Shown here in pieces: positions 1 to 64,000 of a stretch of 64,000 nucleotides of DNA. The stretch is taken from contig JANQPO010000004.1 of assembly GCA_028289445.1 (NCBI GenBank), positions 310,001-374,000 on the forward strand, read 5' to 3'. Positions within the stretch are counted from its first letter, which is position 1; each line of letters starts with the position of its first letter. The stretch is from Tepidamorphaceae bacterium. GTDB lineage: Bacteria > Pseudomonadota > Alphaproteobacteria > Rhizobiales > JAKSCL01. The position numbers and the translations under genes are program-made. Under the pieces are notes generated by a model. It was not told the DNA's origin and made no database searches. It saw only the letters and a program-made list of their open reading frames with translations.

Positions 1-91
1 GGCGGACCGCCATATAGGCACCGAACACGACAACCGCGACGCCGGCCAAAACCGAGAGTCGCTTGAACCAACGCCACAGGAAACTCATCAT
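1..91 (-). CDS. N-terminal fragment of a small membrane-anchored protein (cut by window edge)
   Basis: The minus strand reads ATGATG followed by MSFLWRWFKRLSVLAG and a hydrophobic stretch ending near AYMAVR, where the window ends. A strong purine-rich ribosome site (GGGGGG, six bases before the ATG) and its position 16 bases after the preceding stop suggest it is the fourth gene of the minus-strand cytochrome cluster. The visible 30 residues look like an uncleaved signal anchor: basic residues, then about 18 hydrophobic ones. The domain that would name it lies outside the window. Confidence 0.6.
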   Translation of the reverse strand, partial: MMSFLWRWFKRLSVLAGVAVVVFGAYMAVR

Positions 92-107
92 GACTCGCCC
101 CCCTGCG

Positions 108-1667
108 TCATGACCCTTGGTCCATCTTATCGAGAAGGGCGGCAACAATCACCCGTCGCTGGAACGGACCTTCGGCGAAAATCTCTGGGGGCAGATCTTC
201 GATGGCCGTGTCGAGCGAGGCCACGTCATCGATCACAGAGATCGTTGCCGTGATCGCTGCCCAGGGTTCGTCAAGCGCAAGTGTGAGAGACGAGAGACGC
301 TCGCCGGTGGCAAGCCGTGCAGGTGCGCCGGTACCCTGATGAAGGGCAAGCGTTAACGTGTTGCCACTGCGCGATGACGTGTCATCGGCGATCTGTACGC
401 GATGAAGCGGCGCGCGGTCGACCAGTCGAAGCGTGTCGATCCGCCCGCCGACAATGCGCTCATCGTCCAATTGAACGAAGCCGGAGAGTTGCAGGGCTTC
501 GTTTGTTTCGCAGTCGAATCGAACCTCGTCGGGCCGTGTGTCATGCCGTGCGAGCCGCGCAACGCAAGCGGACTGAAATCGCTGCCGCTCACCGTCGCGT
601 GTCATCAATCGAGAAGCGATCGCCGCGATATCGCGATCGGGAAGAAGCATCGCGAGGGAGCGAACGGCCCTGTGCATATCGGCAATTCGATCGCCGGACA
701 CTGGCCAGATTATCCGGCTTGGGCGCGCTGTCTCGGGATCGAAAACACCGGCGGCCTGAACGATGTCGCCGGGGGCGATGCCGGCCTCAAGGTCAACTGC
801 CGGGTTACGGCTCGGGATTTGAAAATCGGCAAGCGCGAAACCCTGAGGCCAATCCGCATTAAGCCGCTCCTGGAGTGTTTCCGCCAGTTCGCCATGGTCG
901 GCAACGGCCCGGTCGCCGCCCAGGCGAAAACGGAGAGCGGTCGTCAGGAGCCCGGTTCGGCAGCGCCGCGCCCGGTCGCCGGGGTCGCACACCTCGCGCC
1001 ACAGCCATTGTGCTGCAATTAGGTCGTTGGCGCGGGCGACCGACTGATCGAAGGCGTCTGGCTCATCGATCCCTCGCCTGACGGGAATACCGTGGAACGT
1101 ATCGCCTAGACCGGTAAGCCGCGCCGAAATCGCCGGGTTGCCGTTCGTCTCGTCCCAAAGCGGCGCGGAAAAGATTGGTGCACCGCCTTGATGACAGGTA
1201 AGGCAGATGTCCCGGTCCACGGGTGCGAAGATGTTCGGTTGATCGGCGCTGTAGTCTTCGATCGTTCGGAACTCGAACTGGCCGCTTTCCTCGCTGAACG
1301 CGATGGCCTCGATGATACCCGATGCCGGTTGGAAGCCGAGGAACACGCGGTCTTTCAATGCCGGGCCCGCGCCCGCATCCTGATCCACCGCGACGACGAT
1401 CCGGGGCGATACGAAATAGTCCGGATCGGCGGAAAACCGCTGAAGGGAACGACCGATCGGGATCAGCGCGGTTCGCACCTGAGCCGGCGCGATGCGCGCA
1501 TTGAGCGCCGCAACAAGGGCTTCAAACGGATAGGGCGTCCCGCCGCTTGCTTCGCTGAAGATTTCATCAAGTGCTGACACCGGCGTTTCCGCCTGGGCCG
1601 CGCCGATCGACAGGCCAACCGTCAGCGCGGTGACCAATGCAGCACGGCGTGTGCGCGGGGCGGTCAT
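108..1667 (-). CDS. Exported mono-haem c-type cytochrome-like protein, unrecognised family
   Basis: A 519-aa protein with a signal peptide (basic MTAPRTRR, hydrophobic core, cleavage probably after AQA) and one haem c attachment site, CLTCH, at about residues 155-159, within the phrase CLTCHQGGAPIFSAPLW. The rest shows no domain I recognise; the C-terminal 130 residues look beta-rich. I moved the start from 1730 to the ATG at 1667 because the signal peptide begins there and an AGGA lies five bases upstream. The longer reading would place a non-hydrophobic extension before the signal peptide. It starts 8 bases after the stop of the 319-aa gene, so the two are almost certainly co-transcribed. 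Probable role: periplasmic electron transfer or haem-dependent catalysis together with the 823-aa cytochrome. Function is otherwise unknown. Confidence 0.65.
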   Translation of the reverse strand: MTAPRTRRAALVTALTVGLSIGAAQAETPVSALDEIFSEASGGTPYPFEALVAALNARIAPAQVRTALIPIGRSLQRFSADPDYFVSPRIVVAVDQDAGAGPALKDRVFLGFQPASGIIEAIAFSEESGQFEFRTIEDYSADQPNIFAPVDRDICLTCHQGGAPIFSAPLWDETNGNPAISARLTGLGDTFHGIPVRRGIDEPDAFDQSVARANDLIAAQWLWREVCDPGDRARRCRTGLLTTALRFRLGGDRAVADHGELAETLQERLNADWPQGFALADFQIPSRNPAVDLEAGIAPGDIVQAAGVFDPETARPSRIIWPVSGDRIADMHRAVRSLAMLLPDRDIAAIASRLMTRDGERQRFQSACVARLARHDTRPDEVRFDCETNEALQLSGFVQLDDERIVGGRIDTLRLVDRAPLHRVQIADDTSSRSGNTLTLALHQGTGAPARLATGERLSSLTLALDEPWAAITATISVIDDVASLDTAIEDLPPEIFAEGPFQRRVIVAALLDKMDQGS

Positions 1668-1674
1668 GACAGTC

Positions 1675-2634
1675 CTATTGGACCGCCGCTTGGCGCGCCT
1701 GCTCGCCAATCCAGCAATCCTCGGCGACATCGCCGCCGCCCATAAAGTCAGCCGCGCCGGCCTCTGCGACCTCTGGATTGTAGAGCGTGAAGTTCAACAG
1801 AAACGCTTTGTGGACATAGGCCCGGCCCAGATAAAAGCCCGGCCGGACCATCCTGATCTCGTCGCGCACCTGTAGGCCGCCGCGTCCGGCGAGACTGTCG
1901 GGGCCTTTTTGATAGCCGGCGATCTCGTCGGAGAACATGTAGTCGATGATGATCGATTCGCGCCGACCGTCGAGGAGGCTCTGGCCGCAATAGAGCTTCG
2001 CCGGGAAGACTAGCCAGACATTCGTCGTGGGCCGGAAATATTTAAGCCAGCCCTCGCGCGGCACGTTCGCGGTCAGCAGCGCATCCGGATTGTCGATCAG
2101 GGCTTCCAGCGGTCTGAAGTCCTCGATGAAATTCCGCAGGACCCGCTCCTCGCGATAAAACATCTTGCCCTTCCAAAGCGCGCGGCCGAGCTTTTCGGCG
2201 ATCTCGATCTTGCGCCCCGCCAAGCGGCCCTTGAAGCCGCCAACGATCTCCTCAAGGCGCGGCTCCAGGTCGCCCTCCTCGCCGCGCGGGAAGAACAAAT
2301 CGCCAAGATAAGCGCCATCGGGGATCGGTCCGGCGGCCAGCCGTCCGTAAATCTGATCGATCTCTTCCTGGTTGAGCGACCGCAGATTGTCCGGCGTCAG
2401 CGCCATCAAATCGGCGCGCGAGAGCGGGAGGTCGGACTCCACCCGCGCGAAATCGACCCGGAAGACCTTCGCCGGATTATCCGGATCCTTCAAACTGTCG
2501 TCGGTAAGAGGCGCGAAGGGAACGTCGGGCCGTGTCGCCTGAACGAGTTCTTGCGAGCCGGAGTAAAGCAGGCCGGCGGCGCCGATCAGCACGATCGCCA
2601 CGCCGAGAATACCGATAAAAACGGGACGAACCAT
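1675..2634 (-). CDS. Membrane-anchored conserved protein of unknown function in cytochrome cluster
   Basis: A 319-aa protein beginning MVRPVFIGILGVAIVLIGAAG, a single N-terminal membrane anchor, with the remaining 290 residues predicted outside the cytoplasm. It has no CxxCH motif. The second half has a patterned, beta-rich run (WKGKMFY, FPAKLYCGQS, IIIDYMF, GFYLGRAY) that resembles a lipocalin-like or other small-molecule-binding barrel, but I cannot name the family. The start at 2634 rather than 2661 is chosen because GGAGG sits six bases upstream, just after the stop of the upstream cytochrome. It lies between two haem proteins in one transcription unit, so a structural, substrate-binding or anchoring role for that system is a reasonable guess only. 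Confidence 0.6.
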   Translation of the reverse strand: MVRPVFIGILGVAIVLIGAAGLLYSGSQELVQATRPDVPFAPLTDDSLKDPDNPAKVFRVDFARVESDLPLSRADLMALTPDNLRSLNQEEIDQIYGRLAAGPIPDGAYLGDLFFPRGEEGDLEPRLEEIVGGFKGRLAGRKIEIAEKLGRALWKGKMFYREERVLRNFIEDFRPLEALIDNPDALLTANVPREGWLKYFRPTTNVWLVFPAKLYCGQSLLDGRRESIIIDYMFSDEIAGYQKGPDSLAGRGGLQVRDEIRMVRPGFYLGRAYVHKAFLLNFTLYNPEVAEAGAADFMGGGDVAEDCWIGEQARQAAVQ

Positions 2635-2647
2635 CAACCGCCTCCAC

Positions 2648-5119
2648 TCACAAGGTCGCAACGAAGGCGATCAGCGCCTGCTTCTCGCGGTCGCTCAAGC
2701 CCTCGCCGAAACGGTGACCGGCGTTTTCGATGCGGTCGAGAACATTGGAGTAATAGCCCTGAACGAACTCGTCCCGGACCGTGAGCAGGGACTGATCGGT
2801 CGAGGCTTGAACGACATCGGTCTGACCCAGCGCCAGTTTCAAAACCGTCCGCCCGGCCATCTTCTCAAGACCTTCGCGAATCTCCAGAAGACCCGCACGT
2901 AGTTCGTCGCGGCGCTCCGGCGTCAGGTTTTCTGTGTATTTCGCATCGAACCGGTCGGGATCGGTCTTCACAAGGACCAGATCCTGGATCAGATCCTTGT
3001 AGCGCAGAGAATTGACCGAAACCGCCGGGAACCCTCTTGGGATCGTGATCGAAAGGCCCAGTTCCCGGTCGCCGATCTTGATGTCCGGCGCGACGTCTAT
3101 GATGAGATCGCGGTCGAGCAGGAACATTTTCGGCGTCCGAACTTCCGGATTAAGCAAAAGCTCCATCGAGGCCTTGTAAAGCTGGTAACGACCCTCGACG
3201 GAGGGATCGAACGCCCAGCAATTGGGTGGATCGGCGAGCGGTTGGCCGCCGTCGTCGACATAGGGCGAGCGATAGAAATCGACTGCGCGATCGCTTGGCT
3301 TGCCGCAGATTTCAGGGCCGATCGCGTTGTTGTGCATGAACGGCGCGTGCGCCCAGGTCGAAAGCAGCGAAATGTTGCGATAGTAGCCGCGCCCGGCGTT
3401 CGACATCACTTCCGGCCGGTTCGGGTCGTGCGCGCGCTCGTGCAGGTCGAGCGAGGCATATTGCTCCCAAACCCGTGTCTTCATGTGGTTGGAGTGAAGC
3501 GAGCGGGCACTGTAGGTGCCGATTTCCGTCGCCGGCGAGAGTTGGTCGTTGCCGAGCCAATCGAGCCTGAGCGTTGGATCATCCGGGTCGGTGGCGGTGA
3601 AGTCGACATTGTCGTAGGGCCCAGGCTGGCTCGAATGGCACCGGGCACAGGTCTGCGCGAACACCGCGCGGCCTTCTTCGACGGCACCGTCGAAGTATTC
3701 GTCGTCAAGGGCAACTTCCAGGTCGCGCGGGCTATCGAGGCCCCGCGCCTGCCACAAATCGGTCGGTCTTGCGGTCAGGAAGAAAGCCTTGATGTCGTCC
3801 AGCCGGTCCTCGATTGCCCGGAAACTGGCGCAGTCGCGGCGACAAATGCCGATGTCGAATGGCGTTTGGCCATAATTGCGCTGTGCCGGGTCGGCGGCGC
3901 GCAGGTCCGGGATATGGTTCATCCAGCACTGTTCGGCGCAAGAGCCGATGTTGAAATAGACGCGTTGGATCGCTTCGTTGAAGCCGATGGAATCCTCGCC
4001 GCCTTTCAGCACGAAGGGCACGTCCTCAACCTTCTCGGAGCGCTCCCAGCACTTACCGGCCTTGCCTGGCTCGCACCAGCAGGCATCCGGGTCGGCGTCG
4101 ACGGCGCACATCTCGGTCTTGCGCCATTTCAAGACCCGCTGCTCGAACACCGGCCGGCGGGCAAAATTGATGATGGCGTTCATCGTGCCTGGATTGGACA
4201 CAAGGTCCATCGGCAATGCGGAGGTGTCGACAATGCCGGGCCGGGCGCGGGCGACAAGCTGCCACTCAAGCCGGTGCTGCGACAGGCCCGATCCGAGCAT
4301 CTCGGAAATGCGGCTGTACTGATTGCCGACCAGGCCCTTGATGTTTTCCCAGGCCGGATTGTCCGGGTCAGCCGGCGGATTGAGCGGATCGTAGGCGATG
4401 TGACAGGCGCCACAGGCCATGCCGATGCGGAACGGCGGCTCCACCGAGCCATCCATGATCCTGTTCATGCGGCCATCGGGATCGTTCGGATCGGGCGACA
4501 GCATGTTGCGGTAGCCGTCCCAGGACGCCGGCGATCCGTTCAGTCGCGTCCAAGCATCGGCGTCGAAGCGGGGGTTCGGAAACTTCCGCAAGCCGAGTGC
4601 GCCGGTCGAGGTTCCAAAGTGCAGATCACAGGAATCCTGCCGTTGATCGACGTCGCCATGTGGCGTCGCCGTGTCGAACGGTCCGTCGACGAAGTCGCAG
4701 GCCGGGTCGCGATATCCTTCGCGGCCAACGAAGGCCAAAAGCTCGTCGTCGCCCGGACACCATTGAAACCCATAGGTCTCCTCAAGCGATTGAGCGGGGC
4801 AGTTTTCGTCGCCGGGCACGCAGCAGTCGGGATTGGGGATCGCGCCCCAGGCATTGAAGAGGTCACCCTTCTTCTCGGCGGCCAGCACCTTATACCAGTC
4901 GATCACCGCACCCAGGCGCTGCGGATAGGAATAGGTGAAGAAGCGGTCGTTGAAGGCCGTGGCGAACAGCCAGATTTCCCGGCCGGCTCGCTCCGATGGC
5001 GAGTAGATCGAATCGGTCGCGGCATAGTCTTCGCTCAACATGCTTTGCGCGCGCGCCGGCGATGCCGATCCAACAATGGACAGAAAAACAAAGACAAGAA
5101 TTATCGAAATCAGTCGCAT
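2648..5119 (-). CDS. Large exported di-haem c-type cytochrome (peroxidase/RoxA-like architecture, tentative)
   Basis: An 823-aa protein with a signal peptide (residues 1-25, cleavage after PARA) and two haem c sites, CGACH near residue 236 and CARCH near residue 491. It contains many additional cysteines, including CC near 99, CWCEPGKAGKCW near 347 and CAEQC near 394, which suggests a disulfide-rich periplasmic or secreted protein. Two haems 250 residues apart, and the phrase WAHAPFMHNN after the second haem, recall di-haem cytochrome c peroxidases and the larger RoxA-type dioxygenases. I have not been able to test either relation, and the protein is longer than both (peroxidases are about 350 aa, RoxA about 680). 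It is the first gene of a minus-strand unit with the 319-aa and 519-aa proteins. A candidate operator (GGCATG-CTAA-CATGCC) lies 114 bases upstream, between it and the LuxR-type regulator. Confidence 0.7.
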   Translation of the reverse strand: MRLISIILVFVFLSIVGSASPARAQSMLSEDYAATDSIYSPSERAGREIWLFATAFNDRFFTYSYPQRLGAVIDWYKVLAAEKKGDLFNAWGAIPNPDCCVPGDENCPAQSLEETYGFQWCPGDDELLAFVGREGYRDPACDFVDGPFDTATPHGDVDQRQDSCDLHFGTSTGALGLRKFPNPRFDADAWTRLNGSPASWDGYRNMLSPDPNDPDGRMNRIMDGSVEPPFRIGMACGACHIAYDPLNPPADPDNPAWENIKGLVGNQYSRISEMLGSGLSQHRLEWQLVARARPGIVDTSALPMDLVSNPGTMNAIINFARRPVFEQRVLKWRKTEMCAVDADPDACWCEPGKAGKCWERSEKVEDVPFVLKGGEDSIGFNEAIQRVYFNIGSCAEQCWMNHIPDLRAADPAQRNYGQTPFDIGICRRDCASFRAIEDRLDDIKAFFLTARPTDLWQARGLDSPRDLEVALDDEYFDGAVEEGRAVFAQTCARCHSSQPGPYDNVDFTATDPDDPTLRLDWLGNDQLSPATEIGTYSARSLHSNHMKTRVWEQYASLDLHERAHDPNRPEVMSNAGRGYYRNISLLSTWAHAPFMHNNAIGPEICGKPSDRAVDFYRSPYVDDGGQPLADPPNCWAFDPSVEGRYQLYKASMELLLNPEVRTPKMFLLDRDLIIDVAPDIKIGDRELGLSITIPRGFPAVSVNSLRYKDLIQDLVLVKTDPDRFDAKYTENLTPERRDELRAGLLEIREGLEKMAGRTVLKLALGQTDVVQASTDQSLLTVRDEFVQGYYSNVLDRIENAGHRFGEGLSDREKQALIAFVATL

Positions 5120-5232
5120 GAACCGCTCCCGTCGCCGTCCAAGCCACCGAGGGTCAGGGTGTCAGCCACGTCCCGCCTCCCGGCAACTTCGCATGGACCG
5201 AAAGCTGCGCCATTGCCCCTGACACAACTGTT

Positions 5233-5248
5233 GGCATGCTAACATGCC
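5233..5248. promoter_or_regulatory. Palindrome GGCATG-CTAA-CATGCC, candidate operator
   Basis: A perfect 6-bp inverted repeat with a 4-bp spacer in the 215-bp gap between the LuxR-type gene and the cytochrome start. A dyad of this size next to a one-component regulator is a plausible binding site, but nothing links it experimentally to that protein. The rest of the gap (5120-5334) shows no gene. Confidence 0.35.
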
Positions 5249-5334
5249 GCGACGTCATGGCAACCTTTGCGCGCAATTGCCGCAGTGCTTTTCGTGTGTG
5301 GTCGACACGCTTGCGCTCGAAGCGATCGTTTGCG

Positions 5335-5841
5335 TCAGTGACCTGCGGGAATGAGGCTCTCTGCCATGAGGTCTTCGACGAAAAGGCTGAGCAGTTGCGT
5401 TCTGCCGTTCACGCCGGCCTTGCGGTAGATCGCGTTGCACTGCGCCTTAACTGTCCCCTCCTTTGTCTCCCGAACGCGTGCAATCTCGGCGACCGGCAAG
5501 CCCTTGATGGCCAGCAGCGCCACGTCGCGCTCGGCTTCGGTCAGGCTCCAGGTCTCGAAGTGTTCCCGCAGCAGGTCGGAAAACGCGCCCGATGCCGCCT
5601 TGATTTGATGCTCCATCCGCTGCTGACGGCGCAGGATTTTTCGGATTTCCAATCCGGTGAGCACGAGACCGAGGATCAGGGCGATCACGACCAGATATTC
5701 GAACAAATCCGTGTCCTTGACGCCAAGCGCTTGCTCCCAGCCCATCACGTCCGCGACCGCGTCCCCGAGGAAAAACAGGACGCAGAACGCCTGCAGCGTG
5801 AACAAGGCAAAAAGGCTGATATGGCGTCCAGGTTCGGTCAT
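5335..5841 (-). CDS. Membrane-tethered LuxR/GerE-type transcriptional regulator
   Basis: A 168-aa protein with two hydrophobic segments (about residues 8-28 and 46-66), a charged coiled linker (RKILRRQQRMEHQ), and a C-terminal LuxR-type helix-turn-helix around residues 98-158 (LTEAERDVALL, VAEIA, KEGTVKAQ, YRKAGV). There is no receiver domain, so it is not a classical response regulator. The layout suggests a one-component sensor that binds DNA while in the inner membrane. It lies directly upstream of the cytochrome cluster on the same strand and 84 bases downstream of the PepSY-like gene. Local control of these genes is inferred from position. Confidence 0.75.
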   Translation of the reverse strand: MTEPGRHISLFALFTLQAFCVLFFLGDAVADVMGWEQALGVKDTDLFEYLVVIALILGLVLTGLEIRKILRRQQRMEHQIKAASGAFSDLLREHFETWSLTEAERDVALLAIKGLPVAEIARVRETKEGTVKAQCNAIYRKAGVNGRTQLLSLFVEDLMAESLIPAGH

Positions 5842-5925
5842 TGGAATCTCTTGGCTTGAATATCGCGCGTCCTTGAGTCGGTCTCGGGCCAGAGCACAAG
5901 GCGCCTGGCCCGAACCGCATGACGA

Positions 5926-6234
5926 TCAGTCGTTGTCATCGTCAACGTCGTCTTTTTCGATCTCAATCTCGATCACTTCGCCCGTTTCAGTGGCGATCTC
6001 GATCTCGTAGGCGATTGAATCCTTCGTCGCCTCGACTTCGATTTCGTCGCCCTCGACCTCGATCTCTTCGATCACGTAGCCGTCCTGTTCAAGCATGGCG
6101 CGGATTTCCTCTTCCGTCGAGCCAAGCTTGTCACCCACCGTCACGCTGGCAAACGCGAGCGCTGGCGCCAGGGCAAGTGCCAGAACGGCGGCCGAGCCTT
6201 TGAGTCGATTGGATGTGATAAACGATTTCGTCAT
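5926..6234 (-). CDS. Small exported acidic PepSY-like protein
   Basis: A 102-aa protein with a signal peptide (cleavage probably after AFA) followed by one short alpha/beta unit typical of PepSY-like proteins: a helix (EEIRAMLEQDGYVIEEIEV) and strands rich in alternating Glu and Ile, then an extremely acidic tail (KDDVDDDND). The start at 6234 (MTKSFITS) is preferred over 6255 because GGAG lies seven bases upstream. PepSY-type proteins often accompany cytochromes or sensor systems and may act as periplasmic inhibitors or metal-binding proteins; here the role is unknown. It is upstream of the LuxR-type regulator on the same strand. Confidence 0.65.
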   Translation of the reverse strand: MTKSFITSNRLKGSAAVLALALAPALAFASVTVGDKLGSTEEEIRAMLEQDGYVIEEIEVEGDEIEVEATKDSIAYEIEIATETGEVIEIEIEKDDVDDDND

Positions 6235-6265
6235 TTGGGGTCTCCATTGGTTCAAGTTGACGTGC

Positions 6266-6282
6266 GCCCGCTCCGTGCGGGC
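6266..6282. other. Short hairpin GCCCGC-TCCGT-GCGGGC upstream of the PepSY-like gene
   Basis: A perfect 6-bp stem with a five-base loop, 32 bases upstream of the PepSY-like start, probably in its 5' leader. There is no T-run, so it does not look like an intrinsic terminator. The surrounding non-coding stretch 6235-6364 otherwise holds only AT-rich promoter-like sequence near 6330-6355. Confidence 0.3.
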
Positions 6283-6364
6283 CGACCCGAACTAGGTGCT
6301 GAAGCGCCCTCACCCCATTGCCAAAAAGCTTATGTCTTTCAGCCTATAACCAAAGTTTAGGCGC

Positions 6365-7333
6365 CTAGCGCCTCTTCACGCGATAGTGCGTCGGGCTTTC
6401 GCCGAAACGTGCCTTGAACCGGCGGGAAAACACCGATGGCGCGCTAAAGCCGGTTCGCACGCCGATCTCGCCGACCGAAAGACTGGTATCGCGCACCATG
6501 CGGCGCGCCGCCTCAAGGCGCAGATCGCGATAATAGCGGCCCGGACTGCGGCCGAGCGCGGATCGGAACAAATCGTCCAGCGTGCGTGTCGACACCGATA
6601 GCCGCTTTGCGATCGCCGGAAGCGTCAGTGGCTCGTCAAGCGCGCCCGTCATCAGGTCGATTGCCGCCGCAACGCGCGGCTCGTGGCCGCCGAGCCGGCC
6701 TGTGGACACCAGTGGCTGCGCGTCGGTGCCGGAATGGGCGGCGTCGTAGATGAAGACGCTCGCCACCGACAGTGCCAGCGGCATGTCCCAGCGCGCCTGG
6801 ATCAAGTGCAGCATCAAATCGAAAGACGGCGATGCACCCCCGGCCGTGAAGACCGGAGGATCGACGACGAAGCGATCCGCCCGCACATCCGTTTCGGGAA
6901 ACCGCGCGGCGAAGTCCTCCAAATCCTCCCAGTGCGTGGTCGCGGATTTGCCGTCGAGCAGCCCTGCCCGGGCCAGCAGCCAACTGCCGGCTTCCACACC
7001 GCCGATCATGGCGAACCGCCGCAACGCGGACGACAGATATCGCAATCTGCCGCGCTCGACGTGACTGGCCTGTCGAAACCCGGCGATGATGATCAAAAGG
7101 TCGCCCGCCGACCGTTCGCCGAAGGTGCCGTCGGCGGCGATCGGCACGCCGCACGTCGTCATCGCCGGACTGCCATCCAAAGTCTCGATCCGCCAGGAAA
7201 ACAACACCCGGTCGGCGACCCGATTGGCGGCCCGCATCGGATCGACTGTGGAAGCAACCGACATGATCGATGAATCCGGAACGACCAACAAAGTGGCTGA
7301 AAGCGGCTGATTGGACGGTGCGAACAAAGACAT
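6365..7333 (-). CDS. cdhR: GlxA/CdhR-type transcriptional regulator (DJ-1/PfpI + AraC)
   Basis: A 322-aa regulator with an N-terminal DJ-1/PfpI (class I amidotransferase-like) domain over about residues 8-190 and a C-terminal AraC-type double helix-turn-helix (about 225-322: LPAIAKRLSVSTRTLDDLF, then GVRTGFSAPSVFSRRFKARFG). The ORF track starts it at 7579, but that reading overlaps the divergent gene; the ATG at 7333 (MSLFAPSNQ) is the family-like start. CdhR of Pseudomonas, the activator of carnitine dehydrogenase genes, has this architecture and gene position, divergent from the BKACE and dehydrogenase genes. Function as a carnitine-pathway activator is therefore inferred from architecture and context. 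Confidence 0.8.
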   Translation of the reverse strand: MSLFAPSNQPLSATLLVVPDSSIMSVASTVDPMRAANRVADRVLFSWRIETLDGSPAMTTCGVPIAADGTFGERSAGDLLIIIAGFRQASHVERGRLRYLSSALRRFAMIGGVEAGSWLLARAGLLDGKSATTHWEDLEDFAARFPETDVRADRFVVDPPVFTAGGASPSFDLMLHLIQARWDMPLALSVASVFIYDAAHSGTDAQPLVSTGRLGGHEPRVAAAIDLMTGALDEPLTLPAIAKRLSVSTRTLDDLFRSALGRSPGRYYRDLRLEAARRMVRDTSLSVGEIGVRTGFSAPSVFSRRFKARFGESPTHYRVKRR

Positions 7334-7334
7334 T

Positions 7335-7357
7335 GCGAAAATAATCAAGTATTTCGC
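7335..7357. promoter_or_regulatory. Inverted repeat in the cdhR/cdhC divergent promoter region
   Basis: GCGAAAATA and TATTTCGC form a near-perfect dyad around a short spacer in the 87-bp gap between the regulator and the BKACE gene. Its place between divergent genes makes it a candidate operator for the CdhR-like regulator. No clear sigma-70 hexamers were assigned. Confidence 0.4.
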
Positions 7358-7420
7358 TGAATTCGTCAAACATAGACGGAGAATCTCGTCAACATGACCG
7401 CTAAAGAGGGAGGAATCGCG

Positions 7421-8329
7421 ATGGCATTGTCGGTCAACCGCGCCGTTTTCATCACCTGTGCGCTCACCGGGTCGGGCGACACGGTCGGCCGGTCCGACAA
7501 GGTGCCTGTGACACCGCGACAGATCGCCGACGCCGCGATCGAGGCCGCCGAGGCGGGCGCGGCGATCGCCCATATCCATGTCCGCGACCCTGACACCGGC
7601 AAACCGTCGCGCGATCCGGCGCTCTATCGCGAGACGGTGGACCTGATCCGTGCGTCCGGCGTCGACATGGTGCTGAACCTAACCGCCGGCATGGGGGGCG
7701 ATCTGGTACTCGGCTCGCCGGACCGTCCCCTGCCGCCCGATGATGCCGGCACCGACATGGCGAGCGCTGAGGAGCGCCTCGTTCATATCGCCGAGATCAA
7801 GCCTGAAATCTGCACCCTCGACTGCGGCACGATGAATTTCGGCGAAGGCGACTACGTGATGACCAATACGCCGGCCATGCTGAAAGCGATGGCCGCGCGC
7901 ATTCAAGCGCTCGGCGTGCGTCCCGAAATCGAGATCTTCGATGGCGGTCATCTGGTGCTGGCCAAGTGGCTGAAGGATCAAGGACTGATCGACGATCCCG
8001 TCATGGTGCAGTTGTGCATGGGCATTCCCTGGGGCGCACCGGACGATATCCCGACCTTGATGGCCCTGGTCGGCAATCTACCGGAAGACTGGACGTTTTC
8101 CGCGTTCTCCATCGGCCGCAATCAACTGGCTTATACGGCGCTCGCAGCGCTTGCCGGCGGCAACATCCGCGTCGGTCTGGAAGACAATCTCTGGCTTGAA
8201 AAGGGCGTGTTGGCGACCAATGGCGATTTGGTGGCGCGCGCTGTAACCATCGCAGAATCAATGGGTTGCGCCATACTCGGCCCCGATGAGGTGCGTCAGA
8301 AACTCATGCTTCAAAAGCGCTGGGCATGA
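7421..8329 (+). CDS. cdhC: Beta-keto acid cleavage enzyme (BKACE, DUF849), probable 3-dehydrocarnitine cleavage
   Basis: A 302-aa TIM-barrel protein of the BKACE family, which condenses a beta-keto acid with acetyl-CoA and splits it into acetoacetate and a new CoA ester. Family marks are the zinc-ligand segment AHIHVRD, the NLTAGMGG loop, LDCGTMNFG, and the late FDGGHLV strand. With 3-dehydrocarnitine as substrate the products are betainyl-CoA and acetoacetate, the CdhC reaction of Pseudomonas. The start at 7421 (MALSVNRA) is chosen over 7394 because GGAGG lies seven bases before it. It is the first gene of a plus-strand operon and is followed after one base by carnitine dehydrogenase. Family assignment is firm; substrate is inferred from the neighbours. 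Confidence 0.85.
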   Translation: MALSVNRAVFITCALTGSGDTVGRSDKVPVTPRQIADAAIEAAEAGAAIAHIHVRDPDTGKPSRDPALYRETVDLIRASGVDMVLNLTAGMGGDLVLGSPDRPLPPDDAGTDMASAEERLVHIAEIKPEICTLDCGTMNFGEGDYVMTNTPAMLKAMAARIQALGVRPEIEIFDGGHLVLAKWLKDQGLIDDPVMVQLCMGIPWGAPDDIPTLMALVGNLPEDWTFSAFSIGRNQLAYTALAALAGGNIRVGLEDNLWLEKGVLATNGDLVARAVTIAESMGCAILGPDEVRQKLMLQKRWA

Positions 8330-8330
8330 T

Positions 8331-9329
8331 ATGAGTAGTATTAATAAAATAGCTGTCGTCGGTGGCGGCGTTATCGGCGGCGGTTGGGCGGCCCGGTTCG
8401 TTCAAAACGGTATCGATGTCGATGTTTTCGATCCGGCGCCGGACGCCGAGAATACCATATCGGCATTACTGCGGGACGCTGAGCGGGCCTTTAAGGCGCT
8501 CTTTCCGAAGGCCAGGTGGATGCCCGGCCAGATGCGGTACTGCGCCAGCATCGCCGACGCCGTCGCCGATGCCGACATGGTCGTCGAATCGGTGCCGGAG
8601 CGTCTCGACATCAAGCAATCCGTCTATGCGGAGATCGAGGCCGCAGCCTCAAAGGAAACGATTATCACGTCCTCGACGTCTGGCCTTCGTCCGACGGCAC
8701 TCCAGGCCGAGATGATCCATCCTGAGCGCTTGATTGTCGCTCATCCGTTCAATCCGGTTTATCTCATTCCGCTGGTCGAGCTGGTTGCGGGTGAGCGATC
8801 CGACGATGCGGTCGTTGCGCGGGCGGCCGACCTCTACACGGCGCTCGGCATGAAACCGCTCGTCGTGCGCAAGGAAATCGATGCTTTCATCGCCGACCGG
8901 CTGTTGGAGGCCATGTGGCGCGAGGCCCTCTGGCTGGTGAAGGACGGTGTCGCGACGACGTCCGAGATCGACGACGCGATCCGCTTCGGCTTCGGCCTGC
9001 GTTTCGCGCAGATGGGGTTGTTCGAGACCTATCGGATCGCCGGTGGCGCGGCCGGCATGCGCCATTTCCTGGCGCAGTTCGGTCCGACATTGGCGTGGCC
9101 CTGGTCCTATTTGACCAATGTTCCGGAGTTCACGGACGACCTCGTCGAGACGATCGCCGGTCAATCCGATGCCCAGTCCGGCGATCGCACGCTTTCCGAC
9201 CTGGCGCGCAAGCGTGACGACAATCTGGTCGCGATCCTTGCCGCCCTCCGTGAAACTGGCTGGGGTGCTGGCGAAACGGTCGGTGAACACGCTGCGCGTC
9301 TGGCTGACCGGCCATCTGCGGGGAACTGA
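8331..9329 (+). CDS. lcdH: L-carnitine 3-dehydrogenase (3-hydroxyacyl-CoA dehydrogenase fold), without thioesterase fusion
   Basis: A 332-aa NAD-dependent dehydrogenase oxidising L-carnitine to 3-dehydrocarnitine. The N-terminus has the Rossmann motif GGGVIGGGWAARF; the catalytic-His segment HPFNPVYLIPLVE lies near residue 140, and the all-helical C-terminal domain contains DAIRFGFGLRFAQMG. Pairing with a BKACE gene and a CdhR-type regulator makes carnitine the most likely substrate rather than 3-hydroxyacyl-CoA. The start at 8331 is one base after the previous stop; the longer ORF start (8286) lies inside the BKACE gene. Many rhizobial homologues carry a C-terminal thioesterase domain of about 150 residues; this one ends after the dehydrogenase domain. 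Confidence 0.8.
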   Translation: MSSINKIAVVGGGVIGGGWAARFVQNGIDVDVFDPAPDAENTISALLRDAERAFKALFPKARWMPGQMRYCASIADAVADADMVVESVPERLDIKQSVYAEIEAAASKETIITSSTSGLRPTALQAEMIHPERLIVAHPFNPVYLIPLVELVAGERSDDAVVARAADLYTALGMKPLVVRKEIDAFIADRLLEAMWREALWLVKDGVATTSEIDDAIRFGFGLRFAQMGLFETYRIAGGAAGMRHFLAQFGPTLAWPWSYLTNVPEFTDDLVETIAGQSDAQSGDRTLSDLARKRDDNLVAILAALRETGWGAGETVGEHAARLADRPSAGN

Positions 9330-9331
9330 CC

Positions 9332-10492
9332 ATGGATTTTGCCCTTTCCGACGAACAACGCCTGTTGGTCGACACGGTTCGCAGCTTTGTCGAGACGGAG
9401 ATCTATCCCCACGAGGCGGAGATCGATCGCACGGGCAAGGTGCCGCCGGAGCTTGGCGAAGAGATCAAGCAGAAATGCATCGATCTGGGTTTTTATGCCG
9501 CGAACATGCCCGCCGAAGTTGGCGGCGGCGGCCTGGATTTTCTCAATTTCACGCTTCTGGAACGCGAGCTTGGCCGCGGCACGATGGCACTGACCGTGTT
9601 TTTCGGCCGGCCGTCGGCGATCCTGATGGCTTGCGAAGGGGATCAGCGCGACCGTTATCTTAATCCCGCTGTCACCGGCGAGAAGATCGACGCTTTGGCG
9701 ATGACCGAACCGGACGCCGGTTCCGATCTACGCGGCATGAAGTGCATGGCCAAGAAAGATGGTTTGGACTGGATCATATCGGGTACGAAACATTTTATCT
9801 CGCATGCCGATATTGCCGATTTCGTCATCCTGTTCGCTGCGACGGGCGAAGACGACACGCCGCGCGGCAAGAAGAAGCGGATCACCTGCTTTCTGGTCGA
9901 TCGCGGCACGCCCGGCTTCGAGATCCGACCGGGCTATAACTCCGTCAGCCATCGCGGCTATCACAACACGATCCTGTCCTTTGATGAATGCCGTATCCCC
10001 CAGGATCAGGTTCTGGGCGCCGTGGACGGCGGTTTCGAGTTGGCCAATGAATGGCTTTTCGCAACGCGACTGACCGTTGCCGCCATGGCGGTTGGGCGCG
10101 CCCGACGTGCCTTCGAGCTGGCTCTGCCCCAGGCGGCGGAGCGGCGGCAATTCGGTCAGCCGATCGGTCGGTTTCAGGGCGTGGCCTTCAAGCTTGCCGA
10201 CATGATCACCGAGATCGATGCGGCCGATTGGCTGACCCTTGCCGCGGCCTGGCGCCTCGATCAGGGCCTGCCCGCCGAGCGTGAGATCGCCTCGGCAAAG
10301 CTCTACGCGACGGAGATGCTGGCGCGGGTAACCGACGAGGCGATCCAGGTCTTCGGCGGCATGGGCCTGATGGACGATCTGCCGCTGGCTCGCTTTTGGC
10401 GCGACGCGCGTGTCGAGCGCATCTGGGACGGGACGTCGGAGATCCAGCGTCACATCATCGGTCGCGAACTGTTGCGGCCGCTTGGCGCCTGA
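9332..10492 (+). CDS. Acyl-CoA dehydrogenase, probable gamma-butyrobetainyl-CoA dehydrogenase
   Basis: A 386-aa FAD-dependent acyl-CoA dehydrogenase of standard length. Visible signatures include the FAD-contact segment AMTEPDAGSDLRGMKC, the RRQFGQPIGRFQ segment, the C-terminal QVFGGMG helix, and WDGTSEIQRHIIGREL, whose Glu is in the usual position of the catalytic base. In this operon, next to a CaiD-like hydratase and an acyl-CoA synthetase, the most economical role is oxidation of gamma-butyrobetainyl-CoA to crotonobetainyl-CoA, the reverse direction of E. coli CaiA. The substrate is inferred from context. It begins two bases after lcdH. Confidence 0.8.
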   Translation: MDFALSDEQRLLVDTVRSFVETEIYPHEAEIDRTGKVPPELGEEIKQKCIDLGFYAANMPAEVGGGGLDFLNFTLLERELGRGTMALTVFFGRPSAILMACEGDQRDRYLNPAVTGEKIDALAMTEPDAGSDLRGMKCMAKKDGLDWIISGTKHFISHADIADFVILFAATGEDDTPRGKKKRITCFLVDRGTPGFEIRPGYNSVSHRGYHNTILSFDECRIPQDQVLGAVDGGFELANEWLFATRLTVAAMAVGRARRAFELALPQAAERRQFGQPIGRFQGVAFKLADMITEIDAADWLTLAAAWRLDQGLPAEREIASAKLYATEMLARVTDEAIQVFGGMGLMDDLPLARFWRDARVERIWDGTSEIQRHIIGRELLRPLGA

Positions 10493-10495
10493 GCG

Positions 10496-12550
10496 ATGAC
10501 CGGTCATCGCCTCGACCGCCTGCTGCGTCCGAAGTCAATCGCCGTCTTCGGCGGCGCGTGGGCGGAAAACGTCGTCGTTGAGTGCCGAAAGTTAGGGTTC
10601 TCCGGCGACATTTGGCCGGTTCATCCGTCTCGCGAAAGCATCGGAGGATGCCCCGCCTTTCGCGATCTTTCGGCGCTGCCTGGCAGCGTCGACGCGGCAT
10701 TTATCGGCGTCAATCGCGACCGGACCATCAAGATCGTCGCGGGCCTCGCGGAGGCTGGCGCTGGCGGTGCCGTTTGCTTTGCGTCCGGCTTCAGCGAAAC
10801 CGGGGCCCATGGCGCGGCACGTCAGGCGGCGCTGCTCGCGGCCGCAGGCGCCATGCCGGTGCTGGGGCCGAATTGCTACGGTTTCCTCAATTGTCTCGAC
10901 CGCGTGTCGCTCTGGCCGGACCAGCACGGTTGCGAGCCGGTGGACAAGGGCGTCGCACTGGTCATGCAATCATCGAATATCGCGATCAATGCCACCATGC
11001 AGCGGCGAGGTCTGCCGGTGGCTTACGTCGCAACGGTGGGCAATCAGGCGCAGATCGGCCTCGCCGCACTCGCCGACGCCATCTCGGCCGATCCGCGCGT
11101 GACGGCGATCGGGTTTCTCATTGAGGGGATCGGCGATCTGGCCGCGTTCGAGGCCTTCGCGATAGCGGCGCGGCGCGCCCGCAAACCTGTCGTCGCCGTC
11201 AAAATCGGACGAAGCGAGGCGGGTCGTGCGTCGACCGTCAGCCACACGGCGGCGCTTGTCGGCGAGGATGCCGGCGCTGAGGCGTTGTTCGAACGGCTCG
11301 GCATCGCCCGCGTCGCCACGATACCGACCCTTTTGGAGACATTGAAGCTTCTCCATGTCCACGGTCCACTTAGCGGTAATCGGTTGATATCGTTGAGTTG
11401 TTCCGGTGGCGAAGCGGGCATGATCGCCGATCTGGCGGACCCGGCTGGGTTGTCTTTTCCGGAATTCGAAGAGCCGATTCGAGAAAAGCTCGCCGAAATC
11501 CTCGGTCCCAAGGTCGCCATCGCCAATCCGCTCGACTATCACACCTATATCTGGAACGACGTGCCGAAACTGACCCGGCTCTTTGCCCGAGCGTTCCAGA
11601 CATCCGCCGAGTTCGGTCTTCTCGTCATGGACCTGCCGCGCGCCGACCGATGCAATCCGGCGTCGTGGATGACAACGGTGTCGGCATTCGAAACGGCTGC
11701 GGAACAAGCCGCTATTCCACTTGCTCTTGTGTCGGTCGTTCCCGAGAATCTGCCGGAAGACCTTTGCCGCAAACTAACCGCGCGCGGTATTGCGCCGCTG
11801 AACGGTCTCGATACAGCGGCCCAGGCCGTCGCCGCGGCCGCCATGATCGGTGCCGCATGGCAGCAGTCTGAACCGGTGCCGGTCATCGTTCCACCCCCCG
11901 AATCACCGCCGTCGAGCCGGACACTCACGGAGGCCGAGGCGAAGATGGCGCTCGTTTCCCATGGTGTGGACTGTCCACGTGGACAGGTCGCACCGTCCAC
12001 GGACTGTCTCACGACGACCGCCGCTGCCATCGGCTATCCGGTTGTCCTGAAGGGAGAGGGCGCCGCGCACAAGTCCGAGGCCGGTCTGGTCGCGCTCAAC
12101 ATCGACAACGAAGCCGCTCTTCTCGCGGCGGCGCAAAAGATGGCCGGCACGACGGGCGGCTTCCTTATCGAGGAAATGGTGACAGGCGCGATTGCCGAAC
12201 TGCTCGTCGGCGTGATCCGCGATCCGGCCCATGGCTTCGTGCTGACGATCGGTGCTGGGGGGATCTATACCGAAGTCCTGGACGATAGCGCTGTTCGCCT
12301 GCTGCCGGTCCGGTGCGACGATATTCGCGCGGCGATCGCGTCGCTGCGGATCGCGCCAATCCTGAACGGCGCGCGGGGGCGCCCCGCCGCGAACATCGAC
12401 GCCGTCGTTGATGCTATTCTAGCCGTCGCGCGCTATGCCGGCGATCATGCCGACCGTCTCGAAGAACTCGAAATCAACCCGCTCATCGTCACCGAGGACC
12501 GCGCGATCATTGCCGACGCCTTGATCCGCCTGAGGGAGGACCGCTCATGA
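10496..12550 (+). CDS. ADP-forming acyl-CoA synthetase (acetate-CoA ligase family), probable betaine/butyrobetaine CoA ligase
   Basis: A 684-aa single-chain NDP-forming acyl-CoA synthetase. An N-terminal CoA-binding domain (from LLRPKSIAVFGG) is followed by two succinyl-CoA-ligase-like domains (SHTAALVGEDAGAEALF carries the region of the phospho-His relay) and a C-terminal ATP-grasp domain (GYPVVLKGEGAAHKSEAGL; GVIRDPAHGFVLTIGAGG). Such enzymes interconvert acid + CoA + ATP with acyl-CoA + ADP + Pi, and are readily reversible. In this operon it could activate gamma-butyrobetaine or carnitine, or release betaine from betainyl-CoA while making ATP. E. coli uses an unrelated AMP-forming ligase (CaiC). 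It begins 3 bases after the dehydrogenase stop and overlaps the next gene by ATGA. Confidence 0.8.
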   Translation: MTGHRLDRLLRPKSIAVFGGAWAENVVVECRKLGFSGDIWPVHPSRESIGGCPAFRDLSALPGSVDAAFIGVNRDRTIKIVAGLAEAGAGGAVCFASGFSETGAHGAARQAALLAAAGAMPVLGPNCYGFLNCLDRVSLWPDQHGCEPVDKGVALVMQSSNIAINATMQRRGLPVAYVATVGNQAQIGLAALADAISADPRVTAIGFLIEGIGDLAAFEAFAIAARRARKPVVAVKIGRSEAGRASTVSHTAALVGEDAGAEALFERLGIARVATIPTLLETLKLLHVHGPLSGNRLISLSCSGGEAGMIADLADPAGLSFPEFEEPIREKLAEILGPKVAIANPLDYHTYIWNDVPKLTRLFARAFQTSAEFGLLVMDLPRADRCNPASWMTTVSAFETAAEQAAIPLALVSVVPENLPEDLCRKLTARGIAPLNGLDTAAQAVAAAAMIGAAWQQSEPVPVIVPPPESPPSSRTLTEAEAKMALVSHGVDCPRGQVAPSTDCLTTTAAAIGYPVVLKGEGAAHKSEAGLVALNIDNEAALLAAAQKMAGTTGGFLIEEMVTGAIAELLVGVIRDPAHGFVLTIGAGGIYTEVLDDSAVRLLPVRCDDIRAAIASLRIAPILNGARGRPAANIDAVVDAILAVARYAGDHADRLEELEINPLIVTEDRAIIADALIRLREDRS

Positions 12551-13332
12551 CCGCACATCCCATCAAGACCCGGCGCGATGGCGCCGTCCTTGAAGTGACC
12601 ATCGACCGACCCAAGGCGAACGCCATCGATCTCGCCACCAGCCGGATCATGGGCGATATCTTCGCCGACTTCCGCGACGACACGGACCTGCGCGTCGCAA
12701 TCGTCACCGGTGCCGGTGAAAAGTTCTTCTGCCCCGGCTGGGACCTAAAGGCTGCGGCGGACGGCGACGAAGTCGACGGCGACTACGGTCAGGGCGGGTT
12801 CGGTGGGCTTCAGGAACTCCCCAACATGAACAAACCGGTGATCGCGGCCGTCAACGGCATCTGCTGCGGCGGCGGACTGGAGATCGCTCTTTCGACCGAC
12901 ATCATTCTGGCGGCCGATCACGCCACCTTCGCCCTGCCGGAGATCCGTTCCGGCACGATTGCCGATGCGGCATCGATCAGGCTGCCGAAGCGCATCCCGT
13001 ATCACATCGCCATGGAGATGCTGATGACGGGCCGCTGGCTCGACGCCGAGGAAGCGCACCGCTGGGGCTTGGTCAATCGCGTAGCGGCCGCCGATGCGCT
13101 GATGGATGAGGCACGCCAAATGGCGGCCATGATCGCCGCAGGACCGCCATTGGTCATGGCCGCGATCAAGGAAGTCGTCCGCGAAGCTGAGGCGATGCGT
13201 TTCAACGATGCGCTCAATCGGGTGACCAAACGGCAGTTTCAAACCGTCGACAGGCTTTATGGCAGCGAGGACCTTCATGAGGGCTTTAGGGCCTTTGCCG
13301 AAAAGCGCGACCCGGTCTGGCGCGGCCGATGA
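12547..13332 (+). CDS. caiD: Crotonobetainyl-CoA hydratase / carnitinyl-CoA dehydratase (CaiD-like)
   Basis: A 261-aa crotonase-family enzyme closely resembling E. coli CaiD as I remember it: TIDRPKANAID at the N-terminus, VTGAGEKFFCPGWDLKAAA in the active-site region, the oxyanion-hole segment NGICCGGGLEIAL, and the C-terminal FAEKRDPVWRGR that is almost the CaiD ending. The reaction is reversible hydration of crotonobetainyl-CoA to L-carnitinyl-CoA. It is the last gene of the catabolic operon and overlaps the acyl-CoA synthetase by four bases. Where CaiD has GIVPDSGG, this protein has GTIADAAS, so the catalytic region deserves comparison before the exact reaction is accepted. Confidence 0.85.
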   Translation: MTAHPIKTRRDGAVLEVTIDRPKANAIDLATSRIMGDIFADFRDDTDLRVAIVTGAGEKFFCPGWDLKAAADGDEVDGDYGQGGFGGLQELPNMNKPVIAAVNGICCGGGLEIALSTDIILAADHATFALPEIRSGTIADAASIRLPKRIPYHIAMEMLMTGRWLDAEEAHRWGLVNRVAAADALMDEARQMAAMIAAGPPLVMAAIKEVVREAEAMRFNDALNRVTKRQFQTVDRLYGSEDLHEGFRAFAEKRDPVWRGR

Positions 13333-13415
13333 CGATGCGACGACACCGCATGACCTTGAATTGAAAGCCAAAATCCCGCAACTATGTGCGCCGCACCATA
13401 AACTCGGTTCGGCGC

Positions 13416-14201
13416 ATGCTGAAAGCCCGCATCATTCCCTGCCTCGACGTCAAGGACGGTCGTGTCGTAAAGGGTGTCAACTTCGTCGATCTGCGCGACG
13501 CCGGCGATCCGGTCGAGGCGGCCATCGCCTATGACGCGGCCGGTGCCGACGAACTGTGCTTTCTCGACATAACCGCCAGTCACGAAGACCGGGCCATCTT
13601 GCTCGATGTCGTGAAAGCCACCGCGGAACATTGTTTCATGCCCGTAACGGTTGGCGGCGGCGTTCGGACTTTGGACGATATCCGCGCGCTGCTTCTAGCC
13701 GGTGCCGACAAGGTTTCGATCAACACGGCGGCGGTCAAGGACCCGGACTTCGTGCGCCGGGCGGCGGAGAAATTCGGCGATCAGTGCATTGTCGTGGCCA
13801 TCGACGCCAAGCGTGTGTCTGCCAACGACGAAACGCCGCGCTGGGAGATCTTCACCCATGGCGGACGCACGCCGACGGGGATCGACGCGATCGAATTCGC
13901 GCGAAAGGTGGCAATGCTCGGCGCCGGGGAAATCCTACTGACCTCCATGGATCGCGACGGCACGCGCATTGGATATGACGTGGCCTTGACCCGTGCCGTT
14001 GCCGACGCCGTGCCGATTCCGGTTATTGCGTCGGGCGGTGTCGGCACGCTCGATCACTTGGTCGAAGGCATCCGCGACGGCGGTGCGACGGCGGTGCTCG
14101 CCGCCTCGATCTTTCATTTCGGCGATCACACGATCGCCGAGGCCAAGGCGCACATGGCCACCGCCGGGCTAGCCATGCGCATGGATGCCGGTGCGGCATG
14201 A
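13416..14201 (+). CDS. hisF: Imidazole glycerol phosphate synthase cyclase subunit HisF
   Basis: A 261-aa TIM barrel that uses ammonia from HisH to convert PRFAR to imidazole glycerol phosphate and AICAR. The start [20 protein letters not shown] is the family N-terminus with the first catalytic Asp, so the ATG at 13416 is used instead of 13386. The second catalytic Asp lies in VVAIDAKRV, and the phosphate-binding loops VGGGVRT and SGGVG are intact. The gap upstream (13333-13415) follows the CaiD-like gene, and hisB, hisH and hisA are not present upstream as they usually are in relatives. hisE overlaps its end by ATGA. Confidence 0.97.
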
Positions 14202-14527
14202 GCGATGACACTCTCAGTTTGCTTGTCGCGACGATCCGCCAGCGGTGGACCGCCGACGCGGATGCGTCCTACACCAAAACCCTTTTGGACGCTGGCACTG
14301 CCATGTGCGCGCAAAAGTTCGGCGAGGAAGCGGTTGAGACTGTCATTGCCGCAATGTCTGAGGACTCTGGCGCACTAAAGGCCGAAGCCGCCGACGCCAT
14401 CTACCATCTCCTGGTTCTTCTGGAATCCGCCGGCGTCGATTTTAACGACGTTCTGGCGGAACTGGAGGGCCGGACCGGTCAATCCGGACATGCGGAAAAA
14501 GCCGCCCGAGGCGGCAAGGCGGGATAG
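14198..14527 (+). CDS. hisE: Phosphoribosyl-ATP pyrophosphatase HisE
   Basis: A 109-aa all-alpha MazG-like pyrophosphohydrolase that hydrolyses PR-ATP to PR-AMP in the second step of histidine synthesis. The metal-binding helix motif is visible in [13 protein letters not shown] with the following [13 protein letters not shown]. It overlaps hisF by four bases and is followed after eight bases by coaA, the usual hisF-hisE-coaA order in rhizobia. The C-terminus ends in a short Lys/Gly-rich tail ([10 protein letters not shown]). Confidence 0.95.
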
Positions 14528-14535
14528 CAAACGCC

Positions 14536-15513
14536 ATGCCGCAACGGGGACAACGCTTCAAGGACGACATCACCCGCAACGGCTTATCGCCTTATCGCGT
14601 GTTCAGGCGCCTGGAATGGGCGGGTCTGCGCGCCGACACGCCAATGACACTGACCGCAGAGCAGCTCGACGCCCTGCGCGGCCTGAACGAGCCGATCTCG
14701 CTCGAAGAGGTCGAAGAGATCTATCTCGCCGTCGCCCGATTGCTGCGCCTCTACATCACGGCGACCGCAGGATTGTTCGATGTCACCGGGCGGTTCCTGG
14801 GCGGCGATGGCGCCAAGACCCCATACATCATCGGCATGGCCGGCAGCGTCGCCGTCGGCAAGTCGACGGCCGCCCGCGTCCTGCGCGCCCTCCTTGCCCG
14901 CCTGCCCAACGCGCCGAAAGTCGACCTCATCACGACCGACGGCTTTCTGCATCCCAACGCCGTTCTTGAAGCCGAAGGACTGATGAACCGGAAGGGGTTT
15001 CCCGAGAGCTACGATGTCGGCACGCTCCTGCGGTTCCTGACCGACATCAAGGCGGGCGTTCGCAATGTCGAGGCGCCGAAATACTCACACCTGGTTTATG
15101 ACGTGTTGGCCGATGAGAAGACTGTCGTCGATCAGCCGGATGTGCTGATCGTCGAGGGCTTGAACGTGCTTCAGCCCGCCCGACTGCCCCGCGACGGCAA
15201 GGCCATCCCATTCGTCTCCGATTTCTTCGATTTTTCGATCTATATCGACGCCGATGCGAGCCACGCGGCGGAGTGGTATGTGTCGCGCTTTATGCGGCTA
15301 CGCGAGACGGCGTTCTCCGATCCGCGCTCCTTCTTTCACCGCTACGCCAGCCTCACCGACGAGGAAGCGCGGGAAACGAGCTTGAAGATCTGGAACACGA
15401 TCAATCTGCCCAATTTGCGGGAAAACATCCTGCCGACGCGTCAGCGCGCCGATCTCATTCTGCACAAGGGGCCGGATCACAGCGTCGAAGCGGTGGCCCT
15501 TCGGCGGCTGTAG
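14536..15513 (+). CDS. coaA: Type I pantothenate kinase CoaA
   Basis: A 325-aa P-loop kinase of the prokaryotic type I family that phosphorylates pantothenate, the first committed step of coenzyme A synthesis. Visible motifs are the Walker A loop [12 protein letters not shown] near residue 95, the catalytic-region segment [15 protein letters not shown], and the family phrase EGLNVLQPA. Length matches the family (about 315-330 aa). It is translated from the hisF-hisE unit with an eight-base gap. Confidence 0.96.
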
Positions 15514-15562
15514 GGCCGGTTGCGCAACTAGAATGGGATAAAGTTCGGCCTGTTTACTTCGC

Positions 15563-15613
15563 GCGTCTTCCCGGATGCGCTGCGGCATGAAATGCTGCGC
15601 CGATCCGGGATCG
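15563..15613. repeat. REP-like imperfect palindrome (CCGGAT...ATCCGGG), copy 1
   Basis: The sequence TTCCCGGATGCGCTGC-GGCATGAAATGCT-GCGCCGATCCGGGATC forms a long imperfect hairpin. A very similar copy in the opposite orientation lies at 19891-19941, and a more diverged one at 19806-19857. It lies in the 166-bp gap between convergent coaA and the PfkB kinase, where it may also help end transcription. Such GTCATCCCGG...CCGGGATC units are common in rhizobial intergenic DNA. Confidence 0.7.
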
Positions 15614-15679
15614 TTCGACGTCAGACACCTGCGTCCATGATGACGATGGAGGGGATACTCCATTTGGACGCATTCCGCT

Positions 15680-16678
15680 TTAGATCGCGATGCCGGCCTG
15701 GCGCGCATCGTCCGCAAGATTGACCTGCGGACGCGGTCCAATCTGCTCGATCGACCGCGCGGCGGCCAGCGCGCCCAGGTCCTGCGATACGGCATGCGGC
15801 AAATCATGGGTCAAACCATAGAGAAATCCGGCCGCGAACAGATCGCCGGCGCCGGTCAAGTCGGCGATCTGCTCCACCGGGCGCGCGCCGACGGTTGACG
15901 TCGTCTCGCCTTCCACGACCATGGAGCCGTGCTCGCTCATCGTGACGATCCCAAGCGCCGCATCGGCGCGCAAGGCCGTGATCGCCGTATCGAAATCGGC
16001 CGTTTGATAGAGCGCGCGCACCTCGTGCTCGTTGGCAAAGACGATATCGACGGTTCCTGACCGAATGAGGTCGAGGAATTCCGACCGCCAGCGGTCCACA
16101 CAGAAGGAGTCGGACAGCGTGATCGCCATTCGGCGACCGTTGGCATGGGCGATGTCCGCCGCCTTGCGCAGCGCGTTTTTGGCGCGCGGCGGGTCCCACA
16201 GATAGCCTTCGAAATAGATAACGGCGCTGGAGGCGGCCACGTCGTCATCGATATCCTCCGGGCCGAGTTCGACGCAGGCACCGAGATACGTGTTCATCGT
16301 GCGCTCACCGTCGGGGGTGATGAGAATCATCGAACGCGCCGTCGGCGCGCCATCAAGCAGCGGCGCGGTTCGGAAGTGCACGCCCTGCGCGGTCATGTCG
16401 TGGCGATAGACGGTGCCAAGGGCGTCGTCGGCGATTTTGCCGGCATAGGCCGAGCGACCGCCCAGGCTCGCGATCCCGGCGGCGGTGTTGCCGGCCGAGC
16501 CGCCTGACGCCTCGATCGCCGGCCCCATGGCGGAGTAGAGCGTTTCGGCCCGTTCCGCATCGATGAGATTCATCGATCCTTTGGCGAGGCCTTCCTGGAC
16601 GAGGAAATCGTCATCGGACCGGGCGAGAATATCGACAATGGCATTGCCGATGGACAGCACATCGAACTGGCTGGTCAT
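15680..16678 (-). CDS. PfkB-family carbohydrate/nucleoside kinase, probable adenosine kinase
   Basis: A 332-aa ribokinase-fold kinase. PfkB signatures are the glycine-rich segment GGSAGNTAAGIASLGG near residue 60 and the C-terminal signature DLTGAGDLFAAGFLYG, whose Asp is the catalytic base with the adjoining anion hole. The N-terminus (DVLSIGNAIVDILA) and overall length match the alphaproteobacterial group commonly named adenosine kinase, which turns adenosine into AMP. The substrate is not proven by sequence, since ribokinases and fructokinases share these motifs. It is convergent with coaA and divergent from the EI24-like gene; the 162-bp upstream gap (16679-16840) shows no other gene. Confidence 0.85.
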   Translation of the reverse strand: MTSQFDVLSIGNAIVDILARSDDDFLVQEGLAKGSMNLIDAERAETLYSAMGPAIEASGGSAGNTAAGIASLGGRSAYAGKIADDALGTVYRHDMTAQGVHFRTAPLLDGAPTARSMILITPDGERTMNTYLGACVELGPEDIDDDVAASSAVIYFEGYLWDPPRAKNALRKAADIAHANGRRMAITLSDSFCVDRWRSEFLDLIRSGTVDIVFANEHEVRALYQTADFDTAITALRADAALGIVTMSEHGSMVVEGETTSTVGARPVEQIADLTGAGDLFAAGFLYGLTHDLPHAVSQDLGALAAARSIEQIGPRPQVNLADDARQAGIAI

Positions 16679-16840
16679 GAGAACTCCGCGAACGCGTCAA
16701 CACCGCGCCACCGGCTAGACGATAGCGGGAGCAGTTGCAAGGCCGCCTTTCTGTCAGTCGGCGATGCGGGCGACGCGACAGTGCTTGTATCGTGCGCGGC
16801 TTGCGCCTATCTCGACCCTGAACCTTTCTCGGACCGCTGC

Positions 16841-17506
16841 ATGATCCGCGCCGCGCGCACTGCCTTCAACGACATTTGGTCACCGCCGTTTCGCTCCGTC
16901 TTTTGGAAGGCGCTGGGGCTGACGGTTCTGTTGCTGGTGGTGGCCTGGATCGGGTTGAATGGGCTTTTGAGCGTCGTCCTGGTCGTTCCCTATCCCTGGC
17001 TGGAAACGCTGATCGCTTTCGTCGCCGGCTTCGGTTCGATCATCATGCTGGCATTCTTGATCGCGCCGATCACTGCACTGATCGCCAGCCTGTTTCTCGA
17101 CGACGTCGCCGATGTCGTGGAAGACACCCACTATCCGCTCGATCCCGCTGGGCATCCGTTGCCGATGGGCGCGGCGATGGTTCAGGCCGCCAAGTTCGCG
17201 CTGGTCGTCGTCGGGGTGAACATCGGCGTGCTCTTGCTGGCGCTCTTGCCGGGCATCAACTTCATCGCCTTCTTCGTTGCGAATGGCTATCTGCTCGGCC
17301 GGGAGTATTTCGAGCTGGCCGCGCTTCGGCACATGACGGTCGAGGATGTCGCCGAATTGAGGCGCGCCAAGGGTGCTCAGGTTTTCCTGGGCGGCCTCAT
17401 CATTGCGGGCTTTCTGGCCGTGCCGCTTTTGAACCTTTTGACGCCGCTCTTCGCCACGGCCTTCATGGTCCATCTTGTCAAGGCCATCCGGGCGGGACGG
17501 GTCTGA
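16841..17506 (+). CDS. EI24/CysZ-like integral membrane protein
   Basis: A 221-aa membrane protein with about four to six hydrophobic segments: LTVLLLVVAWIGLNGLL, IAFVAGFGSIIMLAFLIAPIT, VVVGVNIGVLLLALLPGINF and GLIIAGFLAVPLLNLL. The family phrase NGYLLGREYFEL and the first amphipathic stretch (TAFNDIWSPPFRSVFWKAL) are typical of EI24/CysZ-like proteins. CysZ imports sulfate for cysteine synthesis in E. coli; alphaproteobacterial members are usually left uncharacterised and no sulfur gene is adjacent, so I do not use the cysZ symbol. The start at 16841 is preferred to 16781, whose extra residues do not look like part of the family. Confidence 0.8.
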   Translation: MIRAARTAFNDIWSPPFRSVFWKALGLTVLLLVVAWIGLNGLLSVVLVVPYPWLETLIAFVAGFGSIIMLAFLIAPITALIASLFLDDVADVVEDTHYPLDPAGHPLPMGAAMVQAAKFALVVVGVNIGVLLLALLPGINFIAFFVANGYLLGREYFELAALRHMTVEDVAELRRAKGAQVFLGGLIIAGFLAVPLLNLLTPLFATAFMVHLVKAIRAGRV

Positions 17507-17512
17507 AGCCAA

Positions 17513-17545
17513 ATCCGAAAAGTGGGAACCGGTTTTCGGACCAAT
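17513..17545. repeat. RIME-like palindrome fragment (TCCGAAAA...TTTTCGGA)
   Basis: TCCGAAAA-GTGGGAACCGG-TTTTCGGA forms an 8-bp stem in the 58-bp gap between convergent genes. This is the recognisable core of a rhizobial intergenic mosaic element; a longer relative is at 19948-20050. A terminator-like role between the convergent genes is possible. Confidence 0.7.
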
Positions 17546-17564
17546 CAAGCGACAATTGAGGACT

Positions 17565-18278
17565 CTAACCCGGCGCCGGTGTCTTTTCCTTGTGTTGGCA
17601 CAAATCCTCGACCGGACAACGCCAGCATTCGGGCTTGCGCGCCTTGCACAAATAGCGCCCGTGCAGGATCAACCAGTGATGCGCGTGTAGCCGGTAGGCA
17701 TCGGGAACCACTTTTTCCAGCGTCAACTCCACGTCAAGCGGCGTCTTGCCGGGTGCCAGTCCCGTCCGGTTCCCGACCCGAAAGAGATGGGTGTCGACGG
17801 CGATCGTCGGTTGGCCGAAGGCGATGTTGAGGACGACGTTGGCCGTCTTGCGGCCGACGCCGGGCAGGGCCTCCAGCGCCTCACGCGTGTCCGGCACCGT
17901 TCCGCCGTGCTCGTCGATCAAGGTGCGGCACAGCGCCATCACGTTCTTCGCCTTGTTGCGATAAAGGCCGATGGTTTTGATGTATTCGCGCAGCCGCTCC
18001 TCGCCGAGCGCTAGGATTTTTTCCGGCGTGTCGGCGACGGCGAAAAGCGGACCCGTTGCTTTGTTGACGCCCACATCGGTTGCCTGGGCCGAGAGGACCA
18101 CAGCAACCAGCAATGTGAACGGATTGACATAGTTCAGTTCGCCCTTGGGCTCCGGATCGATCGCCTTTAGGCGAAAGAAGAACGCCTCGATCTCCTCCGG
18201 CTTCAATCGGGATCGCCTTGAAGGCTTTCGCCGCCTGGCTTTGGTGAGTTTCGCGGCGGAAGGCTGGTCTTGCGGCAT
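17565..18278 (-). CDS. nth: Endonuclease III (DNA glycosylase/AP lyase)
   Basis: A 237-aa base-excision repair enzyme removing oxidised pyrimidines. The helix-hairpin-helix LPGVGRKTANVVL carries the catalytic Lys, VDTHLFRV carries the catalytic Asp, and the C-terminal C-x6-C-x2-C-x5-C cluster (CKARKPECWRCPVEDLC) binds a [4Fe-4S] centre. The protein has a basic N-terminal extension of about 25 residues (KARRRKPSRRSRLK), common in rhizobial homologues. Only 22 bases separate its start from the divergent DUF2244 gene. Confidence 0.95.
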   Translation of the reverse strand: MPQDQPSAAKLTKARRRKPSRRSRLKPEEIEAFFFRLKAIDPEPKGELNYVNPFTLLVAVVLSAQATDVGVNKATGPLFAVADTPEKILALGEERLREYIKTIGLYRNKAKNVMALCRTLIDEHGGTVPDTREALEALPGVGRKTANVVLNIAFGQPTIAVDTHLFRVGNRTGLAPGKTPLDVELTLEKVVPDAYRLHAHHWLILHGRYLCKARKPECWRCPVEDLCQHKEKTPAPG

Positions 18279-18300
18279 CGGGTCTCTATACTCCAGGGCG

Positions 18301-18798
18301 ATGACGAATGCAGCCGCTTATCCACGACAGACCACGCCGCTTTTCGCCGCGACGCTGACCCCGCACCGCTCGATGGCGCACAACCAACTGCTTTTGGCGG
18401 TCGCTGTCTTTGCCGGTGTGTGTTCGATACCGGCCGCGGTCTTTCTGGCCATGGGCGCATGGCCGATCGTCGGATTTCTGGGTCTCGATGTCTTGATCAT
18501 TTTCCTGGCGTTTAGGGCCAACCGAAATGCCGCGCGCGCCTATGAGACCGTGGTCCTGACGCCGGAAAGCCTGACCATCCGCCATGTGACGGCGGCGGGC
18601 AAGGCGCGCCAGTTCGTGCTTGACCCAAACTGGGCGCGGCTTGCGGTCGAGCGCACCGAGGACGGCGTACAGGACATCGTCGTTTCAGTGCGCGATAAGG
18701 CGGTGGCGATCGGGCGTTTCCTGCCGCCGGGTGAGAAGGAAACGTTCGCTGAAGCCTTCGCGCCGGCGCTTCGAAAGGTCTCGCTGTTTAGTCGTTAG
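18301..18798 (+). CDS. DUF2244 family membrane protein
   Basis: A 165-aa protein with two adjoining transmembrane segments (LLLAVAVFAGVCSIPAAVFLA and IVGFLGLDVLIIFLAFRA) and a C-terminal soluble beta-rich domain (ETVVLTPESLTIRHV). This arrangement, including the RFLPPGEKETFAEAFAPAL ending, is that of the DUF2244 family, whose function is unknown. The start at 18301 is used because the longer ORF (18145) runs through the beginning of nth. It is divergent from nth with little room for separate promoters, as in many relatives. Confidence 0.8.
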   Translation: MTNAAAYPRQTTPLFAATLTPHRSMAHNQLLLAVAVFAGVCSIPAAVFLAMGAWPIVGFLGLDVLIIFLAFRANRNAARAYETVVLTPESLTIRHVTAAGKARQFVLDPNWARLAVERTEDGVQDIVVSVRDKAVAIGRFLPPGEKETFAEAFAPALRKVSLFSR

Positions 18799-18871
18799 TC
18801 GGCGCACAAGAAACGGGTGGTTCCGGCCTGTCGGCGGTCATAACTTGCCGCTAGGATTAAGGATCATCACC

Positions 18872-19768
18872 ATGCGCGACACACACGACATGACCATGCC
18901 CGACACGACGTCAATCTCCGCCAGCGACACCATGGCGGATTACCGGATCGTTTCACAGGCGATCGAGTATCTTTCCGAGACCTGGCGCGACCAGCCTGGC
19001 CTCGATGCGCTGGCTCGCGAGATCGGTCACAGCCCCTCGCACATCCAGCGCGTGTTCACGCGTTTCGCCGGCCTGTCGCCGAAAGCGTTCGTCCAGGCGA
19101 TCACCATCGACAGCGCTCGCAAGCTCTTGCGCGAGTCCGCCAGCGTGCTGGACACGGCCTATGAGGTTGGCCTCTCCGGTCCCGGCCGTCTGCACGACCT
19201 TTTCGTCACCTACGACGCCATGTCGCCGGGCGAATACAAGGCGCGGGGTGCCGGACTCGAAATCGTCTACGGCTTCCACGCCTCGCCCTTTGGCCGCGCG
19301 CTGATCATGGCAACCAATCGTGGCCTGGCCGGCCTGGCATTCGCCGAAGAGGGCGGTGAAGAGGCAACCTTCGAAGATATGGCCAGCCGCTGGCCGGCGG
19401 CGCAGTTCAAGCGCGACGACGCGGCGACCGCATCGTATGTAACCCGTATCTTCGATCCGGACGCCTGGCAGCCGGACCAACCCTTGCGTCTGGTTTTCAT
19501 CGGTTCCGATTTCGAAGTGAAAGTCTGGGAAACGCTTTTGCGCATTCCCATGGGCCGGGCGACGAGCTATTCCGATATCGCCAGCCACCTCGGCAAGCCG
19601 AACGCGGCGCGCGCCGTCGGTTCGGCGGTCGGCCGCAACCCGCTCTCCTTCATCGTCCCGTGCCATCGCGTGCTCGGCAAGTCCGGCGGGCTGTGCGGTT
19701 ATCACTGGGGCGTAACGCGTAAGAAGGCGATTCTGGGCTGGGAAGCCGGGCTGGCGAACGCGGCTTAG
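18872..19768 (+). CDS. Ada-like O6-methylguanine-DNA methyltransferase with AraC-type domain
   Basis: A 298-aa two-domain protein. Residues about 20-115 form an AraC-type helix-turn-helix (LDALAREIGHSPSHIQRVFTRFAGLSPK), and the C-terminal 170 residues are the methyltransferase domain with the acceptor-Cys motif IVPCHRVLG and the preceding winged helix (MGRATSYSDIASHLGKPNAARAVG). It repairs O6-alkylguanine by irreversible transfer to that Cys. The N-terminal zinc/phosphotriester-sensing domain of E. coli Ada is absent, so the classical methylphosphotriester switch is not available. The ATG at 18872 (AAGGA upstream) is preferred over the long ORF start at 18620, which overlaps the DUF2244 gene. 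Confidence 0.9.
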   Translation: MRDTHDMTMPDTTSISASDTMADYRIVSQAIEYLSETWRDQPGLDALAREIGHSPSHIQRVFTRFAGLSPKAFVQAITIDSARKLLRESASVLDTAYEVGLSGPGRLHDLFVTYDAMSPGEYKARGAGLEIVYGFHASPFGRALIMATNRGLAGLAFAEEGGEEATFEDMASRWPAAQFKRDDAATASYVTRIFDPDAWQPDQPLRLVFIGSDFEVKVWETLLRIPMGRATSYSDIASHLGKPNAARAVGSAVGRNPLSFIVPCHRVLGKSGGLCGYHWGVTRKKAILGWEAGLANAA

Positions 19769-19805
19769 GGGGAAGCGGGTCAAGTAGAAGCATTCCCCTT
19801 CTTGG

Positions 19806-19857
19806 GTCATCCCGGGCGCGGTGTAGCACCTTGGTGATGCACCGCAGAACCGGGATC
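19806..19857. repeat. REP-like imperfect palindrome, diverged copy
   Basis: GTCATCCCGGGCGCGGTG...GCACCGCAGAACCGGGATC is a self-complementary unit, starting with the same GTCATCCCGG and ending with the same CCGGGATC as the other copies. It stands 33 bases from a second copy in inverted orientation. Confidence 0.65.
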
Positions 19858-19890
19858 GTTTTGTCAAAACGCAAACCTCGAACATCGAAA

Positions 19891-19941
19891 GATCCCGGAT
19901 CAGCGCATCAGCATTTCATGCTGCAGCGCGTCCGGGATGAC
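19891..19941. repeat. REP-like imperfect palindrome, copy 2
   Basis: GATCCCGGATCAGCGCATCAGCATTTCATGCTGCAGCGCGTCCGGGATGAC, which is nearly the reverse complement of the copy at 15563-15613. Together with the preceding and following elements it fills the 279-bp intergenic stretch 19769-20047, which holds no gene. Confidence 0.75.
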
Positions 19942-19947
19942 GCGTCG

Positions 19948-20050
19948 GAGCATGGTCCCGAAAAGTGCGTGCGGTTTTCGGACAAGAACATGCTCAAAAT
20001 CAAAGAGATAGAGCATTTCCGGTGACTCGACTTTCACCGGAGATGCTCTA
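19948..20050. repeat. RIME-like two-palindrome mosaic element
   Basis: Two consecutive hairpins: GAGCATGGTCCCGAAAA...TTTTCGGACAAGAACATGCTC, then AGAGCATTTCCGGTGA...TCACCGGAGATGCTCT. This is the arrangement of rhizobial intergenic mosaic elements. The second hairpin ends beside the phnN stop codon and may act in transcript ending. Confidence 0.75.
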
Positions 20051-20632
20051 GGTCCTCTCCGCTTTCTCAGGAAGAGCCAAACCGGCCTCGGCCATAACGG
20101 CGAGCGTGGACTTGCCGGCGTCCTGGATGGGTCCGGAGTTGTCGACATCGACGACATCGGCGCCGGCGATCCGAAAGGCCAGCGATTCCGCCAGGCGGTC
20201 GTCGACAGCGCTGTCCGTCGACCGGCCCCGGTCTTCCAGCCGGCGGCGAAGTTCGGCTTCCGACACCGTCAAGTTGATGAATTGGACCCGCTCGAACCGC
20301 GCCCGGATCGCATCGACAGACCGTCTGGAGCCGTTGGCGATCGCCGCGCCGCCTGAGGTTAAATGCCCCGCGATGGCGATCGGCCATCCATAGGCGTGGC
20401 CATGCGCCCGCCAGGTGATCGCGAACTGGCCGTCTTGTTCGGCGCGGTCGAACGCCGCCGATGACATCGTATCATGGGCCTCGTGCGCGGCATTGGACGT
20501 GCGCGTGACGGTTCGGCGCACGAAAACAATCGATGGATCGCCGGCGAGCCGGTCCTTCAGCCAGGCGATCAGCGTATCCTTGCCGGATCCGCTCGGCCCA
20601 ACGACCACAAAAAGCGGCCCCGGCTGCACCAT
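20048..20632 (-). CDS. phnN: Ribose 1,5-bisphosphate phosphokinase PhnN
   Basis: A 194-aa guanylate-kinase-like P-loop protein (GPSGSGKDTL near residue 14; TRTSNAAHEAHD and WRAHGHAYGW typical of PhnN) that phosphorylates ribose 1,5-bisphosphate to PRPP, the last step of the carbon-phosphorus lyase pathway. The start at 20632 is chosen because upstream codons of the longer ORF lie inside phnM. It begins 10 bases after the phnM stop and is the promoter-distal gene of a phnM-phnN unit. Confidence 0.9.
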   Translation of the reverse strand: MVQPGPLFVVVGPSGSGKDTLIAWLKDRLAGDPSIVFVRRTVTRTSNAAHEAHDTMSSAAFDRAEQDGQFAITWRAHGHAYGWPIAIAGHLTSGGAAIANGSRRSVDAIRARFERVQFINLTVSEAELRRRLEDRGRSTDSAVDDRLAESLAFRIAGADVVDVDNSGPIQDAGKSTLAVMAEAGLALPEKAERT

Positions 20633-20642
20633 CGACCCGGCC

Positions 20643-21782
20643 TCACACGACCCGGTCGCCCTGCCGCCACACGGTGCGGACGACTGGCACGTCGCCATCG
20701 CGTCGCACGCGAACGACATCGGCGCGCAGGCCCGGTGCGATGCGGCCGCGATCGTCGAGCCCGACCGCTTTGGAGGGCGTGGCGGTGACCATGGCGATAG
20801 CGGCAGGCAGCGTGATCGCTTCGATCGCGTCGGCCAGCAGGAATGGCGCATAGATCAGACTGAACGGCACATAGTCGGACGACAGCACATCCAGCACGTC
20901 GTCCTCGGCCAGATCCTTGGCCGCGACATTGCCGGAATGGGAGCCGCCCCGCACAATATTAGGTGCGCCCATCAAGACACTCATGCCGGTGTTGTGGGAG
21001 GCGCGCGCCGCTTCCAGACTGGTCGGAAACTCCGCCAGGCGAACGCCGAAGCCGATGGCCTCTTCGACGTGCGCCGTCGTCGCATCGTCGTGGCTCGCTA
21101 TCGCAATGCCGCGGGCATTGCAGGCCGCCGCTATCGCTTGGCGATGCGCCGCCGAATAGGTTGCCGAAGCCTCTTGCCGGCGGCGGATGAAATGGGCGAA
21201 CTGCTCATCGCTCAGGCCGCGCTTGGTCTTGTAGTACAGCTCATACTGATCGAGCGTTTGAAACTGCCGCTGCCCCGGCGCATGGTCCATCAGCGAGGCC
21301 AGCTTTACATAGGGGTCGTCGTCGAACAGCTTGAAGTGTTCAAGCACATCGGCGGCAGACACTTCGCAGCGCAGGTGGATGAGGTGCTCGGCGCGCAGCC
21401 GGCCCTCTTCCTGCGATGCCTCGAGCGCATCCGCCAGGTAGCGGATTTCGGTGCCGTTGAACCCGTCTTCCTCGTCGGAACCGAGGCGCAGGCAATCGAA
21501 GACGGTGGTGATACCGGACGCCGCGATCTGCGAATCGTGGGCCTGGATCGCCGCGGTCATATTCCAGCGCACACCGGGTCGTGGGGCGTAGTGGCTTTCC
21601 ATATGATCGGTGTGCAGCTCGACCAAGCCGGGGATCAGGAAGTCGCCATCCATCGATTCGCCGACGCCGACTGGTCCCGTGCCGATGTCGGCAATCCGGC
21701 CGTCGCGCATGACCAGCGCGCCCTCGACAACGTCGTCTTCCAGGACGATACGGGCGTTTGAAAGAACGGTCTCAGCGGCCAT
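20643..21782 (-). CDS. phnM: Alpha-D-ribose 1-methylphosphonate 5-triphosphate diphosphatase PhnM
   Basis: A 379-aa amidohydrolase-superfamily enzyme that removes diphosphate from ribose 1-methylphosphonate 5-triphosphate in phosphonate breakdown. Metal-site motifs are LVELHTDHMESHYAPRPGVRW near residue 55 and IASHDDATTAHVEEAIGFG near residue 230, both characteristic of PhnM. It is followed by phnN and preceded after 13 bases by the DUF1045 gene. The core lyase genes (phnG-L) are not in this window, so the pathway is either completed elsewhere in the genome or lost. Confidence 0.92.
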   Translation of the reverse strand: MAAETVLSNARIVLEDDVVEGALVMRDGRIADIGTGPVGVGESMDGDFLIPGLVELHTDHMESHYAPRPGVRWNMTAAIQAHDSQIAASGITTVFDCLRLGSDEEDGFNGTEIRYLADALEASQEEGRLRAEHLIHLRCEVSAADVLEHFKLFDDDPYVKLASLMDHAPGQRQFQTLDQYELYYKTKRGLSDEQFAHFIRRRQEASATYSAAHRQAIAAACNARGIAIASHDDATTAHVEEAIGFGVRLAEFPTSLEAARASHNTGMSVLMGAPNIVRGGSHSGNVAAKDLAEDDVLDVLSSDYVPFSLIYAPFLLADAIEAITLPAAIAMVTATPSKAVGLDDRGRIAPGLRADVVRVRRDGDVPVVRTVWRQGDRVV

Positions 21783-21795
21783 GGTCGCGCTCGGG

Positions 21796-22509
21796 TTAGC
21801 CAGTTAGAGCAAGCGGCAAGCGGTGCCGCGCCATGAAGGGCGTGTCGGGTTCGTCTTCGACGAAGACCGTGACCGCGTCGACAAGAAGCGGCGCGCCGAG
21901 AACCGGTTCGAAATAGGATCGAAGCACGGCCTCGACAGCGTCTTGCGCGTCGGCGGCGACCGGTCCCGTCAGCGTCATGTGGAATCGGAACGCATCGAAT
22001 ACATAGGGGTAGCCCCAGCGGTCAAGATAGTCGCGCTCCGTGTCGCTGAGACGATCGACATTGCGCTTGGCGATCTCGGCCTCGGTAAGCGGCGCACGGA
22101 ACGTGTCGAAGTCCTGCACCAATGCAGCGGCAAGGGCGTGGAGCGCCGGCACGGGGGCGGACGGCAGGAGCGCGAAGAACGACCCAAGTCGTCCGACGGC
22201 CAACGGTGGGATCTCAAACGCCGGCAGTTCGGCGCAGAACGCTTCGAGATCGTCCAAAAGAGCTGTCTTGGACGCGCCATAGGCGAGGCGGAACGGCGCC
22301 TTCAGTGTTCCGTGAAACCCGTAGCGGCGTGGAAACGCGACACAGCGCCCCCAGTCATGCGGGTCCAGCGCGGCGACTGGGCAATCGGTTGTCTGGCCGG
22401 AAAACGCATCCCGCCCAAGCCAGCGCGCCGCGCTCATGGTCAAAGGGTGATCGGGCGGCGGCGTGAAATAAAGGGCATAGCGACGGGTGTTGGCGCCCGC
22501 ACTTTCCAT
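21796..22509 (-). CDS. DUF1045 phosphonate-operon protein (2H phosphoesterase-like)
   Basis: A 237-aa protein of the DUF1045 family, a steady partner of C-P lyase genes. Two H-x-T-x motifs, HGTLKAPF near residue 65 and HMTLTG near residue 190, match the 2H phosphoesterase fold, which acts on 2',3'-cyclic or similar phosphates; the reaction is not established to my knowledge. The start at 22509 (MESAGANTRRYALYFTP) fits the family; the longer ORF runs through a decayed phnE remnant. The upstream region carries no intact gene until the hybrid kinase. Confidence 0.85.
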   Translation of the reverse strand: MESAGANTRRYALYFTPPPDHPLTMSAARWLGRDAFSGQTTDCPVAALDPHDWGRCVAFPRRYGFHGTLKAPFRLAYGASKTALLDDLEAFCAELPAFEIPPLAVGRLGSFFALLPSAPVPALHALAAALVQDFDTFRAPLTEAEIAKRNVDRLSDTERDYLDRWGYPYVFDAFRFHMTLTGPVAADAQDAVEAVLRSYFEPVLGAPLLVDAVTVFVEDEPDTPFMARHRLPLALTG

Positions 22510-22532
22510 CCGGCTTACGTCGTTTGCTTGGG

Positions 22533-22745
22533 TCACGGCGCTCTTGGGTTGGTGGTGCCGATCGGGCGCCCGCACGGGGCGGTCGAAATCGAATCGAAGA
22601 CATACACCACGATCGGGATGAGAATGACCATAGTGGCGACGTTTTCCCAATCCTGATTGGGGCGCACGGCCTTCCGCAGCTTCAACCCGATGCCGCCCGC
22701 ATCGACCGCGCCGACAATCCGGGACGACGCGAGGCGACGATGATT
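22533..22745 (-). pseudogene. phnE: Remnant of phosphonate ABC transporter permease PhnE (C-terminal fragment)
   Basis: On the minus strand, in a frame not reported by the ORF track, the sequence translates as SSRIVGAVDAGGIGLKLRKA, then RPNQDWENVATMVILIPIVVYVFDSIS. This matches the C-terminal end of PhnE-type permeases as I remember them (VGAVDAGGIG, then NQDWENV, then a last membrane helix ending in D-S-x-S). An in-frame TAG eight codons upstream and the end of the hybrid kinase at 22766 leave only about 60 of some 260-plus codons, and the end is frameshifted or degraded (TAPCGRPIGTTNP). It explains the otherwise empty 22510-22765 interval and indicates loss of the phn transporter from this locus. 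Confidence 0.7.
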
Positions 22746-22765
22746 CTATGTGAGAGCGTTCCGCT

Positions 22766-25165
22766 CTAGCCGGCCGGTTCTGTTGGCGCGCACCACCGCT
22801 CAATCATGCGCGCGAGCGCGCGCGGTTCGAGCGGTTTGGTCAGGTGATCGTTCATGCCGGCGGCTTGGCAGGCCCGCCGATCCTCAGGAAACGCGTTGGC
22901 GGTCAGCGCGATGATCGGCACCGCCCCGCCGTGCGGCAGCGCGCGGATGTCGCGGGTCGCGGCAAGGCCGTCCTTGCCGGGCATGTGAACGTCCATCAAG
23001 ATCAGATCGAAGGGCGTATCCTTTGGGTTCGCCAGGGCCCGCACCGCGTCTTCGCCGTTCTTGACCAAGGTCACGCTGTGGCCGCTGCGGGTCAAAAGGG
23101 TCTGGGCCAAGAGCGCGTTGATGTCGTTGTCCTCGGCCAACAGAATGCGCAGGCTCTGTCCGGACACGACGGCCAGTTCATCATCGTCGTGCGATGCGGC
23201 GTAGTCCGGCGCATCCTTGCCGGTCACGACCCGCCAGAAGGAGTCCGGGCGCACCGGCCGAACGAGATAGGATTGAAAGCCGCGCGCGCTGAGCGCCTCG
23301 ACCCGCTTTTTCTCGCCGGGCTTGATCAGTGAGATCTTGCGGTTGAATTCGAGACCTGCGAACCGGTCGGGCGCTTTGGAATCCACCGGCGCGACCAGAT
23401 CGGCATCGGCAATCAGGATCGTCGGGTGGAAGACCTCCGCAATCGTCGTGAAGTCGGAATCGCCGCGCGCAATGTCCGCTGCACCGCCGAAATCTGTGGC
23501 CAGCGCCCGCAAAACGGCAGCCTCGACAACCGTATCCGACGCGATCAGGACACGCTGGCCAAGCAGCGGTTTATGACACCTGACGACATTGTCCTTTGAG
23601 ACGCGGATCGGGATGTCGACGGTGAAAGTCGCGCCCTTGCCCACGTCGCTCTCGACCCTGATCCAGCCGCCAAGTGCATGTGCGACCTTTTGCGAAATCG
23701 TCAGCCCGAGACCCGTTCCGCCGTGCTGGCGGGCGAGCGAGCCGTCGCCTTGTTCGAACTCCTGGAAGATGATCGCCCGCTCGGTGTCCGACAGGCCGGG
23801 TCCGGTATCGGTCACCGAAAGATGCAGCATATCGCCGCCATCCCGTTCGATGTCGATCACGACGCCGCCGGTGTCGGTGAACTTCACGGCGTTGCCGGCG
23901 AGATTGAGCAGCACCTGGCGCACGCGCTGATCGTCGGTGATCACGCGCTGCGGGACGTCGGGCGCAATCCGCCAGGCGATCTCCAGACCCTTGTCATGGG
24001 CTTTGGGCGCCAGAAGCTCCACGACATCTTGAACGATCGCCGTAAGGTCCACCGGGCCGTTGACGATGTCGAGATGGCCGGCCTCGATCTTGGAGAAGTC
24101 GAGGATATCGTTGATGAGGGCGAGAAGGCTCTGGCCCGACGTCGCGATGGCGCGGGAATAGGTTTTTTGCTCCGGTGTGAGTGGCGTTGCGCCCAAAAGG
24201 CCGGTCATGCCCAGTATGCCGTTGAGCGGTGTGCGGATCTCATGGCTCATCGTGGCCAGGAACTTCGATTTGGCCGCGTTGGCGCTTTCCGCCTGCTGCC
24301 TGGCGTCGGCCAGCAGCTTCTCTGCCGCCTTTCGCTCGGTCACGTCGCGCCCGACGATCTGCTGGGCGTCGTGGCCGCCGCCATAGATCGGGATCGTCTC
24401 CCAGTCGAACCATCTGGGTCCCTGTGCCGTCTCGACCAGGATATCGCCATCCAAGGGTGCGGCGTCGGCGCCGTCCGACGGCGTGCCGGGGGCGCTCTCC
24501 AACGGTGTTCCCCGTGCCGTGATCTTCGGCTCGAATGGGCTCCCCTCGATGTCCCCGCGCCTTAGACCGAAAACCGTCAAGAACGTGTCATTGGCGAATG
24601 TGATCCGGCCTTCGCTGTCGACGCGATAAATAACGTCGCGGTGGTGATCGAGAAGCTCCCGATAGCGCTCTAGGATCTGAACCAGTTCCCAGTTTTGGTC
24701 CTTGACCTGTTCAAGCGTTCCAACGCCCGGATCGGCCTCGCCGTCCGGCTTGGACTCCTTGGGCGTAGCCTGGCTGGGCGGCCATGTGAGCATGGGCTCG
24801 TTCGCCGGCGCACCGACGATCCACCCGCGCCATAAGCCGAAAAGGCCGACGGTCGCAAGGAGCCCGGTCGCCAGGACGGTCGCGAACGGACCGATATGGT
24901 CAGGCAGCGCTTCCGTCAAAATAAGGACGCCGGCAAGCGCCAATGCGGCGAGCCCGACAGCGAGCGCCGCGAATGCCGCGGTACGGCGGCTTGGCGGTGT
25001 GCGCCAGCCGGCAAACCATCGATTGAAGGTGGCCGGGGGGCGGCAATGCGGGTCCGTCGCCTTCATCGCGAACTTCGCACGAAGCAGGCTCTGCCGGTTC
25101 TGCCGGAGGCTCTCAAAGGCAATACGGCGGCGCCCGGCCGTTATATGGCTGCGAATAGGATGCAC
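22766..25165 (-). CDS. Hybrid sensor histidine kinase/response regulator with PAS domain
   Basis: A protein of up to 799 aa. Two membrane helices (about 63-84 and 92-113) are followed by a PAS domain (about 160-285: YRELLDHHRDVIYRVDSEGRI), a HisKA domain with the phospho-acceptor SHEIRTPLNG, a HATPase domain (NLAGNAVKFTDTGG; GTGLGLTISQ), a degenerate receiver-like segment (VLIASDTVVEAAVLRALATDFGG), and a C-terminal receiver with the phospho-Asp motif LILMDVHMPGKDG. The signal is unknown and no partner regulator is adjacent. The start is uncertain: 25165 is a GTG, and an ATG at 25066 (MKATDPHC) would still include both helices. It follows comM after 93 bases on the same strand. Confidence 0.9.
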   Translation of the reverse strand: MHPIRSHITAGRRRIAFESLRQNRQSLLRAKFAMKATDPHCRPPATFNRWFAGWRTPPSRRTAAFAALAVGLAALALAGVLILTEALPDHIGPFATVLATGLLATVGLFGLWRGWIVGAPANEPMLTWPPSQATPKESKPDGEADPGVGTLEQVKDQNWELVQILERYRELLDHHRDVIYRVDSEGRITFANDTFLTVFGLRRGDIEGSPFEPKITARGTPLESAPGTPSDGADAAPLDGDILVETAQGPRWFDWETIPIYGGGHDAQQIVGRDVTERKAAEKLLADARQQAESANAAKSKFLATMSHEIRTPLNGILGMTGLLGATPLTPEQKTYSRAIATSGQSLLALINDILDFSKIEAGHLDIVNGPVDLTAIVQDVVELLAPKAHDKGLEIAWRIAPDVPQRVITDDQRVRQVLLNLAGNAVKFTDTGGVVIDIERDGGDMLHLSVTDTGPGLSDTERAIIFQEFEQGDGSLARQHGGTGLGLTISQKVAHALGGWIRVESDVGKGATFTVDIPIRVSKDNVVRCHKPLLGQRVLIASDTVVEAAVLRALATDFGGAADIARGDSDFTTIAEVFHPTILIADADLVAPVDSKAPDRFAGLEFNRKISLIKPGEKKRVEALSARGFQSYLVRPVRPDSFWRVVTGKDAPDYAASHDDDELAVVSGQSLRILLAEDNDINALLAQTLLTRSGHSVTLVKNGEDAVRALANPKDTPFDLILMDVHMPGKDGLAATRDIRALPHGGAVPIIALTANAFPEDRRACQAAGMNDHLTKPLEPRALARMIERWCAPTEPAG

Positions 25166-25258
25166 GCGCTACTTGGTCCTTGTCGCTTTGCCCAGACGAC
25201 GACCGTACCATCAACGCGTTGGTGAAGTGTTACCGGTTTAGTCTCGTTTTATGGGGCT

Positions 25259-26794
25259 CTAAGCAGCGGCAAGCGCGGCGTTCTGGAAGCGGAACCGATA
25301 GGCGAGCGCCTCGGCGACATGCGGACGGGCTATGGCCTCGGCGCCCGACAGATCGGCCAGCGTGCGCGACAGTCTGAGCACCCGGTGATAGCCGCGCGCG
25401 GAGAGCCGCAAGCGATCGGCAGCATCGCGCAGGAGCGCCAGGCCGGCGCCGTCGAGTGCCGCCACCTCGTCGAGCGCGGCAGGCGGGCAGGCGGCGTTGG
25501 TGCGCACGCCGGCAAGACCGAGCGCGGCATAGCGTTCGGCTTGGACCGCGCGGGCGGCGACTACCCGCTCGCGGACATCGGCGCTCGTTTCCGCGCCGGC
25601 CGGGGCCATCATGTCGACGGCCGACACCGGCGGGATGTCGACATGCATGTCGATGCGGTCGAGGAAGGGCCCCGACAACCGCGCCTGATAGCTTTCCGCG
25701 CAGCGCTCGCCCTGGCGGCAGGTGTGGCCCGGCTCCCCGGCGTAGCCGCATTTGCACGGGTTCATCGCGGCGACGAGCTGGAAGCGGGACGGGTAGGCGA
25801 CGCGAAAGTTCGCCCGCGCAATGACGGTTTCGCCGTTTTCGAGCGGCTGGCGCAGGGAATCGAGCACTTGCGGCGAGAATTCCGGCAACTCGTCGAGAAA
25901 GAGCACGCCGTTATGGGCGAGCGCCGCCTCGCCGGGAGTCGCCCTGGCGCCGCCGCCGACCATCGCCGCCATGGAGGCGGAATGGTGCGGCGCCCGGAAC
26001 GGCCGCACCTGGGTCAACGCGCCGCCGACCAGATCGCCGGCAACGCTCCTGATCATGGCCGTTTCAAGCATCTCCGCCGGTGTCATAGGCGGCAGGATCG
26101 AGGCAAGGCGCGACGCCAGCATGGATTTGCCGGCGCCCGGCGTGCCGACGAAAAGGAGGTTGTGACCGCCGGCCGCGGCGATTTCGAGCGCCCGCTTGCC
26201 GGCCTCCTGGCCCCTGATGTCGGCCAGATCGCCGATGGTCGCCGCACCGTCGCCAAGCGCCGGGCGCGGCTGGTCGAGCACCTGCCGGCCCTCGATATGA
26301 TTGATGAGCTGGCCGAGATCGCCGGGCGCGGTAATCGTAAGGTCTTCGCCGGCCCAGGCGGCCTCCGCACCGCAGCTTTTCGGGCACAACAGCGAGCGGC
26401 CCATGGCGTGCGCGGCCATCGCCGCCGGCAGCGCACCCGACACCGGCGCGATCGAGCCGTCGAGACCCAGTTCCCCGATGACAACGAATTCGTCCAAGAT
26501 GTCGGCCGGAATGGCGCCGGTCTCGGCCAGAAGGCCGACGGCGATCGGCAGGTCGAAATGGCTGCCGACCTTTTGCAGGTCGGCCGGGGCGAGGTTGACA
26601 GTGATGCGGCGGGCCGGAAGCGCCAGCCCGATGGCCGACAGCGCGGCGCGCACCCGTTCGCGGCTTTCGCCGACCGCCTTGTCCGGCAGGCCGACAATGG
26701 TGAAGGCCGGCAGGCCCGGCGCGATATGGACCTGAACGTCGATTGGCCGCGCCTCGACGCCCAAAAACGCGACACTCGCCACATGCGAGACCAT
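25259..26794 (-). CDS. comM: YifB/ComM family Mg-chelatase-like AAA ATPase
   Basis: A 511-aa ATPase with an N-terminal Lon-S5-like domain (MVSHVASVAFLGVEARPIDVQ), a central AAA domain with Walker A GTPGAGKSML and Walker B LFLDELPEF, a zinc-like cysteine segment (NPCKCGYAGEPGHTC), and a C-terminal chelatase domain (SARGYHRVLRLSRTLADL). ComM is a hexameric branch-migration helicase that assists integration of incoming DNA. A perfect alphaproteobacterial LexA-type box lies 49 bases upstream of its start, so DNA-damage induction is likely. Confidence 0.93.
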   Translation of the reverse strand: MVSHVASVAFLGVEARPIDVQVHIAPGLPAFTIVGLPDKAVGESRERVRAALSAIGLALPARRITVNLAPADLQKVGSHFDLPIAVGLLAETGAIPADILDEFVVIGELGLDGSIAPVSGALPAAMAAHAMGRSLLCPKSCGAEAAWAGEDLTITAPGDLGQLINHIEGRQVLDQPRPALGDGAATIGDLADIRGQEAGKRALEIAAAGGHNLLFVGTPGAGKSMLASRLASILPPMTPAEMLETAMIRSVAGDLVGGALTQVRPFRAPHHSASMAAMVGGGARATPGEAALAHNGVLFLDELPEFSPQVLDSLRQPLENGETVIARANFRVAYPSRFQLVAAMNPCKCGYAGEPGHTCRQGERCAESYQARLSGPFLDRIDMHVDIPPVSAVDMMAPAGAETSADVRERVVAARAVQAERYAALGLAGVRTNAACPPAALDEVAALDGAGLALLRDAADRLRLSARGYHRVLRLSRTLADLSGAEAIARPHVAEALAYRFRFQNAALAAA

Positions 26795-26842
26795 GGCTCA
26801 CCTCCCGTCAGGAGTGTAGCGTCAGGCGGTGAGCGACGTCAA

Positions 26843-26857
26843 GAACATTTAGTGAAC
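26843..26857 (-). promoter_or_regulatory. LexA-type box (GTTC-N7-GTTC) upstream of comM
   Basis: On the minus strand the sequence is GTTCACTAAATGTTC, an exact match to the alphaproteobacterial LexA consensus GTTC-N7-GTTC, with TTT before it and TT after it. It lies 49 bases before the comM start, a normal operator position. Confidence 0.65.
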
Positions 26858-26916
26858 AAATGCCTTCTAGTCGGATCTGTTGACTCTCGAGCAGAACTTC
26901 ATGTGCCCAAGAGGGT

Positions 26917-26976
26917 TAATGGAAGCTAATGGAAGCTAATGGAAGCTAATGGAAGCTAATGGAGGGTAATGGAGCC
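26917..26976. repeat. Tandem 10-bp repeat, six units of TAATGGAAGC
   Basis: Four perfect copies of TAATGGAAGC are followed by TAATGGAGGG and TAATGGAGCC, without gaps. It lies in the 202-bp gap between comM and the AT-rich AAA ATPase, 21 bases past the stop codon of the latter. The period equals about one helical turn. The function is unknown; it could vary in number by slippage or be an array of binding sites. Confidence 0.85.
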
Positions 26977-26996
26977 TAGCTGCCTGGTCCCAAATC

Positions 26997-28244
26997 CTAC
27001 ATGGCTCTTTCAGCATCCTTCTTGGAAGCAGCGGCTTTGATCGCGTTGATCCAAACCGCGAAAGACTTAGTTGGAAGCCGATAGAACCCTCGACGTGCTT
27101 CGTCCGAAATGACGATCTCTCTGTCGCGCAACGCCTTTAGAGCATTCGTGACACTCGTCTCAGATACACCCGACTCCTTGATAATTGTCTTTCGGGCCAC
27201 CCAGCCATCCCCGTGCTCAGCCATTGAGTCCAGCACCCTTCTGTAGTCTTCTGACGAAATTCTCGCGTTGTACATCTGGCTAAAGAATTTATCTCCGAGC
27301 TGAGAAAGTGCCCCATTCTCATCAAATGCACCGTATACGACGTCATCAAAATCAATTATCTCATCCGAATCATATTCGAATGCGCTATAAGCAAACTGCT
27401 GCACGAAATGCGGATACCCCTCTGAAAGCTCGGCTAGAAAATCCAATGCATCTTCTTCAACAGCAGTAACTTCAGAGTTTACGTTGTTGGCCTTCTCGAG
27501 CCCCAGGTTAACTACCTTCTTTCTTTCATTAAACTCCAAAGGCTCTAGTAGCATGATATGGAAGAGTCTCGGGGATGATTCGTGGCTCTCTCTGAGCTTT
27601 GCGAGAAGTGTTGGAAGGCCTGCAAGCCCGAAAAGAACATTATAGCAACGCTCACGCGCAAGCCTTTCGCAAGTAAACTTAATAATTCGACCAAGCTCGG
27701 CTTCTAACGGAGGTGCATCAGCTTCATCTATGAGTAACAGTATTCCATCTATCGATCCTGTAGATTGAAAAAGAAATTTGGATACCCTGCTGATAAACTC
27801 ATCCATTATCTCCTCAACATCTATATTTTCTATAGAAACAGGTTTATTATATTTAATACCCAAGATTTCCCAGTTGGTGATCCAATCCCAGAATTCACTT
27901 GCATTTTTCAACAGATCATCGTGTTTATTTAGTTCTAATCTCAATCCTCTTCCCAGGCTCTTAACAATATCAAGATTCGACCTGCAACCGCTGAAATCGA
28001 TAAAGACCGTAAGAAATTTAAACATTTGTTGATCTGGAGTGGCAAATTCACCGTTTGCTAAATCCTTTACATAATCGAGTAGCGACGTTTTGCCGATTCC
28101 ACGTTCGCCATGCACCAAAAAATGCAAAGGATTCCCATTCTTTGCTTGGAGCAGAGACTGTTCAATCGCATCCAGTTCCTTACCGCGACCGACGAACATA
28201 CCTGGGACGACGGGATTGTTGGGGCGGAATGGATTGAATCGCAT
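26997..28244 (-). CDS. AT-rich lone AAA/STAND-type ATPase with C-terminal winged helix
   Basis: A 415-aa ATP-binding protein. The N-terminus (MFVGRGKELDAIEQ) leads into Walker A GERGIGKTSLLD near residue 46; Walker B is ILLLIDEADAPPLE near residue 185; the C-terminal 100 residues contain a winged-helix unit (ARKTIIKESGVSETSVTNALKALRDREIV). This is the layout of ORC/Cdc6-like and STAND ATPases. Base composition is strikingly different from the neighbours (20 G+C of 60 bases at 27781-27840, against 40 of 60 at 25261-25320). It sits alone between comM and gshB, next to a tandem repeat, with no integrase nearby. I infer horizontal acquisition. The role is unknown; ATPases of this type occur in plasmid, phage-defence and regulatory systems. 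Confidence 0.8.
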   Translation of the reverse strand: MRFNPFRPNNPVVPGMFVGRGKELDAIEQSLLQAKNGNPLHFLVHGERGIGKTSLLDYVKDLANGEFATPDQQMFKFLTVFIDFSGCRSNLDIVKSLGRGLRLELNKHDDLLKNASEFWDWITNWEILGIKYNKPVSIENIDVEEIMDEFISRVSKFLFQSTGSIDGILLLIDEADAPPLEAELGRIIKFTCERLARERCYNVLFGLAGLPTLLAKLRESHESSPRLFHIMLLEPLEFNERKKVVNLGLEKANNVNSEVTAVEEDALDFLAELSEGYPHFVQQFAYSAFEYDSDEIIDFDDVVYGAFDENGALSQLGDKFFSQMYNARISSEDYRRVLDSMAEHGDGWVARKTIIKESGVSETSVTNALKALRDREIVISDEARRGFYRLPTKSFAVWINAIKAAASKKDAERAM

Positions 28245-28287
28245 TGCTTGATTGCCGAGTTTAAAAGTTATTTAAACGGCTAGATCG

Positions 28288-28304
28288 ACATACCCGCCAG
28301 AGGG
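28288..28304. other. GC-rich hairpin upstream of the AAA ATPase
   Basis: CCCGCC-AGA-GGGCGGG is a tight stem-loop in the AT-rich 149-bp gap between the gshB stop and the AAA ATPase start. It is not followed by a T-run on the gshB strand, so it is not a textbook terminator, but it could separate the two transcripts. No gene is seen in 28245-28393. Confidence 0.35.
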
Positions 28305-28393
28305 CGGGAATCTACTGATTGGTCGATTGATTCGACACTAAAACATTATACTTATCTGGATGATTTGAGTGCAACTTGCATGTGGGTCGTGGT

Positions 28394-29335
28394 TTACGAC
28401 TGCACCTCCACCGCGTCCCACACCAGCGCCGCGATATCGGCGCCGCCGAAGGCCTTCACCTCGCGGATGCCGGTCGGTGAGGTAACGTTGATCTCGGTCA
28501 GATAATCGCCGATCACGTCGATGCCGACGAAGATGAACCCGCGCGCCTTCAGGTCCGGGCCGATGCGCGCGCAAATCTCCCGCTCCCGGTCCGTTAGCTC
28601 CGTCGGCACGGGCTTCCCGCCAACATGCAAATTGGAGCGCGCCTCGCCCGGCGCCGGCAGGCGATTGATCGCGCCGACCGGCTCGCCGTCGACCAGGATG
28701 ATGCGCTTGTCGCCGGCCCGCACATCCGGCAGATAGCGCTGGATGACGAACGGCTCGCGAAAGTTCTCCTCGAACAGTTCGACCAGCGCCGCCAGGTTTT
28801 GATCGCCGGCCGACAACAGGAACACGCCGGCCCCGCCATTGCCGTAAAGCGGCTTGATGATGATGTCGCCATGGGCCTCGCGAAAGGCCAGGATTTCCGC
28901 CCGGTCGCGGGTGATCAGCGTCGGCGGCATGAGGTCCGGATAATCGCACACAAAGAGCTTTTCCGGCGCGTTGCGCACCTCTTTCGGGTCATTGACAACA
29001 AGCGTCTTCGGGTGCACCCGCTCCAGCAGATGAGTGGCGGAGATGTAGCTCATGTCGAAGGGCGGGTCCTGGCGCATCAGGACCACATCGAAATCGGCGA
29101 GCGAGCGCCGCTCCGCCGCGCCAAGCTCCACATGGCGCCCAACCTCGTCACGCAGCACCTCAACAGGCCGACCGTTCGCAGAAACTACCCCGTCCGACAT
29201 CGCAAGCGCGTTCGGCTGATAGACGAATAGCGCATGGCCGCGCGCCTGCGCCTCCAGCATCAGCGCGAAGGTCGAGTCGCCCTTGATATCGATGGTCTCG
29301 ATCGGGTCCATCTGGACCGCTACGGTGAGCGCCAC
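28394..29335 (-). CDS. gshB: Glutathione synthetase
   Basis: A 313-aa ATP-grasp ligase joining gamma-glutamylcysteine and glycine. The family N-terminus [19 protein letters not shown] is clear, as are [14 protein letters not shown], the ATP-grasp lysine region [16 protein letters not shown], and the C-terminal [13 protein letters not shown]. The GTG at 29335 is preferred over the TTG at 29353 since a GAGGGG is seven bases upstream and the resulting [11 protein letters not shown] matches the family. It is the last gene of the rsmI-yraN-gshB unit. Confidence 0.95.
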
Positions 29336-29359
29336 GCGGCATCCCCTCTTCAAACAACG

Positions 29360-29740
29360 TCAGGTGAAATCGACGTCGGCCTGAAACGCATCGACGATAT
29401 GTCGTGTCTGGCCGCCCGGCGCAAGCAGGACGACGTCGAAGCGCATATCGCGGTTGGCGAAGTCGGGATGATCGGCGCACCAGATATCCGCCGCCTGGGC
29501 GATCCGTTTTTGCTGGCGTGGGCTGACGGCCTCCGCCGCGCCATCGAGCGTGCGGCGTCGTTTCACCTCGACAAAGGCAACCAGATCGTCGCGCGCGGCG
29601 ATCAGATCGATCTCGCCGGTGGCGGTGCGGACCCGTTCGCCGACAATGGCAAAACCCCGATCGCGATAAAGCGCAGCGGCGCGGGCTTCGGCGTCGATCC
29701 CGCGGCGATAGGCGGCCTTGCGGGCGGCGGTGCCGGTCAC
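29360..29740 (-). CDS. UPF0102 (YraN) family endonuclease-like protein
   Basis: A 126-aa protein of the YraN family with the restriction-endonuclease-like core GEIDLIAARDDLVAFVEVKRR, whose D...ExK pattern would bind the metal. Biochemical function is unsettled; a Holliday-junction or repair role is often suggested on fold grounds. It overlaps rsmI by four bases and is followed by gshB, a common alphaproteobacterial order. It is basic at the N-terminus (AARKAAYRRGIDAEARAAALYR). Confidence 0.88.
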   Translation of the reverse strand: MTGTAARKAAYRRGIDAEARAAALYRDRGFAIVGERVRTATGEIDLIAARDDLVAFVEVKRRRTLDGAAEAVSPRQQKRIAQAADIWCADHPDFANRDMRFDVVLLAPGGQTRHIVDAFQADVDFT

Positions 29741-30654
29741 GTCTTCCGGCCTTTCAGCGCCAGCGCCCGGTCGTAGACTGTCTTGCGTGGCAAGCCGGTT
29801 TCGGCGGTGACCGCGGCAACCGCGTCGCGCATCGTCTGGCCGGTGAGCGCGTCCGTCAGCAAGGCATCAAGGTCGATTGCCTCCGATGCGGTGTCATCTC
29901 CGCGCTCGACCAGAATGACGATCTCGCCCTTGACCGCCTTCCGACCGGCGAACTCAAAAGCCAAGTTCGATAACGATGCGCGAACGACCTCCTCGTGCCG
30001 CTTGGTTAATTCGCGCGCGACCGCCGCCGTTCGGTCGCCAAGAACCGTCGCCATATCCTTCAGGCACGCGACCAGCCGATGCGGCGCTTCATAGACGACG
30101 AGTGTGGCCGGTTCGTCCTTCAGGGCTTCAAGCCGTTTCCGGCGCGCGGTTGTCTTCGTCGGCAAGAACCCCGCGAAGAACACCGCGTCGGTTGCGATAC
30201 CGGCGACCGACAATGCGCCGGTCAGCGCTGACGCCCCGGGAACCACATGAACCGGATGTCCGGCGGCTCGCGCCGCGTCGACAAGGCGATAGCCGGGGTC
30301 GGAGATGAGCGGTGTGCCGGCATCGGAGACGAGCGCGACCGCCTCGCCGGCGGCCAGCGCATCGAGCACGGTCGGCAGCACGCGCGCGGCGTTTTGGTCG
30401 TGATAGGCCGAAAGCGTCGTCGCGATCCCGTAATGGCCGGTGAGCCGCCGCGTGATCCGTGTGTCCTCGCACAGCACCTGGTCGGCCCCGGCCAGTGTTT
30501 GCAGCGCGCGTACCGTGATATCGCCCAGATTGCCGATCGGCGTCGCCACGACATGAAGACCCGGCGCCGCCGACGGGGCACTGAAGGTTTGCCCCAGTAA
30601 CGTAAAGTTACCCACGGCTTGGCGCCCGGAAGTCTTTGCGTTTTCAAGACTCAT
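29737..30654 (-). CDS. rsmI: 16S rRNA (cytidine1402-2'-O)-methyltransferase RsmI
   Basis: A 305-aa tetrapyrrole-methylase-fold enzyme methylating the ribose of C1402 in 16S rRNA. Motifs include ATPIGNLGDITVRALQTL, CEDTRITRRLTGHYGI, and the SAM-binding VSDAGTPLISDPGYRLV. The C-terminal part contains the RsmI-specific TKRHEEVVRASL segment. The start at 30654 (MSLENAK) is the family-like choice. It is divergent from the LpoA-like lipoprotein gene, the usual arrangement. Confidence 0.95.
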   Translation of the reverse strand: MSLENAKTSGRQAVGNFTLLGQTFSAPSAAPGLHVVATPIGNLGDITVRALQTLAGADQVLCEDTRITRRLTGHYGIATTLSAYHDQNAARVLPTVLDALAAGEAVALVSDAGTPLISDPGYRLVDAARAAGHPVHVVPGASALTGALSVAGIATDAVFFAGFLPTKTTARRKRLEALKDEPATLVVYEAPHRLVACLKDMATVLGDRTAAVARELTKRHEEVVRASLSNLAFEFAGRKAVKGEIVILVERGDDTASEAIDLDALLTDALTGQTMRDAVAAVTAETGLPRKTVYDRALALKGRKT

Positions 30655-30777
30655 ACGTTGCAAAGACAGGTCCTTTCGCCTTACGGTCCGATGACGATTC
30701 GGTATTGTCCGCCGATCAACGGCATCGTGGCAAGGGTGATGGCCACGCCGGTCGGCTCAACGGCTGGGAGGGACCGA

Positions 30778-32022
30778 ATGGCCAGCCCCGTTTCGCGTAA
30801 CCGCAGCAGTCTCTTGCGGACATTTTCAATGGTTGCACGACGCCGTGTCGTGTCGGGCGCCGCGCTTTTCGGCGTAGCGCTTGTTGTCGCTGCTTGTAGC
30901 GCCGGCGGATTCTCGCGCCTTGGCACGATCGACGGCGCGGCACCGGATGCCGCGCCGGTTACCGGCGAGGTCATCGGCACCGGTTCGGTGCGTGTGGCGC
31001 TTCTGGTTCCAGCATCCGGCGGCGGCAACACAGGTGCCATCGCGCGGGGCCTGCGCAACGCCGCCGAGCTTGCGGTCGGTGATTTTTCCGCAGCCGATAT
31101 CCAGGTCATCGTGAAGGATACGCAAGGCTCGCCCGCCGGCGCTCAAGCGGCGGCGCAAGCGGCCGTCTCCGAAGGCGCGGAACTGATCCTCGGGCCATTG
31201 ATCTCGTCGTCCGTTTCGGCGGCCGCCTCCGTGGCTCGTGGCGCGAATGTGCCGATCATCGCGTTTTCCACCGACACGAGCGTTGCCGGCCAGGGGGTCT
31301 ACCTGCTGAGCTTCCTGCCGCAAAACGATATCCGCCGCGTCGTCAACTACGCCCACGGCCAGGGGCGTCGTAGTCATGCCGCGCTGTTGCCCGACAACGC
31401 CTATGGTCGCGTGGTCGAAGGCGCCTTCCGGGAGACGGCAGCGGCGCGGGGAACCCGTGTGGTCGCAATCGAGCGATACTCCAACAACCAAGCCGCCGTC
31501 GTTGGACCGGCGCAGAGCCTGGCCGCGAGCGCGGTCGGCAATGCCGATGCGCTCTTGATGCCGGATGGATCCGGCGCGGTCGCGGCCATCACACCGATCT
31601 TGTCGACACAGGGCGTGAACCCGCAATCCATCAAGCTGCTTGGCTCCGGTCAGTGGAATTCGACCGCGTTTCGCCAGAATCCGTTCCTCCAGGGTGCCTG
31701 GTATCCGGCGCCCGATCCGACCGGCTGGACGAATTTCGTGTCGCGCTATCAAGCGAAATTCGGGTCCGCGCCGCCGCGCCTTGCGTCGCTCTCTTACGAC
31801 GCCGTGAGCCTTGCGGCCGCATTGACCCGCGCGCCGGCCGGGCGGCGATACACCGATGGCGTGTTGACCAATCCGAGCGGCTTTTCCGGCATCGATGGAA
31901 TTTTCCGGTTCAAGCGCGACGGCAGCAACGAGCGCGGCCTGGCGATCCTCGAAATCACCGCCGGTGGAGGGACCAGAACGGTCGATCCGGCGCCGAAGCG
32001 GTTCGGTCTGCTGGGTAGCTAG
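30778..32022 (+). CDS. LpoA-like outer-membrane lipoprotein / penicillin-binding protein activator
   Basis: A 414-aa lipoprotein: a basic N-terminus, a hydrophobic stretch and the lipobox VVAAC place the acylated Cys near residue 40. The body is a type I periplasmic-binding fold (VRVALLVPASGGGNTGAIARGLRNAAEL; LILGPLISSSVSAAASVA; LLGSGQWNS). Proteins of this type next to rsmI are annotated as LpoA-like activators of peptidoglycan synthases. E. coli LpoA also has an N-terminal TPR domain, absent here, so the activator function is presumed. The start at 30778 has GGAGG six bases upstream. Its stop codon shares the tetranucleotide CTAG with the stop of convergent hemW. Confidence 0.82.
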   Translation: MASPVSRNRSSLLRTFSMVARRRVVSGAALFGVALVVAACSAGGFSRLGTIDGAAPDAAPVTGEVIGTGSVRVALLVPASGGGNTGAIARGLRNAAELAVGDFSAADIQVIVKDTQGSPAGAQAAAQAAVSEGAELILGPLISSSVSAAASVARGANVPIIAFSTDTSVAGQGVYLLSFLPQNDIRRVVNYAHGQGRRSHAALLPDNAYGRVVEGAFRETAAARGTRVVAIERYSNNQAAVVGPAQSLAASAVGNADALLMPDGSGAVAAITPILSTQGVNPQSIKLLGSGQWNSTAFRQNPFLQGAWYPAPDPTGWTNFVSRYQAKFGSAPPRLASLSYDAVSLAAALTRAPAGRRYTDGVLTNPSGFSGIDGIFRFKRDGSNERGLAILEITAGGGTRTVDPAPKRFGLLGS

Positions 32023-33182
32023 TCTGCAGCGCCAACGGCCATCAAATCGACGACGAGCCGGTTGAGCACCGGCCGGCCCCTGTCGGTCGCGTGCAACCGC
32101 CCTTCGCTCTGCGCGACAAAGCCCTGATCGGAAAGGCTGGCCACGACCTCTGAAGCGAGCGGCCTGCCGGCAATCCTCTCGTAGCGTGCCAGATCGATGC
32201 CGGCATCGATCCGCAGACCCATCATCAAGAGTTCGTCCGCTGCCTCGGCTCGGCTCGCGCGACGATAAGCGCTGGTTCCATGACCGTGTCGCTCCACGGC
32301 ATCGCGCCAGGTTTCCGGGTGCGCGAGACGCACGGTTTCGATGCGGCGGCCGTCACGCCAAAAGCGGCCATGGGCGCCCGGCCCGACACCGATGAAATCA
32401 CCGCACTGCCAGTAGATCAGATTGTGGCGGGACTCCGCTCCCGGCCTGGCATGGTTGGAGACCTCATAGGCTGGAAGTCCAGCCGCGTCGCACAGCGCCT
32501 GTGTCGCCTCGTAGAGCGTGGCGCTCGTGTCCGCATCGGGAACCGGAAGTCGTCCCGCATTGTGCAGCGCGTGAAACGGTGTCCCTGGCTCGATTGTGAG
32601 CTGGTAAAGCGACAGGTGAGCGGGTTTGCGCGCCAGCGCCTGCGACAATTCATCGGTCCAAGCGCTCACGGATTGGCCGGGCCGGGCATAGATCAGATCG
32701 AAGGAGACACGGTCGAAAATATCGTTCGCGATATCGACCGCATCAAGCGCTTCCGCCGCTGTATGCAGCCGGCCAAGCGCCTGCAAGTCCTTGTCGTTCA
32801 AGGCCTGAACGCCAAGCGAGACGCGATTGACGCCGGCAGCTCGGTAGGCTTCGAAGCGCTCGGCCTCGACGCTGGTCGGGTTGGCCTCCAAGGTGATTTC
32901 GACGTCCTCGGCGAGCGGCCAGCAATCGCGCACGGCATCCAGAATGGTCGCGACCGTGTCCGCAGCCATCAACGACGGGGTTCCGCCACCGAGAAAAACG
33001 CTCCCGACGACGCGACCTTCATGGCCTGCCGCCGCCTGATTCAGCTCTTGAACGAATGCCGCCGCATAGCGGCTCTGATCGACGCCGTCATGCCGAACAT
33101 GGGAATTGAAGTCGCAATAGGGGCACTTCGCCGCGCAAAACGGCCAGTGGACATAGATCCCGAAATCCGGGTCCTCGGTCAT
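32019..33182 (-). CDS. hemW: Radical SAM haem chaperone HemW
   Basis: A 387-aa radical SAM protein with the cluster motif [10 protein letters not shown] near residue 16 (C-x3-C-x2-C), GGGTPSL for SAM binding, and the HemN-like C-terminal domain. The full-length Cys-x-x-x-Cys-x-x-Cys is followed by Asp-Phe rather than Gly-Phe, as in HemW rather than coproporphyrinogen dehydrogenase HemN, so haem trafficking is the likely role. It overlaps rdgB by ATGA in an rph-rdgB-hemW unit, the common alphaproteobacterial order. Confidence 0.92.
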
Positions 33183-33838
33183 TGCGCCCCGAAGACGGCC
33201 CCGGCGAATTTCGCGAACGCGCGCGAACGGTGCGACAGGCCGAGATCGCCGCGCCCCGCCTCCCAGGCGTGTTTCTCGCTGGCCGGCATCTCTCCAAAGG
33301 TCACGTCATATCCATCTGGCTTGAAAACCGGATCATAGCCGAAGCCTTTGTCGCCACGCGGCGGCCACACCAGGGTTCCGTCGACCTCGCCGCGAAAATA
33401 TTCCGCATGGCCGTCGGGCCAGCACAGACAGAGTACGGCAACGAACCGAGCGGTTCGTTTCTGCTCTTCGGTTGCGCCGGCGGCCTGAAGCCGCTCCTCT
33501 ACATTGCGCATGGCCATGGTGAAATCGCGGCTGCCATCAGGCAGTTTGGCCCAATCCGCTGTGTGCACGCCGGGATCGCCACCAAGCGCGTCGACGCACA
33601 GACCGGAATCGTCCGAGAGCGCCGGCAAGCCCGTCGCGACAGTCGCCGCGTACGCCTTCGTATAGGCATTTTCCTCAAACGTCGTTCCGTTTTCCTCCGG
33701 TTCCGGCAACCCGCGCTCGGCCGCGGACACGACGGTGATGCCGAACGGTTCGATCAGGTCGACGATCTCGCGTATCTTGCCGGCATTGTGGCTGGCGACC
33801 AGGAGTTCGCGATCCGTGAAGGGCCGGGTCTCAGCCAT
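33179..33838 (-). CDS. rdgB: XTP/dITP diphosphatase (HAM1/RdgB)
   Basis: A 219-aa nucleotide pyrophosphatase that clears non-canonical purine triphosphates (XTP, dITP, ITP). Motifs are [12 protein letters not shown] at the N-terminus, the metal/substrate region [13 protein letters not shown] and [14 protein letters not shown], and the C-terminal [12 protein letters not shown] and [11 protein letters not shown]. The ORF track fuses it to out-of-frame rph sequence; the ATG at 33838, two bases after the rph stop, is the real start. Confidence 0.95.
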
Positions 33839-33840
33839 CG

Positions 33841-34554
33841 TCAGGCGATGGTCAGCTTTTGCATCGACACCAGTTCGCCAATCCCGTGTCGGGCAAGCGC
33901 CAGCAACGCGGCGAACTCGTCCTCGCTGAACGGCTTGCCCTCCGCCGTCGCCTGGACTTCGACGAGCCCGCCGGCACCCGTCATGACGAAATTGGCGTCG
34001 GTCTCGGCGTCGGAATCTTCTAGATAGTCGAGATCGAGGACAGGCGTGTCCTTGTAGATGCCGCAGGATACCGCCGCGATGTGATCGGTGATCGCCGTCG
34101 GCTGGACCATGTCGCGCGCCGCCATCCACTGGACGCAGTCGTGCAGCGCCACCCAAGCCCCGGTGATCGCCGCCGTCCGCGTGCCGCCATCGGCCTGGAT
34201 GACGTCGCAATCGACACTGATTTGCCGTTCTCCAAGTGCTTCCAAGTCGATCACGGCGCGCAGCGACCGACCGATCAGCCGTTGGATTTCCTGGGTGCGA
34301 CCGGATTGTTTGCCGGCAGCCGCCTCCCGCCGCATGCGCTCGGTCGTCGAGCGCGGCAACATGCCGTACTCCGCCGTCACCCAGCCGCGACCGCCGCCCC
34401 GCAACCAGGGCGGTACACGGTCCTCCAGGCTCGCCGTACACAGCACATGAGTGTCGCCGAATTTGACGAAACACGAGCCTTCGGCATGGCGCGAACAGCG
34501 CCGCTCAAGCGACACGCGCCGCATTTCGTTGGGTTGCCGTTCGGAAGGGCGCAT
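33841..34554 (-). CDS. rph: Ribonuclease PH
   Basis: A 237-aa phosphorolytic 3' exoribonuclease that trims tRNA precursors. The family N-terminus [12 protein letters not shown], the RNA-contact region [17 protein letters not shown], the [15 protein letters not shown] helix and the active-site segment [19 protein letters not shown] are all intact. It is the first gene of the rph-rdgB-hemW operon, divergent from hrcA with a 147-bp gap. Confidence 0.96.
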
Positions 34555-34643
34555 GACGGCCGCATCTCCTTAAGGAACAAACGCCGCCGTCATAAGCCGG
34601 CTGGCGCGCCCCGTAAAGCCGGTTCGCCCGATGGGCGTCCGGA

Positions 34644-34673
34644 TTGACGGCCATGGGGAGGAATCCCTACATA
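34644..34673 (+). promoter_or_regulatory. Candidate sigma-70 promoter of hrcA
   Basis: TTGACG and TACATA separated by 18 bases lie 29 bases before the hrcA start. The match is reasonable but not perfect. I saw no CIRCE element (TTAGCACTC-N9-GAGTGCTAA) in this gap, so HrcA does not obviously regulate itself here. Confidence 0.4.
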
Positions 34674-34701
34674 TCTGCCACGTCAGACCGACCCAAAGGC
34701 C

Positions 34702-35796
34702 ATGAACCAAGCACCGAGCCTTACCGAACTGGACCAGCGATCGCGTGAGATATTCCGTCAGATCGTCCAGGCCTATATCGAAACCGGCGATCCCTCCGGC
34801 TCACGCAACATTTCGCGCTCGCTGCCGATGACCCTTTCGCCGGCATCGGTGCGCAATGTGATGGCGGACTTGGAGGCCCTCGGTCTGATCTATGCGCCGC
34901 ACACCAGTGCCGGCCGACTGCCGACAGAAACCGGTCTCAGGCTGTTCGTCGACGGTATGATGGAGGTTGGCGACCTGGCGCCCGATGAGCGGCAGAAGAT
35001 CGAAAAGCAGGTGGCCGGCGATACCGCCACCACGTCCATAGAATCGTTGTTGAACGAAGCCAGTCAGCTTCTCTCGGGGCTATCGCTTGGCGCAGGTGTC
35101 GTGCTGGCTAACAAGGCCGACAGCCCGGTCCAGCACATCGAGTTCGTGCGGATCGACCCGACGCGGGCGCTTGTGGTTCTGGTCGGCGATGGCGGCAAGG
35201 TGGAGAATCGGATCATCGATCTGCCGCCCGGCCTGCCGACCTCGGCCCTGACCGAGGCATCGAATTATCTCAACGCCCACTTGAATGGCGGCACGCTGTC
35301 GCAACTGCGCGCTGCGATCGAGAAGTTGCGCGCCGACCGGAAATCCGAGCTGGATGCCTTGACGGAGAAGATTGTCGACGCCGGCCTCGCCGTTTGGGCC
35401 GGCGGCGACGACGTCGATGCGCCGAAATTGATCGTGCGCGGCCGCTCCAACCTTCTCTCCGAGGCCAGCGCCCAGGACGACCTGGAGCGGATCCGGATGC
35501 TTTTTGACGATCTGGAGACGAAGGATGCCTTGGTCCGTCTCCTTTCGGCATCCGAGGACGCCGACGGCGTGCGCATCTTCATCGGATCGGAGAACAAGCT
35601 CTTTTCCCTTTCCGGCTCATCGCTGATCGTCTCGCCCTATCGCGATGGCGGCAAGCAGATCGTCGGCGTTCTGGGCGTCATCGGCCCGACGCGGCTCAAC
35701 TATGCGCGTATCATTCCCATGGTCGACTACACCGCCAAATTGGTCGGGGAGCTTCTGGCGCAATCGCGCCTCGCGCCAAGCGATCTTCAAACTTGA
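34702..35796 (+). CDS. hrcA: Heat-inducible transcriptional repressor HrcA
   Basis: A 364-aa repressor. The N-terminal winged helix covers about residues 10-80 ([65 protein letters not shown]), followed by the GAF-like domain ending in the typical [26 protein letters not shown]. HrcA represses groESL-type operons through CIRCE; none of its usual targets with a visible CIRCE is in this window. It lies upstream of grpE by 69 bases on the same strand. Confidence 0.96.
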
Positions 35797-35865
35797 TTTT
35801 TTGGCCCCGACAGTCGATATGCGCGGGCACCGCCTGAACAAAATGCGCAGCGAGACGTGACGACA

Positions 35866-36585
35866 ATGGACGAACCGACACCGTCGAAACCGGAAACCGA
35901 GGCGTCAGTCAAACCGGAGCCTGAGGCGGCTACGCCGGAGGTTGAGCAAGAGAACGCAGCCGAGACGCCTGAGAGTGCTTGGTCGTCTGGCGCCGAGGCG
36001 GAGCGGATCGCTGAACTGGAAGCGGAAAACGCCGACGTCAAGGATCGGTTGCTGCGCCTGGCCGCCGACATGGAGAACCTGCGCCGGCGGACCGAAAAAG
36101 ACGTGCGCGACGCTAGCCAGTATGCCATCGCGAAGTTTGCCCGCGACGTGGTGAGCGTTGGCGATAACCTGCAGCGTGCGCTTGATTCCGTGCCCATCGA
36201 GGACCGGGAGGCGGCGGAGGCAGGGTTGAAGGCACTTCTTGAGGGCGTCGACATGACAGCCCGTGACCTCGACAACATGCTCGGGCGGCACGGCATCACC
36301 CGGATTGATCCCAAGGGCGAGAAATTCGATCCCAACAGCCATGAAGCCGTCTTCCAAGTGCCCGACGAGACCGTGCCGGCCGGGACCGTCGCGCAAGTCA
36401 TGCAGCCGGGCTACACGATCGGCGACAGGGTCCTGCGTCCGGCCATGGTCGGCGTGTCGGCTGGCGGTCCGAAAGAGGCCCCCGTAACTGACGAGGCCGG
36501 CGAAGCGGCTCCCGAAGCCGAGGACGCAGCGACCTCGCAGGACGACACCGTACCGCCCGGATCGACGGTCGACAAAACCGCTTGA
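35866..36585 (+). CDS. grpE: Nucleotide exchange factor GrpE
   Basis: A 239-aa DnaK cochaperone that releases ADP. An acidic, low-complexity N-terminus ([23 protein letters not shown]) leads to the long coiled-coil (about 45-100: [33 protein letters not shown]) and the C-terminal beta-wing ([45 protein letters not shown]). The C-terminal tail of about 45 residues is again acidic and disordered. ATG at 35866 is used; a GTG at 35857 is possible. Downstream (36586-36715) there is no gene. Confidence 0.95.
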
Positions 36586-36715
36586 CCCATACCGGCTCTG
36601 AACGCCGGCCTCATTTCAGCCCGCATGTCCTGGTCTCCTTCGATTGTCACTTGCGTGCCATAGTTTTGTTGTTAAGCTGTGGCTTAATTAAGAATGCAGG
36701 TAGGGGAGCCGCAAC

Positions 36716-37102
36716 ATGACCGGACATGGACACTTCCACTGGAACGAATTGATGACCCGCGACCCGGCGGGCGCGAAAAAGTTCTATGGCGACACGATCG
36801 GATGGACATTCGATGACGTGCCGATGCCCGAAGGCATCTACACGGTGTGCATGGACGGCGAGACGCCGGTCGGCGGGATTTTCGACATGAACGGCATGGA
36901 CCAGATGGAGGGCATTCCGTCCCACTGGTTCGCCTATCTCTCCGTCGACGACATCGACGCGCGGTTGGCTAAAGCCAAAGCCGCGGGCGCGACGGTCATG
37001 CGCGAGCCGTTCGATGTCGAAGGCGTCGGCCGCATCGCCATCATTCAGCAGCCGGATGGCGCGGCGATCGGATGGATGACCCCGGCTCCGCCTCCGGCGT
37101 AG
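36716..37102 (+). CDS. VOC family (glyoxalase/bleomycin-resistance fold) protein
   Basis: A 128-aa vicinal-oxygen-chelate protein with the two beta-alpha-beta-beta-beta modules of the fold: HFHWNELMTRDPAGAKKFYGDTIGWTFDD in the first and HWFAYLSVDDIDARLAKAKAAGATVMREPFDV in the second. The HFHWNEL and EGVGRIAIIQQPDGAAIGWM signatures are typical of bacterial stand-alone VOC proteins, whose substrates are mostly unknown. GGGGAG seven bases before the ATG fixes the start. It is convergent with alkB, nine bases away. Confidence 0.85.
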   Translation: MTGHGHFHWNELMTRDPAGAKKFYGDTIGWTFDDVPMPEGIYTVCMDGETPVGGIFDMNGMDQMEGIPSHWFAYLSVDDIDARLAKAKAAGATVMREPFDVEGVGRIAIIQQPDGAAIGWMTPAPPPA

Positions 37103-37111
37103 GTGCTGCGG

Positions 37112-37732
37112 TCAAACCGCTTCGGTGACCCGCCGCAGCGTCAAGTTGATCCGCCCGCCGCCTTTGAGAAGCGTCGAGGTATCGGGAACAATCCGATCGA
37201 TGCCGTGATAGGCAAGGCGTGCGGGCCCCGCCAGCACGATGGCATCGCCGGATGACAACTTGACCGAGCGGGTCGGCGCCTTGCGCTCTTGCCCGCCGAC
37301 GCGAAAGACACCGGTGTCGCCGAGCGACATCGACACAACCGGCGCCGCAAATTCCTCTTCGTCTGAGTCCTTGTGCAGGCCCATGCGGGCTTTCGGGCCG
37401 TAGAAGTTGATGAGACACGCCTCCGGCGGCGCATCGAAGTCCGCCAGGTCCGACCAGGCCGCCATCAAGGCGTCCGGGATCGCCGGCCACGGCTGGCCGG
37501 TGACGGGGTGGGTTGGCTGATAGCGATAGCCGCCGTCCTTGTCCGATACCCAGCCGAGTGGACCGCAATTCGTCATCTTGACTGAGAAGGGCTTTCCCGT
37601 TCTGGGCATCGTCGGCGCAAAGAGCGGCGCCTCGGCGACGATCTTTCTCAGCGTGTCGCGCAAGGCTTCTTGTGCCGCGCGGTCGAGATAGCCGGGCAGA
37701 TATGTGACGCCGTCGGCAATCGTCATGGCCAT
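37112..37732 (-). CDS. alkB: Alkylated-DNA repair dioxygenase AlkB
   Basis: A 206-aa 2-oxoglutarate/Fe(II) dioxygenase that removes 1-methyladenine and 3-methylcytosine lesions. The iron ligands are visible as HKD in GLHKDSDE and the distal His in RLAYHGIDRI, and the 2-oxoglutarate-binding arginines in RINLTLRRV near the C-terminus. The nucleotide-recognition lid region precedes them (GPLGWVSDKDGGYRYQPTHP). The length agrees with E. coli AlkB (216 aa). No Ada-type control gene is adjacent. Confidence 0.93.
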   Translation of the reverse strand: MAMTIADGVTYLPGYLDRAAQEALRDTLRKIVAEAPLFAPTMPRTGKPFSVKMTNCGPLGWVSDKDGGYRYQPTHPVTGQPWPAIPDALMAAWSDLADFDAPPEACLINFYGPKARMGLHKDSDEEEFAAPVVSMSLGDTGVFRVGGQERKAPTRSVKLSSGDAIVLAGPARLAYHGIDRIVPDTSTLLKGGGRINLTLRRVTEAV

Positions 37733-37825
37733 CGCGTCAATTCTCCCGACGTTTCGACATAAGAACCGCTCACGCCACCCTTACGTATCGAGTTCAATTG
37801 CTGAACTGCCGAAGGGCCTTCTTCC

Positions 37826-38233
37826 ATGACCGCCCCCATCCACACAAGTCTATACGCCCTCCTGTCGGCGGTCCTCTTCGTCTATCTGTCGTCGCGCGTG
37901 ATCCGGACCCGTCGAACGGCCCGGGTCGCGGTTGGCACCGGCGACGATGCGGCGCTGCTGCGCGCGACACGAGTCCATGGAAATTTCGCTGAATACGCGC
38001 CCTTTACCTTGCTCCTGATCGCACTCGCTGAGCTCAATGGTGCTTGGCCCATGCTTATTCACGCGCTCGGCCTTCTTCTAGTCGCCGGACGTGCGGCCCA
38101 TGCCTACGGGCTTGCGCCAACGAAGGATAAGTTCGACTTCCGAGTGCGTGGCATGGCGATGACCTTTTTCGCGCTGATCGGGGCAGCGGTAACCGCTGCA
38201 ATCTTTGCGGTTTTGCAGCTTCTTGGCGGCTGA
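37826..38233 (+). CDS. MAPEG family membrane protein
   Basis: A 135-aa protein with four hydrophobic helices (SLYALLSAVLFVYLSSRVI; FAEYAPFTLLLIALAELNG; MLIHALGLLLVAGRAAHAYGL; MTFFALIGAAVTAAIFAVLQLL). The motif ATRVHGNFAEYAPFTLLLIALAE is that of bacterial MAPEG proteins, relatives of microsomal glutathione transferases. The substrate is unknown and no glutathione gene adjoins it (gshB is 9 kb away). Confidence 0.85.
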   Translation: MTAPIHTSLYALLSAVLFVYLSSRVIRTRRTARVAVGTGDDAALLRATRVHGNFAEYAPFTLLLIALAELNGAWPMLIHALGLLLVAGRAAHAYGLAPTKDKFDFRVRGMAMTFFALIGAAVTAAIFAVLQLLGG

Positions 38234-38239
38234 TCGCGG

Positions 38240-38270
38240 CTTGCGCGCAAGCACCGGCTTTCCTATATAC
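38240..38270 (+). promoter_or_regulatory. Heat-shock (RpoH) type promoter of dnaK
   Basis: CTTGCG, a 16-base spacer and CCTATAT match the alphaproteobacterial sigma-32 consensus (CTTG, then CYTATNT) closely. It is about 150 bases upstream of dnaK, leaving a leader of roughly 140 bases (38275-38421) without an ORF. Confidence 0.65.
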
Positions 38271-38421
38271 CGCGCGAGGTCTTCCGTCTTTTGGGCGGGG
38301 GTTTTGTCCACGTATGGGGACCGGCGACACGAAGGTCCGCGCGCTCCAGGCGACAGGCCGGAGCGTGCGTGCGACGCCTGAACGGGTCCGGTCGGTCCGC
38401 CAAGACATGAGGTAAATGAAC

Positions 38422-40365
38422 ATGGCGAAGGTAATCGGCATCGACCTCGGCACGACGAATTCGTGTGTCGCGGTCATGGACGGCAAGGATCCAAAGGTCA
38501 TTGAGAACGCCGAGGGCGCGCGCACGACCCCCTCAATGGTCGCGTTTTCCAGCGACAATGAGCGGCTCGTGGGCCTGCCCGCCAAGCGCCAGGCGGTCAC
38601 CAATCCGGAAAACACCTTGTTCGCGGTCAAGCGGCTGATCGGTCGCCGCTACGACGACCCGACGGTGAAAAAGGACCAGAAGCTGGTCCCCTACAAGATC
38701 GTCAAGGCCGACAACGGCGACGCCTGGGTCGAGGCCAATAGCGAAGCCTATTCGCCGTCGCAGGTCTCCGCCTTCATTCTGCAAAAGATGAAGGAGACGG
38801 CCGAGGGTTATCTCGGCGAGAAAGTCGAGCAGGCGGTCATCACCGTTCCGGCCTACTTCAACGACGCCCAGCGCCAGGCGACCAAGGATGCCGGCAAGTT
38901 CGCCGGTCTGGAAGTGCTGCGCATCATCAACGAGCCGACCGCTGCCGCGCTGGCCTACGGTCTCGACAAGAAAGAAGGCAAGACCATCGCCGTCTACGAT
39001 CTGGGCGGCGGCACGTTCGACATCTCGATCCTTGAGATCGGCGATGGCGTCTTCGAAGTGAAGTCGACCAATGGCGACACCTTCCTCGGCGGCGAGGATT
39101 TCGACATGCGCCTGGTCGAGTACCTGGCCGAGGAGTTCAAGAAAGAACAGGGCATCGACCTAAAGGCCGACAAGCTCGCCCTTCAGCGCCTGAAGGAGGC
39201 CGCCGAAAAGGCGAAGATCGAGCTGTCCTCGTCGAGCCAGACCGAGGTCAACCTGCCGTTTATCACGGCCGACCAGTCCGGCCCGAAACACCTCACCATC
39301 AAGCTCACCCGCGCCAAGCTCGAAGCCTTGGTCGACGATCTGGTGCAAAAGACCATCAAACCGTGCCAGGCCGCGCTCAAGGATGCCAGCATCTCGGCCG
39401 GCGAGATCGACGAAGTGATCCTGGTCGGCGGTATGACGCGCATGCCGAAGGTTCAAGAGGCGGTGAAGGACTTCTTCGGCAAGGAACCGCACAAAGGCGT
39501 CAACCCGGACGAGGTCGTCGCCATGGGCGCGGCTATCCAGGCCGGCGTCTTGCAGGGCGACGTCAAGGACGTTCTGCTTCTCGACGTTACGCCGTTGTCG
39601 CTCGGTATTGAGACGCTGGGCGGTGTCTTCACCCGGCTGATCGACCGCAACACGACGATCCCGACCAAGAAGAGCCAGGTGTTCTCGACCGCTGAAGACA
39701 ACCAGTCGGCCGTCACCATTCGGGTCTTCCAGGGTGAGCGTGAAATGGCCGCCGACAACAAGATGCTCGGCCAGTTCGACCTGGTCGGCATTCCGCCGGC
39801 ACCGCGTGGCATGCCCCAGATCGAGGTGACCTTCGACATCGACGCTAACGGCATCGTCAATGTTTCGGCCAAGGACAAGGGCACCGGCAAGGAGCAGCAG
39901 ATCCGCATCCAGGCCTCCGGCGGATTGTCCGACGACGACATCGAATCGATGGTGAAGGATGCCGAGTCGCACGCCGAGGAAGACAAGAAAAAGCGCGAGC
40001 TGGTTGAAGCCAAGAACCAGGGCGAGGCGCTTGTCCACTCGACCGAGAAGTCGATGGCCGAGGTCGGCGACAAGCTCGAAGAGGCCGACAAGACCGCGAT
40101 CGAAGAGGCGGTTGCCGCTTTGAAGACCGCGCTTGAAGGTGAGGACAAGGACGACATCGACGCCAAGCTTCAGGCGCTCGCTCAGGCTTCCATGAAGCTC
40201 GGCGAGGCCGTCTATGCCCAAAGCCAGGCGGAAGCCGCCGAAGCGGCTGAAGCGGACGGTGACGACAACGGTGGCGGCGATGCCGACGCGGGCGAAGATG
40301 TCGTCGATGCCGATTTCGAAGACATTTCGGACGACGACGACGAAGACCAGAAAAAGTCGGCGTGA
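38422..40365 (+). CDS. dnaK: Molecular chaperone DnaK
   Basis: A 647-aa Hsp70: the ATPase domain starts [19 protein letters not shown] and contains [30 protein letters not shown] and [13 protein letters not shown]; the substrate-binding domain contains [27 protein letters not shown]; the lid ends in an acidic tail ([22 protein letters not shown]). The second ATG (38422) is preferred to 38416 because of spacing to GAGG and the family start MAKVIG. dnaJ follows after 140 bases. Transcription is probably heat-induced from the RpoH-type promoter above. Confidence 0.98.
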
Positions 40366-40386
40366 CCGGCCGATCCTCGCTCTGTT

Positions 40387-40419
40387 GCCCGGGCCGGTGC
40401 CATGACGCCGGCCGCGGGC
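40387..40419. other. Stem-loop in the dnaK-dnaJ gap
   Basis: GCCCGGGCCGG-TGCCATGACG-CCGGCCGCGGGC forms a strong hairpin 22 bases after the dnaK stop. There is no T-run, so full termination is unlikely; partial termination or transcript processing could set the DnaK:DnaJ ratio. Confidence 0.5.
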
Positions 40420-40505
40420 GGACAGCTTTCCGACACGACCGACAGGTTCGCGAGTTCCCGTTGGCGACAATGACAGCGCGCAATTGGGCCGCGAGACGTT
40501 GACCC

Positions 40506-41654
40506 ATGGCCAAACGTGATTTTTACGAGACCCTCGGTGTCGCTAAAGGCGCTGACGAGAAGGATCTCAAATCGGCGTTCCGCAAGCTTGCCAAGCAATA
40601 TCACCCCGATGCCAATCCCGGCGATGGCGAAGCGGAAAAGAAGTTCAAGGAAATCAACGAAGCGTATGACACGCTGAAAGACCCGCAAAAGCGTGCGGCC
40701 TACGACCAGTTCGGCCATGCCGCCTTTGAAGGCGGCGGTTTCGGCGGTGCCGGCGGTCCCGGCTTCGGACCGGAATTCGGCTCGTCGATGTCGGACATTT
40801 TCGACGATCTGTTCGGCGAATTCATGGGCGGCGGTCGGCGTGGCGCCGGTCGGCGCGGCGGTGTCAATCGTGGCGCTGATCTGCGCTACAACATGGATGT
40901 CACGCTGGAGGAGGCCTATAGCGGCAGGACGGCGCAAATCCGCGTGCCGTCGCGGGTCGTCTGTGACGTGTGCTCAGGGTCTGGCGCCAAACCGGGAACC
41001 AGTCCGACCACCTGTCAGACCTGTGGCGGTCATGGCAAGGTTCGCGCCAGCCAGGGCTTCTTCTCCATCGAGCGGACGTGCCCGACCTGCCAGGGGCGCG
41101 GCCAGATCATCGAAGACCCTTGCACCAATTGCGCCGGTACGGGTCGTATGGTGAAGGAGCGGACCCTTTCGGTGAACATTCCGGCCGGTGTCGAAGACGG
41201 CACACGCATCCGGCTTGCCAACGAAGGCGAGGCTGGGTTGCATGGCGGACCGTCCGGCGATCTCTACATCTTCCTGTCGATCAAGCCGCATAGCGTCTTC
41301 CAGCGCGACGGCGCGGACATCTTTTGCCGCGTGCCAATCTCGATGACGACGGCGGCCCTTGGCGGGTCAATCGAGGTGCCGACCATCGATGGCGGTCGGA
41401 CGCGCGTCAAAATCCCGGATGGCACCCAAACCGGCAAGCAGTTTCGCTTAAGGGCGAAGGGGATGCCGGTGTTACGCTCCAACCAGTCCGGCGACATGTA
41501 CATCCAAGTGAATGTCGAAACGCCGACCAGCCTGTCGAAGCGCCAACGTGAAATCTTGAAGGAATTCGAAGAGTTATCGGGTGACGCGACAAACCCGGAA
41601 TCGCGCGGGTTCTTCTCCAAGGCGAAGGATTTTTGGGACGGTTTGAGCGACTGA
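40506..41654 (+). CDS. dnaJ: Molecular chaperone DnaJ
   Basis: A 382-aa type I J-protein. The J domain (1-70) has the HPD tripeptide in [12 protein letters not shown]; a Gly/Phe-rich linker ([17 protein letters not shown]) follows; four CxxCxGxG zinc repeats are intact ([32 protein letters not shown]); the C-terminal substrate-binding domains follow. It stimulates DnaK ATPase and is in the same direction as dnaK. Confidence 0.97.
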
Positions 41655-41749
41655 TCGATGCGTCGTCTCGCAGCTTGTCGCATGCGGGGCGCCGAACTAA
41701 GGTGACCGGACAAGGATAACAATCCGGCTTGGCGTCAACGGAGTTCGAG

Positions 41750-42280
41750 ATGACACTACGATCCCTGGCCGCGACGGTCTTCGGAGTGACGGCGGCCGCG
41801 ATACTGATTGCTAGCCCTGCGTTCGCTGGGTTTGAAGCCCTGGCGGGACGCTGGCAATCGGAGCCGATCGTCATTGACAGTGCTCCGGCCTGTGCGCCTG
41901 AGACCATTGCGGTTACGATCGCCGGCAATTCCGACAAACCCGATATCGTCATCAAGGCTGGCTCGGCCGTCGATCTCGATACCACGCTCGCCAAGGGCGA
42001 AGATGGCGCGGTTTTCGTCGAGCAATCCGGCTGGCTGAAGCGCTTCGGTATGTCGGACGAAACCCAGCGCGATGCGTTTATGAATCTGGAACCCGTGCTG
42101 TGGGCCCGGGAAACGGGAACCGGCGTGGTCATCTATCGGGCGCGCATTCAAGACAACGGCACGCTCAATCTGTTTCGCCTGGCGCTTGAGCCGGTCGACG
42201 GCGGGATTGCGGCCACACTTGAGCTCGCCGAGGGGGACTGTCGGGTGGAACCCTTCACGACCTCGCTGATCGCCCGATAG
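41750..42280 (+). CDS. Small exported protein of unknown function (176 aa)
   Basis: Residues 1-26 are a signal peptide (MTLRSLAATVFGVTAAAILIASPAFA). The mature part has a GRWQS segment near its start, a pair of cysteines (APACAPET; EGDCRVEP) that could form a disulfide, and a beta-rich pattern. I do not recognise a family. The start at 41750 has GGAG six bases upstream. It lies eight bases before the next exported protein, so both are probably co-expressed with pyrF. Confidence 0.65.
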   Translation: MTLRSLAATVFGVTAAAILIASPAFAGFEALAGRWQSEPIVIDSAPACAPETIAVTIAGNSDKPDIVIKAGSAVDLDTTLAKGEDGAVFVEQSGWLKRFGMSDETQRDAFMNLEPVLWARETGTGVVIYRARIQDNGTLNLFRLALEPVDGGIAATLELAEGDCRVEPFTTSLIAR

Positions 42281-42288
42281 GACCCGTC

Positions 42289-42840
42289 ATGATGTTCTTG
42301 CGCACTCTCGTCCTAGCCGTTGCCGCCTTCATTGTCGCTCCGGCCACGGCAATCGAACTCGAACAACTCGAAGGCATCTATGTCGGCATCACCGAGGACT
42401 TCGATGGTGATGGCCACAAGCTCGCCGAGCGCCATGTCGACATGGTGCTGACCAAGCACGGTGCCAAAGGCTTCAAGATCGACTTGACCAGCGTCTTGCT
42501 CGTCGACGGGCGCCGCGATGTCCCAGGCGTCCGCAGGCGCGTCTATAGCGCTCAGTTCGAGCCATCGGAAAAGGGCGACTTCTTTCTGGCGACTTCGCCG
42601 TTCGATCCCTTCGTTGAGCGCGAGTCGGAAGAGATGATCGCCGGCGAGCCGCTGGAATGGGCGCAGATCGACGGCGACAGCCTGGTCATCTATACGCTCG
42701 CTGTTCTGAACGACGGTCGCTACGAGCTTCAGGTCTATGAGCGCGCGTTCAATGGCGATACGATCAAGACGCTTTACGAGCGCCATTTGGACGGTGTGTT
42801 GCAACGCCAAACCGTCGGTCAGATGGTACGTTCCGATTGA
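42289..42840 (+). CDS. Small exported protein of unknown function (183 aa)
   Basis: A signal peptide (MMFLRTLVLAVAAFIVAPATA) is followed by a beta-rich mature region without cysteines: LEGIYVGITEDFDGDGHKL, DLTSVLLVDGRRDVPGV, LEWAQIDGDSLVIYTLAVLNDGRYELQVYERAF. It may share a fold with the previous protein, both being small periplasmic domains with alternating strands, but there is no motif to name it. It overlaps the TTG start of pyrF by four bases. Confidence 0.65.
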   Translation: MMFLRTLVLAVAAFIVAPATAIELEQLEGIYVGITEDFDGDGHKLAERHVDMVLTKHGAKGFKIDLTSVLLVDGRRDVPGVRRRVYSAQFEPSEKGDFFLATSPFDPFVERESEEMIAGEPLEWAQIDGDSLVIYTLAVLNDGRYELQVYERAFNGDTIKTLYERHLDGVLQRQTVGQMVRSD

Positions 42841-43553
42841 GCGCGCCTTCGGTTCGAGAACGGCTCATCGTCCCGCTGGACGTTCCCTCCGTCGAGGATG
42901 CGTGGGGGCTCGTCGACCGGCTTGGCGATACCGCCTGTCATTATAAGATCGGTCATGCCCTGCAGTTTTGCGGCGGGCTCGATCTCGCGCGCGATCTTGT
43001 CCGTGACGGCAACCGGGTTTTTCTCGACGTCAAGCTGCACGACATTCCGAATACGATCGAAAACGGTGTTGCTCGCATTCGCGATCTAGGCGTTGGATTT
43101 GTCACGGTCCACGCCTATCCGCAAACCATGGCCGCCGCCCAACATGCCGCACAAGGATCATCGCTTCAGATTCTAGGCGTCACGGTCCTCACCAGCATGG
43201 CCGACGCCGACCTGACGGAGGCCGGCTATGCGATGTCGGTCGCCGATCTGGTTCGGCAAAGAGCGCGACAGGCGGCCGATGTCGGTGTTACCGGCGTAGT
43301 CTGCGCACCGCCGGATTTGGCGATGATCCGCGAGGATGTCGGCGATGACCTTCAACTGGTGACGCCCGGTGTGCGGCCCGCTGGGAGCGAGGCTGGCGAT
43401 CAGAAGCGGGTTGCGACGCCCGGCGAGGCGATTGCTGCCGGTGCCGACTATCTGGTCGTCGGTCGGCCGATCTATGCGGCACCTGATCCGGCCGCTGCCG
43501 CGCGGTCGGTGATCGAGGAGATCACACAGGCTTTGGGAGAGCGGAATGCCTAA
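42837..43553 (+). CDS. pyrF: Orotidine 5'-phosphate decarboxylase
   Basis: A 238-aa TIM barrel decarboxylating OMP to UMP in pyrimidine synthesis. The family signatures are LIVPLDVPSVEDAW at the N-terminus, the catalytic D-x-K-x-x-D in FLDVKLHDIPNTI, and the phosphate loop VTPGVRPAG and YLVVGRPIY. The start is a TTG overlapping the preceding stop (TTGA); no ATG exists before the conserved N-terminus. It overlaps the DUF1330 gene by eight bases. Confidence 0.95.
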   Translation: MSAPSVRERLIVPLDVPSVEDAWGLVDRLGDTACHYKIGHALQFCGGLDLARDLVRDGNRVFLDVKLHDIPNTIENGVARIRDLGVGFVTVHAYPQTMAAAQHAAQGSSLQILGVTVLTSMADADLTEAGYAMSVADLVRQRARQAADVGVTGVVCAPPDLAMIREDVGDDLQLVTPGVRPAGSEAGDQKRVATPGEAIAAGADYLVVGRPIYAAPDPAAAARSVIEEITQALGERNA

Positions 43554-43839
43554 GGGATATTGGATCGGGCGCATCGATGTCAGCGACCCCGAAGCCTACA
43601 AGAAATACGTTGCCGCCAACGCCGAGGCGTTTGGAAAATATGGCGGTCGTTTCCTGGTGCGCGGCGGCCAGTTCGAAGCTATGGAGGGATCGTCGCGCCA
43701 GCGCAACGTGGTGCTTGAGTTCGACTCCTATGAAGCGGCGCTTGCCTGCTACAATTCGCCGGAATACGCGAAGGCGAAGGCGTTTAGAACAGACGCCTCA
43801 GAGGGCGAGCTTGTCGTCATCGAAGGCTACGATCCGTAG
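43546..43839 (+). CDS. DUF1330 family protein
   Basis: A 97-aa dimeric alpha/beta-barrel-like protein of DUF1330: MPKGYWIGRIDVSDPEAYKKYV, GKYGGRFLVRGGQFEAMEG and FDSYEAALACYNSPEYAKA are the characteristic segments. The fold resembles EthD/antibiotic monooxygenase-like proteins. Its catalytic role is unknown. It is the last gene of the pyrF unit, just before the MITE-like element. Confidence 0.88.
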   Translation: MPKGYWIGRIDVSDPEAYKKYVAANAEAFGKYGGRFLVRGGQFEAMEGSSRQRNVVLEFDSYEAALACYNSPEYAKAKAFRTDASEGELVVIEGYDP

Positions 43840-43898
43840 TCCCGCGCTCTGGTAGTCGCTAAGCGCACCTGCTATAGCGAGCCTCCGATCTAACCGAG

Positions 43899-44170
43899 TT
43901 AGGGTCAGGACCCATTAATGTCATCCATTCTGCGCGAGCGAATTTGGCCGCTGAACAGGAGCGAAGGTGAAGGAAATGTGGTTCATTTTCAAGGCTTTGC
44001 GACGTATTCAGCGGCCAAAGGCGCCGCGCCCTTCGGGTTTGGCGGCAGACACCGGACCAGGATCGCTCAATGCTCGAAAAGGCAACCAGCCTTTCCTTGC
44101 GCTTGAGCGATCCTGCTCCAGTACCTGTCGCCAAACAGAATTGTATGAGATTAATGAGTCCTGACCCTAA
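43899..44170 (+). mobile_element. MITE-like 272-bp element, copy A
   Basis: The element is bounded by an imperfect inverted repeat of about 30 bp: TTAGGGTCAGGACCCATTAATGTCAT at the left and the complement of TTAGGGTCAGGACTCATTAATCTCAT at the right. A second copy in opposite orientation is at 63343-63612, with about 20 differences over 272 positions and no gaps by eye. It encodes no transposase; the short ORFs inside are on both strands and seem incidental. No clear target duplication is visible. It fills most of the 363-bp gap between the DUF1330 gene and dapB; the remaining bases show nothing. Confidence 0.85.
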
Positions 44171-44202
44171 TCCAAGTCGAAATGCCGCCTATTGAAGACG
44201 CC

Positions 44203-45009
44203 ATGAAACTCGTCGTCGTCGGCGCCGCCGGCCGCATGGGCCGAGCGCTGATTGCGGCCATCGCCGGCAATGACCGCACGACGCTACACGCCGCCATCGA
44301 GCGGGAGGGCGCCAGCGAACTTGGACAGGACGCCGGCACGCTTGCCGGCATCGGCGCCCTTGGCGTTTCCGTCAGCGACGATCCGCTTACCGCTTTCGTC
44401 GGCGCCGAAGGCGTGCTCGACTTCACCATCCCGCAAGCGACGGTTGCCTTCGCCGAGATCACGGCCCAGGCCCGCATCGTCCATGTCATCGGAACGACGG
44501 GGTTCGCCGGGGATGACCTAAGTGCACTCAAGGCGGCCGCCCGCCACGCGACGATCATCCGCTCCGGCAATATGAGCCTGGGCGTCAATCTGCTCGCCAA
44601 TTTGACGGCACGCGTCGCGCGGGCGCTGGACGAAGATTTCGATATCGAGGTCTTGGAAATGCATCACCGGCATAAGGTCGACGCACCCTCAGGCACGGCA
44701 TTGCTTTTGGGCGAGGCGGCCGCCTCGGGCCGCAACATCGCCTTGTCTGAGAGGTCTGTCAGGGTGCGCGACGGCCAAACCGGCCCACGCGGGCGGGGTG
44801 ATATAGGCTTTGCAACCCTGCGCGGCGGGTCGGTCGTCGGTGAGCATTCCGTCATCTTCGCCGCTGACGGCGAACGCATCGAACTGACCCACAAAGCCAC
44901 CGATCGCGGCCTCTTTGCCCGTGGTGCGCTGGCGGCGGCGCTGTGGGGGAGGGGCAAGAAACCCGGACAATACTCCATGGCCGACGTCCTCGGCCTCACG
45001 GACGAATAG
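44203..45009 (+). CDS. dapB: 4-hydroxy-tetrahydrodipicolinate reductase
   Basis: A 268-aa NAD(P)H-dependent reductase of lysine and diaminopimelate synthesis. The Rossmann motif [12 protein letters not shown] is at the N-terminus, [11 protein letters not shown] in the middle, and the substrate motif [18 protein letters not shown] contains the catalytic His and Lys. The family start [13 protein letters not shown] is used; an ATG at 44182 would add seven residues. The start lies only 33 bases after copy A of the MITE-like element, so the native promoter is displaced or supplied by the element. Confidence 0.95.
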
Positions 45010-45021
45010 GAGACGCCAGTC

Positions 45022-45642
45022 ATGGACCGACTTCTCGTGCTCGTGCGCCACGGCCAGAGCGAATGGAACCTGAAAAACCTGTTCACCGGCTGGACCGATG
45101 TCGGCTTGACCGAACAGGGGATTGCCGAGGCGCGTCAGGCCGGACGTTCGCTAAAGGACTTGCAGCTAGAGTTCGACGTTGCTTACACATCCGTGCTCAT
45201 CCGCGCTCAGAAGACACTCGATCTGATGCTGGAGGAGATGGGCGTCGCCGATCTGCCGATCGAGCGCGACCAGGCGCTGAATGAGCGCGACTATGGCGAT
45301 CTCACCGGCCTCAACAAGGACGACGCCCGCGTTAAATGGGGGGAGGAGCAGGTGCACATCTGGCGCCGCTCGTTCGATGTCGCGCCGCCGGGCGGCGAGA
45401 GCTTGAAAATGACGGCCGAGCGGGTGCTACCCTATTTCACGGCCCATATCCTGCCGCGCGTCATCGCCGGTGAGCGGGTGCTGGTCTCCGCCCATGGCAA
45501 TTCGTTGCGGGCCCTCATCATGCACTTGGAGGGTTTGTCCGGCGAGGAGATCGTCAAGCGCGAGTTGGCGACCGGTGTCCCGATCATCTATCGGCTGAAC
45601 GAGGACGGCTCCGTCGCTGAAAAGCAGGACCTAACGGCTTAA
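45022..45642 (+). CDS. gpmA: 2,3-bisphosphoglycerate-dependent phosphoglycerate mutase
   Basis: A 206-aa glycolytic mutase. The phospho-His motif [12 protein letters not shown] is at residues 5-16, the acid-base Glu in [18 protein letters not shown], and the second His in [16 protein letters not shown]. The length is that of the short alphaproteobacterial form (E. coli 250 aa, the missing part being a loop). It follows dapB after 12 bases. Its stop codon shares TTAA with the convergent transporter gene. Confidence 0.95.
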
Positions 45643-47816
45643 GTGCCCCGGGTCTCATTCGCTGTCGAGCGGTCGAAGCTTGCCAGAAGCGGCGGCAGGA
45701 AGAATAAGACGCCGACCCACGCTGCGAACAAGATCATCAGCGTCAACACGCCGAGCTGGTGATTGACCAAGAAGCCGGAAAAACAGAGCGCCAGGAAACC
45801 GCTGGCGATTGAAAGCGTCGTCGCGGTGACAGCGATGCCGACTGTCCTGAAGCTCTCGGCGATCGCATCCTCGACGCTGAGGCCCTCAACCCGACGAAAC
45901 CGATTGTATTTGGCGAGCACGTGGACCGTGTCGTCAACGATGATGCCAAAAGTCAGCGCCATGACGACCGTCGCAACGAACGTCATTTCGCCGAAGGCCA
46001 GGCCCCAAAACCCGTAGGCGAAGAGCAGCGGCGCGAGATTTGGGATCAGGCTGAGCACACCGCGACGGGCATTGCCGAGTGCAACGAAGAGAATACCGGA
46101 GACGAGGAGAAGCGCGGCGAGGGTTCCGATCATCATCGGCCGAAGGTTTCGCTCGGAGAGATAGGCCGCCAGAAGCGTCGTGCCGGCTGCGCCCGTCGAA
46201 AGGCTTGGTACATTCTCGGCAAGCCAGCCGTCTGCCTCGGCCGCAAAGTCCCTAATTTGGCTAGAGCTGACCTTGGCCAGCACCACGGAAAGTGCAATCG
46301 CCTCGGCCTCCGTCCCCACGTTTGAGGCAGGCCTGTTGACCCGGTCGACAAGAGGATGCGCCTGCAGCCAGTCCACGAAGGCATCCAATTGCGCTTGGAT
46401 GGGCGGTCCGCCGCCCTCAAGGACGCTCGCGTCCGCGATCGGGAACTGCAACACGCTCAGTCCGGTCAGGCGCTCCTCCATGAAGTCGGTGTCGCGCCGG
46501 AACTCGAACCGTTCAGAGAAATAGTGCGAGAACCGGTCGTCGAAGCGCAGCTTCGTGGTTCCCCACGCAGCACCGGCGGATAGGGCGACCAGCACGACAA
46601 TCAGCACCGCCCGTTGCCGCACGACAACATGGCCGAGCGATGCCATGCCGGCCTCCATGCCCGTCCGTCGCGAGGCTGATCCCATGGGGATGACCGACAC
46701 CAGGGCCGGCAAGAGCGTGAATGCCAGGATGGCAGTGGTCCCAAGACCGAGCGCGATCAAGTTTCCGAGCTGCCGAAACGGTGGAGAATCGGAAAAGTTC
46801 AGGCACAAGAACGAGATGATGGTGGTGAGTGTCGCCAGGCCGATCGGGAAGGCATTGATCCGAACCGCCAGGACTAACGCCTGGATGGCGTCTCCCGTCG
46901 CGCGAACATTCTGCTGCCAGGCCATTAGCAGATGGATGCAGGTTGCGACAGCCAGGCCGAGCAGGATCATCGGCGTGGCGCTCGTGACACCGTTGAGACT
47001 GAGCCCCAGCCAGCCGGCCGCGCCCATGGTGATGGTCGTCGCGGCTCCCAGCACGATCAAGAGAACGATCGTCGCGCGGATCGACTGTAGGCAGAAAAGG
47101 AGAAGCGCCATCAAGAGGAGGCCCTGAAACGGCGCCAGCCAGATGATGTCCTCCACGATCGCCTGCATGAAGGCCGCGTCCATCGCGGCCTCGCCGGACA
47201 GCCGATAGTCGATCTCCGGATTATCTGATTTGAGCGCGCTCTTGAGCTGCTGGATATCGTCGATGACGGAGACGACGCTGTGCTTCGTTGGATCGATAAG
47301 CCCAATGACCGCGCTGACGCCTCCGTCGGCGGACATCAGCGATCTCAAAGCGTCCTGGTCGCGCCGCCAGTAGATTTCGATCAGTTGCGCCTTCGCTTCG
47401 ATCGGAATCGTGCGGTCGGTGTTTGAGCCGGTCGAATCGGAAAACACCGGCAGGTTGGTGACCGAGTGGACGCTCTCCACGCCTGACATATCTTGGAGGC
47501 GATCGGTGGCCGTCGCGACAGCCGAGAGAAATTCTGGCGCAAGCACATCGCCGTCCGCCGGAGCCAGCATCAAGACAGCGCTGACCGCGCGTCCGTGCGC
47601 GTCCTCGAAAGCTTCGAGCTTCACCCGCTCCGGATTGTCCTTTGCGAAGTAGGCGCGCGGATCGGGATCGAATCGCAGACTGATGGCGCCCGCGCCGACC
47701 GCGATTGTGACCGCCGCGACGATGACGAAAATCAGCCATCGAAAGCGAACCATGGCGGCGACCAGAACGCCAGCGCCCCCCTGCGCCGCATCGACAGTTT
47801 TGGTGCTATGTTCCAA
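45639..47816 (-). CDS. RND/MMPL superfamily transporter
   Basis: A 725-aa inner-membrane protein of the RND superfamily (MMPL/patched-type), with an N-terminal helix ([21 protein letters not shown]), a large periplasmic loop, a block of helices ([59 protein letters not shown]), a second loop, and a second block ending near [21 protein letters not shown]. The [17 protein letters not shown] segment has the conserved charged residues of proton-coupled members. The length fits a single-chain MMPL protein. Substrate unknown; the divergent neighbour is a FadL-type porin, so a lipidic compound is a possibility. Confidence 0.85.
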
Positions 47817-47962
47817 TTATGCCCGCCAAATGAAGACGTTGCAGAAACCGCGCTTGCCTTTTGCCATGCGATCTTTCACGATGTTGGCGGGCTGACGTGA
47901 GGGAAGGTCGAAGGACCTGTCAGTCCGAAATACTCGATGTAGAATCACCAAAGGGGGGTGAG

Positions 47963-49225
47963 GTGTCAAACATCGTAGGGCGAAGCATCCTTGCATGTGG
48001 CCTGTCGGGCCTCGTTTTCGTTGGCTTGACCAGCACCGTCGAGAGCGCCGGCTTTTATGTACGCGAGCAATCGGTCTCCGCCATGTCGACCGGGTTTGCC
48101 GGGTCGGCGTCGCGAGGCACCGATTCAAGTCATCTGTTTTTCAACCCGGCGACGATCATCGAAAATGAGAATCTCGATATCACCGGCGACTTTCGCCTGT
48201 TTCATCCGCATGTCGAGATAGACCGGACCACAGCGACCTCGGCGCTCGGTCTGCCGGTGATGGGTACGACCAGCACCGGTAACATGGCCAATCTGGCGAT
48301 CGCGCCGTCGTTCTTCGCCAGCTATGCGGTGACGGACCGCTTCAGTGTCGGCATCGGCGGCACCGGGCCGTTCGCCGTGGTGATCGATTCCAACCCGATG
48401 TGGGCCGGACGTTTCCATCTCTTGGAAACGGATATGCGCACCTACAACGTCAATCCGGTCATCGCCTTCAAGGTCGCCGAATGGCTGACGGTCGGGGCCG
48501 GTTTGCAGGCCCAATATTTCGATGCGGAGCTTCGCAACGCCCAGATTTTTCCCGTGCCGCCGGCGTTTGTGGAAACCGTCGGCTTTCTGGAGGGCGACTC
48601 CTGGGACTTTGGTTTCACGGCCGGGGCGTTGCTGAAACCGCTTGAAAGCACGACCATCGGCATCGGTTATCGGTCGCGCATCAAACATGAGCTTGATGGC
48701 TCGGCCGGCGTCATTCCGACGGTCGCGCCGATCGAGAGCACGACGTTCGATGTAACGACACCGGACGTCCTGACCGCCAGCATCTCTCATCGCTTCAACG
48801 ACTACGTCACCGTTCACGGCACGTTCGAGTGGGTCAACTGGAGCCTTTTCAAGGATATCACGGTGGAGTTCGCGTCCGGGAGGCCGAACGAGGTGCGCCC
48901 CCAGGACTGGGAAGACACCTATTCCGGTTTCGTCGGTGCCAGCGTGATGGTGCTTCCCAACACGACGATCAGCGCGGGCGCCGGTTACACGACCGCCGTC
49001 TCCGACGGCACGACGACCAGCATCTCGCCGGACGGCGACCGGACGACCGTGGCGATCGGCATCACGCAGAAGATTTCCGAGCTGGCGACCGTCAAGGTCA
49101 GCTACGCTCACGTGTTCTTCTCAGACACCAATATGAACATTGTCTCGCCGACCGCGGGCACGATGCGCGGACAGTCGAACATCGATCTCGATATCTTAGG
49201 CGCCAGCCTGACGTTGACCTGGTGA
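47963..49225 (+). CDS. FadL/OmpP1-type outer-membrane transporter
   Basis: A 420-aa outer-membrane protein: signal peptide, then the FadL-family N-terminal hatch phrase SAGFYVREQSVSAMSTGFAGSAS and FNPATII, then alternating beta-strands to the C-terminal VKVSYAHVFF...DILGASLTLTW, ending in an aromatic residue as beta-barrels do. FadL proteins admit long-chain fatty acids and other hydrophobic molecules. The GTG at 47963 is chosen because a strong AAGGGGGGTGAG precedes it and the signal peptide starts soon after. It is divergent from the RND/MMPL gene. Confidence 0.88.
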   Translation: MSNIVGRSILACGLSGLVFVGLTSTVESAGFYVREQSVSAMSTGFAGSASRGTDSSHLFFNPATIIENENLDITGDFRLFHPHVEIDRTTATSALGLPVMGTTSTGNMANLAIAPSFFASYAVTDRFSVGIGGTGPFAVVIDSNPMWAGRFHLLETDMRTYNVNPVIAFKVAEWLTVGAGLQAQYFDAELRNAQIFPVPPAFVETVGFLEGDSWDFGFTAGALLKPLESTTIGIGYRSRIKHELDGSAGVIPTVAPIESTTFDVTTPDVLTASISHRFNDYVTVHGTFEWVNWSLFKDITVEFASGRPNEVRPQDWEDTYSGFVGASVMVLPNTTISAGAGYTTAVSDGTTTSISPDGDRTTVAIGITQKISELATVKVSYAHVFFSDTNMNIVSPTAGTMRGQSNIDLDILGASLTLTW

Positions 49226-49241
49226 GCCACCTGTGAACGAA

Positions 49242-49269
49242 AAACCCGCCGGCGTTTGCCGGCGGGTTT
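49242..49269. terminator. Bidirectional intrinsic terminator between fadL-type gene and pnp
   Basis: AAACCCGCCGGC-GTTT-GCCGGCGGGTTT is a perfect 12-bp stem with T-runs on both strands, in the gap between convergent genes. Confidence 0.93.
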
Positions 49270-49291
49270 AACTTGGATCGCACCGTACCGA

Positions 49292-51424
49292 TTACTCGGC
49301 CGGTTCTTCTTCCTTGATTTCCTCGCCGGTCTCCTGGTCGACCACTTTCATCGACAGGCGGACCTTGCCGCGATCGTCAAAGCCCATCAGCTTGACGAAC
49401 ACCTCATCGCCTTCCTTGACGATATCGGTCGTCTGGTTCACCCGCTGAGGCGCGAGCTGCGAGATGTGGACCAGGCCGTCCTTCGGCCCGTAGAAGTTGA
49501 CGAAAGCGCCGAAGTCGACGGTCTTGACCACTTTGCCCTTATAGATCTCGCCGACTTCCGGATCGGTCGCCACCATCTTGATCCAGTCAAGGGCAGCCTC
49601 GATCGAGCTGGCATCGTTGGACGCAACCGTCACGGTGCCGTCGTCCTCGACATTGATCTTGGCGCCGGTCTTCTCGACGATCTCGCGGATCACCTTGCCG
49701 CCGGTGCCGATCACATCGCGGATGCGGTCGGTGGCGATCTTGATCGTTTCGATGCGCGGCGCGAACTCGCCGACATCCTCACGTGCTGTGTCGAGCGCCT
49801 TCGCCATCTCGCCGAGAATGTGCATGCGGCCGCCCTTCGCCTGGTCGAGCGCCACCTGCATGATTTCCTCGGTGATACCGGCGATCTTGATGTCCATCTG
49901 GAGCGAAGTCACGCCATTCGCGGTGCCTGCCACCTTGAAGTCCATGTCGCCCAGATGGTCCTCGTCGCCGAGAATGTCGGACAGAACGGCGAACTTTTCG
50001 CCTTCCAGGATCAAGCCCATGGCGATGCCGGCAATCGGCGCCTTGAGCGGCACGCCGGCGTCCATCAAGGACAAAGACGTACCGCAGACGGTCGCCATCG
50101 ACGAGGAACCGTTCGATTCGGTGATCTCAGACACCACCCGGATCGTGTAAGGGAACTCCTCCTTGGTCGGCAGCATCGGCCGAACCGCCCGCCAGGCGAG
50201 CTTGCCGTGACCGATCTCGCGCCGTCCGGCGCCGCCCATGCGCCCGGTCTCGCCGACCGAATAGGGCGGGAAGTTGTAGTGAAGCAGGAAGTGCTCCTTG
50301 TAGGTCCCGTCCAGCGAGTCCACGAACTGCTCGTCCTCGCCGGTTCCAAGCGTGGCAACCACGATCGCCTGGGTCTCGCCGCGCGTGAAGAGCGCCGAAC
50401 CATGGGTGCGCGGAAACACGCCGGCTTCGGCGACGATCGGACGGACATCGGCCAGGCCACGGCCATCGATACGAACCTTGTCATCGAGGATCGACCAGCG
50501 GACGATCGACGCTTCAAGGTCCTTCAGGACACCGCCAACCTGAGTCGAGGTCGGTCCACCCTCGATCTGTTCGCCGTCAGGGAAATAGTGCGCTTTGACC
50601 TTCTCCTTGGCGGCGTCCACAGCGTCGCGACGCTCGGTCTTCTCGCTGATCTTGTAAGCCGCGCGCAGATCGGCTTCGGCGATCTCGCGGGCCTTGGCCT
50701 CGATCTCGGAGGTATCGGCCGGCGCGAAGTCGCGCGGTTCGCTGGCCGCTTTCTCGGCCAGGCGAATGATCGCCTCAATCACCGGCTGGAAGCCCTGATG
50801 GCCGAACATGACGGCCTTCAGCATGGTCTCTTCCGACAGTTCCTGGGCTTCCGACTCGACCATCAAGACGGCATCGGATGTGCCGGCGACGACCAGGTCG
50901 AGGTTGGATTCCGGCAGCTCGTCGGTCTGCGGGTTGAGCACGAACTCACCGTTGATATAGCCGACGCGCGCGCCGCCGATCGGGCCCATGAAGGGCACGC
51001 CCGACAGGGTCAACGCAGCCGAGGCCGCCACCATGCCGACGACGTCCGGATCGTTTTCCAGATCGTGCTGCAGCACGGTGATGATGACCTGGGTATCGTT
51101 CTTGTAGCCCTTGACGAAAAGCGGGCGGATCGGCCGGTCGATGAGACGCGAGGTGAGCGTTTCCTTTTCCGTCGGCCGGCCTTCGCGCTTGAAGTAGCCG
51201 CCCGGAATACGGCCGGCGGCGAAGTATTTTTCCTGATAGTTGACCGTCAGCGGGAAGAAATCGAGCCCCGGCTTCGGCTGCTTTTCCGACACGACGGTGG
51301 CGAGCACCACGGTGTCGCCATAGGTGGCCAGAACCGCGCCATCGGCCTGGCGGGCGATGCGCCCGGTCTCAAGCGTCAGCGTGCGGCCGCCCCAGTCGAG
51401 CGTTTCGGTTTGAGTGTTGAACAT
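49292..51424 (-). CDS. pnp: Polyribonucleotide nucleotidyltransferase
   Basis: A 710-aa phosphorolytic exoribonuclease. It has two RNase PH domains ([47 protein letters not shown]), the linker helical domain, the KH domain ([25 protein letters not shown]) and the S1 domain ([31 protein letters not shown]), with an acidic tail (EIKEEEPAE). The start at 51424 ([14 protein letters not shown]) has AAGGA nine bases upstream; the longer ORF start is not family-like. The leader carries a strong stem-loop after rpsO that resembles the autoregulatory processing site of E. coli. Confidence 0.97.
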
Positions 51425-51490
51425 GGAATGTTGTCCTTTCGCGTGTTCGGACGAGCCTGAACGCGCCATGGACAAGATAGCCGGGCGCTT

Positions 51491-51523
51491 CTTCGCAACG
51501 CCCTATCGGGCGTCTTTGCGAAG
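51491..51523 (-). other. rpsO-pnp intergenic stem-loop (probable terminator or RNase III processing site)
   Basis: Reading on the minus strand, CTTCGCAA-AGA-CGCCC-GATA-GGGCG-TTGCGAAG forms a double-tier hairpin: an 8-bp outer stem, a 3-base bulge, a 5-bp inner stem and a four-base loop. It lies 67 bases before the pnp start. In E. coli an RNase III-cut hairpin at this place lets PNPase control its own messenger. Confidence 0.7.
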
Positions 51524-51611
51524 CAACCGGCAATCCTGCCATGGCACCATTTGGAATCGTCCTGCGTGCGTCAGCGCGCGGGGCCCATCCCCACGCGCAA
51601 GGTGGGATGGC

Positions 51612-51881
51612 CTAGCGGCGGATCCCGAGCCGCTTGATCAGCGACTGATAGCGTTCGGCGTCCTTCACCTTGACATAGTCAAGCAGGCGTCGACGCTGGC
51701 TCACGAGCTTCAAAAGCCCGCGGCGCGAGTGATTGTCCTTCTTGTGACCCTTGAAGTGCTCCGTCAGGTTGACGATGCGTTCTGTCAGGATAGCAACCTG
51801 GACTTCCGGCGAACCTGTGTCGCCGTCTTTGGTGCCGAACTCTTTGATCAGCTCGGCCTTGCGTTCGATCGTGATCGACAT
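51612..51881 (-). CDS. rpsO: 30S ribosomal protein S15
   Basis: An 89-aa helical primary rRNA-binding protein, exactly the family length. Segments [29 protein letters not shown] and [20 protein letters not shown] are the conserved 16S-binding helices. It lies between truB and pnp, as in most proteobacteria. Confidence 0.98.
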
Positions 51882-51909
51882 CGGGTATCCTCTTCACCGG
51901 ACGGCTTCT

Positions 51910-52833
51910 CTAGCCGCCGAAATTGAAAACACGGGTGGGCTTGAACGATCCCTGTTCGACCTGGCCGAGCGCCACAGGGCGTCCACGCGCTGTGGCATAG
52001 GCCGGGCCGGAGACGATGGGAGCGTCAGAACCCTTGATCAGGACCGGCTGACCATGTCTGAGCCGGGCCGCATCTTCGCCACCGAAGGCCAGGGCCGGGA
52101 TGTCGTCCAGCGCGGTCTCGATGGGCAGAAGAAATTGCGCCGGATCGACCGGCGCGGTGGCCTTATGCCCGAGTTCTTCGAATTTTTCCAGCGAAATCGC
52201 ATCGCTTTCGTCGAACGGTCCAACGGCGGTTCTGCGAAGCGCCACCACATGGCCACATGTGCCCAGTCGGCGTGCCATGTCGCGCGCCAGCGCCCGCACA
52301 TAAGTGCCCTTGCCGCAGGCGGTCTCGAACTCCCCATGATCGGCATCGGGGCTGGCCACAAACGACAGATCCTCGATCTCGACCGGGCGTGGTTCCAGGT
52401 CGACCGCGACGCCGGCGCGGGCAAGGTCGTAGGCCCGCTCGCCATCGACCTTGATCGCCGAATAGGCGGGCGGCGTCTGCTTGATCGTGCCGGTGAACTC
52501 GGAAAGAACTGCCTCAATGTCAGCTTCGTTCGGCCGGACATCGCTGGTTTCGACGGACGCGCCATCGGCGTCGTCGGTGTCGGTCTCAACGCCCCAACGG
52601 ACCGTGAAGCGATAGACCTTCTGGCCATCCATCGCGAACGGCACCGTTTTCGTCGCCTCGCCGAAAGCAAGCGGCAGAATGCCGGATGCGAGCGGGTCGA
52701 GCGTGCCGGCGTGTCCGGCCTTTTTGGGTCGGATCAAGCGCTTGACGATGCCAAGCGCCTTGGTGGAGGTCATGCCGACGGGCTTGTCGAGGACGATCCA
52801 GCCATGAATGGCACGCTTTTGCGATGCGGACAT
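51910..52833 (-). CDS. truB: tRNA pseudouridine(55) synthase
   Basis: A 307-aa pseudouridine synthase forming psi55 in tRNA. The N-terminus GWIVLDKPVGMTSTKALGIVKRL and the catalytic Asp motif GHAGTLDPLASGILPLAFGEATK are intact, as is TPPAYSAIKVDGERAYDLAR. It lies between rbfA (nine bases upstream) and rpsO. Confidence 0.97.
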   Translation of the reverse strand: MSASQKRAIHGWIVLDKPVGMTSTKALGIVKRLIRPKKAGHAGTLDPLASGILPLAFGEATKTVPFAMDGQKVYRFTVRWGVETDTDDADGASVETSDVRPNEADIEAVLSEFTGTIKQTPPAYSAIKVDGERAYDLARAGVAVDLEPRPVEIEDLSFVASPDADHGEFETACGKGTYVRALARDMARRLGTCGHVVALRRTAVGPFDESDAISLEKFEELGHKATAPVDPAQFLLPIETALDDIPALAFGGEDAARLRHGQPVLIKGSDAPIVSGPAYATARGRPVALGQVEQGSFKPTRVFNFGG

Positions 52834-52842
52834 GTGGAAGTT

Positions 52843-53235
52843 TTACGACGGCCGGCGATGATCTTGGCTGGCAAGCAGGGCGTCGATGCGGCCGGCCTCC
52901 TCAAAGCTCGTGTCGAGCCGAAAACGCAATTCCGGTAGGAATTTCAGCGTGATACCATGTGCGATTTCACGCCTGAGCGTCGGAGCCTCGCGCGCCAGTG
53001 CCTTAACGACCCGATCTTGACCCTCGCCGCCAAGCGGCATGACGAAGACAGTGGCGATCTTCAGATCCGGACTCATGCGCACCTCCGGCACGGTGATCAC
53101 CAGGCCGGAGAGATCGGGATCGCGCATGTCGCCGCGCGCCAGGATATCGGACAGCGCATGACGAATAACCTCGCCGACGCGAAGCTGGCGCTGTGACGGG
53201 GCACCGCCGCGCTCCGTTTGAAACCGTTTTCCCAT
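52843..53235 (-). CDS. rbfA: 30S ribosome-binding factor RbfA
   Basis: A 130-aa KH-type ribosome maturation factor acting on the 16S 5' end. The helices QRQLRVGEVIRHALSDILA and the C-terminal LKFLPELRFRLDTSFEEAGRIDALL are the family marks. It sits between infB and truB in the nusA operon. Confidence 0.96.
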   Translation of the reverse strand: MGKRFQTERGGAPSQRQLRVGEVIRHALSDILARGDMRDPDLSGLVITVPEVRMSPDLKIATVFVMPLGGEGQDRVVKALAREAPTLRREIAHGITLKFLPELRFRLDTSFEEAGRIDALLASQDHRRPS

Positions 53236-53295
53236 CGCGGAATCCCTTCACCGCGCCCTTGCGACTGCAAGACGCTGCACTCGGCTCGACCGACG

Positions 53296-55875
53296 CTAGA
53301 GCGTCCGAGCCACCTCTTCGACGCGGAAACACTCGATCACGTCGCCAACGCGCATGTCCTGGTAGTTGGCGAACGCCATGCCGCACTCCTGACCGCCCGG
53401 AACCGAGTTGACGTCGTCCTTGAAGCGTTTGAGCTGCGCCAATTCGCCTTCGTGGATCACAACGCTGTCGCGGATCAAACGAACGGCGGCGCCGCGCTCG
53501 ACGCTGCCCTCCGTCACCCGGCAGCCGGCGATCTTGCCGACCTTGGAGACATTGAAGATTTCCAGGATCTCGGCATTGCCCAGGAACGTCTCGCGGCGCT
53601 CCGGCGACAACATGCCGGACATGGCCGCCTTCACATCGTCGACCAGGTCATAAATGACGTTGTAGTAACGGATCTCGATACCCTCGGCCTCGGCCGCGTC
53701 GCGTGCCTGTTTGTTGGCGCGCACATTGAAGCCGATAATGGCCGCGTCGGAGGCTGCCGCCAGGGACACATCGGACTCGGTGATGCCGCCAACGCCGGAC
53801 AGGATCACCCGCGCCGCGACCTCGTCGGTCGCCATCTTGTCGAGCGCGCCGACAATCGCTTCGCCCGACCCCTGGACGTCGGCCTTGATGAGAAGCGGGA
53901 ATTCGGAACGACCGGCCTCCTGGAGCTTCGACATCATCTGCTCCAGCGAGCCCCTGGCGCCGAGACCGCGAGCGGCGGCTTCCTGGCGCGCCTGGCGCTG
54001 ACGGTACTCTGTAATCTCGCGGGCGCGGGCCTCCGTTTCGACAACGGCAAACGGATCGCCGGCTGCCGGTGCTCCGGTGAAACCCAGAACCTCGACCGGC
54101 GTCGCCGGACCGGCCTCGTCGACCTGTTCGCCGGTATCGGATATCAGTGCGCGCACCTTCGCCCACTCGGCACCGGCAACCAGAATGTCGCCTTTCCTGA
54201 GCGTTCCGGTCTGAACCAGCACCGTGCCCACCGGCCCCCGGCCCTTGTCGAGTTTCGCCTCGATCACGATGCCCCGTGCGGCGCGTTTCGGATTGGCTTT
54301 GAGCTCAAGAATCTCCGCCTGAAGCGTGATCGCCTCAAGCAGCGTGTCCAATCCCTGCTTCTTCAGCGCCGAAACCTCGACCTCCTGGACATCGCCCGAC
54401 ATCGATTCAACAACGATTTCGTGCTGCAGCAGGTCGAGTTTGACCTTGTTCGGATCGGCGGATTCCTTGTCGATCTTGTTGATCGCAACGATGAGCGGCA
54501 CTTCGGCCGCCTTGGCGTGATTGATCGCCTCGACCGTTTGCGGCATGACGCCGTCATCGGCCGCGACAACGAGCACGACGATATCGGTCACGCGCGCCCC
54601 CCGAGCCCGCATCGCGGTGAACGCCTCGTGGCCCGGCGTATCGATGAAGGTGATCTTGGCGCCGGCGTGTTCGACCTGATAGGCGCCGATATGCTGGGTG
54701 ATGCCGCCGGCCTCGCCGCTGACCACATTGGTTTCGCGCAGCGCATCGAGAAGCGATGTCTTGCCGTGGTCGACGTGACCCATGATGGTGACCACCGGCG
54801 GACGCGAGTCCGTCGCGCCCTCGTCCTCGACGATATCGAAGACACCTTCTTCGACGTCGGCTTCCGAGACGCGCTTGACCGTGTGACCCATCTCCTCCGC
54901 GATCAACTGCGCCGTGTCGGCGTCGATCGTGTCGGTGATCTTCATCATCTGGCCTTGCTTCATCAAAAACTTTATGACTTCAACGCCACGCTCGGCCATG
55001 CGATTGGCCAGTTCCTGGATCGTGATCGTTTCCGGAATGATGATTTCGCGGACCTTGCGCTCGCGCGGGCCTTGTTCCTCCAGCGCACGCTTTTCGCGCT
55101 CACGCTTGCGACGGACGGCCGCCAGCGACCGGCCCCGTTCCGAATCCTCGTCGAACGCGGTTGTAACCGTGATCTTGCCCCGCCGGCGGTCTTCGCCACC
55201 GCGCGGCGGACGGGTGTCGGCCTTCGCGCGCTTCAGACGCTGCGCCTCGCGGGACGCCTCTTCCAGCGACAAGCCACGGCCCTGCGGCTTTCCGGCGCCG
55301 CGGGAAGCAGGCGCGGCGACGGCCGGCGAGGGCTCCGGTTCACCGAGCCGTTCGCGTGCCTCGCGCTCGGCCTTGCGGCGGGCTTCCTCGTCGACCTTGC
55401 GACGAGCTTCTTCCTCTAATCGCCGGCGTTCCGCTTCCTCATGCTCGCGCGCCAAGCGTTCAGCCTCTTCAGCCCGACGCTTGGACTCCTCGATGGCATG
55501 TTCGCGCTCAACGACCTCGCGCTCGCGCGCATCGGCCAGCGCCTGCATACGCGCATCCTGCTCCTCCGTCGTGAGCGTCTTGAGAACCATCCCTGGACGT
55601 TCGCTCGACGGTGCCTCGGTTGGCGTCGTCGCCGGGCGTTCGCGTGCTTCGACCTTGACCGGCGCCTTCACTGGAGCCTCGGCGACCGTCGGCTCCGGCG
55701 TTTCGCCTGGCTTGGTGATCCGGCGCCGCTTCTTCTCCACCACAACGGCTTTGGATCGGCCATGCGAGAAGCTTTGACGCACCGTGCCTTTTTCGACGGT
55801 ACGGCCAAGCGAAAGCGTCTTTTTTGCCGGCGACACGGTCAGTGTCTTATCGGTCGTGTTCTTCGATTCACTCAT
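53296..55875 (-). CDS. infB: Translation initiation factor IF-2
   Basis: An 859-aa GTPase that places initiator tRNA. The long N-terminal region (1-300) is highly charged with Arg/Glu-rich repeats ([25 protein letters not shown]). The G domain starts near residue 350 ([43 protein letters not shown]). Domains II-IV follow ([25 protein letters not shown]; the ending [20 protein letters not shown]). The start ATG overlaps the ylxR-type gene stop (ATGA). Confidence 0.97.
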
Positions 55876-56540
55876 CTCACATCCGGTCTTGCTTCAGTGG
55901 TTGCCACGGCATGGTGCCCGGGCCCGGTGCCGCCGCTGCCCTGAATTCCGTCAGGTTCTTGACGATAGCGCATCAGCCGATCGACCGCCGCCACAAACGC
56001 GTCGGTCGCCGGAGATTTCAATCCAGCAGCATGTACCACATTTAGTCGGCCCAATGCCAAGCTCAATTCGTCGATTGCAAATTCTGTGATCGCTGAGGTC
56101 GCTGCGGACTGTGCCTTGCGATCGAGTTTTCGGCACCCATCGGCGGCTGCATCGGCACCGTGAAGGAGAACGGCGACGGTATCCCGCCCGAGTGCCTCGG
56201 CGACCGCATCGAACCCCGTGACAACGGCGCCCGCCTTGTTGGCGAGCGACAAAGCAGCCAGCGCCCGCGCGCGCAACAGATCCTGCACCCGGTCCGCGAG
56301 GTCCGGCGGCGTGCTGACGGATCGCTTTAAGGCGCGCGCGAAAATGGATTTTCGCGTCGCTTGTGCAATGGCGGCATGCCGGGCTTCAATCCACACGCCC
56401 CGCCCGGGCAGAGCACGTTTCAAGTCGGGTGTTATGGTTCCGGTCGGATCGGCGACGAAACGGATCAGACGCGCGGTCGGTAAGACCGCGCGGGTCAGCG
56501 CGCAGCGGCGCTCCTGTCCGTTTTTGCCGGTCCTATCCAT
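55872..56540 (-). CDS. YlxR-type RNA-binding protein with L7Ae-like C-terminal domain
   Basis: A 222-aa protein with an N-terminal YlxR/DUF448 domain ([42 protein letters not shown]), then a region resembling an L7Ae/L30e-type RNA-binding fold ([41 protein letters not shown]). Alphaproteobacterial members often have this two-domain form; shorter YlxR proteins lack the second. It lies between nusA and infB as expected. Its exact role is not known, though YlxR has been linked to RNase P and to ribosome function in other bacteria. Confidence 0.9.
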
Positions 56541-56559
56541 GCGTGCCGGGTCATCTCCC

Positions 56560-58212
56560 TTACGCGTCCGCCGGAGCGGCAGCGTCAGTGGCCGCCGTCT
56601 CGTCGGACTCGTCTTCTGTAGCCTCGTCTTCGTCTTCCTCAGCTTGCGCGGCCGCCAGATCGGCTTCAGTGATCCAGCCGGCCTTGAGCCGGGCAGCCAC
56701 GACGATCGCTTCGGCCTCTTCGCGACTCAGATCGAAGTCGTCGAGGATGCCGGGTTCGCGCCGGGTTTCGCCATCGACCCGCTCGACATAGCCGATCAAG
56801 TCGTCGGTGGCGCAGCCAGCCAGGTCTTCCAGCGTTTTGACGTCGTCGCTGCCAAGCGCGACAAGCATCGCATTCGAAAGGCCGGGAACTTCCTTGACGG
56901 TGTCCTCGACGCCCAGTTCGCGCCGCTTAGCGTCCAATTCGGCTTCGAGCGCTTCCAGATAATCCCGCGCCCGCAACTGAATCTCAGACGCCGTCTCGTC
57001 GTCGAAGCCCTCGATAGAGGCGATTTCATCGATCTCGACATAGGCGACTTCTTCGAGCGACGTGAAGCCCTCCGACGCCAGCAACTGGCCGACCACTTCG
57101 TCGACATTGAGCGCCGACATGAAGATTTCGGTGCGGTCGGTGAACTCCTTCTGCCGGCGCTCCGACTCCTCGGCTTCAGTCAAAATATCGATGTCCCATC
57201 CAGTGAGCTGCGAGGCCAAGCGGACATTCTGACCACGGCGACCGATCGCCAGAGACAGCTGGTCGTCGGGAACGACGACCTCGATCCGCTGCGCGTCCTC
57301 GTCGAGCACGACCTTCACAACCTCGGCCGGTTGCAGCGCGTTGACGACGAAGGTCGCGGCATCGGGCGACCAGGGAATGATGTCGATCTTCTCGCCCTGC
57401 AACTCGTTGACAACGGCCTGCACCCTGCTGCCGCGCATACCGACGCAGGCGCCGACGGGATCAATGGACGAGTCGTTCGACAGAACGGCAATCTTGGCGC
57501 GCGAGCCCGGATCGCGCGCGACGGCGCGAATCTCGATGATGCCGTCGTAGATCTCAGGCACTTCCATCGTGAACAGTTTGGCCATGAATTGCGGATGGGT
57601 CCGCGACAGGAAAATCTGCGGTCCGCGCGGTTCGCGCCGAACGTCGTAGATGTAGGCGCGGATGCGATCGCCATAGCGATAGTTTTCGCGCGGGATCAGT
57701 TCGTCGCGGCGCACCACGGCCTCGCCACGGCCGAGATCCACGACCACATTACCGTACTCCACGCGCTTGACCGAGCCGTTGACGATCTCCGAAATCCGGT
57801 CCTTGTACTCTTCGTATTGCCGCTCGCGCTCGGCGTCGCGGACCTTTTGCACGATAACCTGCTTGGCGTTTTGCGCTGCGACGCGGCCATATTCCATGGG
57901 CGGCAAGGGATCGAGAATGATGTCGCCGACCTCGGCCGCAGGATTGCGGTCGCGCGCCATCTCAAGGGAAATCTCCTTGGAGATGTCCTCAATGGTCTCG
58001 ACAACCTGAAGCCGACGATTGAGCCTGGTCTCGCCGGTCTTGGGGTTGATCTCCGCCTCGATATCAGTCTCTTGGCCGTAGCGCGAGCGGGCCGCCTTTT
58101 GGATGGCGTCCTCCATCGCTTCGATCACGATCGTGCGGTCGATCGATTTCTCGCGCGCGACCGCGTCGGCAATCTGTAAGAGTTCCAGTCGATTGGCGCT
58201 TACACCGGCCAT
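56560..58212 (-). CDS. nusA: Transcription termination/antitermination protein NusA
   Basis: A 550-aa elongation factor: N-terminal RNA polymerase-binding domain (ELLQIADAVAREKSIDRTIVIEAMEDAI), S1 domain (GSVKRVEYGNVVVDLGRGEAVVRRDELI), two KH domains (EIYDGIIEIRAVARDPGSRAKIAVLS; DDQLSLAIGRRGQNVRLASQLTGWDIDI), and acidic C-terminal repeats (about 380-500) ending in a long Glu/Asp-Ala tail. It lies downstream of rimP by 57 bases. Confidence 0.97.
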   Translation of the reverse strand: MAGVSANRLELLQIADAVAREKSIDRTIVIEAMEDAIQKAARSRYGQETDIEAEINPKTGETRLNRRLQVVETIEDISKEISLEMARDRNPAAEVGDIILDPLPPMEYGRVAAQNAKQVIVQKVRDAERERQYEEYKDRISEIVNGSVKRVEYGNVVVDLGRGEAVVRRDELIPRENYRYGDRIRAYIYDVRREPRGPQIFLSRTHPQFMAKLFTMEVPEIYDGIIEIRAVARDPGSRAKIAVLSNDSSIDPVGACVGMRGSRVQAVVNELQGEKIDIIPWSPDAATFVVNALQPAEVVKVVLDEDAQRIEVVVPDDQLSLAIGRRGQNVRLASQLTGWDIDILTEAEESERRQKEFTDRTEIFMSALNVDEVVGQLLASEGFTSLEEVAYVEIDEIASIEGFDDETASEIQLRARDYLEALEAELDAKRRELGVEDTVKEVPGLSNAMLVALGSDDVKTLEDLAGCATDDLIGYVERVDGETRREPGILDDFDLSREEAEAIVVAARLKAGWITEADLAAAQAEEDEDEATEDESDETAATDAAAPADA

Positions 58213-58269
58213 CGTCGTGCTCCCTAATCGCGGCGGGGTGCGAGCACCCCATCCTAAAGTCCGTGGCGC

Positions 58270-58809
58270 CTATGCTTTCAGCGCCTGTTTCCCTGCCTTA
58301 AGCGACGCGCGCAACAAGGCATCGTTCATTACCAGTTTCGCTTCGGCCATGTCGGCGACTGCAAGGCCCGTCGTTTCGGATCCCGCCTCACCGCTCATAC
58401 CGACCGATACGATGCCGTCGGCATACCCTTCGATCACGCCGCGAAAGCGACGACGCCCGTCGATCAGACGCGACATTTCGATCTTCGCTTCGTGTCCGAT
58501 CCAGCGTTCAAAATCGCTGGCGCGAACGAGAACCCGGTCGATCCCCGGCGACGACACCTCCAGGTGATAGGCCCGGTCGAGCGGGTCTTCAACATCGAAG
58601 ACCGCCGACAGATCGCGGCTGACGTCGGCGCAATCGTCCACCGTGACTTCGCCGTCGGCCTTGTCGATCATCACCTGCACCGTCAGACCGTCCCGCCCCG
58701 AGATTCGAACCCGAACCAACCGACATCCGAATCCCTCGCAAACCGGTTCCGCGATTGTCGCGACCCGTGCTTCAAGTCCGCTTTCGGTAATCAAACGAGG
58801 CTCGCTCAT
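58270..58809 (-). CDS. rimP: Ribosome maturation factor RimP
   Basis: A 179-aa protein needed for 30S maturation. The N-terminal domain (ESGLEARVATIAEPVCEGFGCRLVRVRI; VTVDDCADVSRDLSAVFDVEDPLDRAYHLEVSSPGIDRVL) contains the family signature SSPGIDR; the C-terminal half is the SH3-like domain. It is the first gene of the nusA-infB operon and has a strong sigma-70-like promoter upstream. Confidence 0.96.
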   Translation of the reverse strand: MSEPRLITESGLEARVATIAEPVCEGFGCRLVRVRISGRDGLTVQVMIDKADGEVTVDDCADVSRDLSAVFDVEDPLDRAYHLEVSSPGIDRVLVRASDFERWIGHEAKIEMSRLIDGRRRFRGVIEGYADGIVSVGMSGEAGSETTGLAVADMAEAKLVMNDALLRASLKAGKQALKA

Positions 58810-58921
58810 TCATCCTACTGCGTCGTCTGTCCCGATAACCGATAAAGGGTCCGCGAGCGGGTTTGTGGACAACACCACCACCCACTCCCATCAAACCGTC
58901 GGTTAAAGGGAAGTTGAGTGG

Positions 58922-58950
58922 TGTATAGGGGCGAAACGGCGAAGTTTCAA
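58922..58950 (-). promoter_or_regulatory. Sigma-70-type promoter of the rimP-nusA-infB operon
   Basis: On the minus strand, TTGAAA, a 17-base spacer and TATACA: a near-consensus promoter 113 bases before the rimP start. The leader 58810-58921 holds no tRNA that I can fold. Confidence 0.65.
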
Positions 58951-58992
58951 GGCAGAAAGCGCACTGTGGCATGGTGCGCTCCCACGCGGTTG

Positions 58993-59745
58993 TTAGGGCG
59001 CAAGCAGGAATGTCAGATAGTGGCCGCGTCGTCCTTCGCGCAAGGCTTTGGCCTCGTATCGCGTTCCGGGCCAACCAGGCCAGGGCGTGCGCCAATCGGC
59101 CGCTGTGGACGCCTGCCAGGAAAAGCGGCCGTGTCGCCGAACCTCAAAGAGGGTCCATGCGATATAGCTATCGATATCGCTAGCGAAACGGAACGCGCCT
59201 CCCGGCCTGAGCACGCGCGCCAGCCGATCCAGGCTCTGGGCATTGACGAAGCGTCGCTTCCAATGTCGCTTCTTCGGCCAAGGGTCAGGGTAAAGCAGAT
59301 CGATCCGGTCGACGCTTTCGCTTGGCAGCCAGTCGAGCAGATCGCGGGCGTCGTGGTCGTGAATGCGGACATTGTCGAGATCATGCTCAACGACGGCGCG
59401 AACCAGCTTTGCCACGCCGTTGACGAAGGGCTCTGACCCGATGAACCCGACACGAGGGGTGTTCCGGGCTCCGGCTACGAGATGCTCGCCGCCGCCAAAG
59501 CCGATTTCCAGGACGACCGCATCCACCGATTTCGGAAAGAGCGCGGTGAGCTTTTCCGGCGCCGGCTGCGCGAGATCGAGTCTGAGCCGGGGCAGGTGGT
59601 CGCGCATGAGCCGCAGGGCGCGCGGCGACAGGCTATGTCCTTTGGCGCGGCCGTAAAGCCGCGCCGCGCCGTCATGGTTCAGCAGCCCTTTCAGGCTTGC
59701 TTCAGCGCTGTCTTCAGCGGCTTCACGAGGTCGGTCTTTTCCCAT
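58993..59745 (-). CDS. trmB: tRNA (guanine46-N7)-methyltransferase
   Basis: A 250-aa SAM-dependent methyltransferase. The SAM loop is in [16 protein letters not shown], followed by [15 protein letters not shown] and the catalytic region [19 protein letters not shown]. Its ATG lies 55 bases inside the 3' end of metK in another frame, and no later start precedes the conserved core, so translation is probably coupled to metK. The gene ends 43 bases before the rimP promoter. Confidence 0.93.
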
Positions 59746-60959
59746 GAGAACGAGCCATCGCGCCCAGGTTTGCGGCCGAAATGGCCATAGGCCGCCGTCT
59801 TCGCATAGATCGGCTTGTTCAGGTCGAGGTGCTTGCGAATGCCGGAGGGCGAAAGATCCATGACCGCTCGGATGGCGTCCTCGATCTGATGCTCGGTGAC
59901 ATGCCGTCCCGTGCCGTCGAGGTCAACATAAACCGAGAGCGGCTGAGCCACGCCGATCGCGTAGGAGAGCTGGATCGTGCAGCGTTCAGCCAGCTTCGCG
60001 GCGACGACATTCTTGGCGAGATAGCGTGCGGCGTAGGCGGCCGAGCGGTCGACCTTGGTCGTGTCCTTGCCGGAAAACGCACCGCCGCCATGCGGCGCTG
60101 AGCCGCCATAGGTATCGACGATGATCTTACGACCGGTCAGCCCGGCATCGCCGTCTGGCCCGCCGATCACGAACTTGCCGGTTGGATTGACGTACCAGTT
60201 GCAATCGTCGGCGATCTTCAGGTCGCCGAGCGCTTCCCGAATATAGGGCTCAACGACGCTGCGAACCTTTTTGGAATCCCAGCTCTCGTCGAAGTGCTGG
60301 GTCGAAAGCACGATCTGCGTGACCTCCTGGGGCACGCCGTCCTCGTAGCGCACGGTAACCTGGCTCTTGGCGTCCGGTCCAAGCTTGCCGGCCTCGCCGT
60401 TGTTGGCGTGGCGCGCGTCGGCCAGAAGCTCCAGGATTTTATGGCTGTAGTAGATCGGGGCCGGCATGAGATCGGCCGTTTCATTGCAGGCATAGCCGAA
60501 CATGATGCCCTGGTCGCCGGCGCCCTCCTCGCCCTGCCGATCGGCGGCGCTGTCAACGCCCTGCGCGATATCGGCGGACTGGCCATGCAGCAAGACGTCG
60601 ATCCGGGCGGTCTTCCAGTGAAAGCCCGCCTGTTCGTAGCCGATCTTGCGAATTGCCCGCCGTGCGGCGGACCGGATGCGGCCCGGGGCAACCATCGGCG
60701 CTCCGTTGCCGTCGGTGACGATGTTGCCGGACTTGTCCTTCTTAAGGAGCGTTTCGGGAACACGCACCTCGCCGGCGATGACGACGCGATTGGTCGTGGT
60801 CAGCGTTTCGCAAGCGACGCGGACATCCCAGGGATCCATCCCTGTCTTGCGCGCTTCCCGATAAACGAGGTCGACAATCTCGTCGGAAATCCGATCGCAC
60901 ACCTTGTCGGGATGGCCCTCGGAGACGGATTCACTCGTAAACAGATAGGATCGTGACAT
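59691..60959 (-). CDS. metK: S-adenosylmethionine synthase
   Basis: A 422-aa enzyme making SAM from methionine and ATP. The motifs [39 protein letters not shown] and [22 protein letters not shown] are all present. It is longer than E. coli MetK (384 aa) owing to insertions ([24 protein letters not shown]) typical of alphaproteobacterial members. The upstream gap has a perfect 10-bp stem-loop. SAM made here feeds trmB downstream and many other methyltransferases. Confidence 0.97.
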
Positions 60960-61034
60960 GTCCGCAGCATTCTCAATCTTAGGAAGAGGGCCGCGTTGTG
61001 GCAGTCAGGTGATGACAGGTCAAGGCTGTCTTTT

Positions 61035-61060
61035 CCGGACCAGCGCCGTGGCTGGTCCGG
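61035..61060 (-). other. Perfect 10-bp stem-loop in the metK leader
   Basis: CCGGACCAGC-GCCGTG-... pairs perfectly with GCTGGTCCGG in the 110-bp gap between the XRE gene and metK. On the metK strand it is followed by AAAAG rather than a T-run, so it is not an ordinary terminator of the XRE transcript. A regulatory leader is possible; I could not match it to a known SAM riboswitch. Confidence 0.5.
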
Positions 61061-61069
61061 TCGTCGGCG

Positions 61070-61516
61070 TCACTCGGGCTCGGCGTCAGAGTCCGAAATA
61101 GCTTTGACGAGGTCGACGATCCTGCGCCGCACCGCCGTATCCTCGATCCTTAGGAACGCCTTGACCAATTGCAGGCCGTCGGACGAGTTGATCAGGTCGA
61201 GGACATAGCTTGGAGACGGCGACTCGCCGAAGCCCTCGCTCTCGACTTCAGCACCGGCATCCATGTCGTCGAAGAAATACGAAACCGGGACTTCCAGAAT
61301 TGTCGAAATCTGATGCAGGCGGCTGGCGCCGATGCGATTCACGCCTTTCTCGTATTTCTGGACTTGCTGAAACGTCAGTTTAAGTTGTTCGCCAAGCTTT
61401 TCTTGGCTCATGCCAAGCAATAGTCGCCGAAGCCGTACACGCGATCCGACGTGTACATCGATGGGATTTGGCCGTTTTGTCACCTTTGAGACCTCTTTGC
61501 GTTCGGTCCCCACCAT
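61070..61516 (-). CDS. XRE-family helix-turn-helix regulator
   Basis: A protein of about 137-148 aa. The N-terminal XRE DNA-binding domain is VGSRVRLRRLLLGMSQEKLGEQLKLTFQQVQKYEKGVNRIGASRLHQIS; the C-terminal half includes SYFFDDMD and an alpha-helical ending (DGLQLVKAFLRIEDTAVRRRIVDLVKAIS). It is the conserved rhizobial regulator found between lnt and metK; relatives affect cell envelope or quorum-type traits, but the targets here are not known. A GTG at 61483 with AGAGG eight bases upstream is an alternative start giving MTKRPNPIDVHVG. Confidence 0.88.
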   Translation of the reverse strand: MVGTERKEVSKVTKRPNPIDVHVGSRVRLRRLLLGMSQEKLGEQLKLTFQQVQKYEKGVNRIGASRLHQISTILEVPVSYFFDDMDAGAEVESEGFGESPSPSYVLDLINSSDGLQLVKAFLRIEDTAVRRRIVDLVKAISDSDAEPE

Positions 61517-61647
61517 CCCGCAGATTCAGTTTTTAATCGAATTGAGCGCAACTTATGCGATCTCACGCAATGATTGAAATGCGTCCTGTTGGTAATATTA
61601 ATACGAACATCGCGCAACAGTGAATTCAAAGACTTACGCGTTGATCC

Positions 61648-63228
61648 TCAGACTTTTTGTCTGGTTTTGCCGATCATTGCACCGGTAAAACACAGGCCAA
61701 GTGCGCCAAAGAAGACTACTAAACCATAGCGCGAAGCCGGTGGCGGCTCGATGGCCTCGGGCAAGTCGACATCCACGACGCCTCGCGTGTTCAAGGGGAT
61801 ACGCTCGACGATCCGGCCATAGGGATCGATGAGCGCCGATATACCGGTGTTCGCGACGCGAACAAGCGGCAAGCCTTCCTCGGCGGCGCGGACTCTCGCT
61901 TGATGAAAATGCTGGCGTGGGCCGGCGGTGTCGCCGAACCAGGCATCGTTCGTCAGGTTCAAGAGCCAGGCCGGCCGGTCGTCGCGGCTGATGACGGCAT
62001 TCGAGAAAATCACCTCGTAACAGATCAAAACGCGCACCGGTGGAAGACCGGGCACGTCAAGCAGATCGGCATTCCTGCCGGGAACGAATGTGCCGGGCAG
62101 GGTCACCAGGCGTCTTATGCCGAGTTGATTCAAGAGCCGTTCAAGCGGCAACATCTCGCCAAAGGGGACCAGCCTGTTCTTGTCGTAGCGCGCGGCGATC
62201 GTGCCGGCGTCGTCGATCAAGTACGCACTGTTCGTGTAGTAGATTTCATCGCTGGTCGCGTCGCGCTCAGCACCGTTCGATCCCGTAATCAAGTATCGAC
62301 CGACCGGCAAAAGGTCGGCGATGGAGCCGAGCGCGCCTGGCTCTTGCGCCAAAAAGAACGGGACAGCCGCCTCGGGCCAGATCGCCGCCGTCACGTCCCG
62401 CAAGGCGTTTGGGGGTTCGCCACGTGTCTGAGCCAAGAAGTCGGCGAAAATCGCCGCGCGGTTCTCAGGGCGCCACTTTTGATCCTGTGCGATGTTCGGT
62501 TGAACCAATCGCAGCCGCGTCTCCGTGAGCGCGACATCGCCCGATGACTCCAAGCGCCAGGCGCCATAGCCGACCAGACCGACAAGGGTCAGACCGGCCA
62601 ATATCATTGGGAAAGACGACCGATTTTCGTCGGCCAGCGTCGCCGGCGCAGCAGCAACGGCAATCGTCACGAATGTCAGGCCATATATCCCGATGAGCGA
62701 TGCCGCCTGCATTGGCCAATCATGGACGGTCGCCGCATAGCCGATGAGGTTCCACGGGAACCCCGTCAAGATGTGACCGCGCAGCCATTCCGCAGCGCCC
62801 AGACCGAACGCCAGCGCCAGGACGCGCCAGGCTGTTTCCGACCAGAAAATACGAGCGAGTGTCGTGCCGACCGCAAAGAAGAGCGCAAGGCCGGCCGGCA
62901 TTGCGACCACGGCAAATGGCATCATCCAGCCGAAGACGTCGCTGTCGACCAAAAACGCCTGGCCGATCCAATAAAGCCCGGCCAGGAAATACCCAAACCC
63001 GAACCACCAGCCGGTCGCGAAAGCCGGCCAGTAGAGCCGGACCCGTCCCTTCTCGTTCGAATCGACGGCGCCGTCGAGGAGCCAGACCAGGACAGGAAAG
63101 GTCAAGAACAAGATGAGCGGAAAGCTCACCGGCGGCAAGGCCAGCGCCGATACGCCACCGGCCAAGCCGGCCAGGATTGCCCTTTGCCATCCCCAAAGGA
63201 GCATGATCCGCGCGGCGACAGCATTCAT
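61648..63228 (-). CDS. lnt: Apolipoprotein N-acyltransferase
   Basis: A 526-aa inner-membrane enzyme that adds the third acyl chain to lipoproteins. About six N-terminal membrane helices (ILAGLAGGVSALALPPVSFPLILFLTFPVLVWLL and on) are followed by the nitrilase-like domain with the catalytic Glu in KNRLVPFGEMLPLE, a Lys region, and the catalytic Cys in VLICYEVIF. A C-terminal helix closes the protein. The gene is separated from corC by copy B of the MITE-like element. 61517-61647 shows no gene. Confidence 0.95.
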   Translation of the reverse strand: MNAVAARIMLLWGWQRAILAGLAGGVSALALPPVSFPLILFLTFPVLVWLLDGAVDSNEKGRVRLYWPAFATGWWFGFGYFLAGLYWIGQAFLVDSDVFGWMMPFAVVAMPAGLALFFAVGTTLARIFWSETAWRVLALAFGLGAAEWLRGHILTGFPWNLIGYAATVHDWPMQAASLIGIYGLTFVTIAVAAAPATLADENRSSFPMILAGLTLVGLVGYGAWRLESSGDVALTETRLRLVQPNIAQDQKWRPENRAAIFADFLAQTRGEPPNALRDVTAAIWPEAAVPFFLAQEPGALGSIADLLPVGRYLITGSNGAERDATSDEIYYTNSAYLIDDAGTIAARYDKNRLVPFGEMLPLERLLNQLGIRRLVTLPGTFVPGRNADLLDVPGLPPVRVLICYEVIFSNAVISRDDRPAWLLNLTNDAWFGDTAGPRQHFHQARVRAAEEGLPLVRVANTGISALIDPYGRIVERIPLNTRGVVDVDLPEAIEPPPASRYGLVVFFGALGLCFTGAMIGKTRQKV

Positions 63229-63342
63229 GGGCGACGAGACCTGCCGGTTTCAACGCTGGCGGAATCGAACGGTGACTAGCCCGCTAGCGATTTTCACGCT
63301 CAGGCCTCGCAGATTCGGCGAGTGTATTCAATCCGTTGGGCC

Positions 63343-64000
<658 letters not shown>

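Follow-up and report, generated by a model that had tools for sequence, protein, structure and literature searches.

Defence systems, BREX among them, repeatedly contain ATPases of the ORC/Cdc6 clade (PMC12839542). The ATPase described here is encoded by a lone gene in a 64-kb window (the whole stretch of DNA that was analysed) and, like BrxC and BrxD of BREX (PF10923), it contains an ORC/Cdc6-type AAA+ ATPase, with a winged helix-turn-helix placed after the ATPase as in BrxC; the PF10923 match is weak (E = 0.021, 14.2 bits vs. a cut-off of 22.2). Unlike the BREX proteins, it has core genes and no BREX genes as neighbours, and it is 415 aa long as against 1200–1300 aa for BrxC. Foldseek ranks archaeal Orc1/Cdc6 proteins (PDB 1fnn, 2qby, and 1w5t) first, with matches that span most of the chain, and they have in common with it the AAA+ core, the helical additions, and the C-terminal winged helix. 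However, identity to these proteins is 14%, and the window ATPase is bacterial, mobile, and unlinked to replication genes; against the orc1/cdc6 model TIGR02928 it scored 20.9 bits and did not pass the cut-off of 181.3. The AAA_16/ATPase_2/STAND NTPases (PF13191, PF01637, nSTAND, and NACHT) resemble it in that it passes AAA_16 and carries a GxP-like motif, and one proviral relative passes the NACHT cut-off. In contrast to STAND NTPases, the window ATPase has neither sensor repeats nor an N-terminal effector domain. No significant match was found in PADLOC-DB 2.0.0 (best E = 0.0076, domain-level only) or over the ATPase in NCBIfam, where the matches were weak and at domain level, and literature searches returned no published description of the family.

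The ATPase gene and its predicted fold

The sequence-only reading had described an AT-rich, lone AAA/STAND ATPase gene with a winged helix, standing between core genes. The ORF was confirmed at exactly the position given, 26997–28244 on the minus strand, and is intact, with an ATG start, 415 codons, and zero internal stops. Its G+C content is 44.7%, whereas windows of equal size from the rest of the 64 kb average 62.8% (sd 1.9; z = −9.5), its GC3 is 0.45 vs. 0.73–0.84 in the neighbouring genes, and its codon score falls far outside the range of those genes, so that the gene is indeed AT-rich. The claim that it has about half the G+C of its flanks holds for the most AT-rich stretch (30% at 27820–27939, with flanks of 62–72%) but not for the whole gene, which reaches about 70% of the flanking value. 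The description as lone was also correct: no integrase, tRNA, or partner adjoins the gene, no phage genes lie in its surroundings, and no partner gene was found in the window. Along the contig, no tyrosine recombinase was found closer than about 232 kb. A tRNA-linked or integrase-linked insertion was considered and rejected, since the 64-kb window contains no tRNA and no integrase is nearby.

The protein passes the Pfam AAA_16 gathering score (48.7 vs. 32.6 bits, E = 1.6e-12) and has no more specific Pfam match. The Walker motifs are intact, as had been stated. Within Walker A (GERGIGKT, residues 46–53; 28086–28109, minus strand), G46, R48, G49, G51, and K52 are invariant across the subfamily of the ATPase and its sister subfamily (alignment A4), as are D173 and E174 of Walker B (ILLLIDE, residues 168–174; 27723–27743, minus strand). 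R226 (27567–27569, minus strand), just before the model strand 228–233, is invariant in 12/12 sequences of the two subfamilies and is a candidate arginine finger. The motif EGYPHFVQ (residues 275–282; 27399–27422, minus strand) occupies a STAND-like GxP position; SEGYPHF is invariant within the subfamily and Y-P-x-F-x-Q across both.

An AlphaFold model (pLDDT 80.7), built on a shallow alignment of 8 rows, consists of an AAA+ core, a helical bundle, and a winged helix. In the core, where proteins of the ORC/Cdc6-STAND type would have a helix-extension-helix insert following strand 2, helices 90–105, 109–114, 116–127, and 143–160 lie between strand 77–83 and the Walker B strand 167–173, but pLDDT is <50 at 127–137. 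Helices over residues 238–327 are followed by the winged-helix region at 332–390 (27075–27251, minus strand; helices 332–342, 351–358, and 362–374, and strand 387–389), with low confidence at 318–329. Weak MarR_2/TrmB profile matches at the C-terminus, below the Pfam cut-off, agree with the model in supporting the winged helix of the earlier description. The best PDB matches in Foldseek are the archaeal Cdc6/Orc1 initiators, with E values of 3e-10 to 3e-9 and TM-scores of only about 0.5, suggesting that the ATPase belongs broadly to the STAND/ORC-Cdc6 group of AAA+ proteins. Thus, the AAA+ part of the earlier label stands, while the STAND part is refined, the modelled fold being closest to Orc1/Cdc6 within this wider assemblage. 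A viral fold search gave only generic AAA+ matches, a PDB sequence search found no solved homologue, and no effector domain was seen in the protein.

Proviral relatives and a sister family

Among 101 relatives searched, matches were limited to 24–33% identity, partly over short stretches. The closest homologue, 56% identical, came from the class sample and belongs to an alphaproteobacterial MAG of another order (G325), in which it is likewise an AT-rich single gene between core genes, DUF484 and mnmH (L018). The congener G222 carries an unrelated ORF at the DUF484–mnmH site, and DNA homology ends at the DUF484 stop codon; the two congeners (L021/L086) hold different single genes there. Viral contigs yielded one homologue of 52% identity and five of 35–38%, two of which (L024 and L025) are near-identical; these were found with a two-row alignment query, in a collection of viral sequences, which by design displays phage contexts, and a single-protein query against the same contigs gave no match. 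Among sequenced phages, the sole match was to an archaeal virus (23–26%), whose protein carries the annotation putative ORC1/Cdc6. When 399 genomes of the phylum were searched with a profile (E ≤ 1e-30), the window copy alone was recovered, indicating that the subfamily is rare.

Seven members make up the subfamily: five in proviruses, one in the MAG of another order, and the window copy. The proviral sample is small and close homologues are few. The phylogeny and taxonomic spread that the earlier reading had proposed to check place the window copy with the MAG and the provirus L022 (support 97/88), within a seven-member subfamily (100/100) that stands apart from the sister family. The proviral members are under purifying selection, with 10 synonymous vs. 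3 nonsynonymous changes between L024 and L025 and a dN of 0.086, with dS saturated, between L023 and L026.

Across the neighbour loci that were read, ORFs were called mechanically and several product names were assigned by eye from sequence. In the proviruses, the ATPase has integrase/DUF4224 on one side and a cI-like S24 repressor on the other (L023), adjoins the integrase (L024/L025), or follows an HTH repressor-like gene (L022). Prophage sites between repressor and integrase have been described as antiviral hotspots (PMC9122126). The proviral members lie beside lysogeny genes, a frequent location of prophage cargo, defence genes included, which speaks for a possible defence gene. DUF6864 and a small membrane protein precede the ATPase in L024/L025 only, and were therefore rejected as a constant partner. 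An AT-rich trypsin-like protease at L026:3066–4043, beside the proviral ATPase, matches the defence-associated models RT-Protease (9e-17) and PDC-M35A.

The fold match to Cdc6/Orc1, together with the weak TIGR02928 match and the annotation of the archaeal virus homologue, could also suit an Orc1/Cdc6-like replication initiator of a phage or plasmid. However, in L024/L025 the replication genes (a DnaB-like helicase and an HTH protein, named by eye) are 3–5 kb away in a module of their own, whereas the ATPase sits by the integrase, and the chromosomal copies are isolated. Moreover, a conserved GYP motif stands at the position of the sensor-2 motif of ORC proteins. We regard an initiator as decidedly improbable.

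The sister family, here called NPFAPGAG, consists of a lone 'ATP-binding protein' of about 393 aa (alignment A3). It has in common with the subfamily an N-terminal NPFxP...GR signature, Walker A and B, R226, and YPxFxQ, but is about 21–23% identical to it, forms a separate well-supported clade, and occurs on chromosomes and plasmids rather than in proviruses. One copy per genome is present in 19/298 genomes of the order. Most of the chromosomal copies whose neighbourhoods were read stand alone, with unrelated core genes on both sides and no integrase. Plasmid copies lack a constant partner, and in two of the six plasmid loci read an integrase or recombinase lies no more than a few kb away. One chromosomal copy (G422) directly follows lepA, and a 142-bp direct repeat of the lepA 3' end, with 2 mismatches, lies on either side of it (L082:2349–2490 and 3806–3947); no integrase was found in its 9.9-kb contig. 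This repeat suggests integration at a gene end; either a site-specific recombinase supplied in trans or the single crossover of a circle may have brought it about. Another sister-family ATPase (G078) has, about 3 kb away at L078:12170–15041, a candidate defence system of two genes that match PADLOC PDC-M68A/B (B, 8e-119).

The gshB–comM site

The gene lies between comM/yifB (25259–26794, minus strand; synteny in relatives by tblastn) and gshB (28394–29353, minus strand; present in 59/61 relatives), in a region whose usual gene order in the host's order is rsmI-yraN-gshB-comM. The statement that these core neighbours normally lie together is borne out: in 10 of the 16 relatives with both genes readable the gshB–comM gap is 96–229 bp, and it is larger in the other 6. 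None of the 16 has the ATPase gene in the gap.

An alphaproteobacterial LexA-type box, GTTC-N7-GTTC, is found by pattern match upstream of comM at 26843–26857 (minus strand), and the same pattern precedes comM in 14/16 relatives, mostly 70–100 bp from the comM start. A consensus scan placed a promoter-like site, TTGACG-18-TACACT, at 26813–26842 (minus strand); its position fits, yet the region holds no more such sites than expected by chance. Because the box is intact, the insertion lies upstream of the comM operator and promoter-like site, and it has left the comM promoter region and the conserved LexA box undisturbed.

Just downstream of the ATPase gene is a tandem array of TAATGGAAGC (26917–26973; 5.7 copies, TRF score 100), and the flank with this array occurs once in the genome. 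Neither ATPase flank recurs elsewhere in the genome, and no direct or inverted repeats above chance level flank the gene within 600 bp; recognisable insertion ends at the window copy were therefore rejected. In the only other genome of the same family (G001), the gshB–comM gap is occupied by a different, unrelated AT-rich ORF of 155 aa, indicating that the site accepts different cargo. On either side of this ORF lies a 53-bp repeat of the gshB 3' end, with 4 mismatches (L084:4899–4951 and 5577–5629), and the ORF has a weak PADLOC PDC-S01 match (E = 1.7e-4).

Vertical inheritance at this position throughout the order, which the sequence-only reading had named as the outcome that would refute it, was looked for and not found: no relative has the gene in the gap, and the closest kin are proviral or belong to another order. 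Together with the composition, this absence and this kinship mark a foreign lone gene, and the ATPase gene was acquired horizontally. An ordinary host gene, such as a regulator associated with gshB or comM that was lost in most relatives, might be expected from the site beside gshB, as a distant member of the wider family also lies beside gshB, between yraN and gshB, in a genome from another family of the order (G049; L010/L074). However, that member is very diverged, AT-rich (44%), and from a different branch, the tree does not follow taxonomy, and the window gene combines a strong compositional mismatch with closest relatives that belong to proviruses and to another order. A host gene is thus largely contradicted already, and very improbable.

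Possible roles of the ATPase

We give an even chance to the reading that the window gene is a phage- or plasmid-derived accessory gene, captured alone in the gshB–comM site and serving its carrying element as a single-gene switch against mobile DNA. The gene would have come from a phage or plasmid and been captured singly into the intergenic site. The ATPase would bind DNA through its winged helix and may cycle or oligomerise with ATP by means of Walker A/B and the putative arginine finger. It would then act as a single-gene switch on incoming or competing mobile DNA, in superinfection exclusion or defence, and would serve the carrying element rather than host core physiology. Judged from the genomic context, the ATPase most likely acts against competing mobile elements. 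For the defence, plasmid-stability, or regulatory module suggested from sequence alone, the searches gave no significant PADLOC or NCBIfam match over the protein, and the members have no effector domain or partner in common.

The main rival is a regulator or its stranded remnant. Under this explanation, the ATPase would be a regulatory protein of a prophage or plasmid, a MalT-like or repressor-like switch working for the carrying element, and the chromosomal copy would be left behind with little or no present function. The winged helix, the repressor-like gene preceding the L022 copy, and a single copy without a partner in surroundings without any phage gene all agree with such a regulator, but lone intact ORFs away from any element, in the window, in L018, and at many sister-family sites, are unexpected without a regulon. 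We consider this explanation possible, though doubtful.

A broader proposal, which we think rather unlikely, extends the action against mobile DNA to both sister families, which would form a class, so far undescribed, of ATPases that each act as a single gene against mobile elements: ORC/Cdc6-like winged-helix switches without a separate effector, spread as bare genes between core genes, at least one of them, after lepA in G422, flanked by a long copy of its neighbour's 3' end.

The gene defines a small, mostly proviral subfamily of ATPases for which the libraries searched hold no specific curated model, and connects it with a wider family whose lone ATPase genes are scattered on plasmids and, in Alphaproteobacteria, among core genes. 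Should the defence reading be false, the window gene would be a clear case of cargo left stranded by a prophage in a chromosome; if it is true, the ATPase would be a minimal one-gene system of a kind missed by island-based searches.
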